In this document: positions 1 through 64,000 of the stretch, one piece after another
Layout: every line of letters begins with the position of its first letter
Position numbering within the stretch: position 1 is the stretch's first letter
DNA from: Phycisphaeraceae bacterium
Lineage (GTDB): Bacteria > Planctomycetota > Phycisphaerae > Phycisphaerales > UBA1924
Direction: 5' to 3'
Assembly: GCA_019636655.1 (NCBI GenBank)
Contig: JAHBXB010000007.1
Location: 1 to 64,000, forward strand
Length of the DNA: 64,000 nucleotides
Notes under the pieces: generated by a model
What the model saw: only the letters and a program-made list of their open reading frames with translations
Databases searched by the model: none
Told to the model about the DNA's origin: nothing
Program-made: the position numbers and the translations under genes

Positions 1-102
1 GTCGATCGGCAGGTGATCAAAGGGAACCGGCTGGGCGTTCGCGGGGGAGACCGCGAAGGCGAATAGCAACAGCGTGGCGCGGTAGGACAAGCGTGACAAC
101 AT
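1..102 (-). CDS. N-terminus of a secreted protein, cut by the left edge
   Basis: The first 34 codons of a minus-strand gene lie here and continue beyond the window. The ATG ends at 102 and is preceded by GGAG six nt upstream, a reasonable ribosome site. The peptide begins MLSRLSYRATLLLFAFAV and continues to SPANAQ, a textbook signal peptide (Arg in the n-region, a Leu/Phe/Ala core, and cleavage expected after ANA). Nothing of the mature domain is visible, so no function can be given. The gene lies downstream of, and in the same direction as, the secreted protein at 323-1924. Confidence 0.7.
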   Translation of the reverse strand, partial: MLSRLSYRATLLLFAFAVSPANAQPVPFDHLPID

Positions 103-261
103 TCCCTACTCCAAGAATCGGCACCTCACCGCGCACTCCCTGCCGCGACGCACAAGGGCGCAGCACGCGTTCACACGCAAGCGGTGGGTGTTAGATCAGA
201 CACGCCCACGAGCAAACGTCAAGCCGTTACCCGGCAGAAGCCGGTGATCCGCTCGGAAAAC

Positions 262-291
262 ACCGTCCTATGACAGATCTGTTGGGACGGT
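262..291 (-). terminator. Hairpin downstream of the 323-1924 gene, probable terminator
   Basis: A 7-bp inverted repeat (ACCGTCC at 262-268, GGACGGT at 285-291) encloses a further palindrome ACAGATCTGT at 273-282. Read on the minus strand it follows the stop of the 533-residue protein and is followed by GTTTTCC, a short U-rich stretch. It is probably an intrinsic terminator, although the U-tract is weak. Confidence 0.4.
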
Positions 292-322
292 GATCGGATC
301 GGGATGCCCGCTCTTGCCTGCC

Positions 323-1924
323 TTAGCACCCGCCGCCAAGCTGGTTTAGCCATGTGTTGATGAACAGCGCCAGGTCGCTCGGCGTGATGGCCTGATCCTG
401 GTCAAAATCGGCCACCAGTGTCTGGCCGGTGATCGAGGCGAGCCAGTCGTTCACGAAGCCGGCGATGTCGCTCGGGGTGATCGAGCCGTCGTGGTCCCAG
501 TCGGCCGAGCACGAGGGCGGCTGTGATGTCACCGTGCCCGAGAGCAGCACGATCCGCACCGGCTGGTCGGGATCATCGGAGATGATCGCGAGCGTTCCGC
601 TCTTGGGGCCAGGGGCGGACGTGTCCATCACGATCGAGTGCAGGTTGGAACCGCCGCCCGCCGCGTCGATGAACACGCCTGCCGGTGCGCCGAAACCGCT
701 CGAGGCGTCGAACGAGTAGTGCAGATCCGAGATCCCCCCCGCGGTCCACAACGCGACATCACCGGCGTTGAACACCGGGAGATCCGCGGAAGCCGGGGCG
801 TTGAGCGCCACCTCGCCGAACTCGATCGCCGCGACCGATGCCGCCTTCGCCGGCACCCGCAGATCCAGGAACACGGGCAGGTGCCCGGCCCCCGCGCACA
901 CGTTGATCAGGGCCTGCGCGATCGCCGGGCCCACCATCGCGTTCCCGGTTGTCGTCAGCGTTGAGTCGAACGACGTTCCATCATTTCCCCACGCCCTGTA
1001 GGAGTGGTTCGGGTCATTCCACGTCGTCGTGCTGTACGCGATGTTCGGATTGCCGATGTAGTCCAGCCCCGAACCGTTGATCAGCGACGCCGAGAGCAGG
1101 ATCTGGTCGTGCCGATCATCCATCCCGCCCGCGCCGGCCGGATCCTGCGTGTGCACGAAGCGGTATGCCGAGTTGTTGTTCCACGACGCCGGCGTCTTGA
1201 TCGGATCGAAGAACCGACCGGTGTTGTTGACCTGCGAGCCGATGAGCTCCGCGTAGAACGATTCCGTCGCCGACTGCACGTTCAGGTCGCCGGCCACCAG
1301 GAAGCTGTACCCAACGGGCAGACCTGTCCCCGCCATCGTCTGCCCCGACAGGTTCACCGCGTTCTGCCCCTCGGCGTTGTCGCGGATGCGTTGCGACTCA
1401 ATCAGCCGTCGCCCCTCCGAGTTCGTCCCGCCCTGCGCCTTCATGTGCACGGCGTAGCACCCGATCGACGCCGCGTTCGAGGTGTACCCGATCGGCCTGA
1501 GGTCGTACCGGTACGTGTTCCGCGGCTGGTTGCTCGTGCTCGTTGATCCGTAGCCGACAATCGTCGTCCCCAGGTAGCCCACCTTGGATACCCGGTAGAA
1601 GAACGCCCCGTCGGTGTCCGGTCCGTCGATGAACGGCGCCGCCGCCCACGTCCCCGGACCGCTCGCCGCGTTCAGGATGCTCAGGAACGAGTTCACCGCC
1701 GACTGGTTCAGGAACTCCAGCGCGATGATCACATCCGGCGTCATCGACCGACCGTTGAACTCGGCAAAGATCGCTGTGGTCAGATCGGCGTTGCGCCCGC
1801 CGCCGTAGTTCGAGATGTTCCACGTGGCGACACGGAGCTGAGCGACCGCTGGAGCGGCAACGCTGAGACAGGCACCGGCGGCAAACGCGCCCAGAAGCGT
1901 GCGGGCGGAAAAGCGAAGCGTCAT
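323..1924 (-). CDS. Secreted endonuclease/exonuclease/phosphatase-fold protein with dockerin-like tail
   Basis: This is a 533-residue exported protein. A signal peptide (residues 1-28, ending AVA-Q) is followed by an EEP-fold domain. The visible signatures are ATWNI near residue 33, an acidic ALEFLN near 68, the metal-site GDLN segment, DRHDQ, and a late GHLPVF that corresponds to the family's DHxPV. The enzyme probably hydrolyses phosphodiester or phosphomonoester bonds outside the cytoplasm; its substrate is unknown. A linker of choice-of-anchor type leads to two calcium-loop repeats in the last ~60 residues (DWDHDGSITPSDIAGFVNDW and a second copy), the same tail found on four other proteins here. 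The final DHxPV aspartate is replaced by Gly, so catalytic competence should be checked. The start ATG follows a GAGAGAG purine stretch. Confidence 0.75.
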   Translation of the reverse strand: MTLRFSARTLLGAFAAGACLSVAAPAVAQLRVATWNISNYGGGRNADLTTAIFAEFNGRSMTPDVIIALEFLNQSAVNSFLSILNAASGPGTWAAAPFIDGPDTDGAFFYRVSKVGYLGTTIVGYGSTSTSNQPRNTYRYDLRPIGYTSNAASIGCYAVHMKAQGGTNSEGRRLIESQRIRDNAEGQNAVNLSGQTMAGTGLPVGYSFLVAGDLNVQSATESFYAELIGSQVNNTGRFFDPIKTPASWNNNSAYRFVHTQDPAGAGGMDDRHDQILLSASLINGSGLDYIGNPNIAYSTTTWNDPNHSYRAWGNDGTSFDSTLTTTGNAMVGPAIAQALINVCAGAGHLPVFLDLRVPAKAASVAAIEFGEVALNAPASADLPVFNAGDVALWTAGGISDLHYSFDASSGFGAPAGVFIDAAGGGSNLHSIVMDTSAPGPKSGTLAIISDDPDQPVRIVLLSGTVTSQPPSCSADWDHDGSITPSDIAGFVNDWLASITGQTLVADFDQDQAITPSDLALFINTWLNQLGGGC

Positions 1925-2142
1925 GGGTTCTCTCTCGTGGGCGTGCGGGCGGAACGGCCCGTGCGGGGTGCATCGACCGCGCGGCCGGCGGACAGTCGCA
2001 CAATGTACGCACGTCTAGCCACCGAGCGCCACTCTTCGCGCTCCGTTCGCACAAATAAACGAACCCTCAACACATCCGGTCGGACATGGTTTGGGCTCGT
2101 GCCGTCGCAGAACGTCCCAGAATACCCGTGGTAGGACCGTGT

Positions 2143-4218
2143 TCAGGACGCCGGGCACCCGTTCGCGATCGCGCCGAACCACGCCTGGATGAACGCCGCG
2201 ATGTCCGCCGGGTCCACGTCCCCATCACGCTCGAAGTCCGAGTCCGTTGATCCCGTCGTGATGCCAAAGAACCAGGCGTTGACGAAGACGGCGATGTCCA
2301 CCGGCTCGATCACCCCGTTGCCGTCCCGGTCGGCTCTGCACGACGTCCCCTGGAACTCGAACGCCCCGACATCCGCCAGCGGCCCGCCGATCGAGATATC
2401 CGGCATCCCCGGATCATCGCGCGTCCGGTTGCGCATCGCCAGGTCCAGCGGTACGCGCTCGAAGGTGTTCCCGTCGTTGTCCAGGTCCGCCGTGTCCAGC
2501 GGGATCGCCGCGTTGTTCGCCCGGTCGATGCACGGCGAAGCGCCGCGGAGCTGCAGGTTGTCGTCCAGCGTTCCCACGATGTTGTCGGCCCCGTCGGCGT
2601 CGACGAACCGCGGGTTCGCGTTGAAGTTGCCGCCCCCCGCGTAGCCCCCCTGGATGTCCGACGACGACACGTTGGCCACGCCGAAGATCGCCGCCGTCGG
2701 GTTCCCCCACACGATGCTGTTCGTCACCGCAATCCGCGCGCCCGTCGTCCCGAAGGGGTTCGTCGCCAGCACCGCCGCGTTCGGATTGCCGCCGTTGCCC
2801 GAGAGCGTGCAGTTGATCAGGTCCAGGAACGCCGAGTTGGCGCACGCCGCGCCGCCCTGCAGCGACGGCGCCCCGCCCGCTGTGTTGCCCGAAAACGCGA
2901 CGTTCACCGCCGTCGCGTTCCCCAGGTTGTGCACCGCTCCCCCCGCCAGCGTCGCCCGGTTCCCCAGCAGCCACAGGTTCTCCAGCAGGCACGTCGCCGC
3001 CGTGTTGCTGATCGCCCCGCCGAACCGCGCCGAGTTCTCCAGGAACGTCGACGTGATCACCGTCAGCGACCCCGCCTCCGCCAACAGCCCGCCGCCCACC
3101 CCCGCCAGCGCCGCCGCTTCGACCTCGTTGTTCCGGATCACGCAGTTCGCGATCGTCAGCGACCCCCCCGTCATCCGGATCCCGCCGCCCAACTCGTTGA
3201 GGTTGTTGTACGCACCGGTGATCGTGAACCCGTCGAGCCGCGATCCTGTAGCCCCCGAGACCACCACGTGGTACGCGTTGTCCCCCGGCTCTTCGACGTC
3301 CCCCAGTTCACCGCTCAGCACGGTCGGGTTCGCCGCGACATTCCGCTGCGCCAGCGAACTCTCGTTCCCCAGGAACCCGCCGTACACCGCGCACCCCGAG
3401 GGGAGCGTGAACACCACCGACCGCGCATCGCCGGGAATCGAGGCGTTCGTCGGCGTGTAGACCGCGCGCGCCACCCAGATCTCCTGCACCACCCCGCCCG
3501 AATCGCGGGCCATCGCCAGCGCCGTCTCCAGCGACGTTACCGCGTTCAGCCACGATGAGCCGTCCGCCGTTCCGACCGCCGCGGGTCTTACGTAAACCCG
3601 GCGCGGATGCACCAGCGCCGCCTGCACTCCGTTCACCCCGCAGAATCCCACGCTCGGCGCCGCCGTGATGAAGATGGCGCCCGTCGATGTCACCACGTCG
3701 TGCTCCGCGTGCGTCACCCCCGCCACGAACGAGTTCACCGGCATCGCCCCGCCCACCGTCTGCGGATTCGGGCTCGTCGAGCCGCCCACCGTCACGTTCG
3801 TCCGAGCGATCGATGAGTCCGGCTGGATCGAGTACGTGTACACCCGGTACCGCCCCGGCACCAGGTTCGAGATCGTCAGATCCACCGCCCCCGCCGTGCC
3901 AAGGTCCGTTACGTCGTCCAGCAGCATCCCGAACTGCCCCGTCGTGTTCCCGTTGTCGAACGCGAACGCCGCCGGCGGGTTCCCCGCTCTCGACAGCGAA
4001 GGCCCCGCCGCCCCCGACACCGTCACCAACGCGAACGGCCCCGCACCCGCGGCCGCCACCGTGTTCCACACCCCAGCCTGTCCCGCCGCGCCGCCAAACG
4101 TCGGCGACCCGGCGCCGGGCCCCGCCCCGGCGTCAAAGTCGATATTCACGGATTGCGCACCGGCTATCGCCGCGGCGACCCACGTGATCGCGGCCGCTCC
4201 GAGCCTGCGGGCGAGCAT
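2143..4218 (-). CDS. Secreted parallel beta-helix protein with dockerin-like tail
   Basis: The ATG ending at 4218 is chosen because GGAGG lies about eight nt upstream and it opens directly into a signal peptide (MLARRLGAAAITWVAAAIAG). The 691-residue product has an N-terminal beta-sandwich-like region, then a right-handed beta-helix built of short Asn/Gly-rich rungs between roughly residues 210 and 600 (for example repeated NCVI/NNE, GGGL and NSIVWGN elements), typical of pectate-lyase-fold or polymorphic outer-membrane-like surface proteins. It ends in two calcium-loop repeats with DIAxF(V/I)xAWF. Proteins of this architecture are usually surface-bound or secreted adhesins or polysaccharide lyases. 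No catalytic residues can be assigned, so it should be treated as a beta-helix surface protein. Confidence 0.75.
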   Translation of the reverse strand: MLARRLGAAAITWVAAAIAGAQSVNIDFDAGAGPGAGSPTFGGAAGQAGVWNTVAAAGAGPFALVTVSGAAGPSLSRAGNPPAAFAFDNGNTTGQFGMLLDDVTDLGTAGAVDLTISNLVPGRYRVYTYSIQPDSSIARTNVTVGGSTSPNPQTVGGAMPVNSFVAGVTHAEHDVVTSTGAIFITAAPSVGFCGVNGVQAALVHPRRVYVRPAAVGTADGSSWLNAVTSLETALAMARDSGGVVQEIWVARAVYTPTNASIPGDARSVVFTLPSGCAVYGGFLGNESSLAQRNVAANPTVLSGELGDVEEPGDNAYHVVVSGATGSRLDGFTITGAYNNLNELGGGIRMTGGSLTIANCVIRNNEVEAAALAGVGGGLLAEAGSLTVITSTFLENSARFGGAISNTAATCLLENLWLLGNRATLAGGAVHNLGNATAVNVAFSGNTAGGAPSLQGGAACANSAFLDLINCTLSGNGGNPNAAVLATNPFGTTGARIAVTNSIVWGNPTAAIFGVANVSSSDIQGGYAGGGNFNANPRFVDADGADNIVGTLDDNLQLRGASPCIDRANNAAIPLDTADLDNDGNTFERVPLDLAMRNRTRDDPGMPDISIGGPLADVGAFEFQGTSCRADRDGNGVIEPVDIAVFVNAWFFGITTGSTDSDFERDGDVDPADIAAFIQAWFGAIANGCPAS

Positions 4219-4278
4219 GACCTGTACCTCCGTACGACAGACTAAACGCCCCGTGGGCCACGTCAAGTGGGCTCGGCC

Positions 4279-5562
4279 CTAAGAGCACGCGGAAGCAACC
4301 GCCGCAAGCCAATCGTAGATAAACCCCGCGACATCCGCCGGGTCCACCGTCCCATTTCCGTCAAAGTCTCCCGCCACAGTCCCGGTCCCCAGGCTCCCCA
4401 GCCACACCGAGATGAACAGCGCAATGTCCGTCGGATCCGCCACGCCCGATCGATCGATGTCCGCCGCGCAGTGCAGCGACCCCGCATCGCCCGTCAGCCG
4501 GAACGCCACCACCCGGTTCGTACTCAGCGGATCCCCGTCGTCCACGATCCCCACCAGCGACCATCCCCCGCCCGGCAACGGCGGCCCGAGCGCCAACCCC
4601 TCCATGTTGAGGTGGCTTCCCGAATACAGCAGCCTCTTCCCTACCGGCGTGTACGCCTGCCCGATCAGGCCCGCATCCGTCGGCGGCGCCGCGATGTCGC
4701 TCGCCCCCTGCATCGCCAACTCGTAGATGCGGCTCTGGAACGTCGGGATGATGAACGGCGCGGCCAGCGACCGCTCGAGCGACAGCACCACCCCCGATGG
4801 CAGCACCACCAGCGCGCTGACGCCGCTCCTCGACCCGCTCGTCGGTGCGCCGTGTAGTGGCTGCACCGCGCACGCGAACTGCGACGAAGCGACCGACGGC
4901 AGCAGCCCCGCGCCGGCGCTGGTGTACCGCACCAGTCGCACCGTCGTCCCCGCCGCCTGCGTGGAGAGAGCGCCGTCCACCGTCAGCGCCTCCTCGTTGC
5001 ACACCCACACCTCGCCCCCGCCGCTCCTCATCGACACCGATTCAAATCCGAAGTTCGTGCGCCGGCTGGCGAACACCGCCGGCGCCGCGATCACCCCCGC
5101 CAGCGATCCATCCACGAGCCGATACTCGCGGACCGACGGCCCCCCCTCCTCGCACAGCAGCACGCTGTACCGCAGCGCCCCTGTGTACGCGATGTCCTCG
5201 AAGTCCATCGTCTCCGCCAGCGAGACCGCGCCCGCCACCGACGCCGACACCACCGCGCCGTCCGCCGCGAGCACGAGGTCGAGCATCACCACCTTGTTCG
5301 AGTTGTCCATCACCGCCGCCCACCGCGCCCCCGCCACATGCGTGAGCCCGCTCAGCCCCGTGATGGTGAACGCCTGCCCGTGCTGATCCACCGCCGACGA
5401 CGGCAGGCCCACGCTGTTGCGGTACGTCACCGCCAGCGGCTGTGCCCACGCCGCGCCGGCTCCAACCACGCTCCACGCGGCCGCCACCGCCAGCGCCATG
5501 CTCCGCGATCCACCCGATCGTTCCATACCCAAGGCCGCCCCCTTCCTGAAGACCCGCCCCAT
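4279..5562 (-). CDS. Secreted phytase-like esterase-domain protein with dockerin-like tail
   Basis: The product is about 427 residues. The chosen ATG (ending 5562) has GAAGGG four nt upstream. A second in-frame ATG ending at 5526 would give a cleaner signal peptide (MERSGGSRSMALAVAAAWSV...AWAQ) and is the alternative. The mature region resembles the esterase-like phytase domain: an early LSGLTHVAG segment, a central ETMDFEDIAY motif, then FGFESVS and NMEGLALGPPLPGG, all regularly spaced as blades of a beta-propeller. The C-terminus carries the dockerin-like pair (DIDRSGVADPTDIALF and DFDGNGTVDPADVAGF). It probably acts extracellularly on phosphate or carboxylic esters; the substrate is unknown. 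Confidence 0.7.
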   Translation of the reverse strand: MGRVFRKGAALGMERSGGSRSMALAVAAAWSVVGAGAAWAQPLAVTYRNSVGLPSSAVDQHGQAFTITGLSGLTHVAGARWAAVMDNSNKVVMLDLVLAADGAVVSASVAGAVSLAETMDFEDIAYTGALRYSVLLCEEGGPSVREYRLVDGSLAGVIAAPAVFASRRTNFGFESVSMRSGGGEVWVCNEEALTVDGALSTQAAGTTVRLVRYTSAGAGLLPSVASSQFACAVQPLHGAPTSGSRSGVSALVVLPSGVVLSLERSLAAPFIIPTFQSRIYELAMQGASDIAAPPTDAGLIGQAYTPVGKRLLYSGSHLNMEGLALGPPLPGGGWSLVGIVDDGDPLSTNRVVAFRLTGDAGSLHCAADIDRSGVADPTDIALFISVWLGSLGTGTVAGDFDGNGTVDPADVAGFIYDWLAAVASACS

Positions 5563-5638
5563 ACAACCCTTCGAATTGAGAACGAACGGTCTGTCTATCG
5601 GCCTGATCGACCCTACCACGCCTGTCAACCCACGCCCG

Positions 5639-7408
5639 TCAACCGCTGCCAAGCCCAGCCGCGCACCGCTCACGCCACAGCCCGCGCATCACCGCCCCGA
5701 ACCTCGCCGCAAACCCCGCGCCGTCGCACAGCACGCTCCCCCGCATCGTCTCCCGCAGCCCGCCGCGAAGCGCCGCGAGACGATCCCGGTCTCCCGCCAG
5801 CCCCGCGGCTGTCTGCACAAACTCATCGTCACTCCCCGCCGCCAGATCCGACAGGCCCACCGCCGACAGCAACGACAGCCCCACGCGCGAGGCGTGCACG
5901 CCGCCCACCTTGCTCACCACCGGCACCCCCATCCACAGCGCCTCGCACGTCGTCGTCGTGCCGCAGTAGGGGAACGTGTCGAGCGCGATGTCGATCTCCG
6001 CGTACGCCGCAAGGTGGTCCGCCGCTCGATCGTGCGGCGCGACAATCCGCACCCGATCCACCCCCAGCCCCGCGGCCGCGAGCCGCCCGCGCAGCACCTC
6101 GCGCACCTCGGCCTGCACCAGCGCCATGTTCTTGATGACCAGTGTCGATCCCGGCATCGCCTCCAGCACCCGCGACCACAGCCGCAGCAGCGGGGGGTTG
6201 ATCTTCTGCAGCGCGTTGAACGATCCGAACCGGATCCCCCCCTCCGCCCGCCCGGCACGTGCCGCCCCCGCGTCCCCCTCCTGCGGCTCGTAGCACAGGA
6301 AGCACGGGTCCAGCCGCATCAGCCGCTCCGTCGCGAACCGCTCGGCTTCCCCCGGCGGGTCCGTCAGCGAATCAACCAGCCGGAAGTCCACCCGCGTGCA
6401 CCCGGTCGTCGCCGGGTATCCGAGGTACGTCCCCTGCAGCGGCGCGCACCGCTGCGCCATGGGATCCAGTGCCGGCTCCCCCGTGTACCCACCGAGTTCA
6501 ATCAGGATGTCGATCCGGTCGCCGCGGATCGCCGCCGCCTGCTCGGCGGTCCCCACGCCGGCGAGCACGACAAACCCGGCACCCATCGACGCAAGCCGCT
6601 GCGACATCCCATCCGTCCGCGAGGACGTCATGTACATCCGCACGCTGAACGACCCCCCGTCCAGGTTCCGCAGCAGCGGCCCGAGGAACCGCGCCACCAC
6701 GTGGTTGTTCAGGTCCGCCGAGAGAAGCCCGATCCGCAGCGGCCGCTCCGCGTCCAGGTCCCACGCGCCCGGCGGCTGCTCCGGCAGCCGTGATTCAAGC
6801 AGCGCCCCCGCCGCGCGGTGCAGATCGAACGCATCCGCCGGCTCCACCGTCGGCTCGTAGTTCGCGGCGAACGCCCGGAACCGCGCCAGCCGCAGCGATC
6901 CCGGGTTCGCCGCGCACCCCGCCCCGGCGATCTCCACGGCCCGCGCGGTGTCCCCCAGCAGCAGCGCCAGCCGCCCCGCCTCGATCGCCAGCACCTCGCT
7001 CGCCGGGTGCGCCTTGAGCCCGCGCTCGGCGATCCCCAGCGCCCGGCCCAGTCGCTTGGCCCCCGCGTGCGCCGAGGCGAGCTTGGCGAGCGCGTCAGGA
7101 TGCTCCGGCGACCGGGCCAGCACCCGCTCCACCGCGCCCGCCGCATCGTCGTACCGCCCCAGCCGGAAGAGCAGGTCCGCCCACGCGAACGCCGCCTCCG
7201 CCACCTCCGGCGCCGCCTCCGCCGCCCGCTTCGCGTAGAACTCCGCCTGCACCAGCTTCCCCTGCATCGCCAGCGACGCCGACATCAGCGAGTTCGCGCC
7301 GGGATCCCCCGGCGATCGCTGCAGCACGCGCAGCGCCCCCGCGCAGGCCTGCTCGAATCGCCCGGCATCGAACTGCCGGTAGGCCTGTTGGAGCGGTGCT
7401 TCGGCCAT
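5639..7408 (-). CDS. TPR-containing GT41-like (SPINDLY/O-GlcNAc transferase family) glycosyltransferase
   Basis: The product is 589 residues from the ATG ending 7408. Residues ~5-200 are TPR-like helical repeats (AYRQFDAGRFEQAC, AKRAAEAAPEVAEAAF and others). Residues ~235-580 match the GT41 catalytic region: RIGLLSADLNNHVVARFLGP, an ILIELGGYTG segment, GTYLGYPATTG, FGSFNALQKINP, and the strongly diagnostic DTFPYCGTTTTCEALWMGVP followed by HASRVGLSLL. GT41 enzymes transfer GlcNAc or fucose from nucleotide sugars to Ser/Thr of proteins. Bacterial homologues are common in planctomycetes but their targets are mostly unknown. The ATG has no Shine-Dalgarno; a TACGAT hexamer sits eight nt upstream. 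An upstream in-frame TTG ending at 7474 is possible but less likely. Confidence 0.85.
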   Translation of the reverse strand: MAEAPLQQAYRQFDAGRFEQACAGALRVLQRSPGDPGANSLMSASLAMQGKLVQAEFYAKRAAEAAPEVAEAAFAWADLLFRLGRYDDAAGAVERVLARSPEHPDALAKLASAHAGAKRLGRALGIAERGLKAHPASEVLAIEAGRLALLLGDTARAVEIAGAGCAANPGSLRLARFRAFAANYEPTVEPADAFDLHRAAGALLESRLPEQPPGAWDLDAERPLRIGLLSADLNNHVVARFLGPLLRNLDGGSFSVRMYMTSSRTDGMSQRLASMGAGFVVLAGVGTAEQAAAIRGDRIDILIELGGYTGEPALDPMAQRCAPLQGTYLGYPATTGCTRVDFRLVDSLTDPPGEAERFATERLMRLDPCFLCYEPQEGDAGAARAGRAEGGIRFGSFNALQKINPPLLRLWSRVLEAMPGSTLVIKNMALVQAEVREVLRGRLAAAGLGVDRVRIVAPHDRAADHLAAYAEIDIALDTFPYCGTTTTCEALWMGVPVVSKVGGVHASRVGLSLLSAVGLSDLAAGSDDEFVQTAAGLAGDRDRLAALRGGLRETMRGSVLCDGAGFAARFGAVMRGLWRERCAAGLGSG

Positions 7409-7416
7409 CAGCCGCG

Positions 7417-7422
7417 ATCGTA
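7417..7422 (-). promoter_or_regulatory. Candidate -10 element (TACGAT), leaderless start
   Basis: TACGAT ends eight nt before the ATG of the GT41-like gene and no ribosome-binding sequence lies between them, so transcription would begin at or next to the start codon. It belongs to a recurring set described in the findings. Confidence 0.4.
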
Positions 7423-7476
7423 ACCGGTTCGCGGGAACCGCATCGCTCGGAGCGCCGCCGAGCGGGGCCACCAACG

Positions 7477-7503
7477 AAAAAGGCCCCGGATCACTCCGGG
7501 GCC
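7477..7503 (-). terminator. Intrinsic terminator of clpC
   Basis: Read on the minus strand, a 9-bp stem (GGCCCCGGA / TCCGGGGCC) with a four-nt loop is followed by TTTTT. It lies about 30 nt past the clpC stop codon and just upstream of the GT41-like gene's promoter, so it separates the two transcription units. Confidence 0.8.
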
Positions 7504-7533
7504 CTGTGGATCAATCGTGCGTTTGCGCGATGC

Positions 7534-10128
7534 CTACGCGCTCGCCGTCACCGGCCGGTCACCCTTGTCCTTCTTCGGCGGGGTCTCCGTGGGCGATTCC
7601 TCGAAGCTGAAGAACAGGTGCTCCTCGGGCTTCTTGCCGTTCGCATCCGGCTCGTCGTCCTTCTTCGTCACCTTTACCTTGCACGGCGGCTTGAAGTCGC
7701 CCTGCAGCAGCATCTCCGACAGCGGGTCCTCCAGGTACGTCCCGATCGCCCGCCGCAGCGGCCTGGCGCCGAAGTCCGGGTTGTACCCCTTGTCGATCAG
7801 GAAGTCCTTCGCCTTCTGATCCAGCTCCAGCACCACGCCCTGGGCCGTCAGACGCTTCATCACCTTGCCGACCTCCAGCTCGATGATGTTCGTCAGGTTC
7901 TCCTTGTTCAGCGGCCGGAACACGATCACGTCGTCAAGCCGGTTGATGAACTCGGGCCGGAAGAACCGCTCGATCTCCTTCATCAGGATCGTCTTGATGT
8001 TGTCGAAGTCCACGCCGTCCGCCCGCTTCTGGAAGCCGAAGCCGCCGCCGCCCTTGATCAGATCCGCCCCGATGTTCGAGGTCATGATCATCACCGTGTT
8101 GCGGAAGTCGACGTTGCGGCCGAACGAGTCCGTCAGCCGGCCCTCTTCCATGATCTGCAGCAGCATGTTGAACACGTCCGGGTGCGCCTTCTCGACCTCG
8201 TCGAGCAGCACCACCGAGTACGGCCGCCGCCGCACGCGCTCCGTCAGCTGGCCGCCCTCTTCGTACCCGACGTACCCGGGGGGAGCGCCCACCAGCCGGC
8301 TCACGTTGTGCTTCTCCATGTACTCCGACATGTCCAGCACGATCATCGCGTCCTCGTCGCCGAACATGAACTCCGCCAGCGCCTTGCACACCAGCGTCTT
8401 GCCCACGCCCGACGGGCCCAGGAACAGGAACGAACCCATCGGCCGCTTCGGGTCCTTCAGGCCCGCACGCGCACGCCGGATGCTCTTGGAGATGGCCTTG
8501 ATCGCCTCCTCCTGCGACACCACGCGCCGGTGCAGCTCCTTCTCCAGGTCCAGCAGCCGCTGGGCCTCTTCCTTCTCCAGCCGCTGCAGCGGGACGCCCG
8601 TCATCTTGCTCACGACCTCGGCGATGACGTTGTCGTCGACGATCCCCGAGATCTCCTTCGTCTTGTCCCGCCACTCCTTCTGCAGCCGCTCCTTGTCGCG
8701 GCGCAGCTGCTCCGCCTTGTCACGCAGCTCCGCAGCGCGCTCGTAGTCCGCGGCCTTCACGGCCTCGTCCTTCTCCACGCTCAGCCGCTCGATGTCGCCC
8801 TCGAGGTCCGCCAGGTTCGGCGGCTTGGTCATGCTCTTGATCCGCACCCGCGCACCCGCCTCGTCGATCACGTCGATCGACTTGTCCGGCTGCACCCGCC
8901 CCGAGATGTACCGCCCCGAAAGCTCCACCGCCACCTTGATCGCCTCGTCGGTGATCTGCACGCGGTGGTGCTGCTCGTACCGGTCCCGCAGGCCCTTGAT
9001 GATCTCCACCGTCTGCTCGTTCGTCGGCGGATCCACCGGGATCGACTGGAACCGCCGCGCCAGCGCCGCGTCCTTCTCGATGTACTTGCGGTACTCATCG
9101 AAAGTCGTCGCGCCGATGCACTGGATCTCGCCGCGGGCCAGCGCCGGCTTGAGCACGTTCGACGCGTCGATCGCGCCCTCCGCGCCGCCCGCGCCCACCA
9201 GCGTGTGCAGCTCGTCGATGAACAGGATCACGTTCCCGGCCCGCCGCACCTCGTTCATCACCGCCTTGATCCGCTCCTCGAACTGCCCGCGGTACTTCGT
9301 CCCCGCGACCATCATCGCCAGGTCCAGCACCACCAGCCGCCGGTCGTGCAGGATGTCCGGAACCTCGCCCGAGATGATCCGCTGCGCCAGACCCTCGACG
9401 ATCGCCGTCTTCCCCACCCCGGCCTCGCCCAGCAGCACCGGGTTGTTCTTCGTCCGCCGGCACAGCACCTGCACCAGCCGCTCGATCTCCGTCTCCCGGC
9501 CGATCACCGGGTCCAGCTGCGTCTCCCGCGCCAGCTCCGTCAGGTCACGCCCGAACGAGTCCAGCGCCGGAGTCTTGCTCTTGCCCTTCGACCGCGCCTC
9601 GCCCGACGACGACCCGCCGCCCGACGCCGCCGCCTCGCCCGGCCCCGACGACGCCGCGCCGCCGCCGCCGGTCGCCTCCTCGCTCTCGGTCCCGGCGCCC
9701 AGCAGGTTCAGCACCTCCTCGCGCACCTCCTCCAGCTTCAGCCCCAGGTTCATCAGCACCTGCGCCGCCACCCCGTCGTGCTCACGCAGCAGCCCCAGCA
9801 GCAGGTGCTCCGTCCCGACGTAGTTGTGGTTGAGGTTCCGGGCCTCCTCGATCGCGTACTCGATCACCTTTTTCGCCCGCGGCGTCTGGGGCAGCTTCCC
9901 CATCGTCACCATGTCCGGGCCGGCCTTCACCAGCTTCTCGACCTCCAGGCGCACCTTCCGCAGGTCCACGTCCAAGTTCTTCAGAACGTTCGCGCCGACC
10001 CCGGAGCCCTCCTTCACCAGCCCCAGAAGGATGTGCTCGGTCCCGATGTACTCGTGGTTGAACCGCTGCGCTTCCTGGTTGGCGAGCGCCATCACCTTCC
10101 GCGCGCGATCGGTGAATCGTTCGAACAT
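7534..10128 (-). CDS. clpC: ATP-dependent Clp protease ATP-binding subunit ClpC
   Basis: This is an 864-residue AAA+ unfoldase that feeds substrates to the ClpP peptidase in the cytoplasm. The order is canonical: two Clp_N repeats (residues ~1-145, starting [20 protein letters not shown]), an acidic Gly/Ser linker, AAA-1 with Walker [16 protein letters not shown] and Walker [11 protein letters not shown], a coiled-coil M domain with an UVR-like [16 protein letters not shown] segment (the ClpC hallmark), AAA-2 with [16 protein letters not shown] and [10 protein letters not shown], and a C-terminal D2-small domain. The start is fixed by GAGGAG eight nt upstream of the ATG; upstream in-frame codons do not encode family sequence. 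The gene stands alone, with no ctsR or mcsAB neighbours, and ends at an intrinsic terminator. Confidence 0.97.
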
Positions 10129-10565
10129 CGACGTCACTCCTCGCCGTCGCATCCCTGGCGGCGGCCTTTGGCACCGGAACGCCTCGCCCCTCTGGGCCCA
10201 CCCGCTCCGGTGCGGGACCGTGGTGTCCCGGAGTCTCCCTCCGGGCTTTGCCGACCTCTGTCAACTCTAGGAATGCGCGGCAGCCCGGCAGTCCTAAAAC
10301 CTCACGCCTCGTGTGACGCTTACGCCCCAGACCCAGCGGTGTTCTCCGCCGCTCTCGCGTTCTCACATCACCGAGCCTCTTTATCGTCAGCACGCATCGT
10401 GCCATCGCCCAATTCCGGAGATGAACACGCGTTTCCCGCTCGCCAGCCCCGGTCCTGGGTCCCAATACCCTCACAACCCGCGCGCGCCCGTCATCCCTCG
10501 GCCAGCCCCTGCCAGAACGGCACCCGTGAACCGGTTACCCCGCGGTGACCACCCCAGACACCCCG
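10129..10565. promoter_or_regulatory. 437-bp gap upstream of clpC with a structured leader
   Basis: No convincing gene lies here. On the clpC side there are two inverted repeats: GCACCGGA (10171-10178) with TCCGGTGC (10206-10213), and CGGGAC (10213-10218) with GTCCCG (10225-10230). Either could fold in the clpC leader. A TTGACA occurs on the minus strand near 10257-10262, but no good -10 follows at the right distance. No CIRCE (TTAGCACTC-N9-GAGTGCTAA) element was found. The remainder up to 10565 shows nothing recognisable. Confidence 0.35.
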
Positions 10566-11762
10566 CTACCTCGCCTGCGCGCGCCTCGAGTCTTCAACGA
10601 TCTGGATCGGCACGATCTTCTCCGCCGTCGCCCCCGTCACCTTGTCACGCATCGTCACCTTCAGGTTGTACGTCCCGATCGCCAGCGTCGGTGGCAGCGT
10701 AATCCGCTGAACCAGGAAGAAATCCCGCCTCACCCGCCGCGCCACGTCCTTCACAACCTGCTCCGGCCGGTACAGCGCCTGGTACCCGTCCGTCGCCGCG
10801 TACACCGCCACCTCCTGCCCCAACTCCGTCACGTACTGCTCCGCCTCCTGCCCCTCCGCCGGTCGCGCCGTCGCCGGGTGGTCGCTCCCGCTCCACGCCC
10901 GCTGAGAGAACCCCGCCACCTCCACGTACACGATCATCTCCTGCGACCGCCCCGCCGTGAACGTGTTGCGCGCAAACGGCACGTACCGCCCGAATCCCTC
11001 CACCCGCTCGCACAGCGCCAGCGCCGGCACCGACAGCACCCCTGCCTCCGCCGCCAGCCGCTGCGACAGGTCCTCCACGATCCGCGCCGTCGCCTCGGGG
11101 TCCGCGGCGGAGGCCGACTCCCGCGCCATCGCCCTCAGGCTCTGCCGCAGCGCCTCCAGCGACCGCGCCTCCGCCGCCGGCAAATCCGCCGTCGCGCTCG
11201 CGAACCGCGCCGCATCCTCGTCGCTCCCCAGCGCCGCCAGCATCGCCAGCTTCAGCCCCACCTGGTACCCGCTTCCCGCGCCACCCGCCTGCTCCCGGAT
11301 GACCTTCGCCAGATCCTCCACCAGCGCCCCCATCCGCTCCCCCGCCTGCACCTCGACCTGGGCCGGTTCCGCGACCGGCCTCGGCGCCGGCTCCTCGACG
11401 ACGTTCGGTTCCCCAGACGCTGACTCAACCGCCCGCTCCGCTGCTGGCGCTGTTGCCGCCACCGTCGGCTCTGGCCTCAGCCCCACAACCGCTCCGCGCC
11501 CCGCCGCCGGCTCGGTCCCCAGCGTCCGCGCCCGCCCCGCTTCATCAAACATCGCCTGCAGGTCCGTCGAGGCGTTCGACAGCAGCGACGTATCCGCCGC
11601 GCCACGCTCCGTCACCGCCTTCTTGCCCATTGTCGCCACCGCCCCGCCGTCATCGCGGCTGGTCCCGCTGCACGACACCAGCACCAGCGCCCCCCCCGAC
11701 CCGATCAGCCCCGCCGCGACCACCGCCACCAACGCGGTTGCAGAACGCTGCGAACGCTCCAT
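10566..11762 (-). CDS. Lipoprotein of unknown function
   Basis: The product is 398 residues, starting MERSQRSATALVAVVAAGLI and reaching a lipobox-like LVSC around residue 31, so it is probably exported and lipidated. An Ala/Glu-rich helical middle section carries no recognised domain. The C-terminal third holds beta-rich sequence with FGRYVPFARNTF, QEMIVYVEVAGF and TLPPTLAIGTYNLKVTMRDK, which resembles a family of planctomycete envelope proteins whose C-terminal part looks like an Ig-like or cohesin-type sandwich. The gene lies between holA (101 bp upstream) and clpC and could be co-transcribed with holA. A role cannot be assigned. Confidence 0.6.
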   Translation of the reverse strand: MERSQRSATALVAVVAAGLIGSGGALVLVSCSGTSRDDGGAVATMGKKAVTERGAADTSLLSNASTDLQAMFDEAGRARTLGTEPAAGRGAVVGLRPEPTVAATAPAAERAVESASGEPNVVEEPAPRPVAEPAQVEVQAGERMGALVEDLAKVIREQAGGAGSGYQVGLKLAMLAALGSDEDAARFASATADLPAAEARSLEALRQSLRAMARESASAADPEATARIVEDLSQRLAAEAGVLSVPALALCERVEGFGRYVPFARNTFTAGRSQEMIVYVEVAGFSQRAWSGSDHPATARPAEGQEAEQYVTELGQEVAVYAATDGYQALYRPEQVVKDVARRVRRDFFLVQRITLPPTLAIGTYNLKVTMRDKVTGATAEKIVPIQIVEDSRRAQAR

Positions 11763-11863
11763 GACTGAGCCTCCTGCTGCCCGACCGACAGCGCACTTCC
11801 TGCGCACTGCCCCCGCCACGCCCCCCCTGCCCGCCCCGCCACCAGCCCCGTCTCATCGGCGCA

Positions 11864-12979
11864 TCACCCCAGCGCGCTTGTAAATCGCAGCGCCAGCGTC
11901 TCCAGGTTCCTCACCGGGTCCCCCAAACTGCTCTTAAGCGCCACATCTGTATTGATCGCCGCCTGCAGCAGCCCCGCCGCCCGGTCCGGCGACAGCCGCT
12001 TCGACGCCCGCACCAGCCGGTCCACCTCGTCCGGCCTCCCCCAGATCTTCAGCGTCCTCATCAGCGACTGCGGGCTCTCCCCCTGCGCCATCCCGCGGCT
12101 GAGCCCGTGCACCTTCCTCGCCAGGTCCGTGAACGCCCACCCCAGCGGCACCGGGTCCTGCCGCGATACATCGACCAACTCCCTCAGGTGCGTCAACGCC
12201 TCCCGCGCATCCCCCGAAAGCAGTGAGGCCTGGATCGCGAAGAACTTCTCCTCCCGCGACATCCCCACGAACTCCTTCACCAGCTCCGGCCCGATCGGCT
12301 CCCCCGGGTTGGCCAGCGCCAACTTCCCCAACTCCGAATCGATCCGGCCCAGTTCCGGCCCCACCAGCTGCACCAACTGCGCCGCCCCCGCCTCCGTCAG
12401 CGTCCCCCCGTGCCTCGCCGAGCACCGCGCCCGCGCCCACCGGGCCGCATCCGCCTCCGACGGCGGCTCGCACTTCATCACCGCCCCGCGCGCCCCCAGC
12501 GCCGCCACCGCCTTGTCCAGCCGCCCCGGCCGCCACGTGTCCGCGCGCAGCACCAGCGTCGCCGAGTCGCTCGGCTCCTCCGTGTACGACTCCAGGATCT
12601 CCCGCGCCGTCTTCACCCGCGCCCCGCGCCCGCCCTTCACCGCCTTGGGCGCCTCCGCTCCCTCCTCATCATCCGTGCTCTTCACGAGGTCGTCCGCGTT
12701 GTCGACAACGACGAGCTTGTACGAGGCCATCAGCCCGTACGACCGGCACTCATCCAGGATGTCCGCCACGCCCCCCGTCCCCCCGGACGCCGCCCCCAGC
12801 GCCCCGCCGTCAAACCGCACCACCTGCACCGCATCCCCCGCCCCGTGCACCTTGATCAGGGCCTCTCTGAGCTGATCCGTGTACAACTCCTGCAGGAACC
12901 GCTCCGGTCCATGCAGGATCGCCACCCGCGTCTGCGCCGAGAGCGCCGCCCGTTCCGCTTTTCCAGCCGCACGCGCCAT
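11864..12979 (-). CDS. holA: DNA polymerase III delta subunit
   Basis: The product is 371 residues, close to the usual size for HolA, which opens the beta sliding clamp within the clamp-loader complex. The N-terminal AAA+-like domain shows the family pattern RVAILHGPERFLQELYTDQL and a YKLVVVDNADDLVK segment where a Walker B-like element sits. As is usual for delta, no functional Walker A is present. The centre (IDSELGKLALA, FFAIQASLLSGD, DVSRQDPVPLGWAFTDLARK) matches the delta lid and C-terminal collar domains. An acidic insert near residues 100-130 is atypical. The ATG ending 12979 has no Shine-Dalgarno but a TACGCT hexamer six nt upstream. Confidence 0.8.
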   Translation of the reverse strand: MARAAGKAERAALSAQTRVAILHGPERFLQELYTDQLREALIKVHGAGDAVQVVRFDGGALGAASGGTGGVADILDECRSYGLMASYKLVVVDNADDLVKSTDDEEGAEAPKAVKGGRGARVKTAREILESYTEEPSDSATLVLRADTWRPGRLDKAVAALGARGAVMKCEPPSEADAARWARARCSARHGGTLTEAGAAQLVQLVGPELGRIDSELGKLALANPGEPIGPELVKEFVGMSREEKFFAIQASLLSGDAREALTHLRELVDVSRQDPVPLGWAFTDLARKVHGLSRGMAQGESPQSLMRTLKIWGRPDEVDRLVRASKRLSPDRAAGLLQAAINTDVALKSSLGDPVRNLETLALRFTSALG

Positions 12980-12985
12980 GCCCCC

Positions 12986-12991
12986 AGCGTA
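12986..12991 (-). promoter_or_regulatory. Candidate -10 element (GGTACGCT) of holA, leaderless
   Basis: TACGCT sits six nt before the holA ATG on the minus strand, preceded by GG, and the intervening GGGGGC is not a plausible ribosome site at that spacing. It is one of the closest matches to the recurring start-proximal promoter motif in this window. Confidence 0.45.
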
Positions 12992-13048
12992 CCGCCCATC
13001 ACGGGCCCGGGCGGCCCGACCGGTTCCGCCCACCCCGCTCCAGGTCCA

Positions 13049-13077
13049 TTGCTCCCGCGCCCGTCCACCAGTATCCT
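13049..13077 (+). promoter_or_regulatory. Candidate sigma70-type promoter for the 13107 gene
   Basis: TTGCTC (13049-13054) and TATCCT (13072-13077) are separated by 17 bp. Predicted initiation near 13085 leaves a ~20-nt leader that includes a GTGAGG ribosome site before the ATG at 13107. Confidence 0.45.
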
Positions 13078-13106
13078 GGCGAACCTACACCCCGTGAGGC
13101 CGCACC

Positions 13107-13877
13107 ATGCCTTTGTGCCCCGCAGCCACGCCGTTCGCCCGCCGGTCTTACCTGCTGGCCGGATTTGCCGCCGCGTTCCTCGCTGTGGCCAACGCCCTGG
13201 CCCAGGACCCCGGCTACCACCGCCAGATCCGCGCTGAGGACATCGCGTACGCCCGCACTCCCGACGGCCTCACCTCGACCATCACGGTCATCCCCTCGGT
13301 GGTCAATACCACCCCCGACCCACTTGACCTTGGCACCATGATCACGGTCGAGGTCAACGGCCTCGTGGTCGGCGCCGCCGCCGAGACGCTCCTCCTCGCC
13401 GGCGGTGGTGGAGGTGGTGGCGGGGGGGGTGGGAGCGAGTCCTGCGGCGGCAATCCATGCACCGGCCGTTGCTTCGGCGGCCACGGCTTCTGCACACCAA
13501 ACCCGTTTATTCCGTCCTGGTGCATGTGCTGGCCCTTCCTCATCGGAGGCGGCCTCGAGTACACCCTTCCGTCCCCCCTCGACCCGGGCGACACGATTAC
13601 CGTCCGTTTGTCTCCTCTGCCCGGCTCCGAGCCGGAGATCTACACGGCGGACGATGAGGCCTCCATCGTCGCGATCACCTGCGTCCTCTGCCCCGCCGAC
13701 ACCAACTGCGACGCGCAGTTCACCCCGGCCGACATCGCGACCTTCATCAGTGCCTGGGTCGGTAGCCTGCAGGGCGGCACGCTCGCCGGCGACTTCGATG
13801 GCAACGGCACGGTCGCCCCCGCCGACATCGCGGTGTTCATCAACGCGTGGTTCAGCGGCGTCACCAACGGGTGCTGA
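13107..13877 (+). CDS. Secreted protein with polyglycine run, Cys-rich segment and dockerin-like tail
   Basis: The product is 256 residues. The signal peptide (MPLCPAATPFARRSYLLAGF...ANALAQ) is followed by a short beta-rich domain, an uninterrupted run of about eleven glycines (nt ~13402-13433), then a compact Cys-rich stretch (CGGNPCTGRCFGGHGFCTP...WCMCW, seven Cys within ~30 residues) that could form disulfides. The last ~60 residues are the calcium-loop pair seen in four neighbours (CPADTNCDAQFTPADIATF and DFDGNGTVAPADIAVF). No enzymatic signature is visible. It is divergent from holA and convergent with the VOC gene. Confidence 0.7.
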   Translation: MPLCPAATPFARRSYLLAGFAAAFLAVANALAQDPGYHRQIRAEDIAYARTPDGLTSTITVIPSVVNTTPDPLDLGTMITVEVNGLVVGAAAETLLLAGGGGGGGGGGGSESCGGNPCTGRCFGGHGFCTPNPFIPSWCMCWPFLIGGGLEYTLPSPLDPGDTITVRLSPLPGSEPEIYTADDEASIVAITCVLCPADTNCDAQFTPADIATFISAWVGSLQGGTLAGDFDGNGTVAPADIAVFINAWFSGVTNGC

Positions 13878-13978
13878 GTTCCCGCGTCACTCCGATCGCC
13901 TCTCGCTTGACCGTATCGCCCTCGCTACCCATCGCAATGTATCTTGCCTACACGGCAGCGCCCCGCTCGCCGCCCGTG

Positions 13979-14500
13979 TCACTTCTTACCCGGTGCCGGC
14001 ACGTGCTGGTCGATCAGGATCGTGTTCCCATCCGGGTCCTGCAGCATCAGGCTCGCGGGCCCCGTCGTCGATTCGTCCGCCTCGGTCGTCAGCGCCAGGC
14101 CTTGCTTCTTGAGCGTCCGCTGGATCTCTCGCACATCGTCGAACTCCGCCAGCGTGTTGCACGCCCGGTCCCACCCGGGGTTGAACGTCAGGATGTTCCC
14201 CTTGAACATCCCCTGGAAAATCCCGATCGTGCTCGTCTCGTTCTGCAGGATCAGCCAGTTCTTCGCCTGGTCCCCCCCGCGGACTCGGAACCCCATCTTC
14301 TCGTAGAACGCACGAGACGCGGCGATGTCCTTGACGGCAAGACTGACCGAGAAGTTGCCAAGCTGCATGGGATGGTCTCCGGGTGCGTGGGTGGCGGCGG
14401 GCGCCGCCGGCGTCGACGCCGGCTGGGTGAGCGCCCCGAACGGCGACGCCGCGAGTCCGCCAAGAAAACCGACAAAAACGCCTACGATGAGCCGAGTCAT
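13979..14500 (-). CDS. Exported VOC (glyoxalase/bleomycin-resistance fold) protein
   Basis: The product is 173 residues from the ATG ending 14500. Residues ~1-25 (MTRLIVGVFVGFLGGLAA) form a signal peptide or N-terminal anchor, and an Ala/Pro linker leads to a single VOC domain: LGNFSVSLAVKDIAASRAFY at its start, KMGFRV, a central NPGWDRACNTL, and LMLQDPDGNTILIDQH at its end. The QDPDGN element is the usual metal-side signature. Members with an exported N-terminus are less common than cytoplasmic ones. The function is not predictable beyond small-molecule binding or isomerisation. An upstream GTG extension is rejected because it is a proline shadow of the G-rich tract. Confidence 0.75.
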   Translation of the reverse strand: MTRLIVGVFVGFLGGLAASPFGALTQPASTPAAPAATHAPGDHPMQLGNFSVSLAVKDIAASRAFYEKMGFRVRGGDQAKNWLILQNETSTIGIFQGMFKGNILTFNPGWDRACNTLAEFDDVREIQRTLKKQGLALTTEADESTTGPASLMLQDPDGNTILIDQHVPAPGKK

Positions 14501-14553
14501 TGGTCTCTCCAGTTCCAAGCAGGAACGCAAAGGTGAGCAGGGCTGGGCTGAGT

Positions 14554-14592
14554 GGGGAGGGGGGCTGGGGGGTGGGGGGTGGGGGGTGGGGG
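14554..14592. repeat. G-run tract between two divergent genes
   Basis: About 39 bp contain five or more runs of four to six guanines on the plus strand (GGGG A GGGGGG CT GGGGGG T GGGGGG T GGGGGG T GGGGG). It can form intramolecular quadruplexes. It lies between the starts of the VOC gene (minus) and the AraC-type regulator (plus) and may influence both, or may be a polymerase-slippage hot spot. Confidence 0.7.
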
Positions 14593-14636
14593 ACCCGGGC
14601 ATCCTACAGGCTCGATCGCGGAGGTCTTGCCAGATC

Positions 14637-15635
14637 TTGCGGACTCAATCAAAATCCCACGCCGCACCGCCCACCCGCTACGTCGAGCGGATCAACCTCG
14701 CCATCGACCACGTCGTGACGCACCTCGCCGAGCCGCGCCGCCTGCGCCTCAACGACGTCTCTCAGGCCGCCGGCCTCTCTCCCTTCCACTTCCACCGCGT
14801 CTTCCAGGCCATGGTCGGCCAGACGCTCGCCGAGTTCGTGAAGCGACTCCGGCTCGAACGCGCCCTGCACATGATGGCCCACGGCCGCAGGCCGTCGCTG
14901 ACCACGATCGCCCTCGCCTGCGGCTTCTCCTCCTCATCCGATTTCACCCGGTGCTTCACGCAGCGCTACGGAGCCCCCCCGAGCAGGTTCGACATCAAGG
15001 CCTGGCGCGAGGCGCACAGCGCCGAACTCGAAAAGACCATCCCAGGTTCCCCCTCGCGCCCGCACCTGGGCCCGCTCCCCGCTCCGTCCGCCGCCGCGGG
15101 CGACAACCCCGACGGCTTCACGGTGAAGATCCGCGACCTCCCCGCCCGCACCGTCGCGTACATCCGCGTCCACAATCCCTATGAGAGCGAGGCGCCCGTC
15201 AAAGCCGTCCACCGCCTCCTCGCCTGGGCCGAGCGACACGCCCTCGCCGACGGCCAGTGGCTCGGCTACCAGTGGGAGAACCCCGAGATCGTCCCCCTCA
15301 AGTACTGCCGCTACCACGCGGCGGTCGAGATCCCCGCCTCCACCCTTGATCGGCCCGGACGCGCGGCGAGCACGCGCCGAGCCGCCGGATCCGCCGCGTT
15401 CGGCGGCGAGATCGGCCGCTTCCGCTTCCCGCCCATGGTCGTCGCCCAGGTCGAGATCCGCGGCACGATCGACCTCGAACTCCGCGCCCTCCAATGGCTC
15501 TACGGCTCCTGGCTCCCCACGAGCGGCTACGTCCCCGACGACCACCCCTGCTTCGAAGCCTGGATCGGCCGCCCCTTCGCCCACGGCATGGAGCACTTCG
15601 AACTCCACGCCCAGTTGCCCGTGAAACGCGGCTGA
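14637..15635 (+). CDS. AraC-family regulator with GyrI-like effector-binding domain
   Basis: The start is uncertain. An in-frame TTG at 14637 follows GGAGG (14 nt upstream), and the conserved domain begins about ten codons later. Residues ~20-115 form the two helix-turn-helix motifs of AraC/XylS (LNDVSQAAGLSPFHFHRVFQ, then IALACGFSSSSDFTRCFTQ). Residues ~155-330 form a GyrI/SbmC-like ligand-binding domain (KIRDLPARTVAYIRVHNPYE, LGYQWENPEIVPLKYCRYHA, LQWLYGSWLPTSGYVPDDHP). This N-HTH/C-GyrI order is common in regulators that sense small amphipathic molecules or antibiotics. It is divergent from the VOC gene, a frequent resistance-type partner, so it may control it. Confidence 0.8.
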   Translation: MRTQSKSHAAPPTRYVERINLAIDHVVTHLAEPRRLRLNDVSQAAGLSPFHFHRVFQAMVGQTLAEFVKRLRLERALHMMAHGRRPSLTTIALACGFSSSSDFTRCFTQRYGAPPSRFDIKAWREAHSAELEKTIPGSPSRPHLGPLPAPSAAAGDNPDGFTVKIRDLPARTVAYIRVHNPYESEAPVKAVHRLLAWAERHALADGQWLGYQWENPEIVPLKYCRYHAAVEIPASTLDRPGRAASTRRAAGSAAFGGEIGRFRFPPMVVAQVEIRGTIDLELRALQWLYGSWLPTSGYVPDDHPCFEAWIGRPFAHGMEHFELHAQLPVKRG

Positions 15636-15668
15636 TTCCCCGCGGTCGCGCGCGGCCCGACGCCGCGA

Positions 15669-15674
15669 TACGCT
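15669..15674 (+). promoter_or_regulatory. Candidate -10 element (TACGCT), leaderless start
   Basis: TACGCT ends six nt before the ATG of the thioesterase gene at 15681; the spacer CCATCC contains no ribosome site. Confidence 0.4.
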
Positions 15675-15680
15675 CCATCC

Positions 15681-16124
15681 ATGCCCAGTTCGCCCCTTCA
15701 CGATCGCATCGCCGAGTCATTCCGGCGCCAGCAGCTCCTCTCCACACTCGGTGCGAGACTGCTTCGCGTCGCTGACGGCGAGGTGGACATCGAGTTGCCA
15801 TGGGCCGAGACGATCCAGCAGCAGCACGGCTTCGCGCACGCCGGAGCCATCGCAACCATCGCCGATTCCGCCTGCGGCTACGCGTGCCTGACCCGGATGG
15901 CCGAAGGCTCGGCCGTTCTCAGCGTCGAGTTCAAGATCAACCTTCTCGCCCCGGCGGTGGGCGAGCGGTTCGTCGCGCGGGGACGCGTCGTTCGAGTCGG
16001 CCGAACCGTCGGCGTCGCAACCGCGGAAGTCGTCGCGCACGCAGCGGCGAAGCCCGATCAGTGCGTGGCTTTGATGCAGGCGACCATGATGCGCGTCGAG
16101 CCAAGGAACGGCGCGGGAGGCTGA
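15681..16124 (+). CDS. PaaI-type hotdog thioesterase
   Basis: The product is 147 residues, the normal length for a single hotdog domain. The segment QQQHGFAHAGAIATIADSAC is the PaaI/YdiI signature (HGGxxxxLxDxA), with the second glycine replaced by Ala as in several subfamilies. VEFKINLLAPAVGERFVARG and RVGRTVGVATAEV complete the fold. The protein probably hydrolyses acyl- or aryl-CoA thioesters in the cytoplasm as a homotetramer. It follows the AraC regulator by 45 bp but has its own start-proximal promoter-like hexamer. Confidence 0.85.
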   Translation: MPSSPLHDRIAESFRRQQLLSTLGARLLRVADGEVDIELPWAETIQQQHGFAHAGAIATIADSACGYACLTRMAEGSAVLSVEFKINLLAPAVGERFVARGRVVRVGRTVGVATAEVVAHAAAKPDQCVALMQATMMRVEPRNGAGG

Positions 16125-16228
16125 ACCCGGAGGCGGTGCGGGTCTCGATTGAGAGCACCGCGCCGTCACCCACGAGCAATCCACGCAGCCATAGGACCAG
16201 GAGCAACCCCGCGACGACCAGACCAAAC

Positions 16229-16576
16229 ATGACCGAGTCCCAGTTCTGGGTGCATCTCGAGTTCCGCCTGTGCCGCGAGTTTCAGGGCCTCCCGGAGCGG
16301 CGATACCAATACTTCTGGTGCGACGGCATCGACCCCGAGCAGTACACGCTGGACGCCCCCTCGCCGCGGATCAGCGGACGGGCCACCATCTGCAACGGCC
16401 CGATGCAGAGCTGGACTTGGACGTTCGTCCTTCTCCTTCCCCGGCCGGTGTCATCCCGCGATGCCATCGAGTGGGCCTCGCTCCTCCCTCCCGAGAACAT
16501 GACCTGCTGGATGTCGTTCGATGAGGACAAGCAGTCCCTCGAGATCGACCCATCCGTGGCGAAGCCGGACCTCTGA
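16229..16576 (+). CDS. Small protein of unknown function
   Basis: A 115-residue protein starts MTESQFWVHLEFRLCREFQG and ends VAKPDL. It is rich in Trp and Tyr (ERRYQYFWCDGI, QSWTWTFVLLLPRP, ENMTCWMSFDEDK) and has no signal peptide or membrane segment. No family is recognised. The alternating beta-strand pattern and its position next to DUF4279-like and DUF4304-like genes resemble the small orphan proteins found in immunity or islet regions, but that is inference. The reading frame extends upstream to 15800 across the thioesterase, which is a shadow; the ATG at 16229 is the sensible start. Confidence 0.55.
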   Translation: MTESQFWVHLEFRLCREFQGLPERRYQYFWCDGIDPEQYTLDAPSPRISGRATICNGPMQSWTWTFVLLLPRPVSSRDAIEWASLLPPENMTCWMSFDEDKQSLEIDPSVAKPDL

Positions 16577-16722
16577 TCACGTGCCCGGGGAGCACACGCC
16601 CCAAAGTCCTCCCCAACCGCGCCGCCTCATGCCGCGGCCTCGCACGGCCGCTGCTGAAACATACAGTGGCCTTCATCCCTCCCTCGAGGCAGCGCGTCAC
16701 ACGTATCCAGTGAGATCCAGAC

Positions 16723-17253
16723 ATGGGCCCGACGCAGATTGATGATGGCGAAATCGCCGGGCTCACACTCAACCTCACCGGCTCATTCGATCCGAGGGTG
16801 TTCCTGGATGGCCTTGCCCTCCGACCAATCCGATATGAACTGTCGAAAGACAACACCGTCACCGAGCTCTACCGGGGCAAGGGCCCGACGCAGTTCGCGC
16901 CGAGCCGCAGGATCGAACTGGACAGTGCGAAGTTCTCCGTGCCCGGGCCGAAGTCGATCCCCCACCTCTTCGATACGCTGCTCGCGGCTGTCGCTGGGCT
17001 CTCTCCCGAAGCCCGCGCCGCATGGCACTGCCTGACCGCGCGAACGGCGGACATCGGCGTCTATTGGACAAACCGCAGCAACTGCGGCACGGAGTACGAC
17101 GTACCCAGCCGCATCGTAAAGTCGCTCGGCGATGCGGGCATCTCGCTCCGCATCTCGGTCTATGCCACCGACGAAGCGATAGAAAAGGCATGCCGCGAAC
17201 ATGGTGCGCATACAGACAACCCCACCGGGGAACCACCCCCGGCTCACAACTGA
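16723..17253 (+). CDS. DUF4279-like protein
   Basis: A 176-residue cytoplasmic protein has no signal or membrane segments. The opening LTLNLTGSFDPRVFLDGLAL reads like the DUF4279 start, where a beta strand is followed by (F/I)DPxxxxxxLGxxP, and the rest alternates strands and helices (SIPHLFDTLLAAVAGLSP, ADIGVYWTNRSNCGTEYDVP, LGDAGISLRISVYATDE). DUF4279 proteins have no proven activity; many sit as single-copy orphans or near toxin-immunity loci. The assignment rests on pattern only. A TATCCA hexamer lies 17 nt before the ATG. Confidence 0.5.
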   Translation: MGPTQIDDGEIAGLTLNLTGSFDPRVFLDGLALRPIRYELSKDNTVTELYRGKGPTQFAPSRRIELDSAKFSVPGPKSIPHLFDTLLAAVAGLSPEARAAWHCLTARTADIGVYWTNRSNCGTEYDVPSRIVKSLGDAGISLRISVYATDEAIEKACREHGAHTDNPTGEPPPAHN

Positions 17254-17381
17254 GTCGCCGCATGTTTCCGCGGGGTGCAAGGGCTATTCCCCCGCCGCAA
17301 CCCGGTTATTCTCCGGGAGTTCAATGACCCCCATCCCCAACTGGCAGCGCGAACTGGAGATCGTTGGGGGCCGCCGTGTTG

Positions 17382-17516
17382 GTGTGGCCGGCGCGTATCC
17401 GAAGACCGGGCCCCGGCCGATGCACGCAGTGCGCCTACGACCTTCGCGGACTCGCCGATCAACTGACCTGCCCCGAGTGCGGACATTCCGGCAAGCCCAC
17501 TCCGGATGACCAATAG
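17382..17516 (+). pseudogene. Zinc-ribbon C-terminal scrap, probably a broken gene
   Basis: In this frame (GTG at 17382, alternatives GTG 17376 or TTG 17364) the sequence ends CTQCAYDLRGLADQLTCPEC followed by GHSGKPTPDDQ and a stop. That is the CxxCxYDLRGL...CPECG zinc ribbon repeatedly seen in planctomycete membrane proteins. An ATG at 17324 opens a different frame (MTPIPNWQRELEIVGG) that does not contain the ribbon, which suggests a frameshift between the two. The preserved cysteines argue that the ribbon was functional recently. It could also be a very short real protein of about 44 residues. Confidence 0.4.
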
Positions 17517-17544
17517 TCCGGCTCAGTACTGAGGGGGTGGAGGG

Positions 17545-17577
17545 TGTCGGGAGGCGGGACCTCCCCGCCTCCCGACA
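17545..17577 (+). terminator. Perfect 14-bp hairpin, terminator-like without U-tract
   Basis: TGTCGGGAGGCGGG (17545-17558) and CCCGCCTCCCGACA (17564-17577) form an uninterrupted 14-bp stem with a five-nt loop, just after the zinc-ribbon scrap. No T-run follows on either strand, so it may be a factor-assisted terminator or a mobile palindromic element. The rest of the gap (17578-17745) shows no gene. Confidence 0.45.
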
Positions 17578-17745
17578 TCAGCATCGCGCATCACCACACG
17601 TCTTCCGCGCTAACCACGGGAGAATCAGCGGGCCCGTGGCAACGCGCACTCGCCGCCATCCGGTGCCGTCTAGGGCGCTGTGAAAGCGCTCCCCACCATG
17701 CGTGCACATCCTCGATGTACCCGCGGCCGTCCATCGGCCATCTTG

Positions 17746-18243
17746 TCAGAAGTGCGAGGCGCCATCAAAGTAGTGAGCAGGTGCCCGCAGTCGGCCCCGC
17801 GCCCAGTCCTTCATCGCGATGGTCGAATGAGCATGTTGGATCGTGGACCTGTTGAGCACTAGCGCCCGAACCCGGTCCTCGTCGGAGTAGGTCTCATCCA
17901 TCCATCCCACGAGCCACCGCAGGCCCCGTGTCATCGTGCGAGCCGACATCCGGTCCTCATGATCCGCCTCGCACCTGCAGAACAGGTCGAAGTGCGGACC
18001 ATGCCAGGACGTAGGCCGGAACTCAACTCCCCAATACCCGGACCCCGGAGGCGTCCTCTTGATGACAAAACGACTCGGAACGACACCGCAGTTCACGTAC
18101 ACGCCGGCGCCCCATCGGCTTCGTTGCAGATGAATGAGACGAGTCAGTTCGTCGCCGGTGCGCCAGAACAGTCCCCCACGACCCCTGTATCCAAGCGGTC
18201 TCGCGATCCCTCGCACCACCTTGGCCATTTCGGTGCAGTTCAT
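17746..18243 (-). CDS. DUF4304-like protein
   Basis: A 165-residue protein begins MNCTEMAKVVRGIARPLGYR. The pattern RPLGYRGRGGLFWRTGDELT, then LIHLQRSRWGAGVYVNCGV, corresponds to DUF4304, where a GF(K/R)xxGxxFxR motif is followed by a hydrophobic strand with Gln-Arg/Lys-Ser and an N-x-G strand. A WWG-type segment (GYWGVEFRPTSWHG) and a C-terminal helical region follow. The function is unknown. Such proteins are frequently strain-variable orphans, and some are placed with polymorphic-toxin immunity genes. Antisense to its neighbours, it is flanked by the hairpin at 17545 and the 18467 promoter. Confidence 0.5.
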   Translation of the reverse strand: MNCTEMAKVVRGIARPLGYRGRGGLFWRTGDELTRLIHLQRSRWGAGVYVNCGVVPSRFVIKRTPPGSGYWGVEFRPTSWHGPHFDLFCRCEADHEDRMSARTMTRGLRWLVGWMDETYSDEDRVRALVLNRSTIQHAHSTIAMKDWARGRLRAPAHYFDGASHF

Positions 18244-18429
18244 CGCTCAACGCGGCTGATCGCCGCTCTCAAGAAAGGGGTCACGGGTCTACGCACTCGA
18301 CAGCAGCCGAGTCCAAGTCTACTTCGTCGCCCCTTCCTGCATGGAGTCTCGCCGTCCATCCCATCGTCACCCATAACTCATTGCACGTACTCAACTTGAG
18401 CATCATTTGAAAATCCTATCAAAACCCTA

Positions 18430-18457
18430 TTGACATACCGTCAAAAACCCGTATCCT
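18430..18457 (+). promoter_or_regulatory. Strong sigma70-type promoter with overlapping direct repeat
   Basis: A consensus TTGACA (18430-18435) is spaced 16 bp from TATCCT (18452-18457). The start codon of the next gene is only nine nt past the -10 hexamer, so the transcript would be leaderless or nearly so. The AT-rich flank holds an imperfect direct repeat, TCAAAACCCTAT (from 18419) and TCAAAAACCCGTAT (from 18441), offset by 22 bp (two helical turns), which would suit a repressor or activator dimer. Confidence 0.6.
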
Positions 18458-18466
18458 GCACGGATC

Positions 18467-19177
18467 ATGCTCAACCTCCCCTCCTTCAACCCCTCCCCCG
18501 ACCTCGCGGCCAAGATCCTCGATTCCGTCACCGACCCCACCCTCACCCTCCGCGACGTCGCCGACCTCCACCACACCACGGTCGAAGCCCTCATCCTCTG
18601 GTTCGCCGAGCCCGAGATCGCGGAGCGCCTGGACCACATCGAGTCCACCATCGCCCGCCGCACCCGCATCGTCGCCTCCAACTTCCTCCCCGCGGCCACC
18701 ATCGCCCTGGGCCGCTCCATCGACGAGCACAACGCCGACGAAGCCCACTTCCCCGTCCGCCCCGGCGACCAGCGCGGCCTGGAACTCCGCCGCCGCTCCC
18801 GCGAAACCGCCCGCCGCGCCGCCGCACTCCTCCTTCGCCTCGCCAACTTCACCCCAGGTCCGCGCCGATACCGCGAGGCGCCGCAACCCCTCCCGCGCGA
18901 CACACCAAGTGACATCCCGGTTCCCAGCCCGAGCCCTGCGTCAACCCTCGCCCCCTCTTCGCCTCTCCCTTTCAACCCGGCCCCACATCCCGTCGCGTTC
19001 AATCCTTCCCATCCCCTTCCATCCGCTCCCGCGCCAGCAGCGCGGCGCCCAGCAGCCCCGCGTTGTCCTCCAGCGTGCTCGCCACCACATCCACCTGCTT
19101 GCACCGATCCGGGAACGCGTACTGCCGCGTCGCATGCCGAACCTTCTTCACGAACGGCTCCCCGAGCGCCTCCGTAA
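18467..19177 (+). CDS. Protein of unknown function with HTH-like N-terminus and Pro-rich tail
   Basis: The product is 236 residues if the frame runs to its stop. Residues ~10-130 look like a genuine helical domain: LAAKILDSVTDPTLTLRDVA and DLHHTTVEALILWFAEPEIA resemble a helix-turn-helix, followed by RLDHIESTIARRTRIVASNF and an Arg-rich helix (RETARRAAALLLRLANF). Beyond ~residue 135 the sequence is almost pure Pro/Ala/Ser, and its last 179 bp overlap the 3' end of the ROK gene on the other strand. The true C-terminus is therefore doubtful (a lost stop codon or sequencing frameshift near 18900-19000 is possible). A small DNA-binding protein is plausible; a terminase-small-subunit-like role is only speculation. 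Confidence 0.5.
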   Translation: MLNLPSFNPSPDLAAKILDSVTDPTLTLRDVADLHHTTVEALILWFAEPEIAERLDHIESTIARRTRIVASNFLPAATIALGRSIDEHNADEAHFPVRPGDQRGLELRRRSRETARRAAALLLRLANFTPGPRRYREAPQPLPRDTPSDIPVPSPSPASTLAPSSPLPFNPAPHPVAFNPSHPLPSAPAPAARRPAAPRCPPACSPPHPPACTDPGTRTAASHAEPSSRTAPRAPP

Positions 19178-19973
19178 ACCCGCCGCCCAGGATCACCCGC
19201 GGCAGCGACAGCAGCGTCACCGCGTTCGCCGCCGCCAGCCCGATCAGGTCCGCCGCGTCCTCCACCACCAGCCGCGTCAGGTCGTCGCCCTCGGCGTACG
19301 CCCGCGCGATCAACTTCGATTTGATCTTGTCCAGTTTCCCGTCCGTCAACTCCGACAGCGCCGAGGCGTTATTCGACCGGATCAGCATCTCCAGCCGCTT
19401 CGCGATGTTCGTCCGCGAGCAGAAGTTCTCGAGATTTCTTGCCCCGAACGGCGCCCCGGGAAACAGCGTCGTATGCCCGATCTCACCCGCCGTCAGAAAC
19501 CCGCCCGAATACAGCCGGTTGTTCAGCACCAGCCCGCCGCCCACGCCTGTCCCGATCCACACCCCCAGCATGTCCGAGGCCCCCTTCCCCGCGCCCAGTT
19601 TCCACTCCCCATACACCGCCACGTTCACGTCGTTGTCCACCACGATCGTCGTCTTGAGCCGGTCCTTCAGGATGTCCGCGAGCGGCACGTCCTTCCACCC
19701 CAGGTTCACCGCGTTGAGCACCACGCCCGACTCGGGGTCCACCGGGCTCGGCGCCCCGATCCCCACGCCCGCCAGGTCGCCGATCTCGACACCCGCCTGC
19801 TCGCACGCCTCCTCGATCCCGTTGATGAGCCGGTCCAGGACCTTGTGCATCCCCTGGTCCGCCTGCGTCCTCTTTCGGCTCGCGCCGATGATCGAGTCCG
19901 ACGCGTCGACGACGCCGATCTGCATGTTCGTGCCGCCGAGATCAACGCCGACGATGGGCCGTTCCTTGGGCAT
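18999..19973 (-). CDS. ROK-family sugar kinase (glucokinase-like)
   Basis: The product is 324 residues from the ATG ending 19973, with a GGAAG ribosome site just upstream and a TATGCT hexamer further out. The N-terminal phosphate-1 motif VGVDLGGTNMQIGVVD, the catalytic-loop VVDNDVNVAVYGEW with its Asp, and the adenosine segment VILGGGFTEALG define the hexokinase/actin-fold ROK group, which phosphorylates glucose, ManNAc or similar sugars with ATP. The ROK zinc motif (CxCGxxGCxE after GH) is absent: the stretch after GEIGHTT reads LFPGAPFGARNLENFCSRTN, with one Cys. Sugar specificity is unknown. The gene is followed by ispE in the same direction, 26 bp away. Confidence 0.8.
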   Translation of the reverse strand: MPKERPIVGVDLGGTNMQIGVVDASDSIIGASRKRTQADQGMHKVLDRLINGIEEACEQAGVEIGDLAGVGIGAPSPVDPESGVVLNAVNLGWKDVPLADILKDRLKTTIVVDNDVNVAVYGEWKLGAGKGASDMLGVWIGTGVGGGLVLNNRLYSGGFLTAGEIGHTTLFPGAPFGARNLENFCSRTNIAKRLEMLIRSNNASALSELTDGKLDKIKSKLIARAYAEGDDLTRLVVEDAADLIGLAAANAVTLLSLPRVILGGGFTEALGEPFVKKVRHATRQYAFPDRCKQVDVVASTLEDNAGLLGAALLARERMEGDGKD

Positions 19974-20037
19974 GCTCACTTCCTTGGATGAGCGCGCAGC
20001 ATACCCGCGCACCGCCGCATACGCACCCCGCGAGCCC

Positions 20038-21012
20038 CTACACGAACCGCGCCGGGAACATCACCAGATCCGGGAACCGCTCGCCCAGCTGCGCCATCAT
20101 CCTCGCCCGATCCCGCTGCGTCCGATCGCCCAGCAGGATGAACAGCGTGCTCCCCGTCCCGGTCACGTGCATCCGGATCCGCAGGTCCCGGTCCGCCTCC
20201 AGCCGGTACCGCCCCAGTTCCGCCAGCACGCTCGCCGCGGGCTCCGCGAGGTCGTTGAACAGCCGTTCGTCCGGGATCCGCCCGCTCCGCTGCGCCGTCG
20301 AAACGAACTCGCGGATCTCCGCCTCGCGCAGCGCCGGCGCCGCCACCATCTTGTCGAACGCGCCGTACACCGGTGCCGTGGGCGATGGAAACGGCGGGAA
20401 CAGCAGCAGCACGTCCCCCGCCAGTTCGCCCAGCCGCTCGATCGTCTCCCCAAGCCCCGTCACCAGCGCGGGACGAGGCGCGTCCCCGCGCGCATCCCAC
20501 GCCGATTCGCGCGGATCAATGAAATACGCGATGTCCGACCCCAGCGACCGGCTCAGTTCCGTCAGCGCCGGGCCGTCCAGCCCAAGGCCAAACAACGTGT
20601 TGACCGCCAGGAACATCGCCGCCGCGTCCGCCGAGCCGCCCCCGAGCCCGCCCCCCACCGGGATCCGCTTCACCATCGACAGGCTCAGCGGCAAGTCCCG
20701 CTTGGTGTGCGCCTCCAGCAGCCGGTGCGCCCGCACCGCGAGGTCCTTGTCGATCGGCCAGTCGATCGGGGTCTGTCGCGGCGCCTCCGCGTCCCACGCG
20801 ATTGTGTACGTGCTCTTCGCCCCCTCTGCCAGGCGCTCCAGCGTGAGCGTGTCGTGCAGGTCCAGCGCGGCCATCCACGACACAATCGGATGGAAGCCCT
20901 TGGGCGGCTGTGCCGGACCGACCGACAGCGCGAGGTTGATCTTCGCGTGCGCTCGACGGATCACCGAGGCCGACGCGGCTGGATCACTGCGATGGGGAGA
21001 TGGGGGGGTCAC
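20038..21012 (-). CDS. ispE: 4-diphosphocytidyl-2-C-methyl-D-erythritol kinase
   Basis: The product is 324 residues. IspE phosphorylates CDP-methylerythritol in the non-mevalonate isoprenoid pathway. The GHMP-kinase features are all visible: AHAKINLALSVG near residue 21 with the catalytic Lys, a FHPIVSWMAAL strand, the ATP loop PVGGGLGGGSADAAAMFLAV near residue 117, SLGSDIAYFI with the catalytic Asp, and a C-terminal MHVTGTGSTLFILLG glycine loop. The start is GTG (ending 21012), with TACCAT six nt upstream instead of a ribosome site. The gene lies 64 bp upstream of the ROK kinase and may share a transcript with it. It is divergent from the desaturase. Confidence 0.9.
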   Translation of the reverse strand: MTPPSPHRSDPAASASVIRRAHAKINLALSVGPAQPPKGFHPIVSWMAALDLHDTLTLERLAEGAKSTYTIAWDAEAPRQTPIDWPIDKDLAVRAHRLLEAHTKRDLPLSLSMVKRIPVGGGLGGGSADAAAMFLAVNTLFGLGLDGPALTELSRSLGSDIAYFIDPRESAWDARGDAPRPALVTGLGETIERLGELAGDVLLLFPPFPSPTAPVYGAFDKMVAAPALREAEIREFVSTAQRSGRIPDERLFNDLAEPAASVLAELGRYRLEADRDLRIRMHVTGTGSTLFILLGDRTQRDRARMMAQLGERFPDLVMFPARFV

Positions 21013-21018
21013 TTGTGA

Positions 21019-21024
21019 ATGGTA
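21019..21024 (-). promoter_or_regulatory. Candidate -10 element (TACCAT) of ispE, leaderless
   Basis: TACCAT ends six nt before the ispE GTG on the minus strand with no ribosome site between. The same hexamer at the same spacing precedes gatB. Confidence 0.35.
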
Positions 21025-21264
21025 AGGGGGCTATCCGGGCGATGAAACTCGTACAATCGCGGCCAGCACGCGCCGTGCCGGGCCTAGGCTGTTGTCGGCG
21101 GTCCGCTCGCTTCCGGATAAGGAGTTTCTGCCACGACACGCGCCCCGACGATCGATCTGGAGCGGAACCCCACCGGTCATGCCTCCATTGCGGCTTCGTT
21201 CGGCCCGGCCCCCGAAGCGGACGCCGCGGCGGCCGATCTTGGGCGCCTGGGTCTCCCGGCGGCA

Positions 21265-22134
21265 GTGGCCGGAATCCGCATCCGGTGGACCTACGCCCTG
21301 AGCATCGTGGCCCTGCACCTGCTCGCCCTTCTCGCCTTCGTCCCGTGGTTCTTCTCCTGGACCGGCGTCGCCGCGTGCGTCGCGGGGCTCTATGTCTTCG
21401 GAACCCTCGGCATCAACCTCGGCTACCACCGCCTGCTGACCCACCGCAGTTTTCGCTGTTCCAAGTGGCTCGAGCACACCGTCGCGATCCTCGGCGTCTG
21501 CTGCCTCCAGGAGGCGCCCGGCCGTTGGGTGGCCATCCACCGCAAGCACCACCAGCACTCCGACGAACAGCCCGATCCCCACAGCCCGCTGGTCACCTTC
21601 CTCTGGGGACACGTCGGCTGGCTGGTGATCGAGAACCGCGAGAGCGACTCGTTCCAGATGTACCATCGCTACGCCGGCGACCTGCTCCGGCAGCCCTTCT
21701 ACCTGGGGTTGGAGCGGCGCCTCCGCTGGTTCTGGGTCTACGTGGCCCACGCGGCGGTCTTCGGCCTGGTCGGCCTCGGTGCCGGGCTGCTCCTGGAGCG
21801 CGACTGGGCCCGGGCCGCTCAGTTCGCGCTCAGCCTTGTTCTCTGGGGCGTGGTCGTCAGGACCGTGCTGGTCTGGCACATCACCTGGAGCGTCAACTCC
21901 CTCAGCCACCTCTGGGGCTACAAGTCCCACGAGACCGGCGAGAACAGCCGCAACAACTGGTTCGTCGCCCTCATCTCCAATGGCGAGGGGTGGCACAACA
22001 ACCACCACGCCGACCAGCAGTCAGCCGCCCACGGCCACCGCTGGTGGGAACTCGATGTGACCTACCTGACCATTCGTGCCCTGGGCGCGATCGGCCTGGC
22101 CACACACATCAAGCGCCACGACCGGAACCACTGA
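21265..22134 (+). CDS. Membrane acyl-CoA/fatty-acid desaturase
   Basis: At least 289 residues from a GTG at 21265; coding sequence clearly continues upstream in frame to about 21124, giving up to ~333 residues. The three histidine clusters that bind the di-iron centre are in order: HRLLTH, HRKHHQH and a late WHNNHHADQ. Four hydrophobic helices are visible (ALSIVALHLLALLAFVPWFF, GVAACVAGLYVFGTLGINLG and two around residue 150-210). It matches the stearoyl-CoA/delta-9 desaturase group that introduces cis double bonds, using O2 and an electron donor, at the inner face of the membrane. An AAGGAG ribosome site at 21118-21123 has no ATG, GTG or TTG at proper spacing; an ACG at 21133 is the best placed codon. 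Confidence 0.85.
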   Translation: MAGIRIRWTYALSIVALHLLALLAFVPWFFSWTGVAACVAGLYVFGTLGINLGYHRLLTHRSFRCSKWLEHTVAILGVCCLQEAPGRWVAIHRKHHQHSDEQPDPHSPLVTFLWGHVGWLVIENRESDSFQMYHRYAGDLLRQPFYLGLERRLRWFWVYVAHAAVFGLVGLGAGLLLERDWARAAQFALSLVLWGVVVRTVLVWHITWSVNSLSHLWGYKSHETGENSRNNWFVALISNGEGWHNNHHADQQSAAHGHRWWELDVTYLTIRALGAIGLATHIKRHDRNH

Positions 22135-22148
22135 CATCACCTCCGGCA

Positions 22149-24035
22149 TCACTTGACCTTCGATTCGAGCTCTTCCCACCGGGCGTAGAGCGCGGCGACG
22201 GCGGCCTGCGCGGCGTCCAGTTCGGCGCACGCGCGGGCCATTTTGGCGTGGTCGGCCGTGACCGTCGGATCGGCAAGCCGGGCCTCCGCCGCGGCGGCCT
22301 GCTGCTCGGCCTCCACAATGCGCTCCTCGATCGAGTCGTACTCCCGCTGCTCGTTGTAGCCGAGCTTCTTGCGGGCGGCCGTCGGCGCCGGCGCGGCCTG
22401 GGCCGGCGCGGGCCGGGGGCGCACGGGCTTGGCCTCGGCCGGCGCGGGCCGGGGGCGCACGGGCTTGGCCTCGGCCGGGGCCGACGCCGCGAGCGCCTGG
22501 TCAACGCTCGCAAACGCTCGCGCCCCGCCGCGACCGTCCAGCGCGAACAGGTCCGTGCAGAGCCGGTTGAGCATCGCCCGATCGTGGGTCACCAGCAGCA
22601 GCGCACCGGGGAAATCTTCGAGCGCCTCCTCGAGCACCTCCAGCGTCGGGATGTCCAGGTCGTTGGTCGGCTCGTCGAGCACCAGGACATCGGCGGGCTC
22701 GAGCATGATGCGGGCGATGTGCACGCGGGCGAGCTCCCCGCCGCTCAGCGCGCCCACGGCCTGCGCCAGTTGCTCGTCGCGGAACAGGAACCGGCGGGAC
22801 CACGAGGTGATGTGCATCGCCTGGCCGCGGAACCGGACCTGGTCGCTGACGGGGCAGAGGGCCTCGGCCAGCGGTATGTCCTTCGGGAAGTCCTGCCGGT
22901 GCTGGCTGAAGACGACGATGCGCGGCCGCGGCTCGGCGAGGTCGATGCTGCCGGTGTCGGGCGCCAGGTCGCCGGTCAGCACGCGGATGAGCGTCGTCTT
23001 GCCGCTGCCGTTGGGCCCCAGGAGGCCGAGGCAGTCGCCGGCGCCGAGGCTCAGATCGACGCCGCTGAACAGCGACCGGCCGCCGAGCGACTTGGAGATG
23101 GACCGGGCGACCAGGAGTCTGCGGGTCTTGCGGCCGGTGGCCGTGAAGTCGACGCGGGCCCCCGATCCCGACGCGGCGGTGTTGCGGGTCTTGAGGTCGG
23201 CCAGCTCGTCGATGCGGTCGAGGCTGGCGAAGATGCGGCTCTTGGACTTGGTGCGGCGGGCCTGTGGGCCGCGGGCGAGCCATGCGAGATCCTTGCGGAC
23301 CTGGTTGGCGAGCGCCTGCTCGGCGCGGGCCTGTCCGGCAAGAAACTCCTCCTTGCGGCGGAGGAACTCGGTGTAGTTGCCGTCGGCGCTGAACAGGCCC
23401 TGCGGGTAGGCGCTGCTGAGTTCCACGACGCGGCTGGCCACGCTCTCGAGGAACGCGCGGTCGTGCGTGACGATGACCGACGCGAAGGTCGAGTCGGAGG
23501 AGGGGGGCCGCTTGAGCAACTCCTCGAGCCAGCGGATCCCCTCCACGTCGAGGTGGTTGGTCGGCTCGTCGAGCAGGAGCAGGTCGGGCTCGCCGCCGCC
23601 GTCGGCCAGGGCGCGGGCGATGGAGAGACGCTTGCGCCACCCGCCCGAGAGGTCCGCGGCGGGGGTCGCCGCGTGGCCATCATCGAAGCCGATGCGAGAG
23701 AGGATGAGGTCGGCCTGCAGTTCGGCCTCGTGCAGGTCGTGGACGCGGGGGCCGCCGGCGCGGAGCGCCGCCTGCACGACCACGTCGCGGGCCGCGAGTC
23801 CGGCGGGGAACAGGTCGAGCTGCGGGACGTAGACCGCACGCCGGCCCTTGGCGGTGGTGACGGTCCCCTCGTCGGGCGTCTCATCGCCGGCGAGGATCTT
23901 GAGCAGCGTGCTCTTGCCGGCCCCGTTGGGGCCGATGAACCCGACGCGCTCGCCCTCGAGGATACTGAGCGAGACGCCGTGGAACAGCCGGCGCAGGCCG
24001 TGGGTCTTCGAGATGTTCTGGGCGGAGAGGAGCAC
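22149..24035 (-). CDS. ABC-F family ATPase (Uup-like)
   Basis: The product is 628 residues with two ABC domains and no membrane segments. Domain 1 has Walker A GFIGPNGAGKSTLLKILAGD, signature LSGGWRKRLSIARAL and Walker B LLLLDEPTNHLD. Domain 2 has GLLGPNGSGKTTLIRVLTGD, LSGGELARVHIARIM and VLVLDEPTNDLD. The C-terminal coiled coil (EQREYDSIEERIVEAEQQAA) is typical of Uup, which acts on ribosomes or nucleic acids. The linker before it holds a twofold repeat of PAEAKPVRPRPA, encoded by a perfect 36-bp tandem duplication. The start is GTG, with TACGCT nine nt upstream. The gene is convergent with the desaturase at a 14-bp gap. Confidence 0.9.
   Translation of the reverse strand: MLLSAQNISKTHGLRRLFHGVSLSILEGERVGFIGPNGAGKSTLLKILAGDETPDEGTVTTAKGRRAVYVPQLDLFPAGLAARDVVVQAALRAGGPRVHDLHEAELQADLILSRIGFDDGHAATPAADLSGGWRKRLSIARALADGGGEPDLLLLDEPTNHLDVEGIRWLEELLKRPPSSDSTFASVIVTHDRAFLESVASRVVELSSAYPQGLFSADGNYTEFLRRKEEFLAGQARAEQALANQVRKDLAWLARGPQARRTKSKSRIFASLDRIDELADLKTRNTAASGSGARVDFTATGRKTRRLLVARSISKSLGGRSLFSGVDLSLGAGDCLGLLGPNGSGKTTLIRVLTGDLAPDTGSIDLAEPRPRIVVFSQHRQDFPKDIPLAEALCPVSDQVRFRGQAMHITSWSRRFLFRDEQLAQAVGALSGGELARVHIARIMLEPADVLVLDEPTNDLDIPTLEVLEEALEDFPGALLLVTHDRAMLNRLCTDLFALDGRGGARAFASVDQALAASAPAEAKPVRPRPAPAEAKPVRPRPAPAQAAPAPTAARKKLGYNEQREYDSIEERIVEAEQQAAAAEARLADPTVTADHAKMARACAELDAAQAAVAALYARWEELESKVK
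22405..22476. repeat. Perfect 36-bp tandem duplication
   Basis: Two exact copies of a 36-bp unit (22405-22440 and 22441-22476) lie in frame inside the ABC-F gene and encode two copies of a 12-residue Pro/Arg/Lys linker. Being perfect at the DNA level, the duplication is probably recent and may vary in copy number between strains. Confidence 0.85.
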
Positions 24036-24044
24036 GCGTCGGGG

Positions 24045-24050
24045 AGCGTA
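24045..24050 (-). promoter_or_regulatory. Candidate -10 element (TACGCT) of the ABC-F gene, leaderless
   Basis: TACGCT ends nine nt before the GTG start on the minus strand; no ribosome site lies between. Confidence 0.4.
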
Positions 24051-24071
24051 GCGGCGCCCCGATGCCGGGGG

Positions 24072-25820
24072 CTATTCGTCGTTGGAGGGTGGGGCGGTCC
24101 AGACTTCGCGGATGAGGTTCAGGTACGCGGCCTGGGCGGAGTCCTTGTCCTTGATGGTGCGCTCGATGGTGGCGAGGCCCTCGCGGACGGCGGCGGTGTC
24201 GCGGAACTGGTAGCCCATGTAGGCGAGGAGGGCCGCGGCGGCCTTGCGGGATTCCTCGTCGGAGGAGTTGAGCTGGTTGCGGAGCTGGCGCTCGATCTCG
24301 TCCCAGCGGGCCTTGGCCGGGAGGAGCTTGGCCTCGTAGCGGACGCCGACGAGTTCGGGGTTGTTGAGAAGGAGGTTGCGGAGGTTGGCCGCGGCGGAGA
24401 GGTAGAGGCCGGCGCCGATCTGGGAGTGGAGGCGGCCGATCTGGGCGAGGGTGTCGCCGGGGATGGTGCCCAGGGCGCGGGCGAACTGGTCCTCGGCGTC
24501 GAAGTAGCGGCCTTCGCCGAGGGCCCGCTGACCGCCGACCATGAACTCGGAATAGGCGAGGTTGGACTGGATGCCCGAGGGATCGAAGGTCTTGATGGTG
24601 AGCTTGGCGCTCTTGATCTTCTCGACGGTGTCGGCGTTGATCGCGTGGGCCCCGATGCCGATGAGGCGGTCCTCGGCGTCCTTGCGGGCCTTGGCGGCGG
24701 CAGCATCGGCGGTGGGGTCGATGATCTCGCCGGTGCGTTCATTGACGCGCATGCCGGAGGTGATGAGCCGCTCGCGCTGGCGGGGGGCTGAGGTGTCGGC
24801 GATCGGGGCGTCGCGGAGTTTGCTCTTGAGTTCGGTGAGTTCCTGGCGCCAGGCGTTGATGGCGTCGGCGGACTTGTCGCCTGACGAGTCGCCGGGCTGG
24901 GTGACATCCGGGGGTGCGGCGGCGGGGGTTTCGGGGATCTCCTTGTCGCCGACCTCGGGCTGATTGGTGGGCATGGTGTAGTTGGTGATCACCATGGTGT
25001 TGATCTGGGTGCTGAGGTAGTCGTTGGTGTTCGTGCCCGTCTCGGTGGCGATCTGGGTGTTGTCCTGCGTGTAGGACTGGGCGTTGGGGAGCATGTTGCC
25101 GCGGAGCGAGACCTCGAGGCCGCCGCGGGCCATGGGGTCGCGCTGGACGCGGATGCGCTGGTCGGGGGTGGCGAGGGCGCCGGCCTCGCGGGCGCCCTGG
25201 TTGAGGTCGGAGGCGAGGCTGTAGACCTTGACACCAAGGAGGGGGCTGGCGGCGTAGCCGGTGGACGAGCCGTCATCGGCCTGTCGAGTGGTGAGCATGG
25301 TGGGGGCGATGGACTGGGCGGCGAGGTACTGGGCGGTGGAGCGGGCGGAGGCGGCCGCGTACTCGCCCTGGGGGACGACACCTTCGCGGGCGACGGAGTA
25401 GCCGCCGGCGAGGGAGGTGCTGACGCCCTGACCGGTGGCGAGGGAGCGCTGGTAGGAGATGGCGTCGGTGGTGCGGATGCCCTGGGCAGAGAGGGCGGAG
25501 GTGGAGGAATCGCGGAGGTAGGGGTAGATGTTGTTGACGGGGAGGGACTGGGCGAACTCCTGGTCGGCGGGGAGAACGGAGTCGCCGCGGAACTCCTTGC
25601 CGCCGGCGACGGTGCGGTTGACGACGGCGTTTTGGTAGCGGAGTTCGGCCTGGAAATCGCGGACCCTGGTATTGACACCGCCGGAGCCGCGCTGGAGGTT
25701 GTTGTCAAGGCGCTGGCCGTTGCCGAGGGCGTTCTGGGCGCTGGCGGGTGTCGCGGCGAGGCCGGCGGCGAGGAGGATCGCGGAAACGGAGAGGAGCGGA
25801 GTACGGTTCATGTTCCTCAT
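24072..25820 (-). CDS. Large exported protein of unknown function with TPR-like C-terminus
   Basis: About 582 residues. Three in-frame ATGs (ending 25823, 25820 and 25811) cluster behind GGAGGTGG; the middle one has the best spacing. A signal peptide (MNRTPLLSVSAILLAAGLAATPASA) is followed by an Asn/Gln-rich, low-helix region (residues ~30-290) with many Tyr/Gln pairs, and then a helical part from ~320. YFDAEDQFARALGTIPGDTLA and the following residues (IGRLHSQIGAGLYLSAAANL) look like tetratricopeptide repeats. No enzymatic motif is visible. It is presumably periplasmic or part of the envelope or an extracellular assembly. It is divergent in base composition from nothing nearby and is probably a planctomycete-specific protein. 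Confidence 0.6.
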   Translation of the reverse strand: MRNMNRTPLLSVSAILLAAGLAATPASAQNALGNGQRLDNNLQRGSGGVNTRVRDFQAELRYQNAVVNRTVAGGKEFRGDSVLPADQEFAQSLPVNNIYPYLRDSSTSALSAQGIRTTDAISYQRSLATGQGVSTSLAGGYSVAREGVVPQGEYAAASARSTAQYLAAQSIAPTMLTTRQADDGSSTGYAASPLLGVKVYSLASDLNQGAREAGALATPDQRIRVQRDPMARGGLEVSLRGNMLPNAQSYTQDNTQIATETGTNTNDYLSTQINTMVITNYTMPTNQPEVGDKEIPETPAAAPPDVTQPGDSSGDKSADAINAWRQELTELKSKLRDAPIADTSAPRQRERLITSGMRVNERTGEIIDPTADAAAAKARKDAEDRLIGIGAHAINADTVEKIKSAKLTIKTFDPSGIQSNLAYSEFMVGGQRALGEGRYFDAEDQFARALGTIPGDTLAQIGRLHSQIGAGLYLSAAANLRNLLLNNPELVGVRYEAKLLPAKARWDEIERQLRNQLNSSDEESRKAAAALLAYMGYQFRDTAAVREGLATIERTIKDKDSAQAAYLNLIREVWTAPPSNDE

Positions 25821-25902
25821 CATCCACCTCCCAAGGGGGGGTTGAGGGCCTCGGACCTGGTCGGGGCTGGCGCAGGGGCCACCCCGGCGGACGTACAATG
25901 AA

Positions 25903-25908
25903 AGTGTA
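25903..25908 (-). promoter_or_regulatory. Candidate -10 (TACACT) with nearby palindrome ACACATGTGT
   Basis: On the minus strand TACACT lies ~80 nt upstream of the 24072-25820 gene. About 26 bp further upstream is the perfect palindrome ACACATGTGT (about 25934-25943), embedded in TCACACATGTGTCACA, which could be a regulator site. Confidence 0.3.
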
Positions 25909-25988
25909 TCTCGGGCGGCGGGAGAAGCCCGTCACACATGTGTCACAAATGGCGGCAAAATATGGGTTGTGGTTGGGAGGCGCGAGCG

Positions 25989-26387
25989 TTACTGGGCGTC
26001 GCCGGCGCGATGCTGGCCTGGCCGCAGGCCCTTGAGAGCCATGTCGTAGAGGGTCGCCGCCGTAACGATCAGGATGATCATGTAGAGCGGGACCTTGACC
26101 ATGACCTGCCCGACGCTGAAGTGACTCTCCGGCAGCCAGGCCACGACGCTCGGTGACTTCTTGCCCGGACCGCGGAAGACCCAGGGCTCACTTCTCAACT
26201 GAGGAATCAGCGGTTCGAACGAGTCCCACCAAGCGAAACAGAGTGCTCCGCCGGAGACGCCCAGGCGAAAGCCCGGGGCTCTAGTGGGGCCTATGGCAAT
26301 CGGGGTGAGGAGACTGAAGAGGAGCAGGACGGTGAGGATCGCCACAACCCAGCAGCCGAGAATCGGGGTTCTCCGGTAGGTGTTCAA
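25989..26387 (-). CDS. Small two-helix membrane protein downstream of the anti-sigma gene
   Basis: The product is 132 residues from a TTG start ending 26387 (sequence (L/M)NTYRRTPILGCWVVAILT). Two clear membrane helices occur at residues ~10-32 (GCWVVAILTVLLLFSLLTPI) and ~98-115 (VKVPLYMIILIVTAATLYDM), with a Trp-rich loop between them. The NTYRR(R)PILGxW start is the kind of N-terminus seen in small planctomycete membrane proteins, which supports the unusual TTG. No family can be named. It follows the anti-sigma gene by 50 bp in the same direction, so it may belong to that unit and could be a sensor or accessory. Confidence 0.5.
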   Translation of the reverse strand: MNTYRRTPILGCWVVAILTVLLLFSLLTPIAIGPTRAPGFRLGVSGGALCFAWWDSFEPLIPQLRSEPWVFRGPGKKSPSVVAWLPESHFSVGQVMVKVPLYMIILIVTAATLYDMALKGLRPGQHRAGDAQ

Positions 26388-26437
26388 GGTAGAAGTTCGT
26401 TGGCAGGCGGAACCCGCACTCTCACCGGCCCATCCGA

Positions 26438-27463
26438 TCAGAGTGGCGCGACAGTGTCGGGGCCGTGGAGTTCCTGGCGGGCGAGGTCCTGGGTTTCGGG
26501 GGTCTCGGTGACCAGGAAGTAGACCATCCCTTCGGTGCACCAGGCGAGCACGTGGGGGGAGTCGGTGTCGGCGGGGCCGGCGCGGGTGGACCAGGCGATG
26601 CCCTCGGTGAAGCGCTGGGCGCCGGTTTCCTTCTCGATGAAGAGGCTGAGGCGTTCCTCGGCGCCGTCTTCGGCGCCCTCGACCTTGCGGCCGAAGACGT
26701 AGTGGTACACGCGGCCGTCCTCGACGGGCATGGAGCCGCGGAAGACGAAGCCGAGCCGCTCGATGTCGTCGATGTTGATGTGGCGGCCGAGGTACTTGCG
26801 GAAATCGTCGGAGACCTCGACCGGGTCGGTCCGCTGGAGGCTGCTGATGGCCTTGGGATCGGTGACGTCGAACTTGCGGTGGGCGTTGGCGAGGTACTTG
26901 AGCGGGACGACGCCGTCGTACGCGGCCTCGGCGGGGGGCACGGCGGGCGTCGGGACCGGGACATCGATCGCGATGCGGGGCTTCTCGGGCTCGGGGGCCG
27001 GGGCGCGGGTGAGGAGGATCGTGGCGGAGACGCCGGCGACGGCGAGCACGGCGGCCGCGGCCCACCACCAGTTGGCGGAGAGGCGGCGACGCCGATCTTC
27101 GATTGAGTCGACGGGGTCGGCGCGGGAGATGTGGCCGGCGATCGCGGGCGAATCGGACAGCGGTTGGGTCTGCGCCTCGATCTGCGGCGTGGCGGCGAGG
27201 GCCTCGGAGAGGCGGTTGCGGAACGCGAGTGGGGCGGCCGCGGTGGGGGCGGTCATGACGCGGGCGACGGCGTGGCGGAGGTGGCGATCGAACTCGATGC
27301 GCTGGCGGTCGGCGGGCTCGGCGGCGAGGTGGGCCTCGAGGCGGGCACGCTCGGCGGGGGAGAGTTCGGAGTCCGCCGCGGCGCGGAGGAGGGCGGGGAT
27401 GGAGAGATCGCGATCCGGCTCGACAGAGCCGTTGCACGACGCGTACTCATCGGGAGAACTCAT
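26438..27463 (-). CDS. Anti-sigma factor, single-pass membrane protein
   Basis: The product is 341 residues. The N-terminal ~100 residues are cytoplasmic and helical (LSIPALLRAAADSELSPAER...AHLAAEPADRQRI), matching the anti-sigma domain of the zinc-less class in which (D/E)xELSPxERxxLExHLA precedes the sigma-binding helix. One transmembrane helix follows (WWWAAAAVLAVAGVSATILL, ~130-150). The C-terminal ~190 residues are periplasmic and beta-rich (LKYLANAHRKFDVTDPKAIS, LGFVFRGSMPVEDGRVYHYV). The start ATG overlaps the stop of the sigma gene by four nt (ATGA), so translation is coupled and the stoichiometry fixed. It presumably sequesters the sigma factor until an envelope signal arrives. Confidence 0.8.
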   Translation of the reverse strand: MSSPDEYASCNGSVEPDRDLSIPALLRAAADSELSPAERARLEAHLAAEPADRQRIEFDRHLRHAVARVMTAPTAAAPLAFRNRLSEALAATPQIEAQTQPLSDSPAIAGHISRADPVDSIEDRRRRLSANWWWAAAAVLAVAGVSATILLTRAPAPEPEKPRIAIDVPVPTPAVPPAEAAYDGVVPLKYLANAHRKFDVTDPKAISSLQRTDPVEVSDDFRKYLGRHINIDDIERLGFVFRGSMPVEDGRVYHYVFGRKVEGAEDGAEERLSLFIEKETGAQRFTEGIAWSTRAGPADTDSPHVLAWCTEGMVYFLVTETPETQDLARQELHGPDTVAPL

Positions 27464-28092
27464 GACTGCCTCGACTCCTCGGGGTCGTGAAGGGTGGTGT
27501 TGGATCGAGGCGTGCCCGGCTTGCCCTCGGTGGTGGGGGCGAGGCCGGGGGCATCGGAAAGGGCGTCCGCGACGAGTTTGCGGGCGCGGTGGAGGCGGCT
27601 CATGACGGTGCCGATGGGGACCTCCATGATGTCCGCGATCTCGCGGTACTTGAGGCCCTCGACACCCCAGAGCAGGAGGGCCTCGCGGTACTCGGGCTTG
27701 AGCGCATCGATCGCGGCCTTGATGCGGTCGTCGACCTGCTCCCAGTTGAGGGAGCGCAGATCCCAGGCGGGCGGGGGCTGGTCCGGGCCGGTCTCGCCGC
27801 TGACGTGGTCGTAGAACTCGCCGACGCTGGTGGGGGCGATGCGGGCGCGGCGGAGGTTGGAGTAGAAGGTGTGGTGGACGATGGTGAAGAGCCAGGCGCG
27901 GACGCCCTCGGCCTCGTGGCCGGCGCCGCGGCGGTCTTCGAAACGGTCGGAGGCCCCGCCGCGGAGGGCGCGCAGATAGGCTTCCTGGACGAGGTCCTCG
28001 GCCTGCTCCGGATTGCGCGTAAGGGTCAATGCCATGCGGTACACCGCATCCAACTGGTCCATGGCGAGTCGTTCAAATTCCGCACGCTGCAC
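27460..28092 (-). CDS. ECF-type RNA polymerase sigma factor
   Basis: The product is 210 residues. Region 2 is clear (FERLAMDQLDAVYRMALTLT and RNPEQAEDLVQEAYLRALRG, the core-binding and -10-recognition part), followed by WLFTIVHHTFYSNLRR. Region 4 is ALKPEYREALLLWGVEGLKY and REIADIMEVPIGTVMSRLHR, the -35-binding helix-turn-helix. A ~50-residue linker and an unstructured C-terminal tail of ~25 residues are longer than usual. The start is GTG behind GAGAGGA (nine nt). It is the first gene of an operon with the anti-sigma factor and possibly the small membrane protein. Its regulon cannot be read from this window. Confidence 0.9.
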   Translation of the reverse strand: MQRAEFERLAMDQLDAVYRMALTLTRNPEQAEDLVQEAYLRALRGGASDRFEDRRGAGHEAEGVRAWLFTIVHHTFYSNLRRARIAPTSVGEFYDHVSGETGPDQPPPAWDLRSLNWEQVDDRIKAAIDALKPEYREALLLWGVEGLKYREIADIMEVPIGTVMSRLHRARKLVADALSDAPGLAPTTEGKPGTPRSNTTLHDPEESRQS

Positions 28093-28298
28093 GCGGAGAT
28101 TCCTCTCGCCGAAGGGTCCAACGCGAGGGCGGTTGGCACTATTCCGGCGTCTAAGGGTATATCCCTACTCGAGTTTGTGAGCCGTGCCATGAAACGGGTT
28201 GCATATCTGGGCAACCTGTTGGAGGGGGTCCGAGTAGGGGGCTGTGGGGCGGACGGGTTCCAGACACATGGGTCTGATTCGCGGGTGGAGCCGGTCGG

Positions 28299-28317
28299 AC
28301 GGGTACACCCGTACACT
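28299..28317 (+). promoter_or_regulatory. Palindrome and candidate -10 of metG
   Basis: ACGGGT-AC-ACCCGT (28299-28312) is a perfect six-bp-arm palindrome overlapping TACACT (28312-28317), which ends eight nt before the metG ATG. The overlap of palindrome and -10 could be an operator. No ribosome site is present, consistent with a leaderless transcript. Confidence 0.4.
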
Positions 28318-28325
28318 CCCGGCAC

Positions 28326-30023
28326 ATGCACCCGTACTACATCACCACGCCCATTTACTACGTGAATGACCGCCCGCATATCGGGCATTGCTATACGACG
28401 CTGCTGGCGGACGTGGCGGCCCGGTTTCAGAGGCTGTTGAGGGGGTCTGGGGTGGGCGGCAAAGGGGGTAGTGAAAACGGGGACAGGGGGGAGGGGGGGG
28501 TGTTCCTCCTTACCGGTACGGACGAGCACGCGGAGAAGGTCGTCAGTTCGGCCCACGAGCACGGGGTGACGCCGATCGAATGGGCGGACCGGAACGCGGC
28601 GGCGTTCCGGGCGGCGTTCGAGTTCATGGGGTTCGGGTACGAGGACTTCATCCGGACGACGGAGCGGCGGCACATCGACAAGGTGCTGGAGTACGTGCGG
28701 CGGCTGCAGAAGCACGGGGACATCTACCTGGGGGACTACACGGGGTGGTGGGACGCCTCGCAGGAGGAGTATGTCACGGAGTCGGTGGCGAAGGAGGCGG
28801 GGTACAACTCGCCGGTGACGGGCAAGCCGCTGGTGAAGCGGACGGAGAAGAACTACTTCTTCCGGCTGTCGGCGTACGCGGCGAGGCTGGAGGAGCACAT
28901 CGCGAAGCACCCGGCGTTCATCCAGCCCGAGGCGCGCCGGAACGAGGTGCTGGGGCGCCTGCGCGCCGGGCTGCAGGATGTGCCGGTGTCGCGGGCGGTG
29001 ACGGGGGACGAGGCGAGCCGGTGGGGGATCCTGATGCCGGACGACCCATCGCACCGGATCTATGTGTGGATCGATGCGCTGTTCAACTACCTGTCGGCGG
29101 TGGACACGCCGGGGCGGGAGGGGCTGTGGCCGCCGGCGGTGCACGTGATGGCGAAGGACATCCTGTGGTTCCACGCGGTGATCTGGCCGTGCATGCTGAT
29201 GGCGCTGGGGCGTGAGTTGCCGGGGATGGTGTACGCCCACTCGTACTGGGTGCGGGAGGGGCGGAAGATGTCGAAGACGCTGGGGAACTTCGTCGACCTG
29301 CCGACGCTGCGGGCGTACGCGGAGCGGTACTCGGTGGACGCGGTGCGGTGGTACATGCTGACGCAGGGGCCGCTGGGGATCACGGATGCGGACTTCTCGC
29401 ACGCGAAGTTCGTGGAGGTGTACAACGCGGACCTGGCGAACGGGATCGGGAACTGCACCAGCCGCGTGAGCGCGCTGATCACGAAGTCGTTCGGGGGGAT
29501 TGTGCCGGACCCCGGCGAGTTCCGGGTGCTGGCGGACCACGACTGGCCGACGATCGCGCGGAACGCGGTGCTGGGAGAGTCGGCGGTGTCGAACGACGGG
29601 GTGCCGATGCTGCTGAACCGGTTCGACCTGGCGGGGGCGGTGGCGGAGGGGGTGAACCTGGTGCGGTGCGTGGATGCGTACCTGAGCGAGACGACGCCGT
29701 GGAAACTGGCGAAGGAGGTGGAGAAGGAGAACCGGGAGAACCCGGACCACCTGCAGCGCCTGGCGGCGATCCTGTACCACTGCGCGGAGGCGCTGCGCAT
29801 CGCGAGCATCCTCCTGGCGCCGGCGATGCCGGGGAAGATGGCGGAGTTGTGGACGCGGTGGGGGTGCACGCCCGCGGCGGGGGCGACGCTGGAGGACCTG
29901 GCGGTGTGGCAGGGGGAGCACTCGCTCAAGCCCGGCGAGCGGCTAGAGCAGGGCGGGGGGAGCGGGGCGGCGCCGCTGTTCATGCGGGCGGATGTGAAGG
30001 AGGGGGCGCCGGTGGTGGGGTAG
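28326..30023 (+). CDS. metG: Methionine--tRNA ligase
   Basis: The product is 565 residues. This class-I synthetase charges initiator and elongator tRNA-Met in the cytoplasm. TTPIYYVNDRPHIGHCYTTL holds the HIGH motif, FLLTGTDEH follows, and WVREGRKMSKTLGNFVD holds KMSKT. The catalytic connective peptide lacks the four-Cys zinc knuckle (sequence KRTEKNYFFRLSAYAARLEE), so it is of the zinc-less type. No C-terminal EMAP-like domain is present. Residues ~40-58 are a Gly-rich insertion (RGSGVGGKGGSENGDRGEGG) exactly where relatives have three or four residues, encoded by G-runs. The anticodon-binding domain ends in AEALRIASILLAPAMPGKMA. The stop lies four bp from the convergent zinc-ribbon gene. 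Confidence 0.95.
   Translation: MHPYYITTPIYYVNDRPHIGHCYTTLLADVAARFQRLLRGSGVGGKGGSENGDRGEGGVFLLTGTDEHAEKVVSSAHEHGVTPIEWADRNAAAFRAAFEFMGFGYEDFIRTTERRHIDKVLEYVRRLQKHGDIYLGDYTGWWDASQEEYVTESVAKEAGYNSPVTGKPLVKRTEKNYFFRLSAYAARLEEHIAKHPAFIQPEARRNEVLGRLRAGLQDVPVSRAVTGDEASRWGILMPDDPSHRIYVWIDALFNYLSAVDTPGREGLWPPAVHVMAKDILWFHAVIWPCMLMALGRELPGMVYAHSYWVREGRKMSKTLGNFVDLPTLRAYAERYSVDAVRWYMLTQGPLGITDADFSHAKFVEVYNADLANGIGNCTSRVSALITKSFGGIVPDPGEFRVLADHDWPTIARNAVLGESAVSNDGVPMLLNRFDLAGAVAEGVNLVRCVDAYLSETTPWKLAKEVEKENRENPDHLQRLAAILYHCAEALRIASILLAPAMPGKMAELWTRWGCTPAAGATLEDLAVWQGEHSLKPGERLEQGGGSGAAPLFMRADVKEGAPVVG
28441..28500. repeat. G-run tract inside metG
   Basis: Sixty bases contain seven or more runs of four to eight guanines on the coding strand, enough for several stacked quadruplexes, and encode a Gly/Ser/Asn insertion. 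The tract is out of character with the flanking conserved codons. Confidence 0.7.
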
Positions 30024-30027
30024 GGGG

Positions 30028-31668
30028 CTACTCGTTGGGCCGGCTCTGCAGGAGTTCGAGGAGTTCGGCGCGGCCGGGGTGGTCGGGGGGGAGGGATTCG
30101 GCGGTGCTCTGGAGGAAGCCGCGCGAGGGGACGGTGCCCTTGGCCGCGCGGTCCAGGAATATCTGGCGCGAGGTCGGGTCGCTCAGGCACTCCATCAGCA
30201 GGCGGCGCTTCCATGGGGCGGGGATGGAATCTGCCGCGAAGATAAACAGGAGCCAGGACTGCCAGGCGCCGTCATCGAATCTAGAGAGCGCCTCGGCGGC
30301 GGCGGTGGCGACGTCGTTGCAGAAGATGATGCGACACCGGTCTTCGATGCCCGGCATCTTCGTATCTGTCGCCACTCGCGTGAGAGTGACTAGGGCCGCG
30401 CTGGCTTGCAACTTCGATGAGCGGAGTTCGCGGCACAGAGCGGGAATCAGACTCGGGTGTGTGCGGTCGAGAACAACCAGGGTCGAAAGCCCGGACGATA
30501 CCACGTAGGACCCGTCGTCAACCGTGTCGATTGCTTGGAGTACGGCACCGATGCTCTCGGGGGTTGGGGCGAACACGCGGAGAGCCCTGATCGCCGTAGC
30601 ACGATTCTTGGTGTCGCTTCGTGCGAGCGAGACGAGTTCATCGGGCGGTGGGAAGTCGGGGGGTGGAGACGTGATACTCATCATGGTCAACGCGTGCAAC
30701 TGGACGCTTGGGTCTGCGTCGCGGAGCAACGGCGTCAGGGTGCTGATGACATCGGCGGGTGATGTTGAGAACACGGCGACCACGGATGCGGCGCTAGCCC
30801 GTAACGCGGGGCTTGAGGCCGTGAGCAGTTGCTTCGCGGCGGGGAGAATGTCGGGCGCTTCTCTCCTCAGTTCGCATGCGAGGTCGAGGCAGAGCTCGCA
30901 ATACGGAATGTCCAGGGTTTCGGCCGTGAGCCCCGCTCGACACCGGTTGATGAGGAGGCGCCGCTGCCACCCCCAGAGGTGGTCCTGTTCCTTGCCCACC
31001 CGCATTCTCAGTTCGCGCATGGCGTCCGATTTCGAATTGAGCCACGGCATCGCGGCGATGAGGATGGTCGTGGGCGCGAACTCGGTCCACTTGCGGCCGC
31101 GGGCCTGCGGGTAGAACGCCGATGAGAACGCGGCGATCAGGAGAACCGCGGCGGCGAGCGTCCACCACTTGCGCCGACGCGTGCGGAACAGGGCTGCCTC
31201 GGCCTTGGCTGCTTTGCCGCACTCGGGGCAGGTCAGGCCGGGGGTGCCGGTCATGTCGTACCAGCAGTTGGGGCAGCGGTGGCGGCCGCGGGAGCGATCG
31301 GCGAAGAGGGCCCACCAGCCGAGGCGGATCGCCAACGCGAGGAGGACGCCGGCGATCGACCAGAGGCCGATTTCGACCAGTGTGGCGTGGTTGGTGGGGC
31401 GGTGCCGCTCGTTAGCGAACAGCAGGACGCCGTTCACCGCGCCAACCGATGCGACCATGAGTGCGTTGAACGCGGTGCTGCGGAACCATGCACGGGAGCG
31501 ATCAGTCTTTGCGTAGCGATTGCGGGCGATCAGGGCCGTGGTGCATCCGATCGCGCCTATGGCGGCGATGCACGCCCAGAGGGGCCAGGTTGTAAGAAGA
31601 TCGAGTTCGATCAGGAAGTGTACAGGTGGCGGCGGGATCGGCGGCAGCCGGCGGGGAACTGGTACCAT
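30028..31668 (-). CDS. Membrane protein with zinc ribbon and HEAT-like repeats
   Basis: The product is 546 residues. The N-terminal part has membrane helices near residues 25-48 (PLWACIAAIGAIGCTTALIA), 66-85 and 98-118, then a zinc ribbon HRCPNCWYDMTGTPGLTCPE (residues ~130-151, four Cys), a fourth helix (~168-185), and a long alpha-helical C-terminal region with HEAT-like units (LPAAKQLLTASSPALRASAA, SVQLHALTMMSI, SLARSDTKNRATAIRALRVF, LSRFDDGAWQSWLLFIF). Such repeats bind other proteins. The arrangement CPNCWYDMTG...CPECGK is a planctomycete hallmark of unknown function. The ATG ends only six bp from the divergent gatB ATG. Confidence 0.65.
   Translation of the reverse strand: MVPVPRRLPPIPPPPVHFLIELDLLTTWPLWACIAAIGAIGCTTALIARNRYAKTDRSRAWFRSTAFNALMVASVGAVNGVLLFANERHRPTNHATLVEIGLWSIAGVLLALAIRLGWWALFADRSRGRHRCPNCWYDMTGTPGLTCPECGKAAKAEAALFRTRRRKWWTLAAAVLLIAAFSSAFYPQARGRKWTEFAPTTILIAAMPWLNSKSDAMRELRMRVGKEQDHLWGWQRRLLINRCRAGLTAETLDIPYCELCLDLACELRREAPDILPAAKQLLTASSPALRASAASVVAVFSTSPADVISTLTPLLRDADPSVQLHALTMMSITSPPPDFPPPDELVSLARSDTKNRATAIRALRVFAPTPESIGAVLQAIDTVDDGSYVVSSGLSTLVVLDRTHPSLIPALCRELRSSKLQASAALVTLTRVATDTKMPGIEDRCRIIFCNDVATAAAEALSRFDDGAWQSWLLFIFAADSIPAPWKRRLLMECLSDPTSRQIFLDRAAKGTVPSRGFLQSTAESLPPDHPGRAELLELLQSRPNE
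31663..31668 (+). promoter_or_regulatory. Candidate -10 element (TACCAT) of gatB
   Basis: TACCAT ends six nt before the gatB ATG and overlaps the start codon of the divergent gene on the other strand. It is the weakest of the hexamers listed, supported mainly by the identical ispE case. Confidence 0.3.
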
Positions 31669-31674
31669 CCGGGC

Positions 31675-33225
31675 ATGGCAGGGATCGTGTCGAGCAGGCT
31701 GAAGGTCGGCCTTGAGGTGCACGTCGAACTGGCGACGCGGACGAAGATGTTCTCGCGGGTGGCCAGCGTGGCGCACGCCTCGAACTACGAGGCGGGGCCG
31801 AACTCGCTGGTGGATCCGCTGACGCTGGCGCTGCCGGGGTCGCTGCCGGTGCTGAACATCGCGGCGATCGAGATGGCGATGATGGTGGGGCTGGCCCTGG
31901 GTTGCCGCGTGAACTCGCCGACGAGGTGGGACCGCAAGTCGTACTTCTACCCGGACATGCCGAAGAACTACCAGATCTCGCAGTACGACCGGCCGCTGTG
32001 CGAGGATGGGCGCGTGGAGTGGGGCGATGGCGATGGGTCGGCGGGAGGAAGTGGGCCTGGGGGAGCGGGGGGGGTGGGGATCATCCGGGCGCACCTGGAG
32101 GAGGATGCGGGGAAGTTGCTGCACGAGGCGCCCGGGGGCGGGGCGATCGACTTCTCGATCGTGGACCTGAACCGCGCGGGGACGCCGCTGCTGGAGATCG
32201 TGACCGCGCCGGACTTCACGACGGCGGAGCAGGTGGTGTCGTTCGCGCAGCAGCTGCGGGGGCTGTGCCGGTTCCTGGGGGTGACCGAGGGGGTGATGCA
32301 GCGCGGGCACATGCGATTCGAGCCGAACATCAACTGCGTCCTGACGCTCGACGACGGGTGGGAGGCAGCGACGCCGGTGGTGGAGATCAAGAACCTCAAC
32401 TCGTTCAAGTCGCTCAAGGGGGCGATCGAGTACGAGCAGCGGGAGCAGCCGCGGCGGTTCCTGGAGGATGGAAAGGTGATGGGCCCGGGGGCGAAGACGA
32501 CGCGGGGGTGGGACGACACGCGATTGGTGACGTTCGTGCAGCGCGAGAAGGAGGATGCGCACGACTACCGGTACTTCCCGGACCCGGACCTGCTGCCGCT
32601 GGTGGTGGATGCGGCGTGGGTGGAGCGGGTGCGGGCGCGGCTGGGGGAGTTGCCGCGGGACAAGGGGGCGCGGTACCAGCGGGAGTTCGGGCTGTCGGCG
32701 GGGGAGGCGGCGTCGATCACGGACGAGCGGACGGTGTGCGAGTTCTACGAGGCGGTGGTGGCGGGGGCGGAGCGTCGCGGGGTGGAGCGGGCGCGGGCCG
32801 GTCGGGCGGCGGCGAACTTCGTGCTGCAATCGGGGCTGAAGCGAGCCAACGAGCGCGGGGTGCTGGTGTCGGACCTGGGCGCGAGCGCGGAGCAGGTGGC
32901 CGGGGTGGTGGCGCTGCGAGAGGCGGGGAGCGTGAGCGCGAACGCGGCGGACGAACTCTTCGGGCTGCTGTGCACGCCGGAGGGGGCGGGGCGGAGCGCC
33001 GAGGAGGTGGCGGCGGAGCGTGGGATGCTGATCGTGCGAGATGACGCGGCGATGGCGCGGTGGATCGAGCGGGCGATCGCGGAGCAGCCGCAGGCCGCCG
33101 CGGATGTCCGGGCGGGGAAGGTGCAGGCGATCGGGCGGCTGGTGGGGGCGGTGATGAAGCAGGCGGGGAGCGCGGCGGACGCGAAGACGGTGCGGGAGGC
33201 GCTGCTGGCGAAGTTGTCGGGGTGA
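31675..33225 (+). CDS. gatB: Aspartyl/glutamyl-tRNA(Asn/Gln) amidotransferase subunit B
   Basis: The product is 516 residues. GatB is the kinase and tRNA-binding subunit of GatCAB, which amidates Glu-tRNA-Gln or Asp-tRNA-Asn. The family opening is preserved (LKVGLEVHVELATRTKMFSR), then WDRKSYFYPDMPKNYQISQY, RAHLEEDAGKLLHE, FSIVDLNRAGTPLLEIVT, FEPNINCVL, VEIKNLNSFKSLKGAIEYE and DYRYFPDPDLLPL, with the YqeY-like tail at the C-terminus. Residues ~117-135 are a Gly-rich insertion (WGDGDGSAGGSGPGGAGGVG) in the loop before the HLEEDAGK motif. gatA and gatC are not in this window. The stop is seven bp from the convergent kinase gene. Confidence 0.95.
   Translation: MAGIVSSRLKVGLEVHVELATRTKMFSRVASVAHASNYEAGPNSLVDPLTLALPGSLPVLNIAAIEMAMMVGLALGCRVNSPTRWDRKSYFYPDMPKNYQISQYDRPLCEDGRVEWGDGDGSAGGSGPGGAGGVGIIRAHLEEDAGKLLHEAPGGGAIDFSIVDLNRAGTPLLEIVTAPDFTTAEQVVSFAQQLRGLCRFLGVTEGVMQRGHMRFEPNINCVLTLDDGWEAATPVVEIKNLNSFKSLKGAIEYEQREQPRRFLEDGKVMGPGAKTTRGWDDTRLVTFVQREKEDAHDYRYFPDPDLLPLVVDAAWVERVRARLGELPRDKGARYQREFGLSAGEAASITDERTVCEFYEAVVAGAERRGVERARAGRAAANFVLQSGLKRANERGVLVSDLGASAEQVAGVVALREAGSVSANAADELFGLLCTPEGAGRSAEEVAAERGMLIVRDDAAMARWIERAIAEQPQAAADVRAGKVQAIGRLVGAVMKQAGSAADAKTVREALLAKLSG
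32023..32079. repeat. G-run tract inside gatB
   Basis: Fifty-seven bases with at least five runs of three to eight guanines on the coding strand encode the Gly/Ser/Asp insertion of GatB. It is similar in character to the metG tract 3.5 kb away. Confidence 0.6.
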
Positions 33226-33232
33226 GGCGAGG

Positions 33233-35938
33233 TCAGGGCTTCGGGGCCGGCTCGCTGTCGGCGGGCTTCGGGGCGGCCTTGGCGCGCCATGTGGCTTCCT
33301 GCTCGGGCTTGCCCCATGCCTTGTACATGTTGGCGATGGACTTGGCGGAGTTCTCCAGGCGCGAGTGGCCGGCGGGGAGGACCTGCTCCATCTGCGCATA
33401 GCCGGCGAGCATGAGGGTCTGCGACTCCTCGAACTTGCCCTGGTCGGAGAGGCACTCGGCGACGTTGATGCGGGCCTGGCCGCGCATCCAGTGGTCCTCG
33501 GGCAGGACGCGTTCGATGCCGGCGAGCATCCGGCGGAAGATGGGCTCGGCCTCGTCGGGCTTCTTGCGGTCGAGCAGGAGCAGGCCGAGGTTGTTCATGA
33601 CGACGAGCGTGGCCTGGGCGTCCTCGCCCGAGTCGCGGAGGCGCACCTCGAGCACCTGGCGCATAATGCGCTCGGCCTCGTCGAGGTTGCCGCGGAGCTG
33701 CTCGATGCGGGCGAGGTTGGCGAGGTAGGAGAGGGTGACGGAGTGGGCGGGGCCGAGCGTCGTGGCGGCGGCGTCGGAGGCGTGGCGGGCGAACTGCGAG
33801 GCCTCGTCGTACTTCTTGACCAGTTCGAGCGTGAGGGCGAGGACGTTCTCGGTAATGAGGGTCTCGGTGTGGTCGGGGCCGTAGATGCGTCGGCGGGAGT
33901 CAAGGATGGCGCGGCTGAGGGTTTCGGACTCCTCGTAGCGGGAGAGGTCCTTGAGGATCGCGGCCAGGATGCTGCGGGCGGTCAGGGTGGTGGAGCCGTC
34001 GGGTCCCTGCGCGAGGGTGGCGGCCTCCGCGGCCTCGCGGGCGACGGACTCGGCCTCGTTCAGGCGACCAAGGTCCTGGAGCACGTCCGCGATGCTGCAG
34101 AGGGTCTCGAGCGTCGGCTTGGCGCCGGGTCCCAGGGCCTGCTTCTGAGCCGCGGCGGTCTCGCGGTAGATCGCGAGCGCCCCCTCCTCGTCGCCGGCGA
34201 GCTGCGCGGCGAAGCCGAGAAGGCTGCGGGTGACCAGCGTGTCCTCGGCGTCCTCGCCGAGGGTCCGGCGGCGGGCTTCGAGGGTCTCGGTGAGGAGCCT
34301 GCGGGCCTCGTCGACGTCGCGGAGCGCGATCGCGACGGCGGCGATGTTGTACTTGGAGGTCAGGGTCTCGCGGTCGTCGGGGCCGAGGGAGACGACGCGG
34401 AGGTCGTAGGCGAGGCGGAGCTGCTCGCGGGCCTCGGGGTAGCGGGCGAGCTGGTGGTAGGTTTCGCCCAGGGTCTCGCGCATGGAGGCCTCGGCGACGG
34501 GGTCGTCCTTGAACGCGGGGCCGACCTTGCTGGCGGCGTCGTCGATGATCTCGCGGACGGTGATGTCGCGGCCGCTGGCCTTCTCCGGGTCGATGGAGGA
34601 GAGCATGTCGTGGAGGAAGGTGGAGGTGGCCTCGGCGCGGGAGCGCTGGGAGGCCTCGCGCTGGCGGGCCTCGCGCTCGGCCTCGGCGGCCTGCTGAGCG
34701 GCGGCGAGGGCCTTCTCGGCGCGGTCGCGCTCGGCGGCCTCGAGGCGGCGGGCGGCGCGTTCGGAATCCGCCGCTCGCCGGGCGATGACCAGGCCGGTGC
34801 TGGTGCCGATGATCCCCGCGAGCAGGGCGACGGCGACGGCGGCGACCGCGGCGACCAGGCCGCGCCGGCGGCGGATGAACTTGCGGAGGATGTAGGTGGT
34901 CTTCTCGGGGCCGGCGGTGAGGGGGAGGCCGGCGAGGTAGTTGCGGACATCGTCGGCGAGGTCGGTGGGGGTGCGGTAGCGCTTCGTGCGCTCCTTGCGC
35001 ATCGCCTTGAGGGGGATCCACTCCAGTTCGCGGGTGAGTTCGCGCTGCAGGGCGCCGAGTTCGGCGTGGCGTTTGCGGGCGATCTCCGCCGCGGAATCGC
35101 CCAGGCCGCTGAGGCGGGTGCTGGGCCGCGGGGGGTCGACCTCGCGGATGATGCGCTGGATCTCGGCGAGGCCCGCGGAGCGGAGCGAGGCGGCGTCGAA
35201 GGGGAGGGCCCCGGTGAGCAGTTCGTAGAGGAGTACGCCGAGGCTGTAGACGTCGGTGCGGGTGTCGACGTCGATGCCACCCATCTCGGCCTGCTCGGGG
35301 CTCATGTACTCCGGGGTGCCGATGAGCTGGCCCTGCTCGGTGAAGAGGGTCTTCTGCGTCAGGGTCTGGCTGATGGCCTTGGCGACGCCGAAGTCGATGA
35401 CCTTGGGGATGGGCCGGGAGTCGGTGGTGGCGACCAGGACGTTGGAGGGCTTGAGGTCGCGGTGGATCAGGCCCTTCATGTGGGCATGCTGCACGGCTTC
35501 GCAGACGGGGATGAACAGTTCGAGGCGCTGGCGGGTGTTGAGGCGGTGGCGGTCGCAGTAGTGGGTGATGGGCTCGCCCTGGACGAACTCCATGACGAAG
35601 TAGGGCCGGCCGTGGGGCGTCGAGCCGGCGTCGATGACGCGGGCGACGTTGGGGTGGTCCATCACCGCGAGGGCCTGCCGCTCCTGCTCGAAGCGGGCGA
35701 TGACGGCGCGGCTGTCCATGCCGGGCTTGATGATCTTGACTGCGACGCGCTGGACCATCGGTTCGCGGCGCTCGGCGAGGTAGACGACGCCGAACCCGCC
35801 CTCGCCCAGGACGCTCAGGAGGCGGTAGGGGCCGATGTCATCCCCGGGCTGCTCGAGCGTGGGCGCGGCGGGCCAGGGGCGCTTCGGGTCGGGAACGGAG
35901 GGCGGGACGGTGGGGTTGTTGTGGGCTGGGTCGGTCAT
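33233..35938 (-). CDS. Membrane Ser/Thr protein kinase with TPR sensor region
   Basis: The product is 901 residues from the ATG ending 35938; an upstream in-frame extension is a shadow. The kinase domain spans residues ~37-330: glycine loop LGEGGFGVVYLAE, VK in AVKIIKPG, HRDLKPSNVLV with the catalytic Asp, VIDFGVAKAI with DFG, and GTPEYMSPEQ. A single membrane helix lies near residue 380 (GLVAAVAAVAVALLAGIIGT), followed by an Ala/Glu/Arg coiled coil and about nine tetratricopeptide units (~480-880; for example DETLTSKYNIAAVAIALRDV and YEESETLSRAI). This PknB-type kinase with extracytoplasmic or C-terminal TPRs is greatly expanded in planctomycetes. Its stop is eight bp from gatB, convergent. 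Confidence 0.88.
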   Translation of the reverse strand: MTDPAHNNPTVPPSVPDPKRPWPAAPTLEQPGDDIGPYRLLSVLGEGGFGVVYLAERREPMVQRVAVKIIKPGMDSRAVIARFEQERQALAVMDHPNVARVIDAGSTPHGRPYFVMEFVQGEPITHYCDRHRLNTRQRLELFIPVCEAVQHAHMKGLIHRDLKPSNVLVATTDSRPIPKVIDFGVAKAISQTLTQKTLFTEQGQLIGTPEYMSPEQAEMGGIDVDTRTDVYSLGVLLYELLTGALPFDAASLRSAGLAEIQRIIREVDPPRPSTRLSGLGDSAAEIARKRHAELGALQRELTRELEWIPLKAMRKERTKRYRTPTDLADDVRNYLAGLPLTAGPEKTTYILRKFIRRRRGLVAAVAAVAVALLAGIIGTSTGLVIARRAADSERAARRLEAAERDRAEKALAAAQQAAEAEREARQREASQRSRAEATSTFLHDMLSSIDPEKASGRDITVREIIDDAASKVGPAFKDDPVAEASMRETLGETYHQLARYPEAREQLRLAYDLRVVSLGPDDRETLTSKYNIAAVAIALRDVDEARRLLTETLEARRRTLGEDAEDTLVTRSLLGFAAQLAGDEEGALAIYRETAAAQKQALGPGAKPTLETLCSIADVLQDLGRLNEAESVAREAAEAATLAQGPDGSTTLTARSILAAILKDLSRYEESETLSRAILDSRRRIYGPDHTETLITENVLALTLELVKKYDEASQFARHASDAAATTLGPAHSVTLSYLANLARIEQLRGNLDEAERIMRQVLEVRLRDSGEDAQATLVVMNNLGLLLLDRKKPDEAEPIFRRMLAGIERVLPEDHWMRGQARINVAECLSDQGKFEESQTLMLAGYAQMEQVLPAGHSRLENSAKSIANMYKAWGKPEQEATWRAKAAPKPADSEPAPKP

Positions 35939-36030
35939 GGGTGGCCCGCGGGGCGCCGGTCGTGCCGGGGGGGGCGACAACTGTACGTCTGGCGGTGGAC
36001 GACCCGGGAGGAGGGTCACGTCGCCGGTGA

Positions 36031-37314
36031 CTAGCGCCGGCTCACCGCCGCCGCGGGCGTGGCGCGGGACCGGATGTTGTCCAGCACGTTCATGAAGTTG
36101 ATGTACGAGTCGTACGGCGAGTCGTAGGGGGAGAAGTACTTGTGCACGTCGCCGTCGGCCCAGTACTTGGTGCACATGTAGTAGAAGTGGTCGCTGGTGG
36201 TGACCTTGCGCCAATCCTCGAGGAGGTAGATCGCCTCGTTGATCTCCTGCTGGTCGCCGGCCTTGACGGCGGCGGCGAGGCGGGCCTTGATGGGGCGTTC
36301 GAGCTTGTAGGTCTCCAGCAGGGCGTTGCTCTGCATGGAGTTGCCGAGCCAGGCGGAGAGGTCGCGCTCGGTGTCGGCCCAGGAGATCATGTGGGGGACG
36401 TCGTACTCGCCGACGGGATCGTACTTGCCGATCGCCTCGCCGACGGTGAGGAAGTCGTTGTGGCCGGGGTTGGTGTCGTAGATCCAGCCTGGGAGGGCGT
36501 CGAGGAACTGGAAGATGCCGGTGTCGGCCCACTGGTGCTCGCCGAAGGTCTCGTAGTCCATGAAGAGGTTGCAGACGTAGCCGTCGCCGTTGATCTTGTC
36601 GACCCACCCGGCGAAGCGCTCGGCCGTGAGGGGCCACTCGGCCCAGCCGCGGTTGCTGAAGCGAAAGGCGATGTCGTCGCTGAGGCGGTAGTTCTTGAGC
36701 AGCAGGGAGAAGGGGCGGCCGGTGGGCCCATCGCCGGTGTGCGGCGGGCGGTAGAGGTAGTTGGGGGAGCGGTAGCCCAGGACGTGGTCGGCGCCCTCGC
36801 AGATCTGGCCGAGCCAGCGCGGCGTGCCGTCGGGGTTCTTCATGTGGGCGATGAAGTGGCCCAGGTCGTTGTTGTAGATGAGCTCGGTATTGCGGAAGAC
36901 CCTGGGCGTCTGGCCGAAGAGATCCTGGATCTTGCGGGTGTGCATGTTCACCTGCTCGGTGAACTCGTCGCGCGAGTAGAGGAAACTCAGGGAGTGGTGG
37001 TACGTCTCGCCGACGAACTCGCACGCGCCCGTATCGGCGAGCCGCTTGAACAGGTCCAGCACGTCCGGGGCGAACTCGGCAAGCTGGTCCAGCACCACGC
37101 CCGTGATCGCGTACGAGACGCGGAAGCGCCCCTCGTGCCGCCGCACCAGGTCGAGGATGAGGCTGGTGGCGGGGCGGTAGCACTTGTCGGCCACCTTGCG
37201 GCAGATCGCGCCGTTCTTGTCGGTGTCGAAGTAGTAGTGGGAGGTATCAAAGACCGTGTAGCGGTTGAGGCGGTAGGGCTGGTGCACCTGGAAATAGAAC
37301 ACAACTGAGGTCAT
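36031..37314 (-). CDS. GH57-family alpha-glucanotransferase/amylase-like enzyme
   Basis: The product is 427 residues, in the range of short GH57 members. The five conserved regions of the family can be followed: FYFQVHQPYRLNRYTVFD (region 1, HQP), ADTGACEFVGETYHHSLSFL (region 2), NLFMDYETFGEHQW (region 3, with the predicted catalytic Glu), MISWADTERDLSAWLGNSMQ (region 4, with an Asp) and CTKYWADGDVHKYFSPYDSP (region 5). GH57 enzymes retain the alpha configuration while cleaving or transferring glucans such as glycogen. There is no signal peptide, so a cytoplasmic glycogen role is likely. It lies upstream of the kinase and downstream of the envelope cluster, all in the same direction. Confidence 0.9.
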   Translation of the reverse strand: MTSVVFYFQVHQPYRLNRYTVFDTSHYYFDTDKNGAICRKVADKCYRPATSLILDLVRRHEGRFRVSYAITGVVLDQLAEFAPDVLDLFKRLADTGACEFVGETYHHSLSFLYSRDEFTEQVNMHTRKIQDLFGQTPRVFRNTELIYNNDLGHFIAHMKNPDGTPRWLGQICEGADHVLGYRSPNYLYRPPHTGDGPTGRPFSLLLKNYRLSDDIAFRFSNRGWAEWPLTAERFAGWVDKINGDGYVCNLFMDYETFGEHQWADTGIFQFLDALPGWIYDTNPGHNDFLTVGEAIGKYDPVGEYDVPHMISWADTERDLSAWLGNSMQSNALLETYKLERPIKARLAAAVKAGDQQEINEAIYLLEDWRKVTTSDHFYYMCTKYWADGDVHKYFSPYDSPYDSYINFMNVLDNIRSRATPAAAVSRR

Positions 37315-37439
37315 GGGGTGGTCCCGGGCGTGGCGCGGCGGCGAAGACGGACACGCAGCATACCCGAGGCCGCGCGCCGCCGGAGCGTAGCACGCCGCGG
37401 GGCCGGGCCGGTGGCGCGTGCGCGCCGACGGGGCGGCGG

Positions 37440-38633
37440 CTAGGTCTCCATCGACGTGATGCGGAGGATGGCGACCGGGGCGAGGATGAGCACCGGGAGG
37501 AAGACGCCGAACTGCGGCGGCAGACCCGGCAGGCTCCAGGACGTCAGCAGCACGCCGCCCATCATGGTGACGAGCCCGACGGGCGCGCACTTGAGCGACT
37601 GGATGACCATGTTCTTGGGCTCGCGGGTCAGGAAGAAGGGGAGGTTGATGAGGATCGCAAGGACGTTGGAGACCAGCAGGGCGAGGCGGCCCCAGCGGAC
37701 GCGCTCCAGGCGGTTGCGCGTCGGCTCGTCGATGAACTTCGACGCGAGCATCTGCGAGATCTGCCCCCACGAGAGGGACTGTGAGAAGCCCGAGTAGCGG
37801 TGCAGCAGCAGGCGCGTCGGGTCAAGATCGGTCTGGACCAGGGCGACGCTGCCCGGCGCCGGCTCGGCGCCGGGGGTCGCGGGTGACGGGGGAGTGGCGG
37901 CGGGCGAGGCCGGGGAGCCGGGGCTGGATGGGCGCAGCGGCACCACGGAGACGCCGCGGAGCTCCCACGCCCCGCCGGGGCCGGGCTCCGCGGGGCGCCA
38001 CACCGCCAGGGGCGCCGAGAGGCGCCGCACCGCCTGGCCCTCGGGCCCGCGCTGCCAGACGTGCACGGTCTGCATCGAGTCGGTGTTCTTGTCGAACTTG
38101 ACGGCGTAGAAGATGTTCCCCTGCCCGTCGGCGACCATCGGCACCTCGAAGAGCGCAAAGCCCTTGGGGCCGGCGTCGCGGTAGTCGCGTGTGAGCAGGC
38201 CGTTCTCCGCCAGCCGTGGGATCACCGCCTCCTGGTTGATCACCTGCACCAGCAGCACGGCGACCGTCACGATCGTGATCGGCCGCGCCACGCGGTACAG
38301 CGAGACGCCGGATGCCAGCACGGCCACCAGTTCCCGGTGCCGCACCAGCTGGGTGAGGGTGAAGCCCATCGAGGCGGTGAGCACCAGGCCGATGAGGAAG
38401 TTGAACAGCTGCAGCAGGCGCGGCCACCACAGGTCGGCGATCAGGAAGACGGTGACCACCGAGAGGCGGACGCCGGAGGTCTTGTTGTTGGGGTCCAGGG
38501 CCTCGGCCGCGGCGATGAACCGCTCGATGTTGAACGCGACGTCGATGGTCACCACGAACGCGAAGAGGACGAACAGCAACACCGCGGTGTTGATGATGTA
38601 CTGCCGCGCGATGTACCGGTCCAGGATCGTCAT
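37440..38633 (-). CDS. lptG: LptF/LptG-family permease (LPS export)
   Basis: The product is 397 residues from the ATG ending 38633. YjgP/YjgQ proteins form the membrane part of the ABC transporter that extracts lipopolysaccharide from the inner membrane. The N-terminal half has helices at ~14-35 (NTAVLLFVLFAFVVTIDVAF), ~60-80 and ~95-115, with the VLTASMGFTLTQLVRHRELV coupling helix typical of the family. A periplasmic jellyroll part contains a Ser/Pro/Ala-rich insert (SSPGSPASPAATPPSPATPG). The C-terminal helices (LALLVSNVLAILINLPFFLT, VGLVTMMGGVLLTSW) complete the fold. The choice of lptG over lptF is by size and order only. It is 58 bp downstream of the PAP2 gene. Confidence 0.75.
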   Translation of the reverse strand: MTILDRYIARQYIINTAVLLFVLFAFVVTIDVAFNIERFIAAAEALDPNNKTSGVRLSVVTVFLIADLWWPRLLQLFNFLIGLVLTASMGFTLTQLVRHRELVAVLASGVSLYRVARPITIVTVAVLLVQVINQEAVIPRLAENGLLTRDYRDAGPKGFALFEVPMVADGQGNIFYAVKFDKNTDSMQTVHVWQRGPEGQAVRRLSAPLAVWRPAEPGPGGAWELRGVSVVPLRPSSPGSPASPAATPPSPATPGAEPAPGSVALVQTDLDPTRLLLHRYSGFSQSLSWGQISQMLASKFIDEPTRNRLERVRWGRLALLVSNVLAILINLPFFLTREPKNMVIQSLKCAPVGLVTMMGGVLLTSWSLPGLPPQFGVFLPVLILAPVAILRITSMET

Positions 38634-38691
38634 GGGAAGCGGTGGGTCCAGGGGCCGCCGCGGGGCATTGTTCGCGTGCCGGGGCGGCCGG

Positions 38692-39366
38692 TCAGGCCCG
38701 GTCGGCCGTGGAGCCGGAGTTGTTGCGGGCGTCCCATGCCCAGATCGCGGCGCAGGCGGCCCAGCCGAGGATTGCCGCGGCGACGACATCGGAGACAAAG
38801 TGAGCCCCCGCGAGCACGCGGGTCAGCCCGCACCCGGCCGCGAGCGGCAGGGCGAGCCAGCCCAGGCCCGGGTACAGGCGTCCGAGCATGAAGGCGGCGC
38901 CGAACGCGACCGCCGCGTGGCTGGAGGGCATCGAGAGGTCCGAACCGCGGCTCCATCGCTCGCCGAGCCCCCAGAGGCGGTTCCACCCCTCGGAGTCCTC
39001 GGGCCGCACGCGCCCGACGACGAACTTGAACGCCTCCGCCGCGAGCCCGCTCACGCCCGCGGCCAGCACCACGAGCGTGCCGCGCCGGAGCGGCGAGGGG
39101 GCGCCCGGGAGCGCCAGGCCGCGCTCGCGCCGGGAGTGCTCGGCGAGCACAAGGGCCGCGCCGACGACAAGCCACGTGGGAAAGTAGCCCGCGATGCGCA
39201 GCAGGCGGTACCAGTCGCGCGATTGCAGGACGGCGAGCCGCGCGGCCTGGGCCGGGTCCTTGGGGTTCAGGCTCACGTGCAGCCAGCCGGCGCGGTCCCA
39301 CGAGAGGGCCACGGCGAGCAGCAGCAGCCAGCAGATGGCGATGGTGCGGCGGTTTCGGCGGATCAT
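38692..39366 (-). CDS. PAP2-family membrane phosphatase
   Basis: The product is 224 residues with five to six membrane helices. The three-part lipid-phosphatase signature is complete: KFVVGRVRPED (KxxxxxxRP), SMPSSHAAVAFGAAFMLGRL (PSGH-type, here PSSH) and RVLAGAHFVSDVVAAAILGW (SRxxxxxHxxxD). Members dephosphorylate undecaprenyl diphosphate, phosphatidylglycerol phosphate or lipid A. The ATG ending 39366 overlaps the stop of the glycosyltransferase by four nt (ATGA), so the two are translationally coupled. In this envelope cluster a role in lipid A or carrier-lipid phosphate removal is a reasonable inference. Confidence 0.85.
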   Translation of the reverse strand: MIRRNRRTIAICWLLLLAVALSWDRAGWLHVSLNPKDPAQAARLAVLQSRDWYRLLRIAGYFPTWLVVGAALVLAEHSRRERGLALPGAPSPLRRGTLVVLAAGVSGLAAEAFKFVVGRVRPEDSEGWNRLWGLGERWSRGSDLSMPSSHAAVAFGAAFMLGRLYPGLGWLALPLAAGCGLTRVLAGAHFVSDVVAAAILGWAACAAIWAWDARNNSGSTADRA

Positions 39367-41144
39367 GGTCGCTTCCCAGCATCGGCCGAAGGGGGCGCAA
39401 AGCCGCGGAAGTCCCGGCCCAGCAGGACGATCCGCCGCTTCCGCTCCGCGACCGGGTCCTCGGGGAGGAACCCCAGCGAGTCGACCGAGCCGAAGGCGGC
39501 GCTGACGTCGGTGTCCTGCGACCCGAGGATCACGGCGGGACGCCCCAGCAGGCGCGGGTCATCCAGGTCGGTGTGGGAGAACATGTCGTACTGCGTGCGG
39601 CGGCCCCCGAGCTTGGCGGAGGAGCAGTAGACGGTCGGGTGGCCGGGCATGTAGAACGCCATGAGGCTCGCCATGCCGTAGTGCTGGCAGACCACGAAGG
39701 GCTCGAGGCCGGTGGCCGCGGCGAGTTCGTGGCGCACTGATTCGATCTTCTCCGCCAGGCGGCGGGCGCCCATGATGCGATGCAGCGGGATCGGCGACGA
39801 GTGCACGCCCACGAGCGGCAGAACCCGCCCCAGCCCCGCGCTGAGCAGGTCGATCCTGGCGCCGAGCACGGCGGTGATCACGCCGTACACCACCGCGGTG
39901 TGCCAGAGCATCTGCGGCGCGGTCTCCGGGCGGCGCCGCATGATCCCCGCCCACGGACGCTTCCCGTCCGGGCCCGGCGGCGTGGCGAGCCACGCGGCGA
40001 TCCGCGCGCGGTACACGGCGATCGCATCGGAGGCGTACCACCCCGCCAGCGGCACCAGCGTGGCGTACGCCCCCAGCGCCCAGTTCCCCTCGGCTTCCTT
40101 GGCCAGCGCGACGAGGACGTAGAACGCAAGGATCGGCAGGGCGCACGCGGCCAGGAAGAGCTTGCCGAGGTAGTCCTCCCCCAGCCCGGCGATCCCGGCG
40201 CGCCGCTGCAGGACCTCGACCGCCGCGAGCACTGCGAGGATCAGCACCGGCCCGATCATGCCGACCTGCTCGGCGAGGAACTTGATCGGCTCGAGGAGGT
40301 TCCACTCCAGCCCGTCGGCGCCGTTGGCCAGCGGCACGTCGCCGCCCCGGAGCCCCAGGTGACCGAGGAGGTGCCGGACGGTGACCCACTCGTGCTGCGA
40401 GTTCCACACCGCCACGGGCGCCAGGCCGAGCGCCGCCAGGACCAGGGCCACCGCCGCGAGCGGCTTCCACGCCCGCGATGGCCGCAGCCGGGCGCGGGCG
40501 AGCAGGGCGAACAGCAGCATGCCCGGGACAAACAGCAGCATCGTGTATTTAAAGAGGAAGCCCGCGGCGACGCTCACCCCCAGCGCCACCCACGCCGACG
40601 ACGAGCCGCGCACCAGGGCCCGCCACGCGGCCCACGCCGCGCACGCCCAGCAGGCGAGGTACGGCCCGTCGATCGTCGAGAGCAGCGCGACCACCTGGAG
40701 CATCGGGGCCAGCGCGATCGATGCCGCGGCGTACGTGGAGACCCTCGCCGCGCGCCGGCGGCGGGCCGCGTCGAGCGGGAAGGTGCCGCCGTTCGCGGCG
40801 TCGCGGGCGAGAGCGGCGCCGGCGAACATGGTGATCGCCGCGAAGACGGGCATCAGCAGCCGCACGCCGAACTCGGTGTTGCCCGCGATCGCCGTTCCCG
40901 CCTTGATCGCCAGCGCGATCCCCGGGCCCTTGGAGTAGTACGACCAGTCCAGGTGCCTCGCCCATTCCCAGTAGTGGGCCTCGTCCTCGGCCAGGTCGTA
41001 GGGGCAGAACGCCCCGAGGTAGACCAGGCGCGCGGCCAGCAGCGCGACGATGAACACCATCGCTCCGCGGGAGGGGAGCGAGTCTCGCAGCGGGATCCCG
41101 CGTGGAGTGCCGCCGCCAGCATGTGGTGATGCGTCGCTGAACAC
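39363..41144 (-). CDS. ArnT/PMT-like membrane glycosyltransferase (GT39/GT83 type)
   Basis: The product is 593 residues, start GTG ending 41144 (a later ATG ending 41060 is an alternative). It has about eleven membrane helices. The first loop bears the conserved acidic pair and family pattern CPYDLAEDEAHYWEWARHLD, then YYSKGPGIALAIKAGTAIAG, as in PMT_2/ArnT proteins, which use polyprenyl-phosphate sugars to modify lipid A, cell-wall polymers or proteins on the periplasmic side. The C-terminal soluble domain (ATGLEPFVVCQHYGMASLMA, GRPAVILGSQDTD) is typical. It overlaps pap2 and sits 43 bp after an LptF-like gene, which points to LPS modification. Confidence 0.82.
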   Translation of the reverse strand: MFSDASPHAGGGTPRGIPLRDSLPSRGAMVFIVALLAARLVYLGAFCPYDLAEDEAHYWEWARHLDWSYYSKGPGIALAIKAGTAIAGNTEFGVRLLMPVFAAITMFAGAALARDAANGGTFPLDAARRRRAARVSTYAAASIALAPMLQVVALLSTIDGPYLACWACAAWAAWRALVRGSSSAWVALGVSVAAGFLFKYTMLLFVPGMLLFALLARARLRPSRAWKPLAAVALVLAALGLAPVAVWNSQHEWVTVRHLLGHLGLRGGDVPLANGADGLEWNLLEPIKFLAEQVGMIGPVLILAVLAAVEVLQRRAGIAGLGEDYLGKLFLAACALPILAFYVLVALAKEAEGNWALGAYATLVPLAGWYASDAIAVYRARIAAWLATPPGPDGKRPWAGIMRRRPETAPQMLWHTAVVYGVITAVLGARIDLLSAGLGRVLPLVGVHSSPIPLHRIMGARRLAEKIESVRHELAAATGLEPFVVCQHYGMASLMAFYMPGHPTVYCSSAKLGGRRTQYDMFSHTDLDDPRLLGRPAVILGSQDTDVSAAFGSVDSLGFLPEDPVAERKRRIVLLGRDFRGFAPPSADAGKRP

Positions 41145-41186
41145 GAGAAGGTGGCTCGCCCGGTGGAAGAAGGAACGCTGAGGCGG

Positions 41187-42914
41187 TCAGTGCAGCGCGA
41201 GCTTGCGGTACTCCAGGAGCGTAAACACGCCCAGTCCAAGGACCCCGCTCCACATCATCGTCACCCCCAGGGCCGGGTTCTGGAAGATCAACTGCCGACC
41301 CGCGATCAGCCCCATCAGGCACGCCAGCGCCGGCAGGAACGACCACAGGTACACCGCGAGCGGCAGCGAATCCTTGAGCCGCATCGCCATCACGGATCCC
41401 GTGATCACCATCACCAGGCACGCCGCGGCCATCGACAGCCGTTCCTGCTGCTTGCCGGTTACCTCACGGTTGAGCCGCGTGATCCGCGCCTCGAGGTCCT
41501 TCCGCGGCCCGTCGACGAACTGCGGGTTGGGGTCGTCCTTGATCGCCTCCGATGCGAGCGTCACGAGCTCCGCCGTCGGCATCGCCAGGAAGTTCGGCAC
41601 CGGGCTGTCCCGCAGCGCCAGCCGCTGGAACTCGAGCTCCGGGTGTACGCCGGCGGTGGGGGAGGTCTGCCGAGCGCCCGGCTCCGTCGAGGCGCCCGAG
41701 ACGCTCACGTTCTCCAGCCGCAGCGTAAGCGTGATCTCGCGGTCTGCCGCGTTGGGATCGGTGTAGGTGTGGAATAGCGCCCGCTTGGCCGACATCACCT
41801 GCACGCCCCCGCCAGGCAGGTGCCGCTCCACCCGCACCGGGCCGCTGCCGCCCGGCGGCGCCAGCTCCCACCACGTGTTGCCGGTCCATCGCATCGAGGG
41901 GGCTGTGATCGTCCAGCCCAGCCCGCCCGGATCGGTCAGCGTGACCTGCGAGGACCGGGCCATCGCCTCCGCCATGCGCTGCGTGGTCGCCCGCTCGCCC
42001 AGCGTCGCGGCGAGCGTCCGGCGCTTCTGCTCCACCTGCTGCATCAACTCCGGCCGCGCGCGCCGGTCCTCCAGCTCGCTCCACGAGAGGAACTTGGTGT
42101 CGTCCTGCACCGGCGACGGGATGCGCTGGGAGAACGTGCGGAAGTCCTCCTCCGCCGCGGCCTTGCCGGGCTGGTGCATGTGCGGCTTCTCGGCGCGCAT
42201 CACGACGAGCGTCGAGCCGTCGTCCTCCACCAGGCGAGTCGACGGCCCCTCCGGCCCGGCCCCTTCGCCCGGCCCCGCGCCCCAGATGAACCACACCCAC
42301 GCGTTCTTCGCCGTGCCCTCGGCCTCGATCTTCCCCGACTTGTCCATCTTGACGACCGTGACCCCGGAGAGCCAGAGCACCTCGTACGCCCCGGTCGCCT
42401 TGTCGGCGCCGAGCGACTCCACGACGTCCGCCGTCACCATCATCCCCTGCAGCGAGATCGGCCTCCCCGCGCGCAGCGACGAGACGACCAGGCGCGTCAC
42501 GTCCTTGTACGCCAGTTCCTGCATCTGCCGCAGCATCAGCGGGATCAGGCTATTCGACAGGTACAGGAGGATCCCGAACAACCCCAGCCCCGCCAGCATC
42601 GCCGGGCCGAGCAGCGACCGGTGGCTCATTCCTCCCGCCTGGCACGCCCCGACCTCGTTGTCCACCGCGAACCGGTGGTACGCCATCGTCGCGGCGAACC
42701 CCGCGGCGAACGGCAGCCCGTACTCCAGCATCGGGAGCATGGCGAAGGCCATGAACTTGAGCGTGTCGATCGGCCCCAGCTTGCCGTCGGCCATGAACTT
42801 CACCGCCCCCGCGAACGCCAGCACCGAGACGATCACCAGCGCGCTCACGACGATCAGGCGCCACAGCGCGACCGAGATGTACGTCCAGATGATGATCGGC
42901 GGCCGGGCGAGCAT
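41187..42914 (-). CDS. lptF: LptF/LptG-family permease (LPS export), long form
   Basis: The product is 575 residues, longer than the ~360-residue enterobacterial LptF because the periplasmic part carries extra sequence. The N-terminal helices (VSALVIVSVLAFAGAVKFMA, FMAFAMLPMLEYGLPFAAGF) precede the family's YHRFAVDNEVGACQAGGMSH coupling region, and the C-terminal helices (LSMAAACLVMVITGSVMAMR, LAVYLWSFLPALACLMGLIA and ALGVTMMWSGVLGLGVFTLL) close the fold. With the LptG-like gene it would form the heterodimeric channel for LPS. The ATG has a TACGAT hexamer eight nt upstream and no ribosome site. It is upstream in the cluster with the PMT-like enzyme and PAP2. Confidence 0.7.
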   Translation of the reverse strand: MLARPPIIIWTYISVALWRLIVVSALVIVSVLAFAGAVKFMADGKLGPIDTLKFMAFAMLPMLEYGLPFAAGFAATMAYHRFAVDNEVGACQAGGMSHRSLLGPAMLAGLGLFGILLYLSNSLIPLMLRQMQELAYKDVTRLVVSSLRAGRPISLQGMMVTADVVESLGADKATGAYEVLWLSGVTVVKMDKSGKIEAEGTAKNAWVWFIWGAGPGEGAGPEGPSTRLVEDDGSTLVVMRAEKPHMHQPGKAAAEEDFRTFSQRIPSPVQDDTKFLSWSELEDRRARPELMQQVEQKRRTLAATLGERATTQRMAEAMARSSQVTLTDPGGLGWTITAPSMRWTGNTWWELAPPGGSGPVRVERHLPGGGVQVMSAKRALFHTYTDPNAADREITLTLRLENVSVSGASTEPGARQTSPTAGVHPELEFQRLALRDSPVPNFLAMPTAELVTLASEAIKDDPNPQFVDGPRKDLEARITRLNREVTGKQQERLSMAAACLVMVITGSVMAMRLKDSLPLAVYLWSFLPALACLMGLIAGRQLIFQNPALGVTMMWSGVLGLGVFTLLEYRKLALH

Positions 42915-42922
42915 GAGCCGGG

Positions 42923-42928
42923 ATCGTA
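42923..42928 (-). promoter_or_regulatory. Candidate -10 element (GTACGAT) of lptF, leaderless
   Basis: TACGAT ends eight nt before the ATG on the minus strand; it falls between the EamA gene's stop (42954) and the lptF start, so lptF could be transcribed independently of the upstream gene. Confidence 0.4.
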
Positions 42929-42953
42929 CGCGGGCGGGGGCCCCGCCGAACCC

Positions 42954-44060
42954 TTACTCCGTGCGGGGTTGACCGCCCGCCGCTCCCGCCGCGCCGCCGG
43001 GCGATCGCGATTCCGCGGCCCCCAGGCTCGGGGCCGGCCCCCCGATGGGCCGCCGGGCCCGGCCCGTCCGCAGCGTCACGATCACGACCACCCCCGCGAT
43101 GATCAGCCCCGCCGCGAGAAACACCCGCCCGGTCAACTCCTCCTTACCGACGACCGAGCCGATGACCAGCGCGACGATCGGGTTGACGTACGCGTACGTC
43201 GCGATCTTGCCCGGCGTCGAGACGCCCAGCAGCCAGATGTAGGCGGTGTAGCCGATCAACGACCCGGCGAAGATCAGGTACGCCAGCGACGCGATCGGGC
43301 GCGGGCTGCCGAAGATCCCCTCGAAGGTCATCAGCCGCCATTCGCGCAGCAGCGCCGAAACCACCAGCAGCGCCGCTCCGCCGCAGATCAGCTGCATCGC
43401 CGTGCCGATGAACGGCGACGAGGGCAGCCCGCCGCGCCCCGCCAGGCGCCGCGAATACAGCGACCCGTTGGCCCAGCAGAAGCTCGAGAGCAGCACGGCG
43501 CCGGCCCCGACGGCCTCGAGCACGTGGCTCCGCCCGTCGCCCGCGCCCAGCAGCGGCTGGATCTTGGGCCACAGCAGCAGCCCCACCCCTGCCAGCCCGA
43601 TGACGATCCCCGCGATGAGCGCCGGCGACACCCGCTCCCGCAGCGGCGCCCCGCCCCAGAACCCCTCCAGCACCAGCATCCAGATCGGCAGCAGCGCGAT
43701 CAGCACCGCGGCGACCCCCGACGGGATGTACTGCACCGCGAACGTCACCAGCCCGTTGCCACCCAGCAGCAGCAGCGTGCCCACCACCGCCATCGACCGC
43801 CACTGCCGCGGCGTCGGCCTCGCCTCGCCGCGCCACCGGAGGAACACGTACATCAGCACCCCCGCGATGACCGACCGCACCCCCGCGAGGAAGAACGCGG
43901 GGATCCCCACGTTTGGCTCCCCCGGCACGCCGCCGAGCACCGCCCACTTGATCCCCAGGTACGTCGACCCCCAGAAGAAGTACAGCGACAGGTACGCCGT
44001 CGCGACCATCCAGAGGCTGGGCGTGCGATGCGATGACGCGATGTTTCGGCTGGTCCCCAT
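42954..44060 (-). CDS. EamA/DMT-superfamily transporter
   Basis: The product is 368 residues with ten predicted helices in two EamA repeats. Repeat 1 starts LSLYFFWGSTYLGIKWAVLG, the WGSTYxGI motif of the YedA/RhaT-like group, and includes LLLLGGNGLVTFAVQYIPSG. Repeat 2 starts AVLLSSFCWANGSLYSRRLA and ends with ATYAYVNPIVALVIGSVVGK. The C-terminal ~35 residues are Gly/Ala/Pro-rich and cytoplasmic. These proteins export metabolites or amino acids; the substrate is unknown. It is 40 bp upstream of lptF in the same direction. A TACGCT hexamer lies 13 nt before the ATG. Confidence 0.85.
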   Translation of the reverse strand: MGTSRNIASSHRTPSLWMVATAYLSLYFFWGSTYLGIKWAVLGGVPGEPNVGIPAFFLAGVRSVIAGVLMYVFLRWRGEARPTPRQWRSMAVVGTLLLLGGNGLVTFAVQYIPSGVAAVLIALLPIWMLVLEGFWGGAPLRERVSPALIAGIVIGLAGVGLLLWPKIQPLLGAGDGRSHVLEAVGAGAVLLSSFCWANGSLYSRRLAGRGGLPSSPFIGTAMQLICGGAALLVVSALLREWRLMTFEGIFGSPRPIASLAYLIFAGSLIGYTAYIWLLGVSTPGKIATYAYVNPIVALVIGSVVGKEELTGRVFLAAGLIIAGVVVIVTLRTGRARRPIGGPAPSLGAAESRSPGGAAGAAGGQPRTE

Positions 44061-44156
44061 CCGTGAGGCGAAGAGCGTAGCGCCCGGCCCGGGGCGCGCG
44101 GCGGATCAGGGGAGTGGTGGTTACCGGCTGGTGTGCGAAGCGGAACGCTCCCAGCG

Positions 44157-45278
44157 TCAGTTCTTCCCGACCTCGACCGGGGGCGGCGGTGGTTTGGGCA
44201 GGGGCCGCGGCGATTGCGACCACGCCCACCACGCGAACCCGAACGCCAACGTCAGCACGCACATGACCCCTCTGGCCCAATCAAATCCGGGCGGCTTGGT
44301 CTCGGCATCACCAATCAGCTTCCTCTGGAACACCTTCTGCCGGGATGAGGCCCGGAACTCCCTCATCGAGAACCGCTGGAACAGGAACGCCGCCGTGAGC
44401 CACACGCCCAGCGATGTGAACAGCAGCACGGCGTTGCGCCGGTCCCAGGCGAAACTCATGATGCTCGCGGCAAGGCCGATCAAAAACGGCGTGACCGTCA
44501 TCCGCACGGTGGAATAGTGGCGGGCCCAGTTGCCGGCTTCGCCGCTCAGGCTCTTCAGCAGTTCCGCATCAGTCGTCGCTCGGACTTCGGGGTGCTCTGT
44601 CAGCTTGCGAACGGCCTCGCTCGGCGACTCATCGCCGAAGGGCACCAGCAGCCAGAGCGCGGTCACCAGGAGCAGGCCCAGTCCAAACCCGACCCAGAGA
44701 CGGTCAATGCGATCGTCGCCACCCTTCGTCTCCTCCTTCTTGCAGTCAGCCTCCGCCTTGCGCGCCGCTGCGGCGTCTCGTCGCGCCCGGATCTCCTCGC
44801 TCAACCGCTCGGCCCTTGCGATGATCTCGCGCCGGGCGTCGTCCGTGCGGCGATCGACCGCCCGCTCGTTCTCCTCCAGCCGCCGCCGGATCGCCTCGCT
44901 CTCACGCTCGATCCGCTCCGAGAGTTCCCGGCGAGACGCATCCACCTGTGCCCCGAGCCCCTGCAGCCCGCGCTGCTGCTGCTCGGTCATCTCCCGCTGC
45001 CCCTGCGCCACCCGCTCGGTCAACTCCTTCACCGCGCTCGCGACCGGCGCCGGATCGAACGTCGGTCGCTCGCGCACCACCGCCTTGAGAGTCTCGATCT
45101 CTCCCACCAGCCGCGTGGTCGCGAATCCCGACTCGTTCCGGAAGTCCGCCAACTCGGCCCGCAGCCTGGCCACCTCGTCGGGCGCGGCCCGCTCGGAGTC
45201 CGATGCGCAGCACCCCGCGATCAACCCGGCGACAACCGCGCCGATCATGACCAGCACGCCCTGGTGAACCGTGCGCAT
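44157..45278 (-). CDS. Lipoprotein-type coiled-coil membrane protein
   Basis: The product is 373 residues. The signal region ends in a lipobox (GAVVAGLIAGCC), so it may be lipid-anchored. Residues ~30-190 form a long charged coiled coil (VKELTERVAQGQREMTEQQQ, SERIERESEAIRRRLEENER), followed by membrane helices near ~200-215 (LWVGFGLGLLLVTALWLLVP), 265-285, 290-305 and ~345 (VMCVLTLAFGFAWWAWSQ). A Pro-rich C-terminus follows. If the lipobox is used, the coiled coil would be periplasmic. No family is recognised. An SD-like GGAGGG precedes the ATG by seven nt. Confidence 0.6.
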   Translation of the reverse strand: MRTVHQGVLVMIGAVVAGLIAGCCASDSERAAPDEVARLRAELADFRNESGFATTRLVGEIETLKAVVRERPTFDPAPVASAVKELTERVAQGQREMTEQQQRGLQGLGAQVDASRRELSERIERESEAIRRRLEENERAVDRRTDDARREIIARAERLSEEIRARRDAAAARKAEADCKKEETKGGDDRIDRLWVGFGLGLLLVTALWLLVPFGDESPSEAVRKLTEHPEVRATTDAELLKSLSGEAGNWARHYSTVRMTVTPFLIGLAASIMSFAWDRRNAVLLFTSLGVWLTAAFLFQRFSMREFRASSRQKVFQRKLIGDAETKPPGFDWARGVMCVLTLAFGFAWWAWSQSPRPLPKPPPPPVEVGKN

Positions 45279-45371
45279 GGCGACCCTCCATCACGAAACG
45301 CCAGCCTACTCAATCTAAGATCGGCAACGCAACTAAGGACCACGATCGGGCCGCGATGCGTCGGCTGTCAA

Positions 45372-46130
45372 CTACTTCTTCTGCGACAGCATCCACCCCG
45401 GTAACTCCGCCTCCCCGTACGCCCGGTCCCACGAGCCGTGGTTCACCCCCGGGTAGACCGTCAGCCGCGCCTCGCCCCCCGCCGCGATAATCGCCCCCAC
45501 CACGGTCCGCGATTTCTCCGCCGGCACCACGTCGTCCGCCTCGCCGTGGAAGCACCACACCGGGATCCCCTTGACCCCCGCGGCGATCGCCTCCGGGGTC
45601 ATCGGCTCGGGGTACCCGCAGATCGGCACCAGCGCCGACCACACCTCCGGGTGCGCCGCCCCGATCGTCCACGTCCCGTGCCCTCCTTGCGAGAGCCCCG
45701 TCAGCACGATGCGATCCTCGTCGATCGTGTACTCCCGCGTCGTGCGATCGACGATGCTCATCACCACCTCGTCGTACGCCTCCCACTGGGCCTTCTGCAC
45801 CGGCTTCTGCGGCATCACCATCACGCACGGCCAGCGCGAGGCGTTCCACAGCACGTTGCTGCCGATCCCCTGCACGATCATCTTCTGCCCGTCGGTTCCG
45901 CTCTCGCCGCTGCCGTGGAGGAAGACCACCAGCGGCCACGCCCGCGAGGCGTCGTAGCCGCGCGGCACATACACAGCGTAGTCGTACCCCTGCCCCCCGA
46001 TCTCGATCCGGCGGAGGATGAACCCCGTGGCGGTCTCCGCCGCCGGCGCCCGCGCCGGCGCGGCGCATGCTGCGAGCAGCGAGAGAGCGCTTGTCGTCAC
46101 CACAAGCGAGATCAAGGTGTGCAGCGTCAT
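45372..46130 (-). CDS. Exported alpha/beta-hydrolase (PHB depolymerase/feruloyl esterase type lipoprotein)
   Basis: The product is 252 residues. The N-terminus has a lipobox (LLAAC, residues ~18-22), and GYDYAVYVPRGYDASRAWPL is the usual start of these esterases, followed by VVFLHGSGESGTDGQ (oxyanion region). The nucleophile elbow is LTGLSQGGHGTW (GxSxGG), the acid is expected in WCFHGEADDVVPAEKS and the His in YPGVNHGSWD. It should hydrolyse carboxylic esters in the periplasm or outside the cell. An in-frame upstream extension (start at 46373) is a shadow of the neighbouring gene. TACGCT lies six nt before the ATG. Confidence 0.85.
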   Translation of the reverse strand: MTLHTLISLVVTTSALSLLAACAAPARAPAAETATGFILRRIEIGGQGYDYAVYVPRGYDASRAWPLVVFLHGSGESGTDGQKMIVQGIGSNVLWNASRWPCVMVMPQKPVQKAQWEAYDEVVMSIVDRTTREYTIDEDRIVLTGLSQGGHGTWTIGAAHPEVWSALVPICGYPEPMTPEAIAAGVKGIPVWCFHGEADDVVPAEKSRTVVGAIIAAGGEARLTVYPGVNHGSWDRAYGEAELPGWMLSQKK

Positions 46131-46136
46131 GCAGGG

Positions 46137-46142
46137 AGCGTA
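46137..46142 (-). promoter_or_regulatory. Candidate -10 element (TGTACGCT) of the esterase, leaderless
   Basis: TACGCT ends six nt before the ATG on the minus strand, with CCCTGC between and no ribosome site. Confidence 0.42.
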
Positions 46143-46180
46143 CACACCGCGCCGCGGGCGAGGCGGTACAGGCGGCCCGC

Positions 46181-47674
46181 TCAGCACCCCGCCTGCACGG
46201 CCCGGAACCAGTCGGAGATGAACGCGGCGATGTCGGACGGCTCGATGACCCCGTTGTGGTCGTAGTCGGCGCGCAGCGTCCCGTTCGCGAGGTCGCTGTT
46301 CCAGTACGCCACGAAGATCGCGATGTCCGAGGGCTCGACCACGCCATTCTCGTCGATGTCCACCGGCGGGCATCCGACCGTCAGCACAGCCACGGCGCTG
46401 GTGGTCCCTGCGCAGCTGCTCGCGATGCGGACGGTGTAGTCGCCGGCGTCGCCTGCTTCGGCGCCGGAGATCTGCAGGGTGGGCGTCAGCGCCCCGCTGA
46501 TTCGGCCGCCGTCCGTGAGGTCAACGCCGTTGCGACGCCACTGGTATGTCAGGGTCTCGCTGCCCGCGGTCGCGCTCACGCTGAGTGATGCCGTCGCACC
46601 CGGCGTCACCAGCTTCGAGGCTGGCTGCGTTGTAATCGCCGGTTGCGGACACAAGCCCCGCACGATGAACGCCTCCGTCTGCCCCAGGGGGTTGATGCCG
46701 GTCCCGACGATCGATCGGCCATCGCCCGACACGCCGCGTGCCTCGCGCAGGGTCCACCCGGTGAGATCGATTCCGTAGACCTGGGTGAGGACGATGGCCA
46801 GCGGCGACGAGCCGTGCCCCTGCCGCCAGAGGTACGCCTGCGACATCGCGCCGCCCGTCGAACCGGCGATGACCGCGCCATCGGCCGAGACCGCCCGGGC
46901 CACCCACGCCGAAGCGCCGCCCAGCGGCACGGCCCCTCCCGCCATCGTCCATCGGAAGGCGCCGCCGCCCGCGCTGGAACCCAGCCGCAGTTCCCCGACC
47001 ACCACGCCGGCATCCGGCGTGATGGCGTACGCCGAGTAGGTCGTAGGACCCAGCGAGAGATTACCGAGCGCGTTCGACCAGATGTACGCTGTCGGACCAC
47101 TCGTGAAGGAATCCATCCGTCCGACCACCACGGGCTGACCGGCCGACGACGTCACGCCGTAGGACCTCATGGATTCGACGAACCCCCCCGGCGGCGGGAC
47201 CGTGATAACGGTGCTCGTGGTGCAGACGTAGCAACTGTTTCCGACTCCGGCGCCGACCCACCAGATACCATCGGGCGAAGTCCCTTCAAGGAGAATCGCG
47301 ACGGCCATCGACTGCCCGGTCGTGCTGTTGCTGTAGAACCCCTCGCCGCCGGGCAGTGCGCACGGCCCGCCGGCGAGCGTGTAGTACCCTACCACCGCGC
47401 TCCCGTCATGTGATGCGGCTATGGCCGAGCCGCGGCAGCCCGGGATCAGCGAGGACATCCCCCCGGCGGTCCACTGGAACGGGTACGTTGCCCCGCTTGC
47501 CGGCGAACTCCCGACGACCACGGCGCCGTCGCCTGAAACACCGTTCGCCGCGCTGGAGGTCTGCCCCGGCAAGAAGCCGAGCCCTTCAAACGTCGGCGGC
47601 CCTCCAGTGGCCGTGCCGCCGGCAACACCGAACACCACAACGACGCCCAAGCGCGTGATCCGATTCGTCCTCAT
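46181..47674 (-). CDS. Secreted HAF-repeat protein with Ig-like domain and dockerin-like tail
   Basis: The product is 497 residues from the ATG ending 47674, chosen for a perfect GGAGG six nt upstream. The signal peptide is followed by repeated HAF units in residues ~25-335 (ANGVSGDGAVVVGSSPASGA, AIAASHDGSAVVGYYTLA, AYAITPDAGVVVGELRLGSS, ARAVSADGAVIAGSTGGAMS and ARGVSGDGRSIVGTGINPLG). Each has the S(D/G)G(A/S)xVVG core of a beta-propeller blade. Residues ~345-435 look like an Ig-like domain (PAITTQPASKLVTPGATASL, GDYTVRIASSCAG). The last 60 are the calcium-loop pair (DIDENGVVEPSDIAIF and DYDHNGVIEPSDIAAF). The function is unknown; it is divergent from a second HAF protein. Confidence 0.75.
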   Translation of the reverse strand: MRTNRITRLGVVVVFGVAGGTATGGPPTFEGLGFLPGQTSSAANGVSGDGAVVVGSSPASGATYPFQWTAGGMSSLIPGCRGSAIAASHDGSAVVGYYTLAGGPCALPGGEGFYSNSTTGQSMAVAILLEGTSPDGIWWVGAGVGNSCYVCTTSTVITVPPPGGFVESMRSYGVTSSAGQPVVVGRMDSFTSGPTAYIWSNALGNLSLGPTTYSAYAITPDAGVVVGELRLGSSAGGGAFRWTMAGGAVPLGGASAWVARAVSADGAVIAGSTGGAMSQAYLWRQGHGSSPLAIVLTQVYGIDLTGWTLREARGVSGDGRSIVGTGINPLGQTEAFIVRGLCPQPAITTQPASKLVTPGATASLSVSATAGSETLTYQWRRNGVDLTDGGRISGALTPTLQISGAEAGDAGDYTVRIASSCAGTTSAVAVLTVGCPPVDIDENGVVEPSDIAIFVAYWNSDLANGTLRADYDHNGVIEPSDIAAFISDWFRAVQAGC

Positions 47675-47725
47675 CGCATGCCTCCAGCGTGAGTGTGTGC
47701 CGACCAATCGCCCGCTCTTAAGATG

Positions 47726-47731
47726 ACTATA
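47726..47731 (-). promoter_or_regulatory. Candidate -10 element (TATAGT)
   Basis: On the minus strand TGTATAGT lies ~52 nt upstream of the HAF-dockerin gene, in the only AT-rich part of the 134-bp space it shares with the divergent HAF gene. No clear -35 was seen. Confidence 0.3.
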
Positions 47732-47808
47732 CAGGACCACCATGGTGCATCCTCGTTTGAAGTTGTGAATTCGAGTAGGCCCGTGGAGCGGACCGATGCT
47801 CTGGTCGA

Positions 47809-48924
47809 ATGAACAGCGAACAGCAGGCCGCCCCACCCGCCCTTCTTCTTGCGTCCGTCGTACTGCTCGCGTGCGGCTCCGCGATCAGTCAGGCCCGCGC
47901 CGAGCCGCCGCGGTACACCGTCGAGGTCCTCGGCTCGCTCGCCGAGGCGCCGCAGGGCACCCCCGCGAGCCTCCCGGGGGCGCTGGCCGGCGCTGAAACT
48001 GTCGTCGGTCGCTCGATGACGCCAGACGGATCCTGGCAGGCGTTTGCCTGGAGCCGCGGCACGATGCGCGCACTCGAAGGGTTCCCCGGCTACGGCTCCT
48101 CCTCAGCATCGGGCGTGAACTCGCGAGGAACCATCGTCGGCGCTCTGAGCACCGCGGATGGAGGCTCGCCACGTCCCGCCGTCTGGACCGAGGGCGGCCT
48201 CTCGATCCTGCCCACACTCGGTGGCCCGTTCGGAGCGGCCGCGGCGATCAACGAGTCGGGCCACATCGCCGGGTGGAGCGCCGCCGGAGCGACCGTGTGG
48301 GTCGGCGGTGTTCCGGTGGTTCTTCCCAACCCGGACGGGTTTGGGCAGTCGTTTGCGCTCTCGATCAGCGACGCCGGCGACGTCGCCGGGCACTCGATGC
48401 GGCAGACGGGGGGCTCGTGCCCCGTTCTCTGGACAGGGCAGATCGCGGCGGAACTGCCGACGCCGCCCGGGTCCGTCGGGCAGGCCAACGCCGTGAACAA
48501 CCTCGCTGAGGTGGTTGGTTCCATCATCGATGCACAGTACGACAACCGGGCCGTGCTCTGGCGCGCGGGGCAGTTCCTTGATCTTGGCACCCTCGGCGGC
48601 CCGCTCCCGTGGGCGTTTGCCGCCGACATCAACGACCGGTCGCAGATCGTCGGCGCCAGCGACAGCCCCCTCGGGTTCACCGGTTTCCTGTGGGAGGATG
48701 GTGAGATGTACGACCTTCGCCGGTTCCTCGCGCCGGGGTACGACTACGAGATCACGACCGCGAACGCCATCACCGACGACGGCGTGATCGCGGCGACCGC
48801 GAGCATCGACGGTCGGCAGACCGCCGTGCTGCTCAGGCCGGTGCCGGCCCCGGGCGCGATGGCCGTGCTCGCGCTGTGCAGCGCGCCGCTAGTCCTCCGA
48901 CGCGCACGCCCCGCCCTTCGTTGA
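47809..48924 (+). CDS. Secreted HAF-repeat protein with PEP-CTERM-like C-terminus
   Basis: The product is 371 residues. The signal peptide (ALLLASVVLLACGSAISQAR) is followed by HAF units through residue ~335 (ASGVNSRGTIVGALSTADGG, AAINESGHIAGWSA, SISDAGDVAGHSMRQTGG, AVNNLAEVVGSIIDA, DINDRSQIVGASDSP, AITDDGVIAATASIDGRQ), each containing NxxGxIVG-like cores. The final 28 residues, VPAPGAMAVLALCSAPLVL then RRARPALR, follow the VPxPG-hydrophobic-Arg layout of PEP-CTERM sorting tails. Thus it should be cleaved and sorted by an exosortase/archaeosortase-type system, unlike its divergent neighbour, which ends in calcium loops. Its function is unknown. The stop is followed by a bidirectional-type hairpin. 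Confidence 0.72.
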   Translation: MNSEQQAAPPALLLASVVLLACGSAISQARAEPPRYTVEVLGSLAEAPQGTPASLPGALAGAETVVGRSMTPDGSWQAFAWSRGTMRALEGFPGYGSSSASGVNSRGTIVGALSTADGGSPRPAVWTEGGLSILPTLGGPFGAAAAINESGHIAGWSAAGATVWVGGVPVVLPNPDGFGQSFALSISDAGDVAGHSMRQTGGSCPVLWTGQIAAELPTPPGSVGQANAVNNLAEVVGSIIDAQYDNRAVLWRAGQFLDLGTLGGPLPWAFAADINDRSQIVGASDSPLGFTGFLWEDGEMYDLRRFLAPGYDYEITTANAITDDGVIAATASIDGRQTAVLLRPVPAPGAMAVLALCSAPLVLRRARPALR

Positions 48925-48956
48925 ACAAGAAAAATCCCCCGGCGGTCCGGGGGATT
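48925..48956 (-). terminator. Intrinsic terminator between convergent HAF and ilvE genes
   Basis: AATCCCCCGG (48933-48942) and CCGGGGGATT (48947-48956) form a 10-bp stem with a CGGT loop. Read on the minus strand it is followed by TTTTCTTGTT and terminates ilvE. In the other direction it may slow plus-strand transcripts of the HAF gene. Confidence 0.75.
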
Positions 48957-48989
48957 CTGGGTCACTTCACCGTGTCCGGCCGCGGCCGG

Positions 48990-50012
48990 TCAATCCTCCG
49001 GCACGTGGTCGCTCGTCACAATCTCCCGGAACCGCTTGCGCAGCTTCGCCGTCACCGGTCCCTCGCCCGTCGAGATCTTCTGCGCCGTCCCCTTCCGGTC
49101 GATCTCCGTCACCGCGATCATCTCCGCGGCGGACCCGGTCAGGAACACCTCGTCGGCGCCCAGCACGTCCTCGATCCGCATCATCTTCTCTTCGCACGCC
49201 ACGCCGCAGTCGCGGCAGAGCGTCTCCATCACGAACCGACGCGTCACGCCCTCCAGGATCCCCGCCTCGCTCGGCGGCGTGAACACCTTCCCGCCCTTGA
49301 CGATGAAGATGTTGTCGCCCGTGCACTCCGCGACGTACCCCTCGACGTTCAGCATGATCGCCTCGAGGCACCCCGCATCGATCGCCTCGCACTTGGCCAG
49401 GATGTTGTTCAGGTAGTTCAGGCTCTTGATGCGAGGATCAAGACACGGGATCGGGATCCGCGGCCGCTGCGCGACCACCACCTTCATCCCCGAGGTGTAC
49501 AGGTCCGGCGGGTACAGCGAGATCTGGTCCGCGATGCAGATCACCCCGGGCACCGGGCACTTGCGCGGGTCCAGCCCCAGCGTCCCCGCCCCTCGCGTCA
49601 CCAGCAGGCGGATGTACGCGTCCGACAGGCCGTTGGCCTTGATGCACTCCCGCATGATCCCCACCATCTCCTCGCGGGAAATGGGGATCTTCAGGCGGAT
49701 CGCCTCTGCGCACGTCCACAGCCGGTTCATGTGCTGTTCGCACTTGAAGATCTTGCCGCGGTAGACCCGGATCCCCTCGAAGACGCCGTCGCCGTACAGC
49801 ACGCCGTGGTCGTACACCGACACCGTCGCCTCGCCCTTGGGGACGTAGCGGCCGTTGACAAAGACGATCGGCTTCTCGCCCTTGCCGGCCGGGTTGTTCG
49901 CGAACATGCCGACGTACGCCGGGACCCCCGCCGCGGACGAGCCATTGGTCCCGTTCGTCCCGGCGCCGTTCATCGTGTGGGCCGTCTTGGCTGGCTTGGT
50001 GGGGCTGTTCAT
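48990..50012 (-). CDS. ilvE: Branched-chain-amino-acid aminotransferase (class IV PLP enzyme)
   Basis: The product is 340 residues from the ATG ending 50012, fixed by a perfect AAGGAGGT eight nt upstream. Class IV aminotransferases transfer amino groups between branched-chain keto acids and glutamate. The pattern PIVFVNGRYVPKGEATVSVY, DHGVLYGDGVFEGIRVYRGK, IKSLNYLNNILAKCEA (with the PLP-binding Lys just before SLNY) and VAECTGDNIFIV is characteristic. The substrate pocket cannot distinguish BCAT from related D-amino-acid or ADC lyase members with certainty, but SLNYLNN favours IlvE. A ~35-residue Gly/Asn-rich N-terminus precedes the fold. The leader contains the 7-bp stem GGCCGGT/ACCGGCC (50050-50070). 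Confidence 0.85.
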   Translation of the reverse strand: MNSPTKPAKTAHTMNGAGTNGTNGSSAAGVPAYVGMFANNPAGKGEKPIVFVNGRYVPKGEATVSVYDHGVLYGDGVFEGIRVYRGKIFKCEQHMNRLWTCAEAIRLKIPISREEMVGIMRECIKANGLSDAYIRLLVTRGAGTLGLDPRKCPVPGVICIADQISLYPPDLYTSGMKVVVAQRPRIPIPCLDPRIKSLNYLNNILAKCEAIDAGCLEAIMLNVEGYVAECTGDNIFIVKGGKVFTPPSEAGILEGVTRRFVMETLCRDCGVACEEKMMRIEDVLGADEVFLTGSAAEMIAVTEIDRKGTAQKISTGEGPVTAKLRKRFREIVTSDHVPED

Positions 50013-50223
50013 GCGTCGGTACCTCCTTGACGCGGAGACAAAGGTCCTGGGCCGGTCTCCCAAACCGGCCAAAAGAGATAGTACACTTCACCCCGCGAGC
50101 GGTGCCCCGTGTCAGTAAGTTTTTTGCCCGTGAACGTCCACCAACCGGCGACGGTGCGAGCCGGTCCCGCCTGAAATCGGTGACAACGCAGTTCGGGCCC
50201 TGCTCGCGCCCGGCGCCACAGCG

Positions 50224-52374
50224 TTACGTGCGCACCACGGCCCCGAGTTCTCGGCCGCTCAGGTCCACGAGTGTCGCGATCTGCGGGTCGACCTCTTCGC
50301 GCCGCAGCGTCCGCGCCGGGTCGCGGAACCGAAGGCGGAGCGTCACCGACTTCTTCCCCGGGCCGGTCTGCGCCCCGCGGTAGGTTCCGACGAACTGAAC
50401 CGCCCGGCCCGTCGGGCCGCCCGAGTCCTCGTCCATCATCGGCAGGTTCGCGCTGCGCACGAGCGACTCGATCCGCGCCCAGGTCGTCTCCTCGGCGACG
50501 ATCAGCGACACGTCCCGCTCGATCGCCGGGAAACTCGGCAGCGCCCGCACCCGCGAAGCCGGCGGGTACGCGGCGATCAGGGGATCGAGCCCCAGTTCCG
50601 CCGCGACCACCGGGCGGTCAAGGTCGTACTCGCGCTGCACCGCCGGCGAGACCAGGCCGAAGCACCCGATGATCTCCCCGCCGAGCCGGACGCCCGCGAA
50701 CGGCCCCGGCCGGTACGCGCTCATCGGCGCCTCGGCCACCGGCTCGATCTGCACCGGCGCGGCATCGCCGGCCACCGCCCGCACCACCGCCTCGATCGCG
50801 CCCCGCACCAGCCGCAGCGCGTGCTGCGCCGCATCGTGGGCGGATTGGCCGGCGATCGGCGCCACGTCGGCGATCAGCCCGATGTTCCGCCGCTCCACGG
50901 CGATGTCCTTGGCGGCAGCGAAGACGGGCGAGAACTCGAACAGCCGCACCCCCGCCGGTGCATCGACGCCGTGGTCGCGGTTGGCGCGCCGGCAGGCGAG
51001 CAGGCTCGGGATCATGCTCGGCCGCAGCGTCGGCTCGGCCTTGCGGCGCTCGTCGCACACGTCCACCCGCTCCATCCCCGCCGGCAGGAACGGCGCGGCC
51101 GCCTTCGGCGACACGAACGTGAACGTCACCGTCTCGAAGAACCCCAGGCCCGTGAGCGTGCGGGCGATCTCCCGCGCCGCGGCTTCGTCGCGCTGCGGCG
51201 GCGAGACGCGGACGCTCACGGTCTCCTTGACCGGGATGCGGTCGAGCCCCGCGGTGCGGGCGACCTCTTCGATCAGGTCGATCTCGCGCTCCAGGTCCGG
51301 CCGGTGCGCCGGGATGATGCACGCCATCACCCCCTCGTCGCCCACGCCGGGCGCATCGGCGACCCACCCCGCGGAGACGCCGATCTCGTGCGACCGCAGG
51401 ATCTTCTCGATCTCCCCCGCCTGGATGTCCATGCCCAGGATCGCGCGGCAGCGCGCGGGCCTCAGCCGAAGCTCGCGCAGCGGCCTGGGTTCGGCCCCGG
51501 ATTCCACCGACCCGCCCATCAGCCGCCCCCCGGCGAGGCGGACGATCATCGCCGCCGCGCGCCGCGCGGGCGTGTCGATCGTGCGCGAGTCCACAAGACG
51601 CTCGAAGCGGTGCGAGGCGTCGGTCCTCAGGCCCAGGCGCCGGGCGGCGCGCCGGACCGTGCCCGGGTCCCACGTCGCCGCCTCGAGCAGCACGTCGGTG
51701 GTCGCGGGTGTCACCTGCGTCTCGGCCCCGCCCATGATCCCCGCCAGGGACACCACGCGGGCGCCGTCGGCCACGACCAGTTCGCCCTCACGCAGCTCGA
51801 CCGTGCGCCCGTCCAGCAGCGCGAGTTTCTCCCCCTTCACCGCCCCGCGGACCACGATGCGGGCCCGGCCGCCCGCGGCGGCGGGGCGCAGCGTGCCGAG
51901 ATCGAAGACGTGGCTGGGCTGCCCGAACTCGAACGCGACGTAGTTCGTCACGTCGACGACGTTGTTGATCGACCGCAGCCCCACGGACTCGAGCGACCGG
52001 ACCATCCAGTCCGGGCTCGGCCCGACCTTCACGCCGCGGATCACCCGCCCGGTGAACAGCCGGCACAGGTCCGGGACCTGGTTGTCGATCTCGATCGACT
52101 CCTGGGCGGTCCCCGGCCCGGTCGCGGGCATGTCCAGCGACGGGCTGCGGAAGCGGCGCCCCGTCGCGGCGGCGATCTCCCGCGCGATCCCCAGGTGCGA
52201 CAGGCAGTCGCCGCGGTTGCTGGTCACCTCGACATCGAGCACCACGTCGCCGTCGGGGCGCTCGGTGTGGGATTCGATGGGGAAGCCGACGTTGGTCAGC
52301 GCGGCCTCGGCGCCCTCGGCGGTGAGGTTCGCCGGGTCGAGGTACTCGTTGAGCCATCGGACGCTGATCAGCAT
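50224..52374 (-). CDS. pheT: Phenylalanine--tRNA ligase beta subunit, lacking the EMAP-like domain
   Basis: The product is 716 residues, shorter than the ~800 typical of bacterial PheT. The N-terminus MLISVRWLNEYLDPANLTAE passes straight to SNRGDCLSHLGIAREIAAAT, so the tRNA_bind (EMAP/OB, B2) domain normally inserted at ~40-150 is absent. The B3/B4 editing domain is visible (LCRLFTGRVIRGVKVGPSPD, RSINNVVDVTNYVAFEFGQP, SLAGIMGGAETQVTPATTD), followed by B5 with GETQRRD-type aminoacylation motifs, and B6/B7 (GLGFFETVTFTFVSPKAAAP), ending with a ferredoxin-like anticodon-binding domain (PAIERDVSLIVAEETTWARI). pheS is not in the window. TATGCT lies eight nt before the ATG. Confidence 0.92.
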   Translation of the reverse strand: MLISVRWLNEYLDPANLTAEGAEAALTNVGFPIESHTERPDGDVVLDVEVTSNRGDCLSHLGIAREIAAATGRRFRSPSLDMPATGPGTAQESIEIDNQVPDLCRLFTGRVIRGVKVGPSPDWMVRSLESVGLRSINNVVDVTNYVAFEFGQPSHVFDLGTLRPAAAGGRARIVVRGAVKGEKLALLDGRTVELREGELVVADGARVVSLAGIMGGAETQVTPATTDVLLEAATWDPGTVRRAARRLGLRTDASHRFERLVDSRTIDTPARRAAAMIVRLAGGRLMGGSVESGAEPRPLRELRLRPARCRAILGMDIQAGEIEKILRSHEIGVSAGWVADAPGVGDEGVMACIIPAHRPDLEREIDLIEEVARTAGLDRIPVKETVSVRVSPPQRDEAAAREIARTLTGLGFFETVTFTFVSPKAAAPFLPAGMERVDVCDERRKAEPTLRPSMIPSLLACRRANRDHGVDAPAGVRLFEFSPVFAAAKDIAVERRNIGLIADVAPIAGQSAHDAAQHALRLVRGAIEAVVRAVAGDAAPVQIEPVAEAPMSAYRPGPFAGVRLGGEIIGCFGLVSPAVQREYDLDRPVVAAELGLDPLIAAYPPASRVRALPSFPAIERDVSLIVAEETTWARIESLVRSANLPMMDEDSGGPTGRAVQFVGTYRGAQTGPGKKSVTLRLRFRDPARTLRREEVDPQIATLVDLSGRELGAVVRT

Positions 52375-52382
52375 GGGGACAA

Positions 52383-52388
52383 AGCATA
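52383..52388 (-). promoter_or_regulatory. Candidate -10 element (GGGTATGCT) of pheT, leaderless
   Basis: GGGTATGCT ends eight nt before the ATG on the minus strand, with TTGTCCCC between. The complete GGGTAYRCT form is the best example of the recurring motif. Confidence 0.48.
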
Positions 52389-52454
52389 CCCGCGTGGTCC
52401 GGCGATCGGTCGCGCCGGCGCCGCGGGCGTGCCATCCGGGCCGGCGCGATCGGG

Positions 52455-52460
52455 TACACT
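52455..52460 (+). promoter_or_regulatory. Candidate -10 element (GGGTACACT), leaderless
   Basis: GGGTACACT ends seven nt before the ATG at 52468. Together with the pheT element 67 bp away on the other strand it makes a compact divergent promoter pair. Confidence 0.45.
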
Positions 52461-52467
52461 CGGCCCG

Positions 52468-53010
52468 ATGCCCCGCCATACGCGCACCACCACGATGGCC
52501 CGACTGCTGGCGCCGGCGATCGCCGCGCTGGTCGGTGCCTGCGCCGCCACGCCCGAGGCGCGGCTGGCCGCGGCCAGGGAGGCCGACGAGCCCCCGCCGG
52601 ATTTCAGCATCGCCCTGACGATCCCCACGGTCCCCGACCCGAACGTGAAGCCCGGCCGCTACATCCTGCAGCCCGACTGGGTGCTCCGCGTGACCCCCGG
52701 CGCCGCGGTGGCCGAGACGACCTACCCGGCCCTGACCCGCCAGCTCACGCACGCCCAGGCCGAGCGGGTCTGGTGGGACGTGCGGGATTCGGTGCTGCTG
52801 GAGCCGGACCATCCGGGGCGCGTGGGCGCCTACGTGCCGGTGCCCGCCGAGGACGGAACGATCAAGCCCATGGTGCTCGTGTCGTACACCGCCGCGGGCG
52901 TGCGGAGGACCTACGTGCTCGATCCGGCCGCGCTCTCGGCCGAGGATCGCGCTGTGCTCAAACGCCTGGCGCTCCGCCTGAGCGCGCTGGCGTGGCTGGA
53001 CACCCCCTGA
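52468..53010 (+). CDS. Lipoprotein of unknown function
   Basis: The product is 180 residues. The N-terminus MPRHTRTTTMARLLAPAIAA ends in a lipobox (LVGAC, ~residues 22-26), so it is exported and lipidated. The mature part is one small domain with the sequence VKPGRYILQPDWVLRVTPGA, RQLTHAQAERVWWDVRDSVL and MVLVSYTAAGVRRTYVLDPA. No known family was recognised. It is followed 15 bp later by another lipoprotein with GGAAGGA in the gap, so the two are probably co-transcribed. Confidence 0.65.
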   Translation: MPRHTRTTTMARLLAPAIAALVGACAATPEARLAAAREADEPPPDFSIALTIPTVPDPNVKPGRYILQPDWVLRVTPGAAVAETTYPALTRQLTHAQAERVWWDVRDSVLLEPDHPGRVGAYVPVPAEDGTIKPMVLVSYTAAGVRRTYVLDPAALSAEDRAVLKRLALRLSALAWLDTP

Positions 53011-53025
53011 TCTGGAAGGACGGCG

Positions 53026-53535
53026 ATGAAGACTCACTCGATGGTTCTGGGCGCGGCGGTCGCACTGTCTCTCCTGGCCGGCCTCCCCGCCGGGTGCAGT
53101 TCGCCGGGCTCTGCCGGCGGCTCGGCCGCGGCGAACTCGCCGCTCAGGGGCTGGGTGCTGGAACTCAAGGTGACCAACCCCGCCAGCAACCTCTATATCC
53201 GCTACAAGCTCGTCGAGCCCGGCGTCCTGACCTACTGGGCGGGGTCGGACCAGACGCCCCGCTGGTCGGGCCAGATCTCGTCGCAGGAACTCGTTGACGT
53301 CGCGGACCTGCTGGACGCCAACCCGGACCCGCAGCGGACCCCCACGATCACCAACCCCGGCCCCGACGGGCGTGAGTACGACTTCACGGCGAAGTCGGCC
53401 ACCCAGGTCTTTGCCACCAAGTTCCACAGCGGCCCGACGCCGTTCCTGGTCCAGTTGAACCAGATGCTCCAGAACGCGGTGCTGCAGCGGTTCCAGGACG
53501 AGTTCATCTACGTCCCCCCGAAGGAGGGCGACTGA
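53026..53535 (+). CDS. Lipoprotein of unknown function
   Basis: The product is 169 residues, starting MKTHSMVLGAAVALSLLAGL with a lipobox LPAGC (cysteine ~24). The mature protein carries WVLELKVTNPASNLYIRYKL and SQELVDVADLLDANPDPQ, and ends FQDEFIYVPPKEGD. It has a beta-rich core and no catalytic signature. The ribosome site (GGAAGGA) lies in the 15-bp gap after the preceding lipoprotein, suggesting a two-gene unit; the Hsp70 gene follows 25 bp later with its own start-proximal hexamer. Confidence 0.65.
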   Translation: MKTHSMVLGAAVALSLLAGLPAGCSSPGSAGGSAAANSPLRGWVLELKVTNPASNLYIRYKLVEPGVLTYWAGSDQTPRWSGQISSQELVDVADLLDANPDPQRTPTITNPGPDGREYDFTAKSATQVFATKFHSGPTPFLVQLNQMLQNAVLQRFQDEFIYVPPKEGD

Positions 53536-53547
53536 GGCCCCGGCGAC

Positions 53548-53553
53548 TATCGT
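53548..53553 (+). promoter_or_regulatory. Candidate -10 element (TATCGT), leaderless
   Basis: TATCGT ends seven nt before the ATG at 53561 (spacer GTCGTCG). It overlaps a GTG at 53552 that is the alternative start of the same frame. Confidence 0.3.
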
Positions 53554-53560
53554 GTCGTCG

Positions 53561-55534
53561 ATGAGCGACGCCGCTTCGACGCCCCCGATCGTCGGGATCG
53601 ACCTGGGAACGACCAACAGCCTGGTCGCGGTCGCCGCGTGGCCGGCGGCGGACGCGGCCGGCGCGCCGCCGCGGGTGATCCCGGATGAGCAGGGGCGGGC
53701 GCTATGCCCCAGCGCGGTGCGGTTCAACGCCGATGGGACGACGACGATCGGGCACGAGGCGCGGGACGGAGCGGTGGAGTTCCCGCTCTCGACGGTGCTG
53801 AGCGTCAAACGGCTCATGGGGCGGTCGATCGCCGATGCCGGCGAGGACCTGAAGTACCTCTCGTTCCGCGTGGTGGAGGGGCCGCACGAGACGGCGAGGG
53901 TCGAGATCCCCGCGGCGGCGGACGGGGAGGCCCCCCGCGTGGTGTCGCCGCAGGAGGTGTCGGCCCTGATCCTGCGGAGGCTGCGGGAGCAGGTGTCGCG
54001 GGCGCTGGGGGTGGAGGTCGGCCGGGCGGTGGTGACGGTGCCGGCGTACTTCGACGATGCGCAGCGGCAGGCGACGCGCGATGCGGGGCGCCTGGCGGGG
54101 CTGGAGGTGGTGCGGATCGTGAACGAGCCGACCGCCGCGGCGCTGGCGTACGGCGTCGGGGTCGGCGCCGGCGCGGGGCCGCAGACGATCGCGGTGTACG
54201 ACCTGGGCGGCGGGACATTCGATGTGTCGATCCTGCGGCTGACGCCGGCGGAGAAGGAGGAGGAGGGACACGCGGCGGGTGCGGATGCGTTCCAGGTGCT
54301 GGCGACGGCGGGGGACACGCACCTGGGGGGAGATGACTTTGACCACGCGCTGATGGACCTGTTCACGGGCGAGATCGCCGCGGCGTTCTTCCCGGGACCG
54401 GCGGGGATGCCGCGGCTTGATCCGTCGACGCGGCGCGCGGTGCGGGAGTTCGCGGAGCGGACCAAGATCCGGCTGTCGGAGGCGGAATCCGCCTCGGTGC
54501 GGATCGACCTGGGGCCGGGCGCGGACGGCGCGGCGAGGGTGTACGAGCGGACGATCGCGCGGGCCGAGTTCGAGGCGCTGGTGGCGCCGCTGGTGGACCG
54601 GACGATCTCGGCGTGTCGGCGGGCGATGAAGGATGCGCGCCGGGCGATCGACGACGCGGGGGGCGATAAGGTGGCGTGCGTGGTGCTGGTGGGCGGGGCG
54701 ACGCGGACACCGCTGGTGCGGGCGCGGGTACGGGAGTTCTTCGGCCTCGAGCCGTACACGGCGCTGGACCCCGACCTGGTGGTGGCGCTGGGAGCGGCGG
54801 TGCAGGGGTCGGTGCTGTCGGGGGCGACCCGGTCGGCGCTGCTGCTGGACGTGGTGCCGCTGTCGCTGGGGATCGAGACGGTGGGGGGCGCGGTGGCGAA
54901 GCTGGTGGTGCGCAACTCGACGGTGCCGGCGCGGGCGACGGAGATGTTCTCGACCTCGGTGGACGGGCAGACGTCGATCAAGCTGCACGTGCTGCAGGGT
55001 GAGCGGGAGATGGCGGCGGACTGCCGGTCGCTCGGGGTGTTCCACCTGACGGGGATCCCGCCGATGCCGGCGGGGATTCCGCAGGTGCAGGTGGAGTTCC
55101 TGGTGGACGCCAACGGGATCCTGAACGTGTCGGCGGTGGAGCGGCGGTCGGGGAAGCGGGCGGCGCTGCAGGTGGTGCCGCGGCACGGGCTGACGCGGGA
55201 CGAGGTGGAGCGGATGGAGGCGGAGTCGCTGGCGAACGCGCGGGAGGACATGGCGCGGCACCGCGTGGTGGACCTGATCGCGAACGCGCGGCTGGACCTG
55301 CACTGGATCGCGCCGCAACTGGCGCGGCACGGGGCGCGCCTGGAGCCGGGGGCACGGGCGGAACTGGAGGCGCGGCTGGCGGCGCTGCGGGGGCTGGTCG
55401 AGGCGGCGGAGCGGGATTGGCGGGGGGTGGACGCCAACGCGTTCCACGCGGCGAAGGAGGCGGTGGACCGCGCCAGCGTGCGGCTGCACGAGATCGCGAT
55501 CGCGGAGTCGCTGAAGGGGACGTCTAGCGCGTGA
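53561..55534 (+). CDS. Hsp70-family chaperone, HscA type
   Basis: The product is 657 residues from the ATG at 53561. The nucleotide-binding domain is complete: VGIDLGTTNSLVAVAAW (phosphate 1), VTVPAYFDDAQRQATRDAGR, VNEPTAAALAYGVG, VYDLGGGTFDVSILRL (phosphate 2), and VVLVGGATRTPLVRARVREF (adenosine). The substrate-binding domain begins LGIETVGGAVAKLV and includes LNVSAVERRSGKRAALQVVP, and the alpha lid lacks the long DnaK tail. The features DISIL-LGGDDFDHALMDLF and HGLTRDEVERM put it nearer HscA, which assists iron-sulphur assembly, than DnaK. An extra ~12 residues (EKEEEGHAAGAD) lie in the first domain. No hscB, iscU or fdx lies nearby. Confidence 0.85.
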   Translation: MSDAASTPPIVGIDLGTTNSLVAVAAWPAADAAGAPPRVIPDEQGRALCPSAVRFNADGTTTIGHEARDGAVEFPLSTVLSVKRLMGRSIADAGEDLKYLSFRVVEGPHETARVEIPAAADGEAPRVVSPQEVSALILRRLREQVSRALGVEVGRAVVTVPAYFDDAQRQATRDAGRLAGLEVVRIVNEPTAAALAYGVGVGAGAGPQTIAVYDLGGGTFDVSILRLTPAEKEEEGHAAGADAFQVLATAGDTHLGGDDFDHALMDLFTGEIAAAFFPGPAGMPRLDPSTRRAVREFAERTKIRLSEAESASVRIDLGPGADGAARVYERTIARAEFEALVAPLVDRTISACRRAMKDARRAIDDAGGDKVACVVLVGGATRTPLVRARVREFFGLEPYTALDPDLVVALGAAVQGSVLSGATRSALLLDVVPLSLGIETVGGAVAKLVVRNSTVPARATEMFSTSVDGQTSIKLHVLQGEREMAADCRSLGVFHLTGIPPMPAGIPQVQVEFLVDANGILNVSAVERRSGKRAALQVVPRHGLTRDEVERMEAESLANAREDMARHRVVDLIANARLDLHWIAPQLARHGARLEPGARAELEARLAALRGLVEAAERDWRGVDANAFHAAKEAVDRASVRLHEIAIAESLKGTSSA

Positions 55535-56093
55535 CGCGGTAGACGGCTTCGAGGCGCTTCTCCTGGTCGTGCTCGCTCTTCATGGAGAAGGTGGCCTTGA
55601 TGGTCATCCAGGGCTCCCGTCCCTCGCCCTGGGTCCAGGCGATGAGCCACGCGGGGAGGCCGCCCAGGTGGACGATGTAGGAGCGGGTGACGAGGTCGTC
55701 GTACATCAGCGCGTTCTCGGCGGGGTTGGAGAGGTCGACGTTCCAGATCAGCGCCTGCGTCTCGGTCATGTCGGGATCGGTGGCGCTGCCGGTGGGGCGG
55801 TACAGCTCGATCCGGAGATCGCCCAGGGCCTTGGTGACCTGGCCGAAGCGGTCCTTGAACTCGATGTGGCAGACGAGCTGGTCGGTCCACTGGCCGGCGC
55901 TGTCGCGCTCGCGCGAGAAGCGGGTGAGCGGGAGGAGGCGCATGCGCTCGGCGGCGAACGAGCCCGGAGCCGTGGCGCCCGAGGGGTCGGGCTTGGCGGC
56001 GTCGCCCTCCGAGGCGCACGCGGAGAGGAGCGCCGCGGCGGCGACGAGGGCGGCGGCGAGGGTTGAGGCGGTGGTGGTGGTGGGTACGTTCAC
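55524..56093 (-). CDS. Lipoprotein of unknown function
   Basis: The product is 189 residues with a GTG start ending 56093. The N-terminus MNVPTTTTASTLAAALVAAA runs to the lipobox LLSAC. Mature sequence includes CHIEFKDRFGQVTKALGDLR, IWNVDLSNPAENALMYDDLV, a basic-free surface, and GLPAWLIAWTQGEGREPWMT ending in ATFSMKSEHDQEKRLEA. There is no recognised family. The 3' end overlaps the Hsp70 stop by 11 bp (convergent), and a TAGACT hexamer sits six nt before the start codon with no ribosome site. It is immediately downstream of the virion-like cassette in the same direction but belongs to a separate unit by promoter. Confidence 0.6.
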   Translation of the reverse strand: MNVPTTTTASTLAAALVAAAALLSACASEGDAAKPDPSGATAPGSFAAERMRLLPLTRFSRERDSAGQWTDQLVCHIEFKDRFGQVTKALGDLRIELYRPTGSATDPDMTETQALIWNVDLSNPAENALMYDDLVTRSYIVHLGGLPAWLIAWTQGEGREPWMTIKATFSMKSEHDQEKRLEAVYRVTR

Positions 56094-56099
56094 GGGCAG

Positions 56100-56105
56100 A
56101 GTCTA
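56100..56105 (-). promoter_or_regulatory. Candidate -10 element (TAGACT), leaderless
   Basis: TAGACT ends six nt before the GTG on the minus strand (spacer CTGCCC), within the 14-bp gap after the holin-like gene. Confidence 0.35.
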
Positions 56106-56107
56106 CT

Positions 56108-56407
56108 TCACGCATCGGCGGCGCGGCGGGCGGGCGGGGCCGGCGTCGGGGGAGGGGGCTGGTGGAGGCGGTCGAGCAGCTCGACGGCGCGGCGCTGGCC
56201 GAGTTCGACGGCGGTCATGGCGCGGGTGTTCTGGTCGAGGGCGGCGATAAGGACGCTGAGTTGCTGGCGGTTCTCCATGAGGCGCTGGTGGGCCTCGCCG
56301 AGCTGCTGCTCGCGGGCGGCGGCGCTGCGGCGCTCGGAGAGCCACATCCAGCCGACGAGGCCGGCGACGCCGAACTGAGCAACTGCGGAGGCGACTTCTG
56401 CTTCCAT
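56108..56407 (-). CDS. Holin-like single-helix protein of the virion cassette
   Basis: The product is 99 residues: MEAEVASAVAQFGVAGLVGW then one hydrophobic segment (AVAQFGVAGLVGWMWL, ~10-25), an amphipathic coiled-coil region (GEAHQRLMENRQQLSVLIAA) and a Pro-rich tail (PPPPTPAPPARR). The layout resembles small phage membrane proteins placed at the end of structural operons; lysis is not demonstrated. The ATG ends 56407 behind AGGAGC. The tail may be partly out of register with real protein, as the family is unknown. Confidence 0.45.
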   Translation of the reverse strand: MEAEVASAVAQFGVAGLVGWMWLSERRSAAAREQQLGEAHQRLMENRQQLSVLIAALDQNTRAMTAVELGQRRAVELLDRLHQPPPPTPAPPARRAADA

Positions 56408-56436
56408 GGGGCGTGCTCCTGTATCGGGTGGGCGGC

Positions 56437-56835
56437 TTAGCTGCCGCCGGGTGGAGGGAGGAGGAACTTGAGGAAGCGGGCGGTGTAGGCGAGGCTGACC
56501 AGACGGGCGCGGTCGGTGCGGTCGGCGGGGGTGAAGAGGACGAAGGACATGTTCTTCCACTCGTGCCCGGCGTGGTCGGCGAGGCTGCCGGTGCTGGAGG
56601 GATCGGCGAGTTCCTCGGCGATGGCGGCGATGAGTTCCTGGAGGGCGGCGTCGGTGGGGGCGACGAGCCGGCCGCGGACGACGACGGCCTCTTCGAGGGG
56701 GCCGATCCACGTGGTGCCGGGGATGGGGCCGGCGCCGAGGCGGATGGTGGGGAGGAGCTGAGAGCCGATGGGCTCGGTGGCGAAGCGATGGGGGCCGGAT
56801 CCGAAGAGGTCCTTGCCCTTGAAACTGCTGCTCAT
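56437..56835 (-). CDS. Unassigned virion-cassette protein
   Basis: The product is 132 residues: MSSSFKGKDLFGSGPHRFAT, then PTIRLGAGPIPGTTWIGP, GRLVAPTDAALQELIAAIAE, and a final RARLVSLAYTARFLKFLLPP. The opening SFKGKDLFGSGPHRF and the GRLxAxTDxxL pair are reminiscent of proteins found with phage tails and neck proteins, but no family can be stated. The GGAACC leader precedes the ATG. It lies 29 bp upstream of the holin-like gene. Confidence 0.5.
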   Translation of the reverse strand: MSSSFKGKDLFGSGPHRFATEPIGSQLLPTIRLGAGPIPGTTWIGPLEEAVVVRGRLVAPTDAALQELIAAIAEELADPSSTGSLADHAGHEWKNMSFVLFTPADRTDRARLVSLAYTARFLKFLLPPPGGS

Positions 56836-56867
56836 GGGGCGGTTCCTTGGGAGGCTGGAGGTGCGGG

Positions 56868-57281
56868 CTACGGGAGCGCGGGGGCTGCGGAGATGGAGAC
56901 GGGGTCCGCCGCGCCGGTGGCGGAGAGGACGAGGAGGGTGATGGTCTGGGTCGCGGCCTTGGCGGAGACCTGGTGGCTGACAGCGGTGACGACGGCGGTT
57001 GCGGCGAGGCGGCGGCGTGAGGCGTCGGAGGCGTTGGGAGAGGTGACGAGCGAGAGGGCGCCCTGCTCACCGGGGATGGGCGGGGCGAGGTCGTCGCGCA
57101 GGATGCGGCGGACGATGCGGATCTGGACGCGCTGCTCGGGCACATCGGCGAGGACGCAGTAGGGGCCGGAATCGGACCATTCCTCGGCGAGGCGCGTGGC
57201 GGTGCGGTCGAGCAGGACCGCGTCGGTGTCGGCGAGGGTGCGGCCGGCGAAGGTGACGCTGGATGGATTGAGGATGATCAT
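56868..57281 (-). CDS. Unassigned virion-cassette protein, possibly tail-tube-like
   Basis: The product is 137 residues from the ATG ending 57281 (MIILNPSSVTFAGRTLADTD). Further sequence: DRTATRLAEEWSDSGPYCVL, ADVPEQRVQIRIVRRILRDD, and IPGEQGALSLVTSPNASDAS, ending TQTITLLVLSATGAADPVSI. The alternating strands with an EQRVQIRIVR core and a late ...SATGAADPVSI strand look like a small beta-barrel tail-tube or connector protein. This is inference. Upstream in-frame sequence (to 57590) is a shadow of the next gene. Confidence 0.5.
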   Translation of the reverse strand: MIILNPSSVTFAGRTLADTDAVLLDRTATRLAEEWSDSGPYCVLADVPEQRVQIRIVRRILRDDLAPPIPGEQGALSLVTSPNASDASRRRLAATAVVTAVSHQVSAKAATQTITLLVLSATGAADPVSISAAPALP

Positions 57282-57327
57282 GCGGCTCTCGTGTCGTTGC
57301 GTGATGGAGAAGAGGAGGCGGCGCGAG

Positions 57328-57945
57328 TCAGGCCCTGGTCCAGCGGCCGGCGCTGAGGGAGCGGGAGTGATCGGGGAGGCCGTCGCCATCGAGGTCGAGG
57401 CGGGCGACGGCGCGGGTGCGCTCGTGCACCGCGCGGAGGCGGTAGGCCTCGGCGCGGAACGCGGCCGGGGACTGGGGGCCGGTCGACGCGGCGGCGGCGT
57501 CGTAGACCAGCCCGAGCGCGATGAGGGATTCGAGGAGGCGCAGCGAGCGGGCGTTGGTGATGCGCGACTCGGCGGGGTCGCCGGGTTCAACGCCGATCAT
57601 GCGCAGGACGGAGGCGTGGGCGAGGGCGATCTGCGGGAGGAACGTGGTGACGGTCACGGGCTGGGCGGTGAGCGTCGGCGGGGTGACGGGCGGGGACTCG
57701 GAGTCCAGGCGCGGGCGGGAGACTTCGAGCACGGTGGCGGTGGTGCGGGCGAGCACCTCGAGCGGGACGCCGCCGACGAGGACGACGTGCCCGGTCGTGA
57801 CGCCGGGGGAGGCCGCGTCGCCGGTGATGGTGAGGGTGGCGCCGGAGGTGGAGCCTGTGGTCTCGAGGATGCGCTGGGCGAGGAAGGAGATGTCGCGGAA
57901 GAGGGAGGGTTCGAGGATGAGCAGGTCACGGTCGGCTGCGAACAT
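57328..57945 (-). CDS. Connector-like protein of the virion cassette
   Basis: The product is 205 residues from the ATG ending 57945, with CCGGGGGACCACCAC just upstream (the shared leader). Sequence: MFAADRDLLILEPSLFRDIS, then FLAQRILETTGSTSGATLTI, GHVVLVGGVPLEVLARTTAT and, in the second half, SRITNARSLRLLESLIALGL followed by VHERTRAVARLDLDGDGLPD. The position between the capsid protein and the small distal proteins fits a head-completion or adaptor protein. LDLDGDGLPD is a calcium-loop-like motif. No family match can be claimed. Confidence 0.5.
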   Translation of the reverse strand: MFAADRDLLILEPSLFRDISFLAQRILETTGSTSGATLTITGDAASPGVTTGHVVLVGGVPLEVLARTTATVLEVSRPRLDSESPPVTPPTLTAQPVTVTTFLPQIALAHASVLRMIGVEPGDPAESRITNARSLRLLESLIALGLVYDAAAASTGPQSPAAFRAEAYRLRAVHERTRAVARLDLDGDGLPDHSRSLSAGRWTRA

Positions 57946-58137
57946 GTGGTGGTCCCCCGGTGAGGCGTGCGTGCGAGGCGAGCGTGAGTCGATGCGTGAG
58001 GCAAGAACGTGAACGGCGGATCGGAGAGCGTCCCCCCCGTCCGCCTGGAAGCCGTGGTGCGCGGCGCCGCGTGTCATGGGCCGCCGCGGGCACGTCGGGC
58101 TTCACCCCCCTCCCCCCTGAGGGCTCGCGCGAAAGGG

Positions 58138-59307
58138 CTAGACGGAGAGGCCGCGGATCATGCCGTGGGCGTTCTCGTTGAGGCACTCGAGGGTGTACTC
58201 GCCGAGGACCATGCCGGCCTCGGAGTCGCCGGCGCTGGCGACGGGCTTGAAGGCGAACGAGCGGCCCTGGAGCGGGAGGACGCTGAGGCGCGAGGAATCC
58301 AGGAGCAGGAGCGCATCGGCGGGGACCCAGCGGGAGAGGACGACGCGGCAGACGCCGAAGTCGCTCTCGTAGACGCTGACGAGGTCGGAGACGCGGGTGT
58401 CGGCGGGGGTGTAGCCGCGGGAGGCGCTGATGAAGGAGTTGATGCGTCGTTTCTGTGCTCCGCCGACGACGATGGTGTCGACCGAGCCGTTGCTCTGTTC
58501 CCAGACGGCGCGGAGGGCGGTGTTGAGGAGCGACTCGGTGAGGTCGGTGCCACCGCCGCCGCCGACCGGGAATCCGCCCTGGCCGGGGGTGAAGGCGTTG
58601 GTGGTGATGAACTTGATGATGCCGGTCATGGAGCGGCGGACGGTGGCGGAGCCCTGCGGGTTCGCGGCGGGCGAGACGCCGTTGATGACGCAGTTCTCGA
58701 GGTCGCGGAGGAGTTCGCGGAGGCGCTCCTGCTTCTGGTAGTCGATCTCGTCGGCGACGCCGCCGGCCTGGCGCGCGGCCTGCATGGAGCCGGAGACCTC
58801 GACGCTGGAGGAGAAGATCTGGGTGTAGTTGCGGCGGCGGAGGCGGCTGGTGGCGAGCACGGGCGGGCGGGAGTCGCCCTCGAGCGCGGCGTTGCCGAGG
58901 ATGAAGAGTTTGAGGGAGTTGGCGAGGGTGGCGGGGGTGGTGCCGCCGTAGGCGCGGACGACGGTGAGGACGCTTCCGGCGATAGCGGTGACGAGCATCA
59001 CCTCGCGGGAGGCGTCGGGGCGGACCTGGTCGCCGACGCGGAAGCGATCGGCGTTGACGACGGTGATGGCGGTCGCGGACTGGGGCGACGGGGTGAACGT
59101 GGACTGGTTGATGGTGTCGGTGTTGGGGAGCAGCGAGTCCTCGAGCCACTCGTGGATGGTGCTGGTGGCGGCGCGCTTCGCGTCGCCCAGGTAGTCCAGG
59201 AGCGGGGTCTCGAAGGGGCTGACGATGCCGACGATGTCGGCGACGTCCTCCATGAGTTCGGGCAGGTCGGCGCCGGCGGTGAAGGTTGCTCTTCCGGTGA
59301 AGGCCAT
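58138..59307 (-). CDS. Major capsid protein (DUF5309/SU10-like HK97 fold)
   Basis: The product is 389 residues from the ATG ending 59307, preceded by AAGGGGGACACC. The pattern is that of SU10-type major capsid proteins: N-terminal TGRATFTAGADLPELMEDVA and VSPFETPLLDYLGDAKRAAT (the DxxxPFxTPLLxxL start), KRAATSTIHEWLEDSL, a central DEIDYQKQERLRELLRDLEN helix (spine), the glycine-rich loop GQGGFPVGGGGGTDLTESLL, and VYESDFGVCRVVLSRWVPAD with QGRSFAFKP near the C-terminus (A-domain). Assembly into a capsid would be expected with the portal and scaffold upstream. No maturation protease is visible nearby. Confidence 0.78.
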   Translation of the reverse strand: MAFTGRATFTAGADLPELMEDVADIVGIVSPFETPLLDYLGDAKRAATSTIHEWLEDSLLPNTDTINQSTFTPSPQSATAITVVNADRFRVGDQVRPDASREVMLVTAIAGSVLTVVRAYGGTTPATLANSLKLFILGNAALEGDSRPPVLATSRLRRRNYTQIFSSSVEVSGSMQAARQAGGVADEIDYQKQERLRELLRDLENCVINGVSPAANPQGSATVRRSMTGIIKFITTNAFTPGQGGFPVGGGGGTDLTESLLNTALRAVWEQSNGSVDTIVVGGAQKRRINSFISASRGYTPADTRVSDLVSVYESDFGVCRVVLSRWVPADALLLLDSSRLSVLPLQGRSFAFKPVASAGDSEAGMVLGEYTLECLNENAHGMIRGLSV

Positions 59308-59375
59308 GATGGTGTCCCCCTTGTGTGCTGTGCGGTCGGTGGTGCGAACGGGAAACGGTGAGTGAGTCGGTGGCG

Positions 59376-59807
59376 TCAGTGGTTGCGGCGGGCGCGCAGG
59401 TAGCCCATGACGCTGCGGCGGTCGCCGGTGCGGGCGGCGTGACCGGCGAGGGTGCTCAGGTTGTCGGGCGGTTCGGCGGTCGGGTGGGCCCCCATGGAGG
59501 GCGTCGCGGCGCCGGCGCGGAAGAGGTAGGGCTTCTTGCGGCGGAGTTCGCGAACAGCCTCCTCGATGCGGGGCGGATCCTGGCCGGCGATCAGGCGTTC
59601 GACGAGGACCTGCGCGGTGTCGAGGTCGAAGGCGTGGTGCTGGATCAGGGCCGATTGGACGCGCCGGGCGCGGTCGGATTCGCCCAGGGCTGTGCGCGCT
59701 GCGCCCAGTTCGGATTCGAGCGAGGCGACGCGGGCCTGGAGTTGGCCGATCTCGCCGCTTGCCTGCGGATTGAAGGTGGAGTTGGTGGTTGTCGCGGTGT
59801 CGTTCAT
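59376..59807 (-). CDS. Scaffold-like protein of the virion cassette
   Basis: The product is 143 residues from the ATG ending 59807, preceded by AAGGGGGACCCAC. After an Asn/Thr-rich start it is a long charged coiled coil (EIGQLQARVASLESELGAAR and the following helix), then HHAFDLDTAQVLVERLIAGQ and RRKKPYLFRAGAA, ending GDRRSVMGYLRARRNH. Its short length, helical character, basic C-terminus and position between portal and capsid genes are typical of phage scaffolds; it is assigned from context only. Confidence 0.55.
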   Translation of the reverse strand: MNDTATTTNSTFNPQASGEIGQLQARVASLESELGAARTALGESDRARRVQSALIQHHAFDLDTAQVLVERLIAGQDPPRIEEAVRELRRKKPYLFRAGAATPSMGAHPTAEPPDNLSTLAGHAARTGDRRSVMGYLRARRNH

Positions 59808-59887
59808 GTGGGTCCCCCTTGTCGTGGTGGTGCGAGAGGCTTGGTGGTGCGGGTTGACGGTGGGTGCGAGGACGCGCTGGGCGCGGG

Positions 59888-61453
59888 CTACTCGACGCCC
59901 GGGTCGGCGTCGGGGCCGGCGGCGTAGCCGAGTTCCTTGAGGACGGTGGCGGCGGGGACGCCGAGGTCGCGCTTGGCCTTGGCCTCGATGAGTCGCTGGG
60001 CGGTGTCGGGCTCCAGCGGGTCGGGCCAGTCGATGCGGACGAGGCGGTCGTGCTCGGCGGTCTGTAGGACGCCGGCGTGGTGCAGCGCGGTGAGGACGAG
60101 GCGGCAGACCTGGGCGAGGCCGCGCCCGTAGGTGACGCGCTTGCGGGCGGTGCGGGAGAGCAGGCCGGCAAGGGTGATGCGCAGGGCGTTCTCGCTGGTG
60201 AGGTTGCCGACCTTGCCCTGGACGACGCCCGTGGCGAGGGGCGGGACGCCGCTGGCCTTGTCGAGGGCTTCGCGGAGTTCCTCGATGTGGCGGTCCTCGC
60301 TGGGCGAGGCGGCGTCGCCGCCGAATGCGTCGATGGACGCCGCGGGGTTGTCCGTGGACCAGACGGTGCCGGGCCCGACCGGTGCGCGGTCGACGCCGTC
60401 GATGCCCTTGCAGAGGTACATCTTGAAGGACTGCATGGTGACGCGGCTGGCGCGGTCGCTGAGGCGGGTGTTCAGTTCGTCCTGGAGGGGGATCAGCGGC
60501 TCGACCTCTCCGAGGCCCTCGAAGGCGAAGGGCTGGCTCTGGTTCTGGATGTGGACGACCGGGACGATCCCGGGCGCGATGGTGTTGGGCCCCTCGCCCA
60601 CGAGGCGCATGGCGCCGGGTCCGGCGGCGTCGAAGTCCCCCTGGTAGCGCTGCCAATGGCGCGGCGAGAGGATCTCGGTGACGGTTTCGAGCCGGCGTCG
60701 GCGGGCGCCGGGGAGGTCGTCGGCGCCCGGGTCGGCGCCGCGCCCGAGGAAGCGGCGGATGGGGCGGGCAAAGCCGGATGGGGCGGGCTCGACGGCGGCG
60801 CTCTCGCGCTGGTAGTGGAGGATGTAGGCGTCGATGATGCGGAAGTCGTCGGGGTTCAGCAGGGCCAGGCCGCGGGTGGGCTCGACGGCTTCGATCCGCG
60901 CGGCGGCGGCGGGGTCGGCCGGGTCGGCGCCGGGCTGATGAATGGGGGAAGCGGGCGCCGGGCGGACGATGAGATCGACGTGCCCGTAGACGTGGGCGAG
61001 CAGGGCGAGGTCCTGGAGGAGGGCGATGCCGCCGGAGGCTTCCCAGACGCGGTCGAGAGCGGCCTCGATGCGGGAGCGGGTGCGGGGGTCGTCGGCGAGG
61101 GAGACGAAGCGCAGCGGGCGGCCGAACATGAACTCGATCATGGTGTGGAGGCGCCAGGCGATGTCGTTCTCGATGACGACCTCCTTGTCGGCGCGCGGGC
61201 CGTCGCCGGGGAGGGGTGCGGGCTCATCGCGGAAGCGGTGGGGGAGGCCCTGTTCCTGGCCGAGGCGGTAGGGCTTTGCAAGGCGCGAGCCGGGTCGGGG
61301 CGAGAGGCGGGTGACGGGGTTGCGGTAGTAGGCCCAGAGGCGCCGGAAGCGAGGGAGGGAGACGCCCTCGTGGTGGGCGATGAGAGAGAGGAGGAGGGCG
61401 TCGCTGAGGCCTCGGGGGCCGACGTCGGCGAAGGGTGTCAGGATGTAGCCCAT
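59888..61453 (-). CDS. Phage portal protein (SPP1 gp6-like/DUF1073-type)
   Basis: The product is 521 residues from the ATG ending 61453, preceded by AAAGGGGACACC. N-terminal region: SDALLLSLIAHHEGVSLPRF, YRNPVTRLSPRPGSRLAKPY. Core: VIENDIAWRLHTMIEFMFGR, YGHVDLIVRPAP, RGLALLNPDDFRIIDAYILH. Characteristic portal segments: VVHIQNQSQPFAFEGLGEVE, PLIPLQDELNTRLSDRASRV and TSENALRITLAGLLSRTARK. The protein should form the dodecameric entry ring for DNA. Its terminase partner is missing from this window. A large intergenic region (400 bp) precedes it. Confidence 0.75.
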   Translation of the reverse strand: MGYILTPFADVGPRGLSDALLLSLIAHHEGVSLPRFRRLWAYYRNPVTRLSPRPGSRLAKPYRLGQEQGLPHRFRDEPAPLPGDGPRADKEVVIENDIAWRLHTMIEFMFGRPLRFVSLADDPRTRSRIEAALDRVWEASGGIALLQDLALLAHVYGHVDLIVRPAPASPIHQPGADPADPAAAARIEAVEPTRGLALLNPDDFRIIDAYILHYQRESAAVEPAPSGFARPIRRFLGRGADPGADDLPGARRRRLETVTEILSPRHWQRYQGDFDAAGPGAMRLVGEGPNTIAPGIVPVVHIQNQSQPFAFEGLGEVEPLIPLQDELNTRLSDRASRVTMQSFKMYLCKGIDGVDRAPVGPGTVWSTDNPAASIDAFGGDAASPSEDRHIEELREALDKASGVPPLATGVVQGKVGNLTSENALRITLAGLLSRTARKRVTYGRGLAQVCRLVLTALHHAGVLQTAEHDRLVRIDWPDPLEPDTAQRLIEAKAKRDLGVPAATVLKELGYAAGPDADPGVE

Positions 61454-61719
61454 GTCCGGTGTCCCCTTTGGTGCGATTGGCGAGGTGAGCGGGTGTGCGT
61501 CGCTACCCAGGGGCGGGGGAGCGCCGGCGCGCGCACAGGGGCGCGGGGTGGAGGGCTCAAGTGGTGCGTAAGTCGTTTGGCTGCAGGTAGATAAAAAGTT
61601 GAGAATTGTGAGCGAGCAGGGGCGGCCCGAGGGCCGTTTTGTGCGCGCAGAATCACCCCTGGCGGCAAAGGGAGGGGGGCTGGAGTGGGAACCTGTGGCT
61701 TGGGGTGGAAGTGCCCGGC

Positions 61720-61725
61720 TATGCT
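61720..61725 (+). promoter_or_regulatory. Candidate -10 element (GGCTATGCT) of the RRM gene
   Basis: TATGCT fits the window's -10 set, here ~140 nt upstream of the start codon, giving a leader of about 130 nt. Confidence 0.38.
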
Positions 61726-61803
61726 TGGGTCGACTCCAGACCCACCAGCTTCCCAATGTCGGGGAGACAAGACCGGGTTCTGGAGGCCTGCCGACGCTTC
61801 CTC

Positions 61804-61845
61804 TTGCCCGAGTTCAAGCACCGGTCTGAAATCTCTCTCGGGCAA
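61804..61845 (+). promoter_or_regulatory. Inverted repeat in the RRM gene leader
   Basis: TTGCCCGAG (61804-61812) and CTCGGGCAA (61837-61845) can pair as a 9-bp stem around a 24-nt loop, ending 19 nt before the start codon. RRM and cold-shock RNA-binding proteins often control their own leaders, so this may be an autoregulatory element. Confidence 0.45.
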
Positions 61846-61864
61846 ACTGTGGAAGCAGCAGATG

Positions 61865-62200
61865 ATGAAGCTCTATGTCGGTAACCTCTCGTTCAGCACG
61901 TCCGAGTCGCGCCTGCGCGAGCTCTTCGAAGAGTTCGGCGAGGTCTCCTCGGCCACCCTGGTGATGGACCGCGACACCGGCCGTCCGCGCGGGTTCGGGT
62001 TCGTCGAGTTCAGCAACGATGAGCACGCTCGGGCCGCGATCACCGGCCTGAACGGCAAGAACATCGATGGTCGCGACCTGACCGTCAACGAGGCCAAGCC
62101 GCGCGAGGCGGGTGGCGGCGGTGGTGGTCGCGGCGGTCGCGGCGGGTTCGGCGGCGGCGGTGGCGGCGGTCGCTCCGGCGGCGGCCGCGGCGGCTGGTAA
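61865..62200 (+). CDS. RRM-type RNA-binding protein with Gly-rich tail
   Basis: The product is 111 residues (the ATG pair at 61862/61865 gives MKLYVGNLSFSTSESRLREL). One RRM: RNP2 is LYVGNL and RNP1 is RGFGFVEF, with GRDLTVNEAKPRE closing the fold. The C-terminal ~30 residues are RGG/GGR-type glycine-rich repeats (GGGGGRGGRGGFGGGGGGG), which bind RNA nonspecifically. Such single-RRM Gly-tailed proteins are cold- or stress-induced RNA chaperones in cyanobacteria and planctomycetes. A ~130-nt structured leader and a strong terminator frame the gene. The upstream in-frame extension from 61685 is not conserved-looking. Confidence 0.9.
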   Translation: MKLYVGNLSFSTSESRLRELFEEFGEVSSATLVMDRDTGRPRGFGFVEFSNDEHARAAITGLNGKNIDGRDLTVNEAKPREAGGGGGGRGGRGGFGGGGGGGRSGGGRGGW

Positions 62201-62234
62201 TCAGCGGTCGAACAGATGATCTGATTTCAAGGAG

Positions 62235-62261
62235 CCGGGGCCCGAGTGGGCCCCGGTTTTT
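62235..62261 (+). terminator. Intrinsic terminator of the RRM gene
   Basis: CCGGGGCCC (62235-62243) and GGGCCCCGG (62248-62256) form a 9-bp GC stem with a GAGT loop followed by TTTTT (62257-62261). The last T falls in the stop codon of the convergent PH-like gene. Confidence 0.9.
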
Positions 62262-62821
62262 CATTGGGCCGGCGGGCTGGGGGCCGGGTGGCTGTCACCG
62301 CCCGCGGCGAGGTAGATCGCGGCGAGCAGGTCGTCGGCGCGGGGGGTGCAGAGGAGGACTCGGCGGCCGCTGCGGAGGCTGATGCGCAGGGCGCGGCGGG
62401 CGCCCATGGAGTAGACCCAGCCGGTCCTGGGGACCCAGTGGAGTCCGACACTGCTCATGCCCGCCCAGGAATCGATGACCTCGCAGCGGTCGATGCGGGC
62501 GAAGGGGATCGTGGTGCGCCAGATCGGGGTGAGGGAGGCGCGGATGTGACGCGGGTTGACGGCGATGGTGAGGCTGAGCCGGGAGATCAGGAGCGTCAGC
62601 GAGAGAATGAAGGACGCGAAGACGCCGAGTGCGATGGTCTGCGGCCAGGTGGAGCCGCCGGTGCGGGGCGAGAGGACCAGGACCACCAGAATGACTACCA
62701 CGGCGGGCATCGTGGCGATGGCGAAGAGCCACCGGGCCCACGTGGGCGGGTGCTGCACCTCGTAGAACAGCGGGGGGGCTTCGGTGGGGCCGGCGTGAGA
62801 CTGTGGCGCGGTGGCGCTCAT
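62261..62821 (-). CDS. PH-like-domain membrane protein of unknown function
   Basis: The product is 186 residues. It starts MSATAPQSHAGPTEAPPLFY with two adjacent membrane helices (~30-55, AIATMPAVVVILVVLVLS; and ~60-80, IALGVFASFILSLTLLIS), then a beta-rich ~85-residue domain (LTIAVNPRHIRASLTPIWRT, FARIDRCEVIDSWAGMSSVG, YSMGARRALRISLRSGRRVL, PRADDLLAAIYLA) that resembles the bacterial PH (YdbT/DUF304) domain. Function unknown. It is convergent with the RRM gene and divergent from the gene at 62913. Confidence 0.65.
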   Translation of the reverse strand: MSATAPQSHAGPTEAPPLFYEVQHPPTWARWLFAIATMPAVVVILVVLVLSPRTGGSTWPQTIALGVFASFILSLTLLISRLSLTIAVNPRHIRASLTPIWRTTIPFARIDRCEVIDSWAGMSSVGLHWVPRTGWVYSMGARRALRISLRSGRRVLLCTPRADDLLAAIYLAAGGDSHPAPSPPAQ

Positions 62822-62825
62822 GCAC

Positions 62826-62831
62826 TATCCT
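62826..62831 (+). promoter_or_regulatory. Candidate -10 element (TATCCT)
   Basis: TATCCT on the plus strand lies 81 nt upstream of the 62913 gene, immediately behind the start of the divergent gene. It is the same hexamer used at 13072 and 18452. Confidence 0.3.
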
Positions 62832-62912
62832 TGGGAGGCGGGCTCGTTTGCGTTCGTGCGGAGCCGCTGCGTTCTTTGGTCATCTGGCAGGAGTCGGCCG
62901 GGAAAGGGTGCG

Positions 62913-63200
62913 ATGCCAACACCGCCTCGCAAATCGATCGCCCGATCTCTCGGGGAGTTCTTCGGTCACATTATCAAGGGGGCCGGGGCGGATGTGTCGC
63001 GCGATCGCAAGGTGGTGAGCCAGAAGGTCGAGGAGCAGACCAAGGACACGCCGGAGGGGAAGGTGACGCTGCGGCGGACGACGATCGAGGAGGTCGAGCT
63101 GCACCGCAGCCGTGAGAAGGATTTGGGCGCTGGGGACGGGGGCGGTGGTGGTGGGAGCGGGGGGGCGCGGCGCGAAGGCGGGGGATCTCGCGAGGGGTGA
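62913..63200 (+). CDS. Small protein of unknown function, Gly-rich C-terminus
   Basis: The product is 95 residues from the ATG at 62913 (AAAGGG upstream). MPTPPRKSIARSLGEFFGHI and IKGAGADVSRDRKVVSQKVE are followed by RRTTIEEVELHRSREKDL and a terminal GGGGGGSGGARREGGGSREG. The central part is highly charged and helical. No signal peptide and no family are recognised. It overlaps no gene and ends eight bp before the glycosyltransferase, so the two may be an operon. Confidence 0.55.
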   Translation: MPTPPRKSIARSLGEFFGHIIKGAGADVSRDRKVVSQKVEEQTKDTPEGKVTLRRTTIEEVELHRSREKDLGAGDGGGGGGSGGARREGGGSREG

Positions 63201-63208
63201 CGCCGCGG

Positions 63209-64000
63209 ATGAGAGTGCTGCTGACCACGCTTGGCTCTCACGGGGACGTGCATCCGTTCATGGCGATGGCGCGGGCGCTCGCGGCGCGCGGGCACGAGCC
63301 CGCGTTGCTGATCAACCCGGCGTTTGAATCGCAGGCCGGTGACGAGGGGATCCCGCTGTACCCGCTGGGGGACCGGGTGGACCTCAAGGAACTCATCGCC
63401 GGCAGCCGGGCGATGGACCCGATGGTTGGGCCGATGGTGGTCTTCCGGCGCCTGCTGCTGCCGCATGTGCCGCTGATCATCCAGCGGATGCGGGAGACGA
63501 TCCGGGAGTTCAGGCCGGATGTGATCGTGTCGCACTCGATTTGCCTCGGCGTGCCGTGGGTGGCGAGGGAGGCGGGGATCCCGCTGGCGATCGCGGGGCT
63601 GGCGCCCATCGCGTGGATGAACCCGGGCTCGCGTCCGGTGCTGCGTCCGACGTCGAGCGCCGAGCCGGCGGGGTGGACGGTGCGGCTCAACCTTGCGGTG
63701 GCGCGGGGGCTGCTGAGGGTGCTGCTGGACCCGGCGCTGAACCGGGTCCGGCGGGAGATGGGGCTGCCCAAGCAGAAGAACATCTACCTGTCGCACACGC
63801 TGGGCGGGGATGTGAACCTGGGCCTGTGGTCGCCGCGATTCTGCCCGCCGATCGAGGGCGATCCGCCGACGGGGCGGATCTGCGGCTTCCCGTGGTTTGA
63901 CCGGCACGCAGCGAACGAGGCGGATGCGGGTGAGGTCGAGGGGTTCATGGGTGACGGGGAGCCGCCGATCGTGTTCTCGCTGGGCACGGCGGCGGTGCAT
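63209..64000 (+). CDS. GT1-type (UGT-like) glycosyltransferase, cut by the right edge
   Basis: The first 264 codons are present and the frame is open to the end of the window. The N-terminus MRVLLTTLGSHGDVHPFMAM and ARALAARGHEPALLINPAF is the classic GT28/GT1 start (GxxGDxxPxxAxAxxLxxRGHxV), followed by FRPDVIVSHSICLGVPWVAR and an AIAGLAPIAWMNP segment, then GRICGFPWF and IVFSLGTAAV, where the second Rossmann domain with the UDP-sugar site begins. Members glycosylate sterols, macrolides, lipids or antibiotics. The acceptor site is beyond the window, so specificity is unknown. Confidence 0.85.
   Translation, partial: MRVLLTTLGSHGDVHPFMAMARALAARGHEPALLINPAFESQAGDEGIPLYPLGDRVDLKELIAGSRAMDPMVGPMVVFRRLLLPHVPLIIQRMRETIREFRPDVIVSHSICLGVPWVAREAGIPLAIAGLAPIAWMNPGSRPVLRPTSSAEPAGWTVRLNLAVARGLLRVLLDPALNRVRREMGLPKQKNIYLSHTLGGDVNLGLWSPRFCPPIEGDPPTGRICGFPWFDRHAANEADAGEVEGFMGDGEPPIVFSLGTAAVH

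Follow-up and report, generated by a model that had tools for sequence, protein, structure and literature searches.

The window analysed here is a stretch of 64,000 nucleotides on one contig (C7) of the genome of a Phycisphaeraceae bacterium. Between positions 56108 and 61453 it holds seven co-directional genes on the minus strand with intact frames, exactly as a first-pass annotation of the sequence had placed them. All seven start with ATG, most of them with a purine-rich stretch upstream. An eighth gene, encoding a lipoprotein-like product, begins 14 bases past the seventh, travels with the others and is a member of the same block. From the portal gene onward the block reads as follows.

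59888..61453, minus strand: portal protein, 521 aa (PF05133 SPP1_portal 1.8e-8, above the cut-off; phrog_104 2.7e-21)
59376..59807, minus strand: scaffold-like protein, 143 aa (Phage_scaffold 0.041, sub-threshold; position between portal and major capsid protein)
58138..59307, minus strand: SU10-type major capsid protein (MCP), 389 aa (SU10_MCP PF17236 4.4e-84)
57328..57945, minus strand: g4, candidate head-tail adaptor or connector, 205 aa (role assigned by position only)
56868..57281, minus strand: g5, predicted tail-tube-fold protein, 137 aa (predicted structure and fold comparison)
56437..56835, minus strand: g6, predicted Dit/baseplate-fold protein, 132 aa (predicted structure and fold comparison)
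56108..56407, minus strand: g7, holin/spanin-like protein, 99 aa (phrog_89 Rz-like spanin 1.2e-4)
55524..56093, minus strand: lipoprotein-like gene with a GTG start, 189 aa (eighth block member; putative role)

The family matches bear out the annotated identities of the portal and the MCP. The scaffold call agrees with the position of the gene, while its family matches stay below threshold, and the product labelled as a holin-like peptide does have a single hydrophobic stretch (judged by eye), while its PHROG match is to a spanin. Pfam and PHROG searches gave no convincing family for g4, g5 and g6 and no match for the lipoprotein, and a profile search of solved structures returned no significant match for any of the four. 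The lipoprotein is a possible candidate for an outer-membrane lysis partner. The block does lie between host genes: among nine flanking proteins scanned, six belong to ordinary host families (aminotransferase, PheT, Hsp70, RRM, glycosyltransferase and aldehyde dehydrogenase); the other three could be assigned to none. The base composition check that had been proposed places the G+C content at 56–62 kb (0.68–0.73) inside the range of the window (0.65–0.74). Temperate phages and prophages are marked by an integrase alongside their structural genes. The annotation had seen none here, and neither C7 nor the terminase-bearing contig of the same genome (C2) has a tyrosine-integrase or large-serine-recombinase match; elsewhere in this genome, Phage_integrase matches lie on C1 and C3 and a Recombinase match on C1. 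In relatives, the absence of an integrase was judged by eye from gene calls, leaving aside the inserted element described below.

Two small proteins that had been described only as structural in type turn out to have predicted folds of tail proteins. The AlphaFold model of g5 (pLDDT 91.7) compares with the tail tube protein 8gtb_A at a VIA Z of 10.5 (rmsd 3.1 over 120 residues) and with the RcGTA virion chain 6tba_50 at Z 9.1; its best Foldseek E was only 1.3e-3. The model of g6 (pLDDT 91.6) was matched by Foldseek to 8eon_A at 1.6e-4, with a VIA Z of 10.5 (rmsd 4.7 over 113), and compares with the SPP1 Dit protein 2x8k_C at Z 9.9 (rmsd 3.8 over 117). Because g5 and g6 have these predicted tail-tube and Dit/baseplate folds, the cassette is, on the models, a head with a rudimentary tail and not the head-only module first described. 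No tape measure or fibre was found, and one fibre-like query on the genome gave nothing. A reading of the large genes behind g6 in relatives as fibres was rejected, its basis being a single LamG match (L063) and a link by clustering to L040; in genome G068 the two such genes tested had no PHROG match.

The annotation had proposed a search for the same gene order in other Phycisphaerae, and that order is widespread. An MCP match is present in 48 of 61 near relatives (44 of 57 genera) and, across the class, in 149 of 347 genomes (113 of 248 genera). The homologues are mostly one intact copy per genome, with 52–71% identity along the whole protein. The 13 relatives with no MCP match include the single-contig genome G056, which keeps the terminase. 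The portal was matched in 50 of the 61 relatives. Portal, MCP and g4 stand in the same order on one strand in 74 of the 76 loci where all three are recognisable (some genomes are present twice in this count), so the arrangement is not due to chance. The scaffold-like gene sits between portal and MCP in most cassettes and was undetected in those of L013 and L051; its profile matches in 81 loci and also picks up coiled segments. Homologues of g4 were found in 79 loci, of g7 in 41 and of the lipoprotein in 33, usually immediately behind g7, and the homologue search across loci did not detect g5 and g6 in genus g40 and others. The dN/dS ratio of cassette genes, another proposed check, is 0.03–0.25 for congeneric pairs among five congeneric genomes (portal 0.064–0.176, ten pairs); the MCP values for G047 come from a stretch of 239 codons, and the ranges leave out pairs with G051 (another genus), the scaffold, whose ratio came from short segments chosen in error, and lipoprotein pairs with G047 (9 residues). 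The cassette is under purifying selection in these genomes.

The annotation also stated that packaging genes were lacking. This is true of the cassette, and the search that it had suggested elsewhere in the genome found a single large terminase (TerL) on contig C2; no small terminase was identified in this genome. The TerL operon is adjoined by a divergently transcribed HTH-S24 repressor of the LexA/CI-like type; all nine sequences aligned keep a cleavage-like AGYP site together with the G(D/E)SM serine and the TFKR lysine. TerL occurs in 47 of 57 near-relative genera, and 141 of the 149 MCP-bearing genomes of the class also carry it (the p-values for this co-occurrence take no account of common descent). 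The TerL of this genome would have gone undetected by Pfam alone (19.8 bits, cut-off 22). An alignment of 30 TerLs shows 30/30 conservation for the Walker A lysine and threonine, the Walker B DE (187–188) and the aspartates D362, D416, D502 and D506, and 29/30 for one Walker A glycine; we take the Walker motifs to be those of the motor and the aspartates to be those of the nuclease. Of 22 genomes in which TerL has flanking sequence, 8 (families f1 and f5) have it next to one shared set of host genes, and the TerL of this genome lies outside that shared site. Host genes separate TerL from the portal in G044 and from a broken portal in G048, and in G068 the genes of the terminase side and those for the structure are joined in a single uninterrupted cluster, along with additional large genes.

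Gene-tree distances at the separate loci agree with one another (MCP–TerL r 0.67, TerL–portal r 0.76). They also agree with those of a host gene, PheT, for TerL (r 0.62, 20 genomes) and for MCP (r 0.44, 24 genomes), with 0 of 2000 permutations reaching the value in either case. The agreement is weaker for the portal (r 0.38, 16 genomes, 25 of 2000 permutations), and PheT–MCP identity inside the family alone is not significant (rho 0.30, p 0.11), so horizontal exchange is possible. In the MCP tree, G040 (f5) clusters with G053 (f6), and the 64% identical MCP of the viral contig L031 falls within the chromosomal group. Congruence with this one host gene is moderate evidence, and the cassette and TerL appear to be mostly vertically inherited.

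An integrase-bearing element splits the MCP gene in eight genomes, always at one place. Loci with the element include L055 (HBSAPP03) and L056 (H1_PLA1), whose MCP match begins at residue 57. A different capsid gene of its own was found in five (G002, G016, G035, where it is in pieces, G048 and G211); it was unrecognised in G061, and the search did not cover G004 and L054. Restriction-modification genes were found in the element in four genomes. Element proteins matched phrog_95 (1.2e-82, L058) and phrog_4523 (4.1e-77, L060), and no portal and no terminase were found among the proteins searched, small ORFs being outside the search. Most integrase matches near residues 575–640 fall on the antisense strand of the MCP gene and were not counted, because the integrase frame runs through the junction into the MCP gene. 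Contig C204 of genome G059 was considered as a sign that cells with the element and cells lacking it occur together; since blastn finds no counterpart of its MCP fragment in the cassette stretch of G059 itself, it was treated as binning contamination, and G059 is left out of the eight. Satellites of the cfPICI type carry an integrase, their own capsid gene and their own DNA-packaging module (terminase and portal). Like cfPICI and other phage satellites (PMC11389934), the element has an integrase, a primase/helicase, its own capsid gene and defence-type cargo, and no tail genes were found in it. Unlike them, it lies within a chromosomal shell gene that belongs to a particle system and not to a phage, and the proteins searched include neither a portal nor a terminase. 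On its own capsid gene, its restriction-modification genes and this double absence from the proteins searched, the element looks like a satellite of the particle, and it would need the portal and terminase of the host.

The analysis favours, with fair confidence, a reading of the cassette as encoding the structural components of a DNA-packaging particle of the Phycisphaerae that derives from a virus, is ancient and dispersed in the genome and has been passed on mostly by vertical descent, that is, a viriform resembling a gene transfer agent (GTA). Class-wide conservation, purifying selection, the usual single copy, the lack of an integrase on the contigs and the terminase and repressor elsewhere agree with the domesticated module with dispersed parts that the first-pass annotation had offered as one option. 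PMC9662315 defines GTAs by six features, namely caudoviricete-derived particle proteins, a fully endogenised genome often spread over multiple loci, mostly vertical inheritance, packaging of mostly random host DNA, a head too small to package all of its own genes and delivery of DNA to other cells, and documents them in alphaproteobacteria, a deltaproteobacterium, a spirochaete and an archaeon. Judged by genes alone, the portal, SU10-type MCP and TerL families and the tail-type folds here are of caudoviricete descent by similarity; the genome is spread over two loci, C7 and C2, with host genes intercalated in G044 and G048, and divergence follows PheT. Like RcGTA and BhGTA, the system has head and tail genes of caudovirus origin that are fixed at two or more chromosomal loci, a terminase and inheritance largely parallel to the host, and g5 shares the fold of an RcGTA virion chain. 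It differs from both in its SU10-type capsid, its smaller block, the recognition of only tail-tube and Dit-type tail proteins, the CI/LexA-like repressor beside TerL and its phylum. SU10-like phages (PF17236) share the MCP family and a nearby portal, but no integration gene is linked to the cassette here; the MCP matched 147 phage records, all below 60% identity, the 20 listed among them at 22.9–33.8%. A search of open-access literature on planctomycete and Phycisphaerae GTAs, capsids, prophages and domesticated phage (subscription papers and preprints lying outside it) found no description of this system. For the planctomycete strain ZRK32, hexagonal particles of ~30 nm have been reported (PMC10945688).

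Since the particle genes are mostly intact in many families and a packaging motor is encoded elsewhere, the bacteria probably produce virus-like carriers of DNA themselves, and production is probably induced by damage. DNA damage would activate RecA and lead to self-cleavage of the repressor, releasing expression of the TerL operon and, via a putative link, of the cassette. In a headful mechanism, TerL would then fill SU10-type heads with host DNA through the portal. A short stub tail made of the tail-tube and Dit proteins would seal the head, the cell would be lysed by g7 together with the lipoprotein, and the particles would deliver chromosomal DNA to kin. The repressor would predict induction by mitomycin C, as is reported for BhGTA.

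An unlikely alternative is a domesticated particle with another job and no gene transfer, such as a lysis or killing device, an anti-phage decoy or interference particle, or a storage shell. Conservation and selection are equally expected for it, and the rudimentary tail, the lineages where g5 and g6 went undetected and the empty fibre-like query would suit it; the portal and a TerL with conserved motor and nuclease residues in 141 of 149 MCP genomes best fit DNA packaging. A plain encapsulin would share an HK97-fold shell kept by the host (the MCP fold being taken from its family) and is ruled out by the portal, scaffold, tail-type proteins and terminase that accompany the shell; to our knowledge, pure shells such as encapsulins require neither portal nor terminase. 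We regard as improbable a virus, still mobile or dependent on a helper, that has its genome in separate chromosomal pieces and occasionally moves as a unit. The surroundings of the cassette vary from genus to genus, the G068 cluster is contiguous, and an IMG/VR viral contig (L031) has its own terminase and an MCP 64% identical; yet that contig has no recognisable portal relative and its terminase no significant match to the TerL of this genome, and the lack of integrase-family matches on C7 and C2, the interleaved host genes, the usual single copy and divergence that tracks the host also speak against mobility. Separate prophage remnants at different stages of decay, the decayed prophage of the annotation, are very improbable. 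The signs of decay that the annotation had named, frameshifted homologues and presence in single strains only, for the most part did not appear: in-frame stops (MCP of G047 and G311, portal matches of G018 and G048), the eight interrupted MCP genes and broken cassettes (G021, G045 and G048) are exceptions to open frames kept in one order over many families, and class-wide conservation and dN/dS far below 1 argue against decay.

If the GTA-like reading is true, a phylum that is abundant and for the most part uncultured would offer an independent case of domestication, with the motor in trans and an SOS-type repressor. A more tentative, rather doubtful extension has three levels: a class-wide, SOS-controlled GTA-like particle, TerL in trans, and satellites of about 11 kb that exploit the particle. 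The large serine integrase of the satellite would insert at one exact site in the host capsid gene and silence or truncate the host shell; the satellite would supply a protease-capsid fusion and bring restriction-modification cargo, and it would be packaged and spread by the portal, terminase and tail of the host, with its excision possibly turning the host particle on or off. Were this so, it would be a case of parasitism of a domesticated gene-transfer particle. If a satellite does live in the shell gene, particles of this kind would seem to repay parasitism, an indirect argument that they still move DNA.

Eight genes make up the block studied here:

55524-61453, minus strand, eight-gene block of the window

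Seven of them, in the order portal, scaffold-like, SU10-type major capsid protein (MCP), g4, g5, g6 and g7, were described as co-directional in the first-pass annotation, and those coordinates agree exactly with the gene calls. The eighth member, a lipoprotein-like gene, starts 14 bases past g7. Family matches are firm for the portal and MCP only, and g4 is a candidate adaptor solely from its position directly behind MCP. Six of nine scanned flanking proteins belong to host families and three have no known family. The base composition of the block, for which a comparison with the host had been proposed, is the same as that of its surroundings. The cassette was said to lack an integrase, and a search of its own genome agrees: six Phage_integrase matches and one Recombinase match fall on contigs C1 and C3, and the cassette contig has no tyrosine-integrase or large-serine-recombinase match. 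Other mobile elements are present on C1 and C3, away from both the cassette and the terminase locus.

AlphaFold models of g5 and g6, based on 37 and 35 aligned sequences, have mean pLDDT values of 91.7 and 91.6, respectively. Foldseek matches of g5 (best E 1.3e-3) are led by phage necks and tail tubes. VIA gave Z 10.5 to the tail tube 8gtb_A (rmsd 3.1, 120 residues) and Z 9.1 to the RcGTA chain 6tba_50, the matches listed being tail-tube, neck, baseplate and Hcp entries. For g6, Foldseek gave 1.6e-4 to a phage baseplate chain, and VIA gave Z 10.5 to 8eon_A and 9.9 to SPP1 Dit. By predicted fold, g5 and g6 would be tail-type proteins, likeness of fold being no proof of function, and the earlier picture of a head-only cassette, with these two as small structural proteins, does not fit the models.

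Counting the own genome, 48 of 61 near relatives (44 of 57 genera) carry MCP, as do 149 of 347 Phycisphaerae genomes (113 of 248 genera), so that MCP is not confined to single strains, the pattern named as favouring decay. Identity is 52–71% among the full-length matches listed, and 50 of the 61 near relatives have a portal match. Frameshifts had also been named as a sign of decay; MCP is nearly always single copy with an open frame, but that of G047 has an in-frame stop. The dN/dS values (NG86; ten pairs from five genomes of genus g40, the G047 MCP being partial) are 0.031–0.254 for MCP, 0.064–0.176 for portal, 0.071–0.268 for g4 and 0.019–0.223 for g7. Judged from these low values, the four proteins are under purifying selection; a dN/dS comparison had been among the checks proposed for domestication.

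The absence of packaging genes was true of the cassette but not of the genome, which has a large terminase (TerL) on contig C2, where the single own-genome match to Pfam Terminase_6N lies below threshold:

L088:9330-10913, TerL, 527 aa (phrog_2 5.3e-15; PF17289 at its cut-off)
L088:7934-9298, P-loop ATPase and GNAT-like protein upstream of TerL (phrog_886/293 type)

TerL was found in 51 of the 61 near relatives (47 of 57 genera), a weak 35% fragment in G037 included, and in 194 of the 347 class genomes, 172 of them at E<=1e-20. In 30 aligned TerLs, Walker A, D187 E188 (which we take to be Walker B) and D362, D416, D502 and D506 (presumably nuclease-type aspartates) are invariant, except for one glycine kept in 29. 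A sigma-r4-like HTH protein also lies upstream. Most of the terminase loci inspected have the P-loop/GNAT-like protein, which may resemble Mom-type DNA modification, ahead of TerL; it is absent from the gene calls of L092, L199 and L201. Transcribed divergently from the TerL operon, which relatives have whole or in part, is a repressor that combines an HTH with an S24 peptidase domain (PF00717 1.8e-17, phrog_4 1.9e-27). Nine aligned repressors keep an AGYP site, presumably cleavage-like, and two presumed catalytic residues, the G(D/E)SM serine and the TFKR lysine. RecA-dependent induction is therefore predicted.

The two loci are joined in some genomes. In G026 the TerL operon follows g5-g6-g7-lipoprotein with one gene in between, in G211 the repressor follows the lipoprotein gene, and G068 has a single cluster made up of P-loop/GNAT pieces, TerL, portal, scaffold, MCP, g4 and g6-like genes. 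The loci therefore look like fragments of a single ancestral cluster. Host-like genes separate TerL from portal in G044 (gpmI-, ferredoxin- and others) and from the 5' part of the broken portal in G048. Of 22 genomes with TerL flanks, 8 (families f1 and f5) have the same small host genes next to TerL; the own genome is not among these. Across the class sample, 141 genomes have both MCP and TerL, 8 MCP only, 53 TerL only and 145 neither (Fisher 2.8e-41, relatedness of genomes ignored). Tree distances correlate with those of the host gene PheT (MCP r 0.44, n=24; TerL 0.62, n=20; portal 0.38, n=16) and with one another (MCP-TerL 0.67, n=25; MCP-portal 0.65, n=25; TerL-portal 0.76, n=19). In 2000 permutations for each pair, an r as high as observed came up for PheT-portal alone (25 times). 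PheT and MCP identities give rho 0.56 over 39 genomes and 0.30 (p 0.11) within the family alone.

Strong TerL without MCP occurs in 32 of the 347 genomes, g5-g6 are undetectable in g40 and several other genera, and in places the system is therefore undergoing reduction or loss. G211 is the only family f2 genome with both MCP and TerL, and G037 has the weak TerL fragment. The portal-MCP region is deleted or truncated in G021 (L064) and G045 (L063), which keep the remaining cassette genes. Additional genes, some for large proteins, lie between g6 and g7 in G040, G044 and L040 and beyond g6 in G068; a large protein of G045 has a LamG domain, and a family search with two from G068 gave nothing. 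Of 70 portal loci, 18 have a conserved protein of about 90 aa (L101:7313-7591 and homologues), which precedes portal in the loci inspected; none was seen ahead of the window's portal. A conserved gene (cluster c24), by eye a possible GAF-type regulator, stands near the cassette in three loci (L073:12655-14274, L063:10824-12341, L054:4942-6549).

Five genomes (G002, G004, G016, G035 and G211) and the named contig L054 have an MCP cut at codons ~57-60, with short junction sequences common to all six; the element ends lie on two contigs in G004, and one end is visible in L054. The insert is ~10.9-11.2 kb long in the three loci measured. Coordinates of the element are:

L058:5072-16204, integrated element, ~11 kb
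L059:4374-15279, integrated element, ~11 kb
L060:4258-15170, integrated element, ~11 kb
L190:3740-15317, integrated element, ~11 kb

The element encodes a large serine integrase (phrog_95 1.2e-82), a protease-capsid fusion (phrog_4523 4.1e-77; PF25209 2.3e-43), HARE-HTH, AAA_25 primase/helicase-type and sigma-r2-like proteins and one more conserved protein without family; no portal, terminase or tail match was obtained among the element proteins searched. Variable cargo adjoins the 3' half of MCP, with methyltransferase models in G002, G035, G016 and G211 and restriction-enzyme models in G002 and G035. In G061 there is a related integrase (58%), the leftover MCP begins at residue 56, the cargo is an AbiEi-type protein and no capsid gene was recognised. 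While integrated, the integrase frame runs across the junction into antisense MCP, giving a host-derived C-terminus. Carriers are 5 of 48 MCP-bearing near relatives; relatives of the element occur in G034 and G045, with no MCP in the stretches examined. That the element is an active satellite is argued against by the G035 element capsid gene, called in two pieces, and by stops within the G048 integrase match. The 3' half of MCP retains an open frame, and a truncated shell protein is therefore conceivable. G048 has an inverted, broken element/MCP arrangement, and its cassette (L062, L092) is inverted and split. There a second integrase relative and the 5' part of portal share one open frame (L092:2820-5099), and the region may therefore attract more than one insertion.

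Record titles are planctomycete for 22 of 24 MCP-bearing loci; the exceptions are L045, titled Vicinamibacteraceae (62% identical; probably a mislabel), and L057, titled Fretibacterium (29%). MCP matched 147 of 50,697 phage records, all below 60% identity (22.9–33.8% among the 20 matches listed), and three viral contigs, two at 27–29% and L031, a 41-kb IMG/VR contig, at 64% (L031:7023-8174). The L031 MCP falls within the chromosomal group, as sister to the L040 chromosomal MCP (support 0.994). The contig has its own terminase, without significant similarity to chromosomal TerL, and over its 41 kb nothing matches portal. A capsid gene has probably passed between a virus and the chromosomal lineage, captured by the virus from that lineage, or the reverse.

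Three of six published GTA features (PMC9662315) are found in the sequence, and the predicted particle is therefore called GTA-like and is not claimed to be a GTA, though it looks and probably works like one. One of the readings first offered, a GTA-like module with dispersed parts, is supported by the terminase at a second locus. In the best-supported account, cassette and TerL constitute an endogenous, mostly vertically inherited DNA-packaging particle of GTA-like architecture, which is probably damage-inducible.
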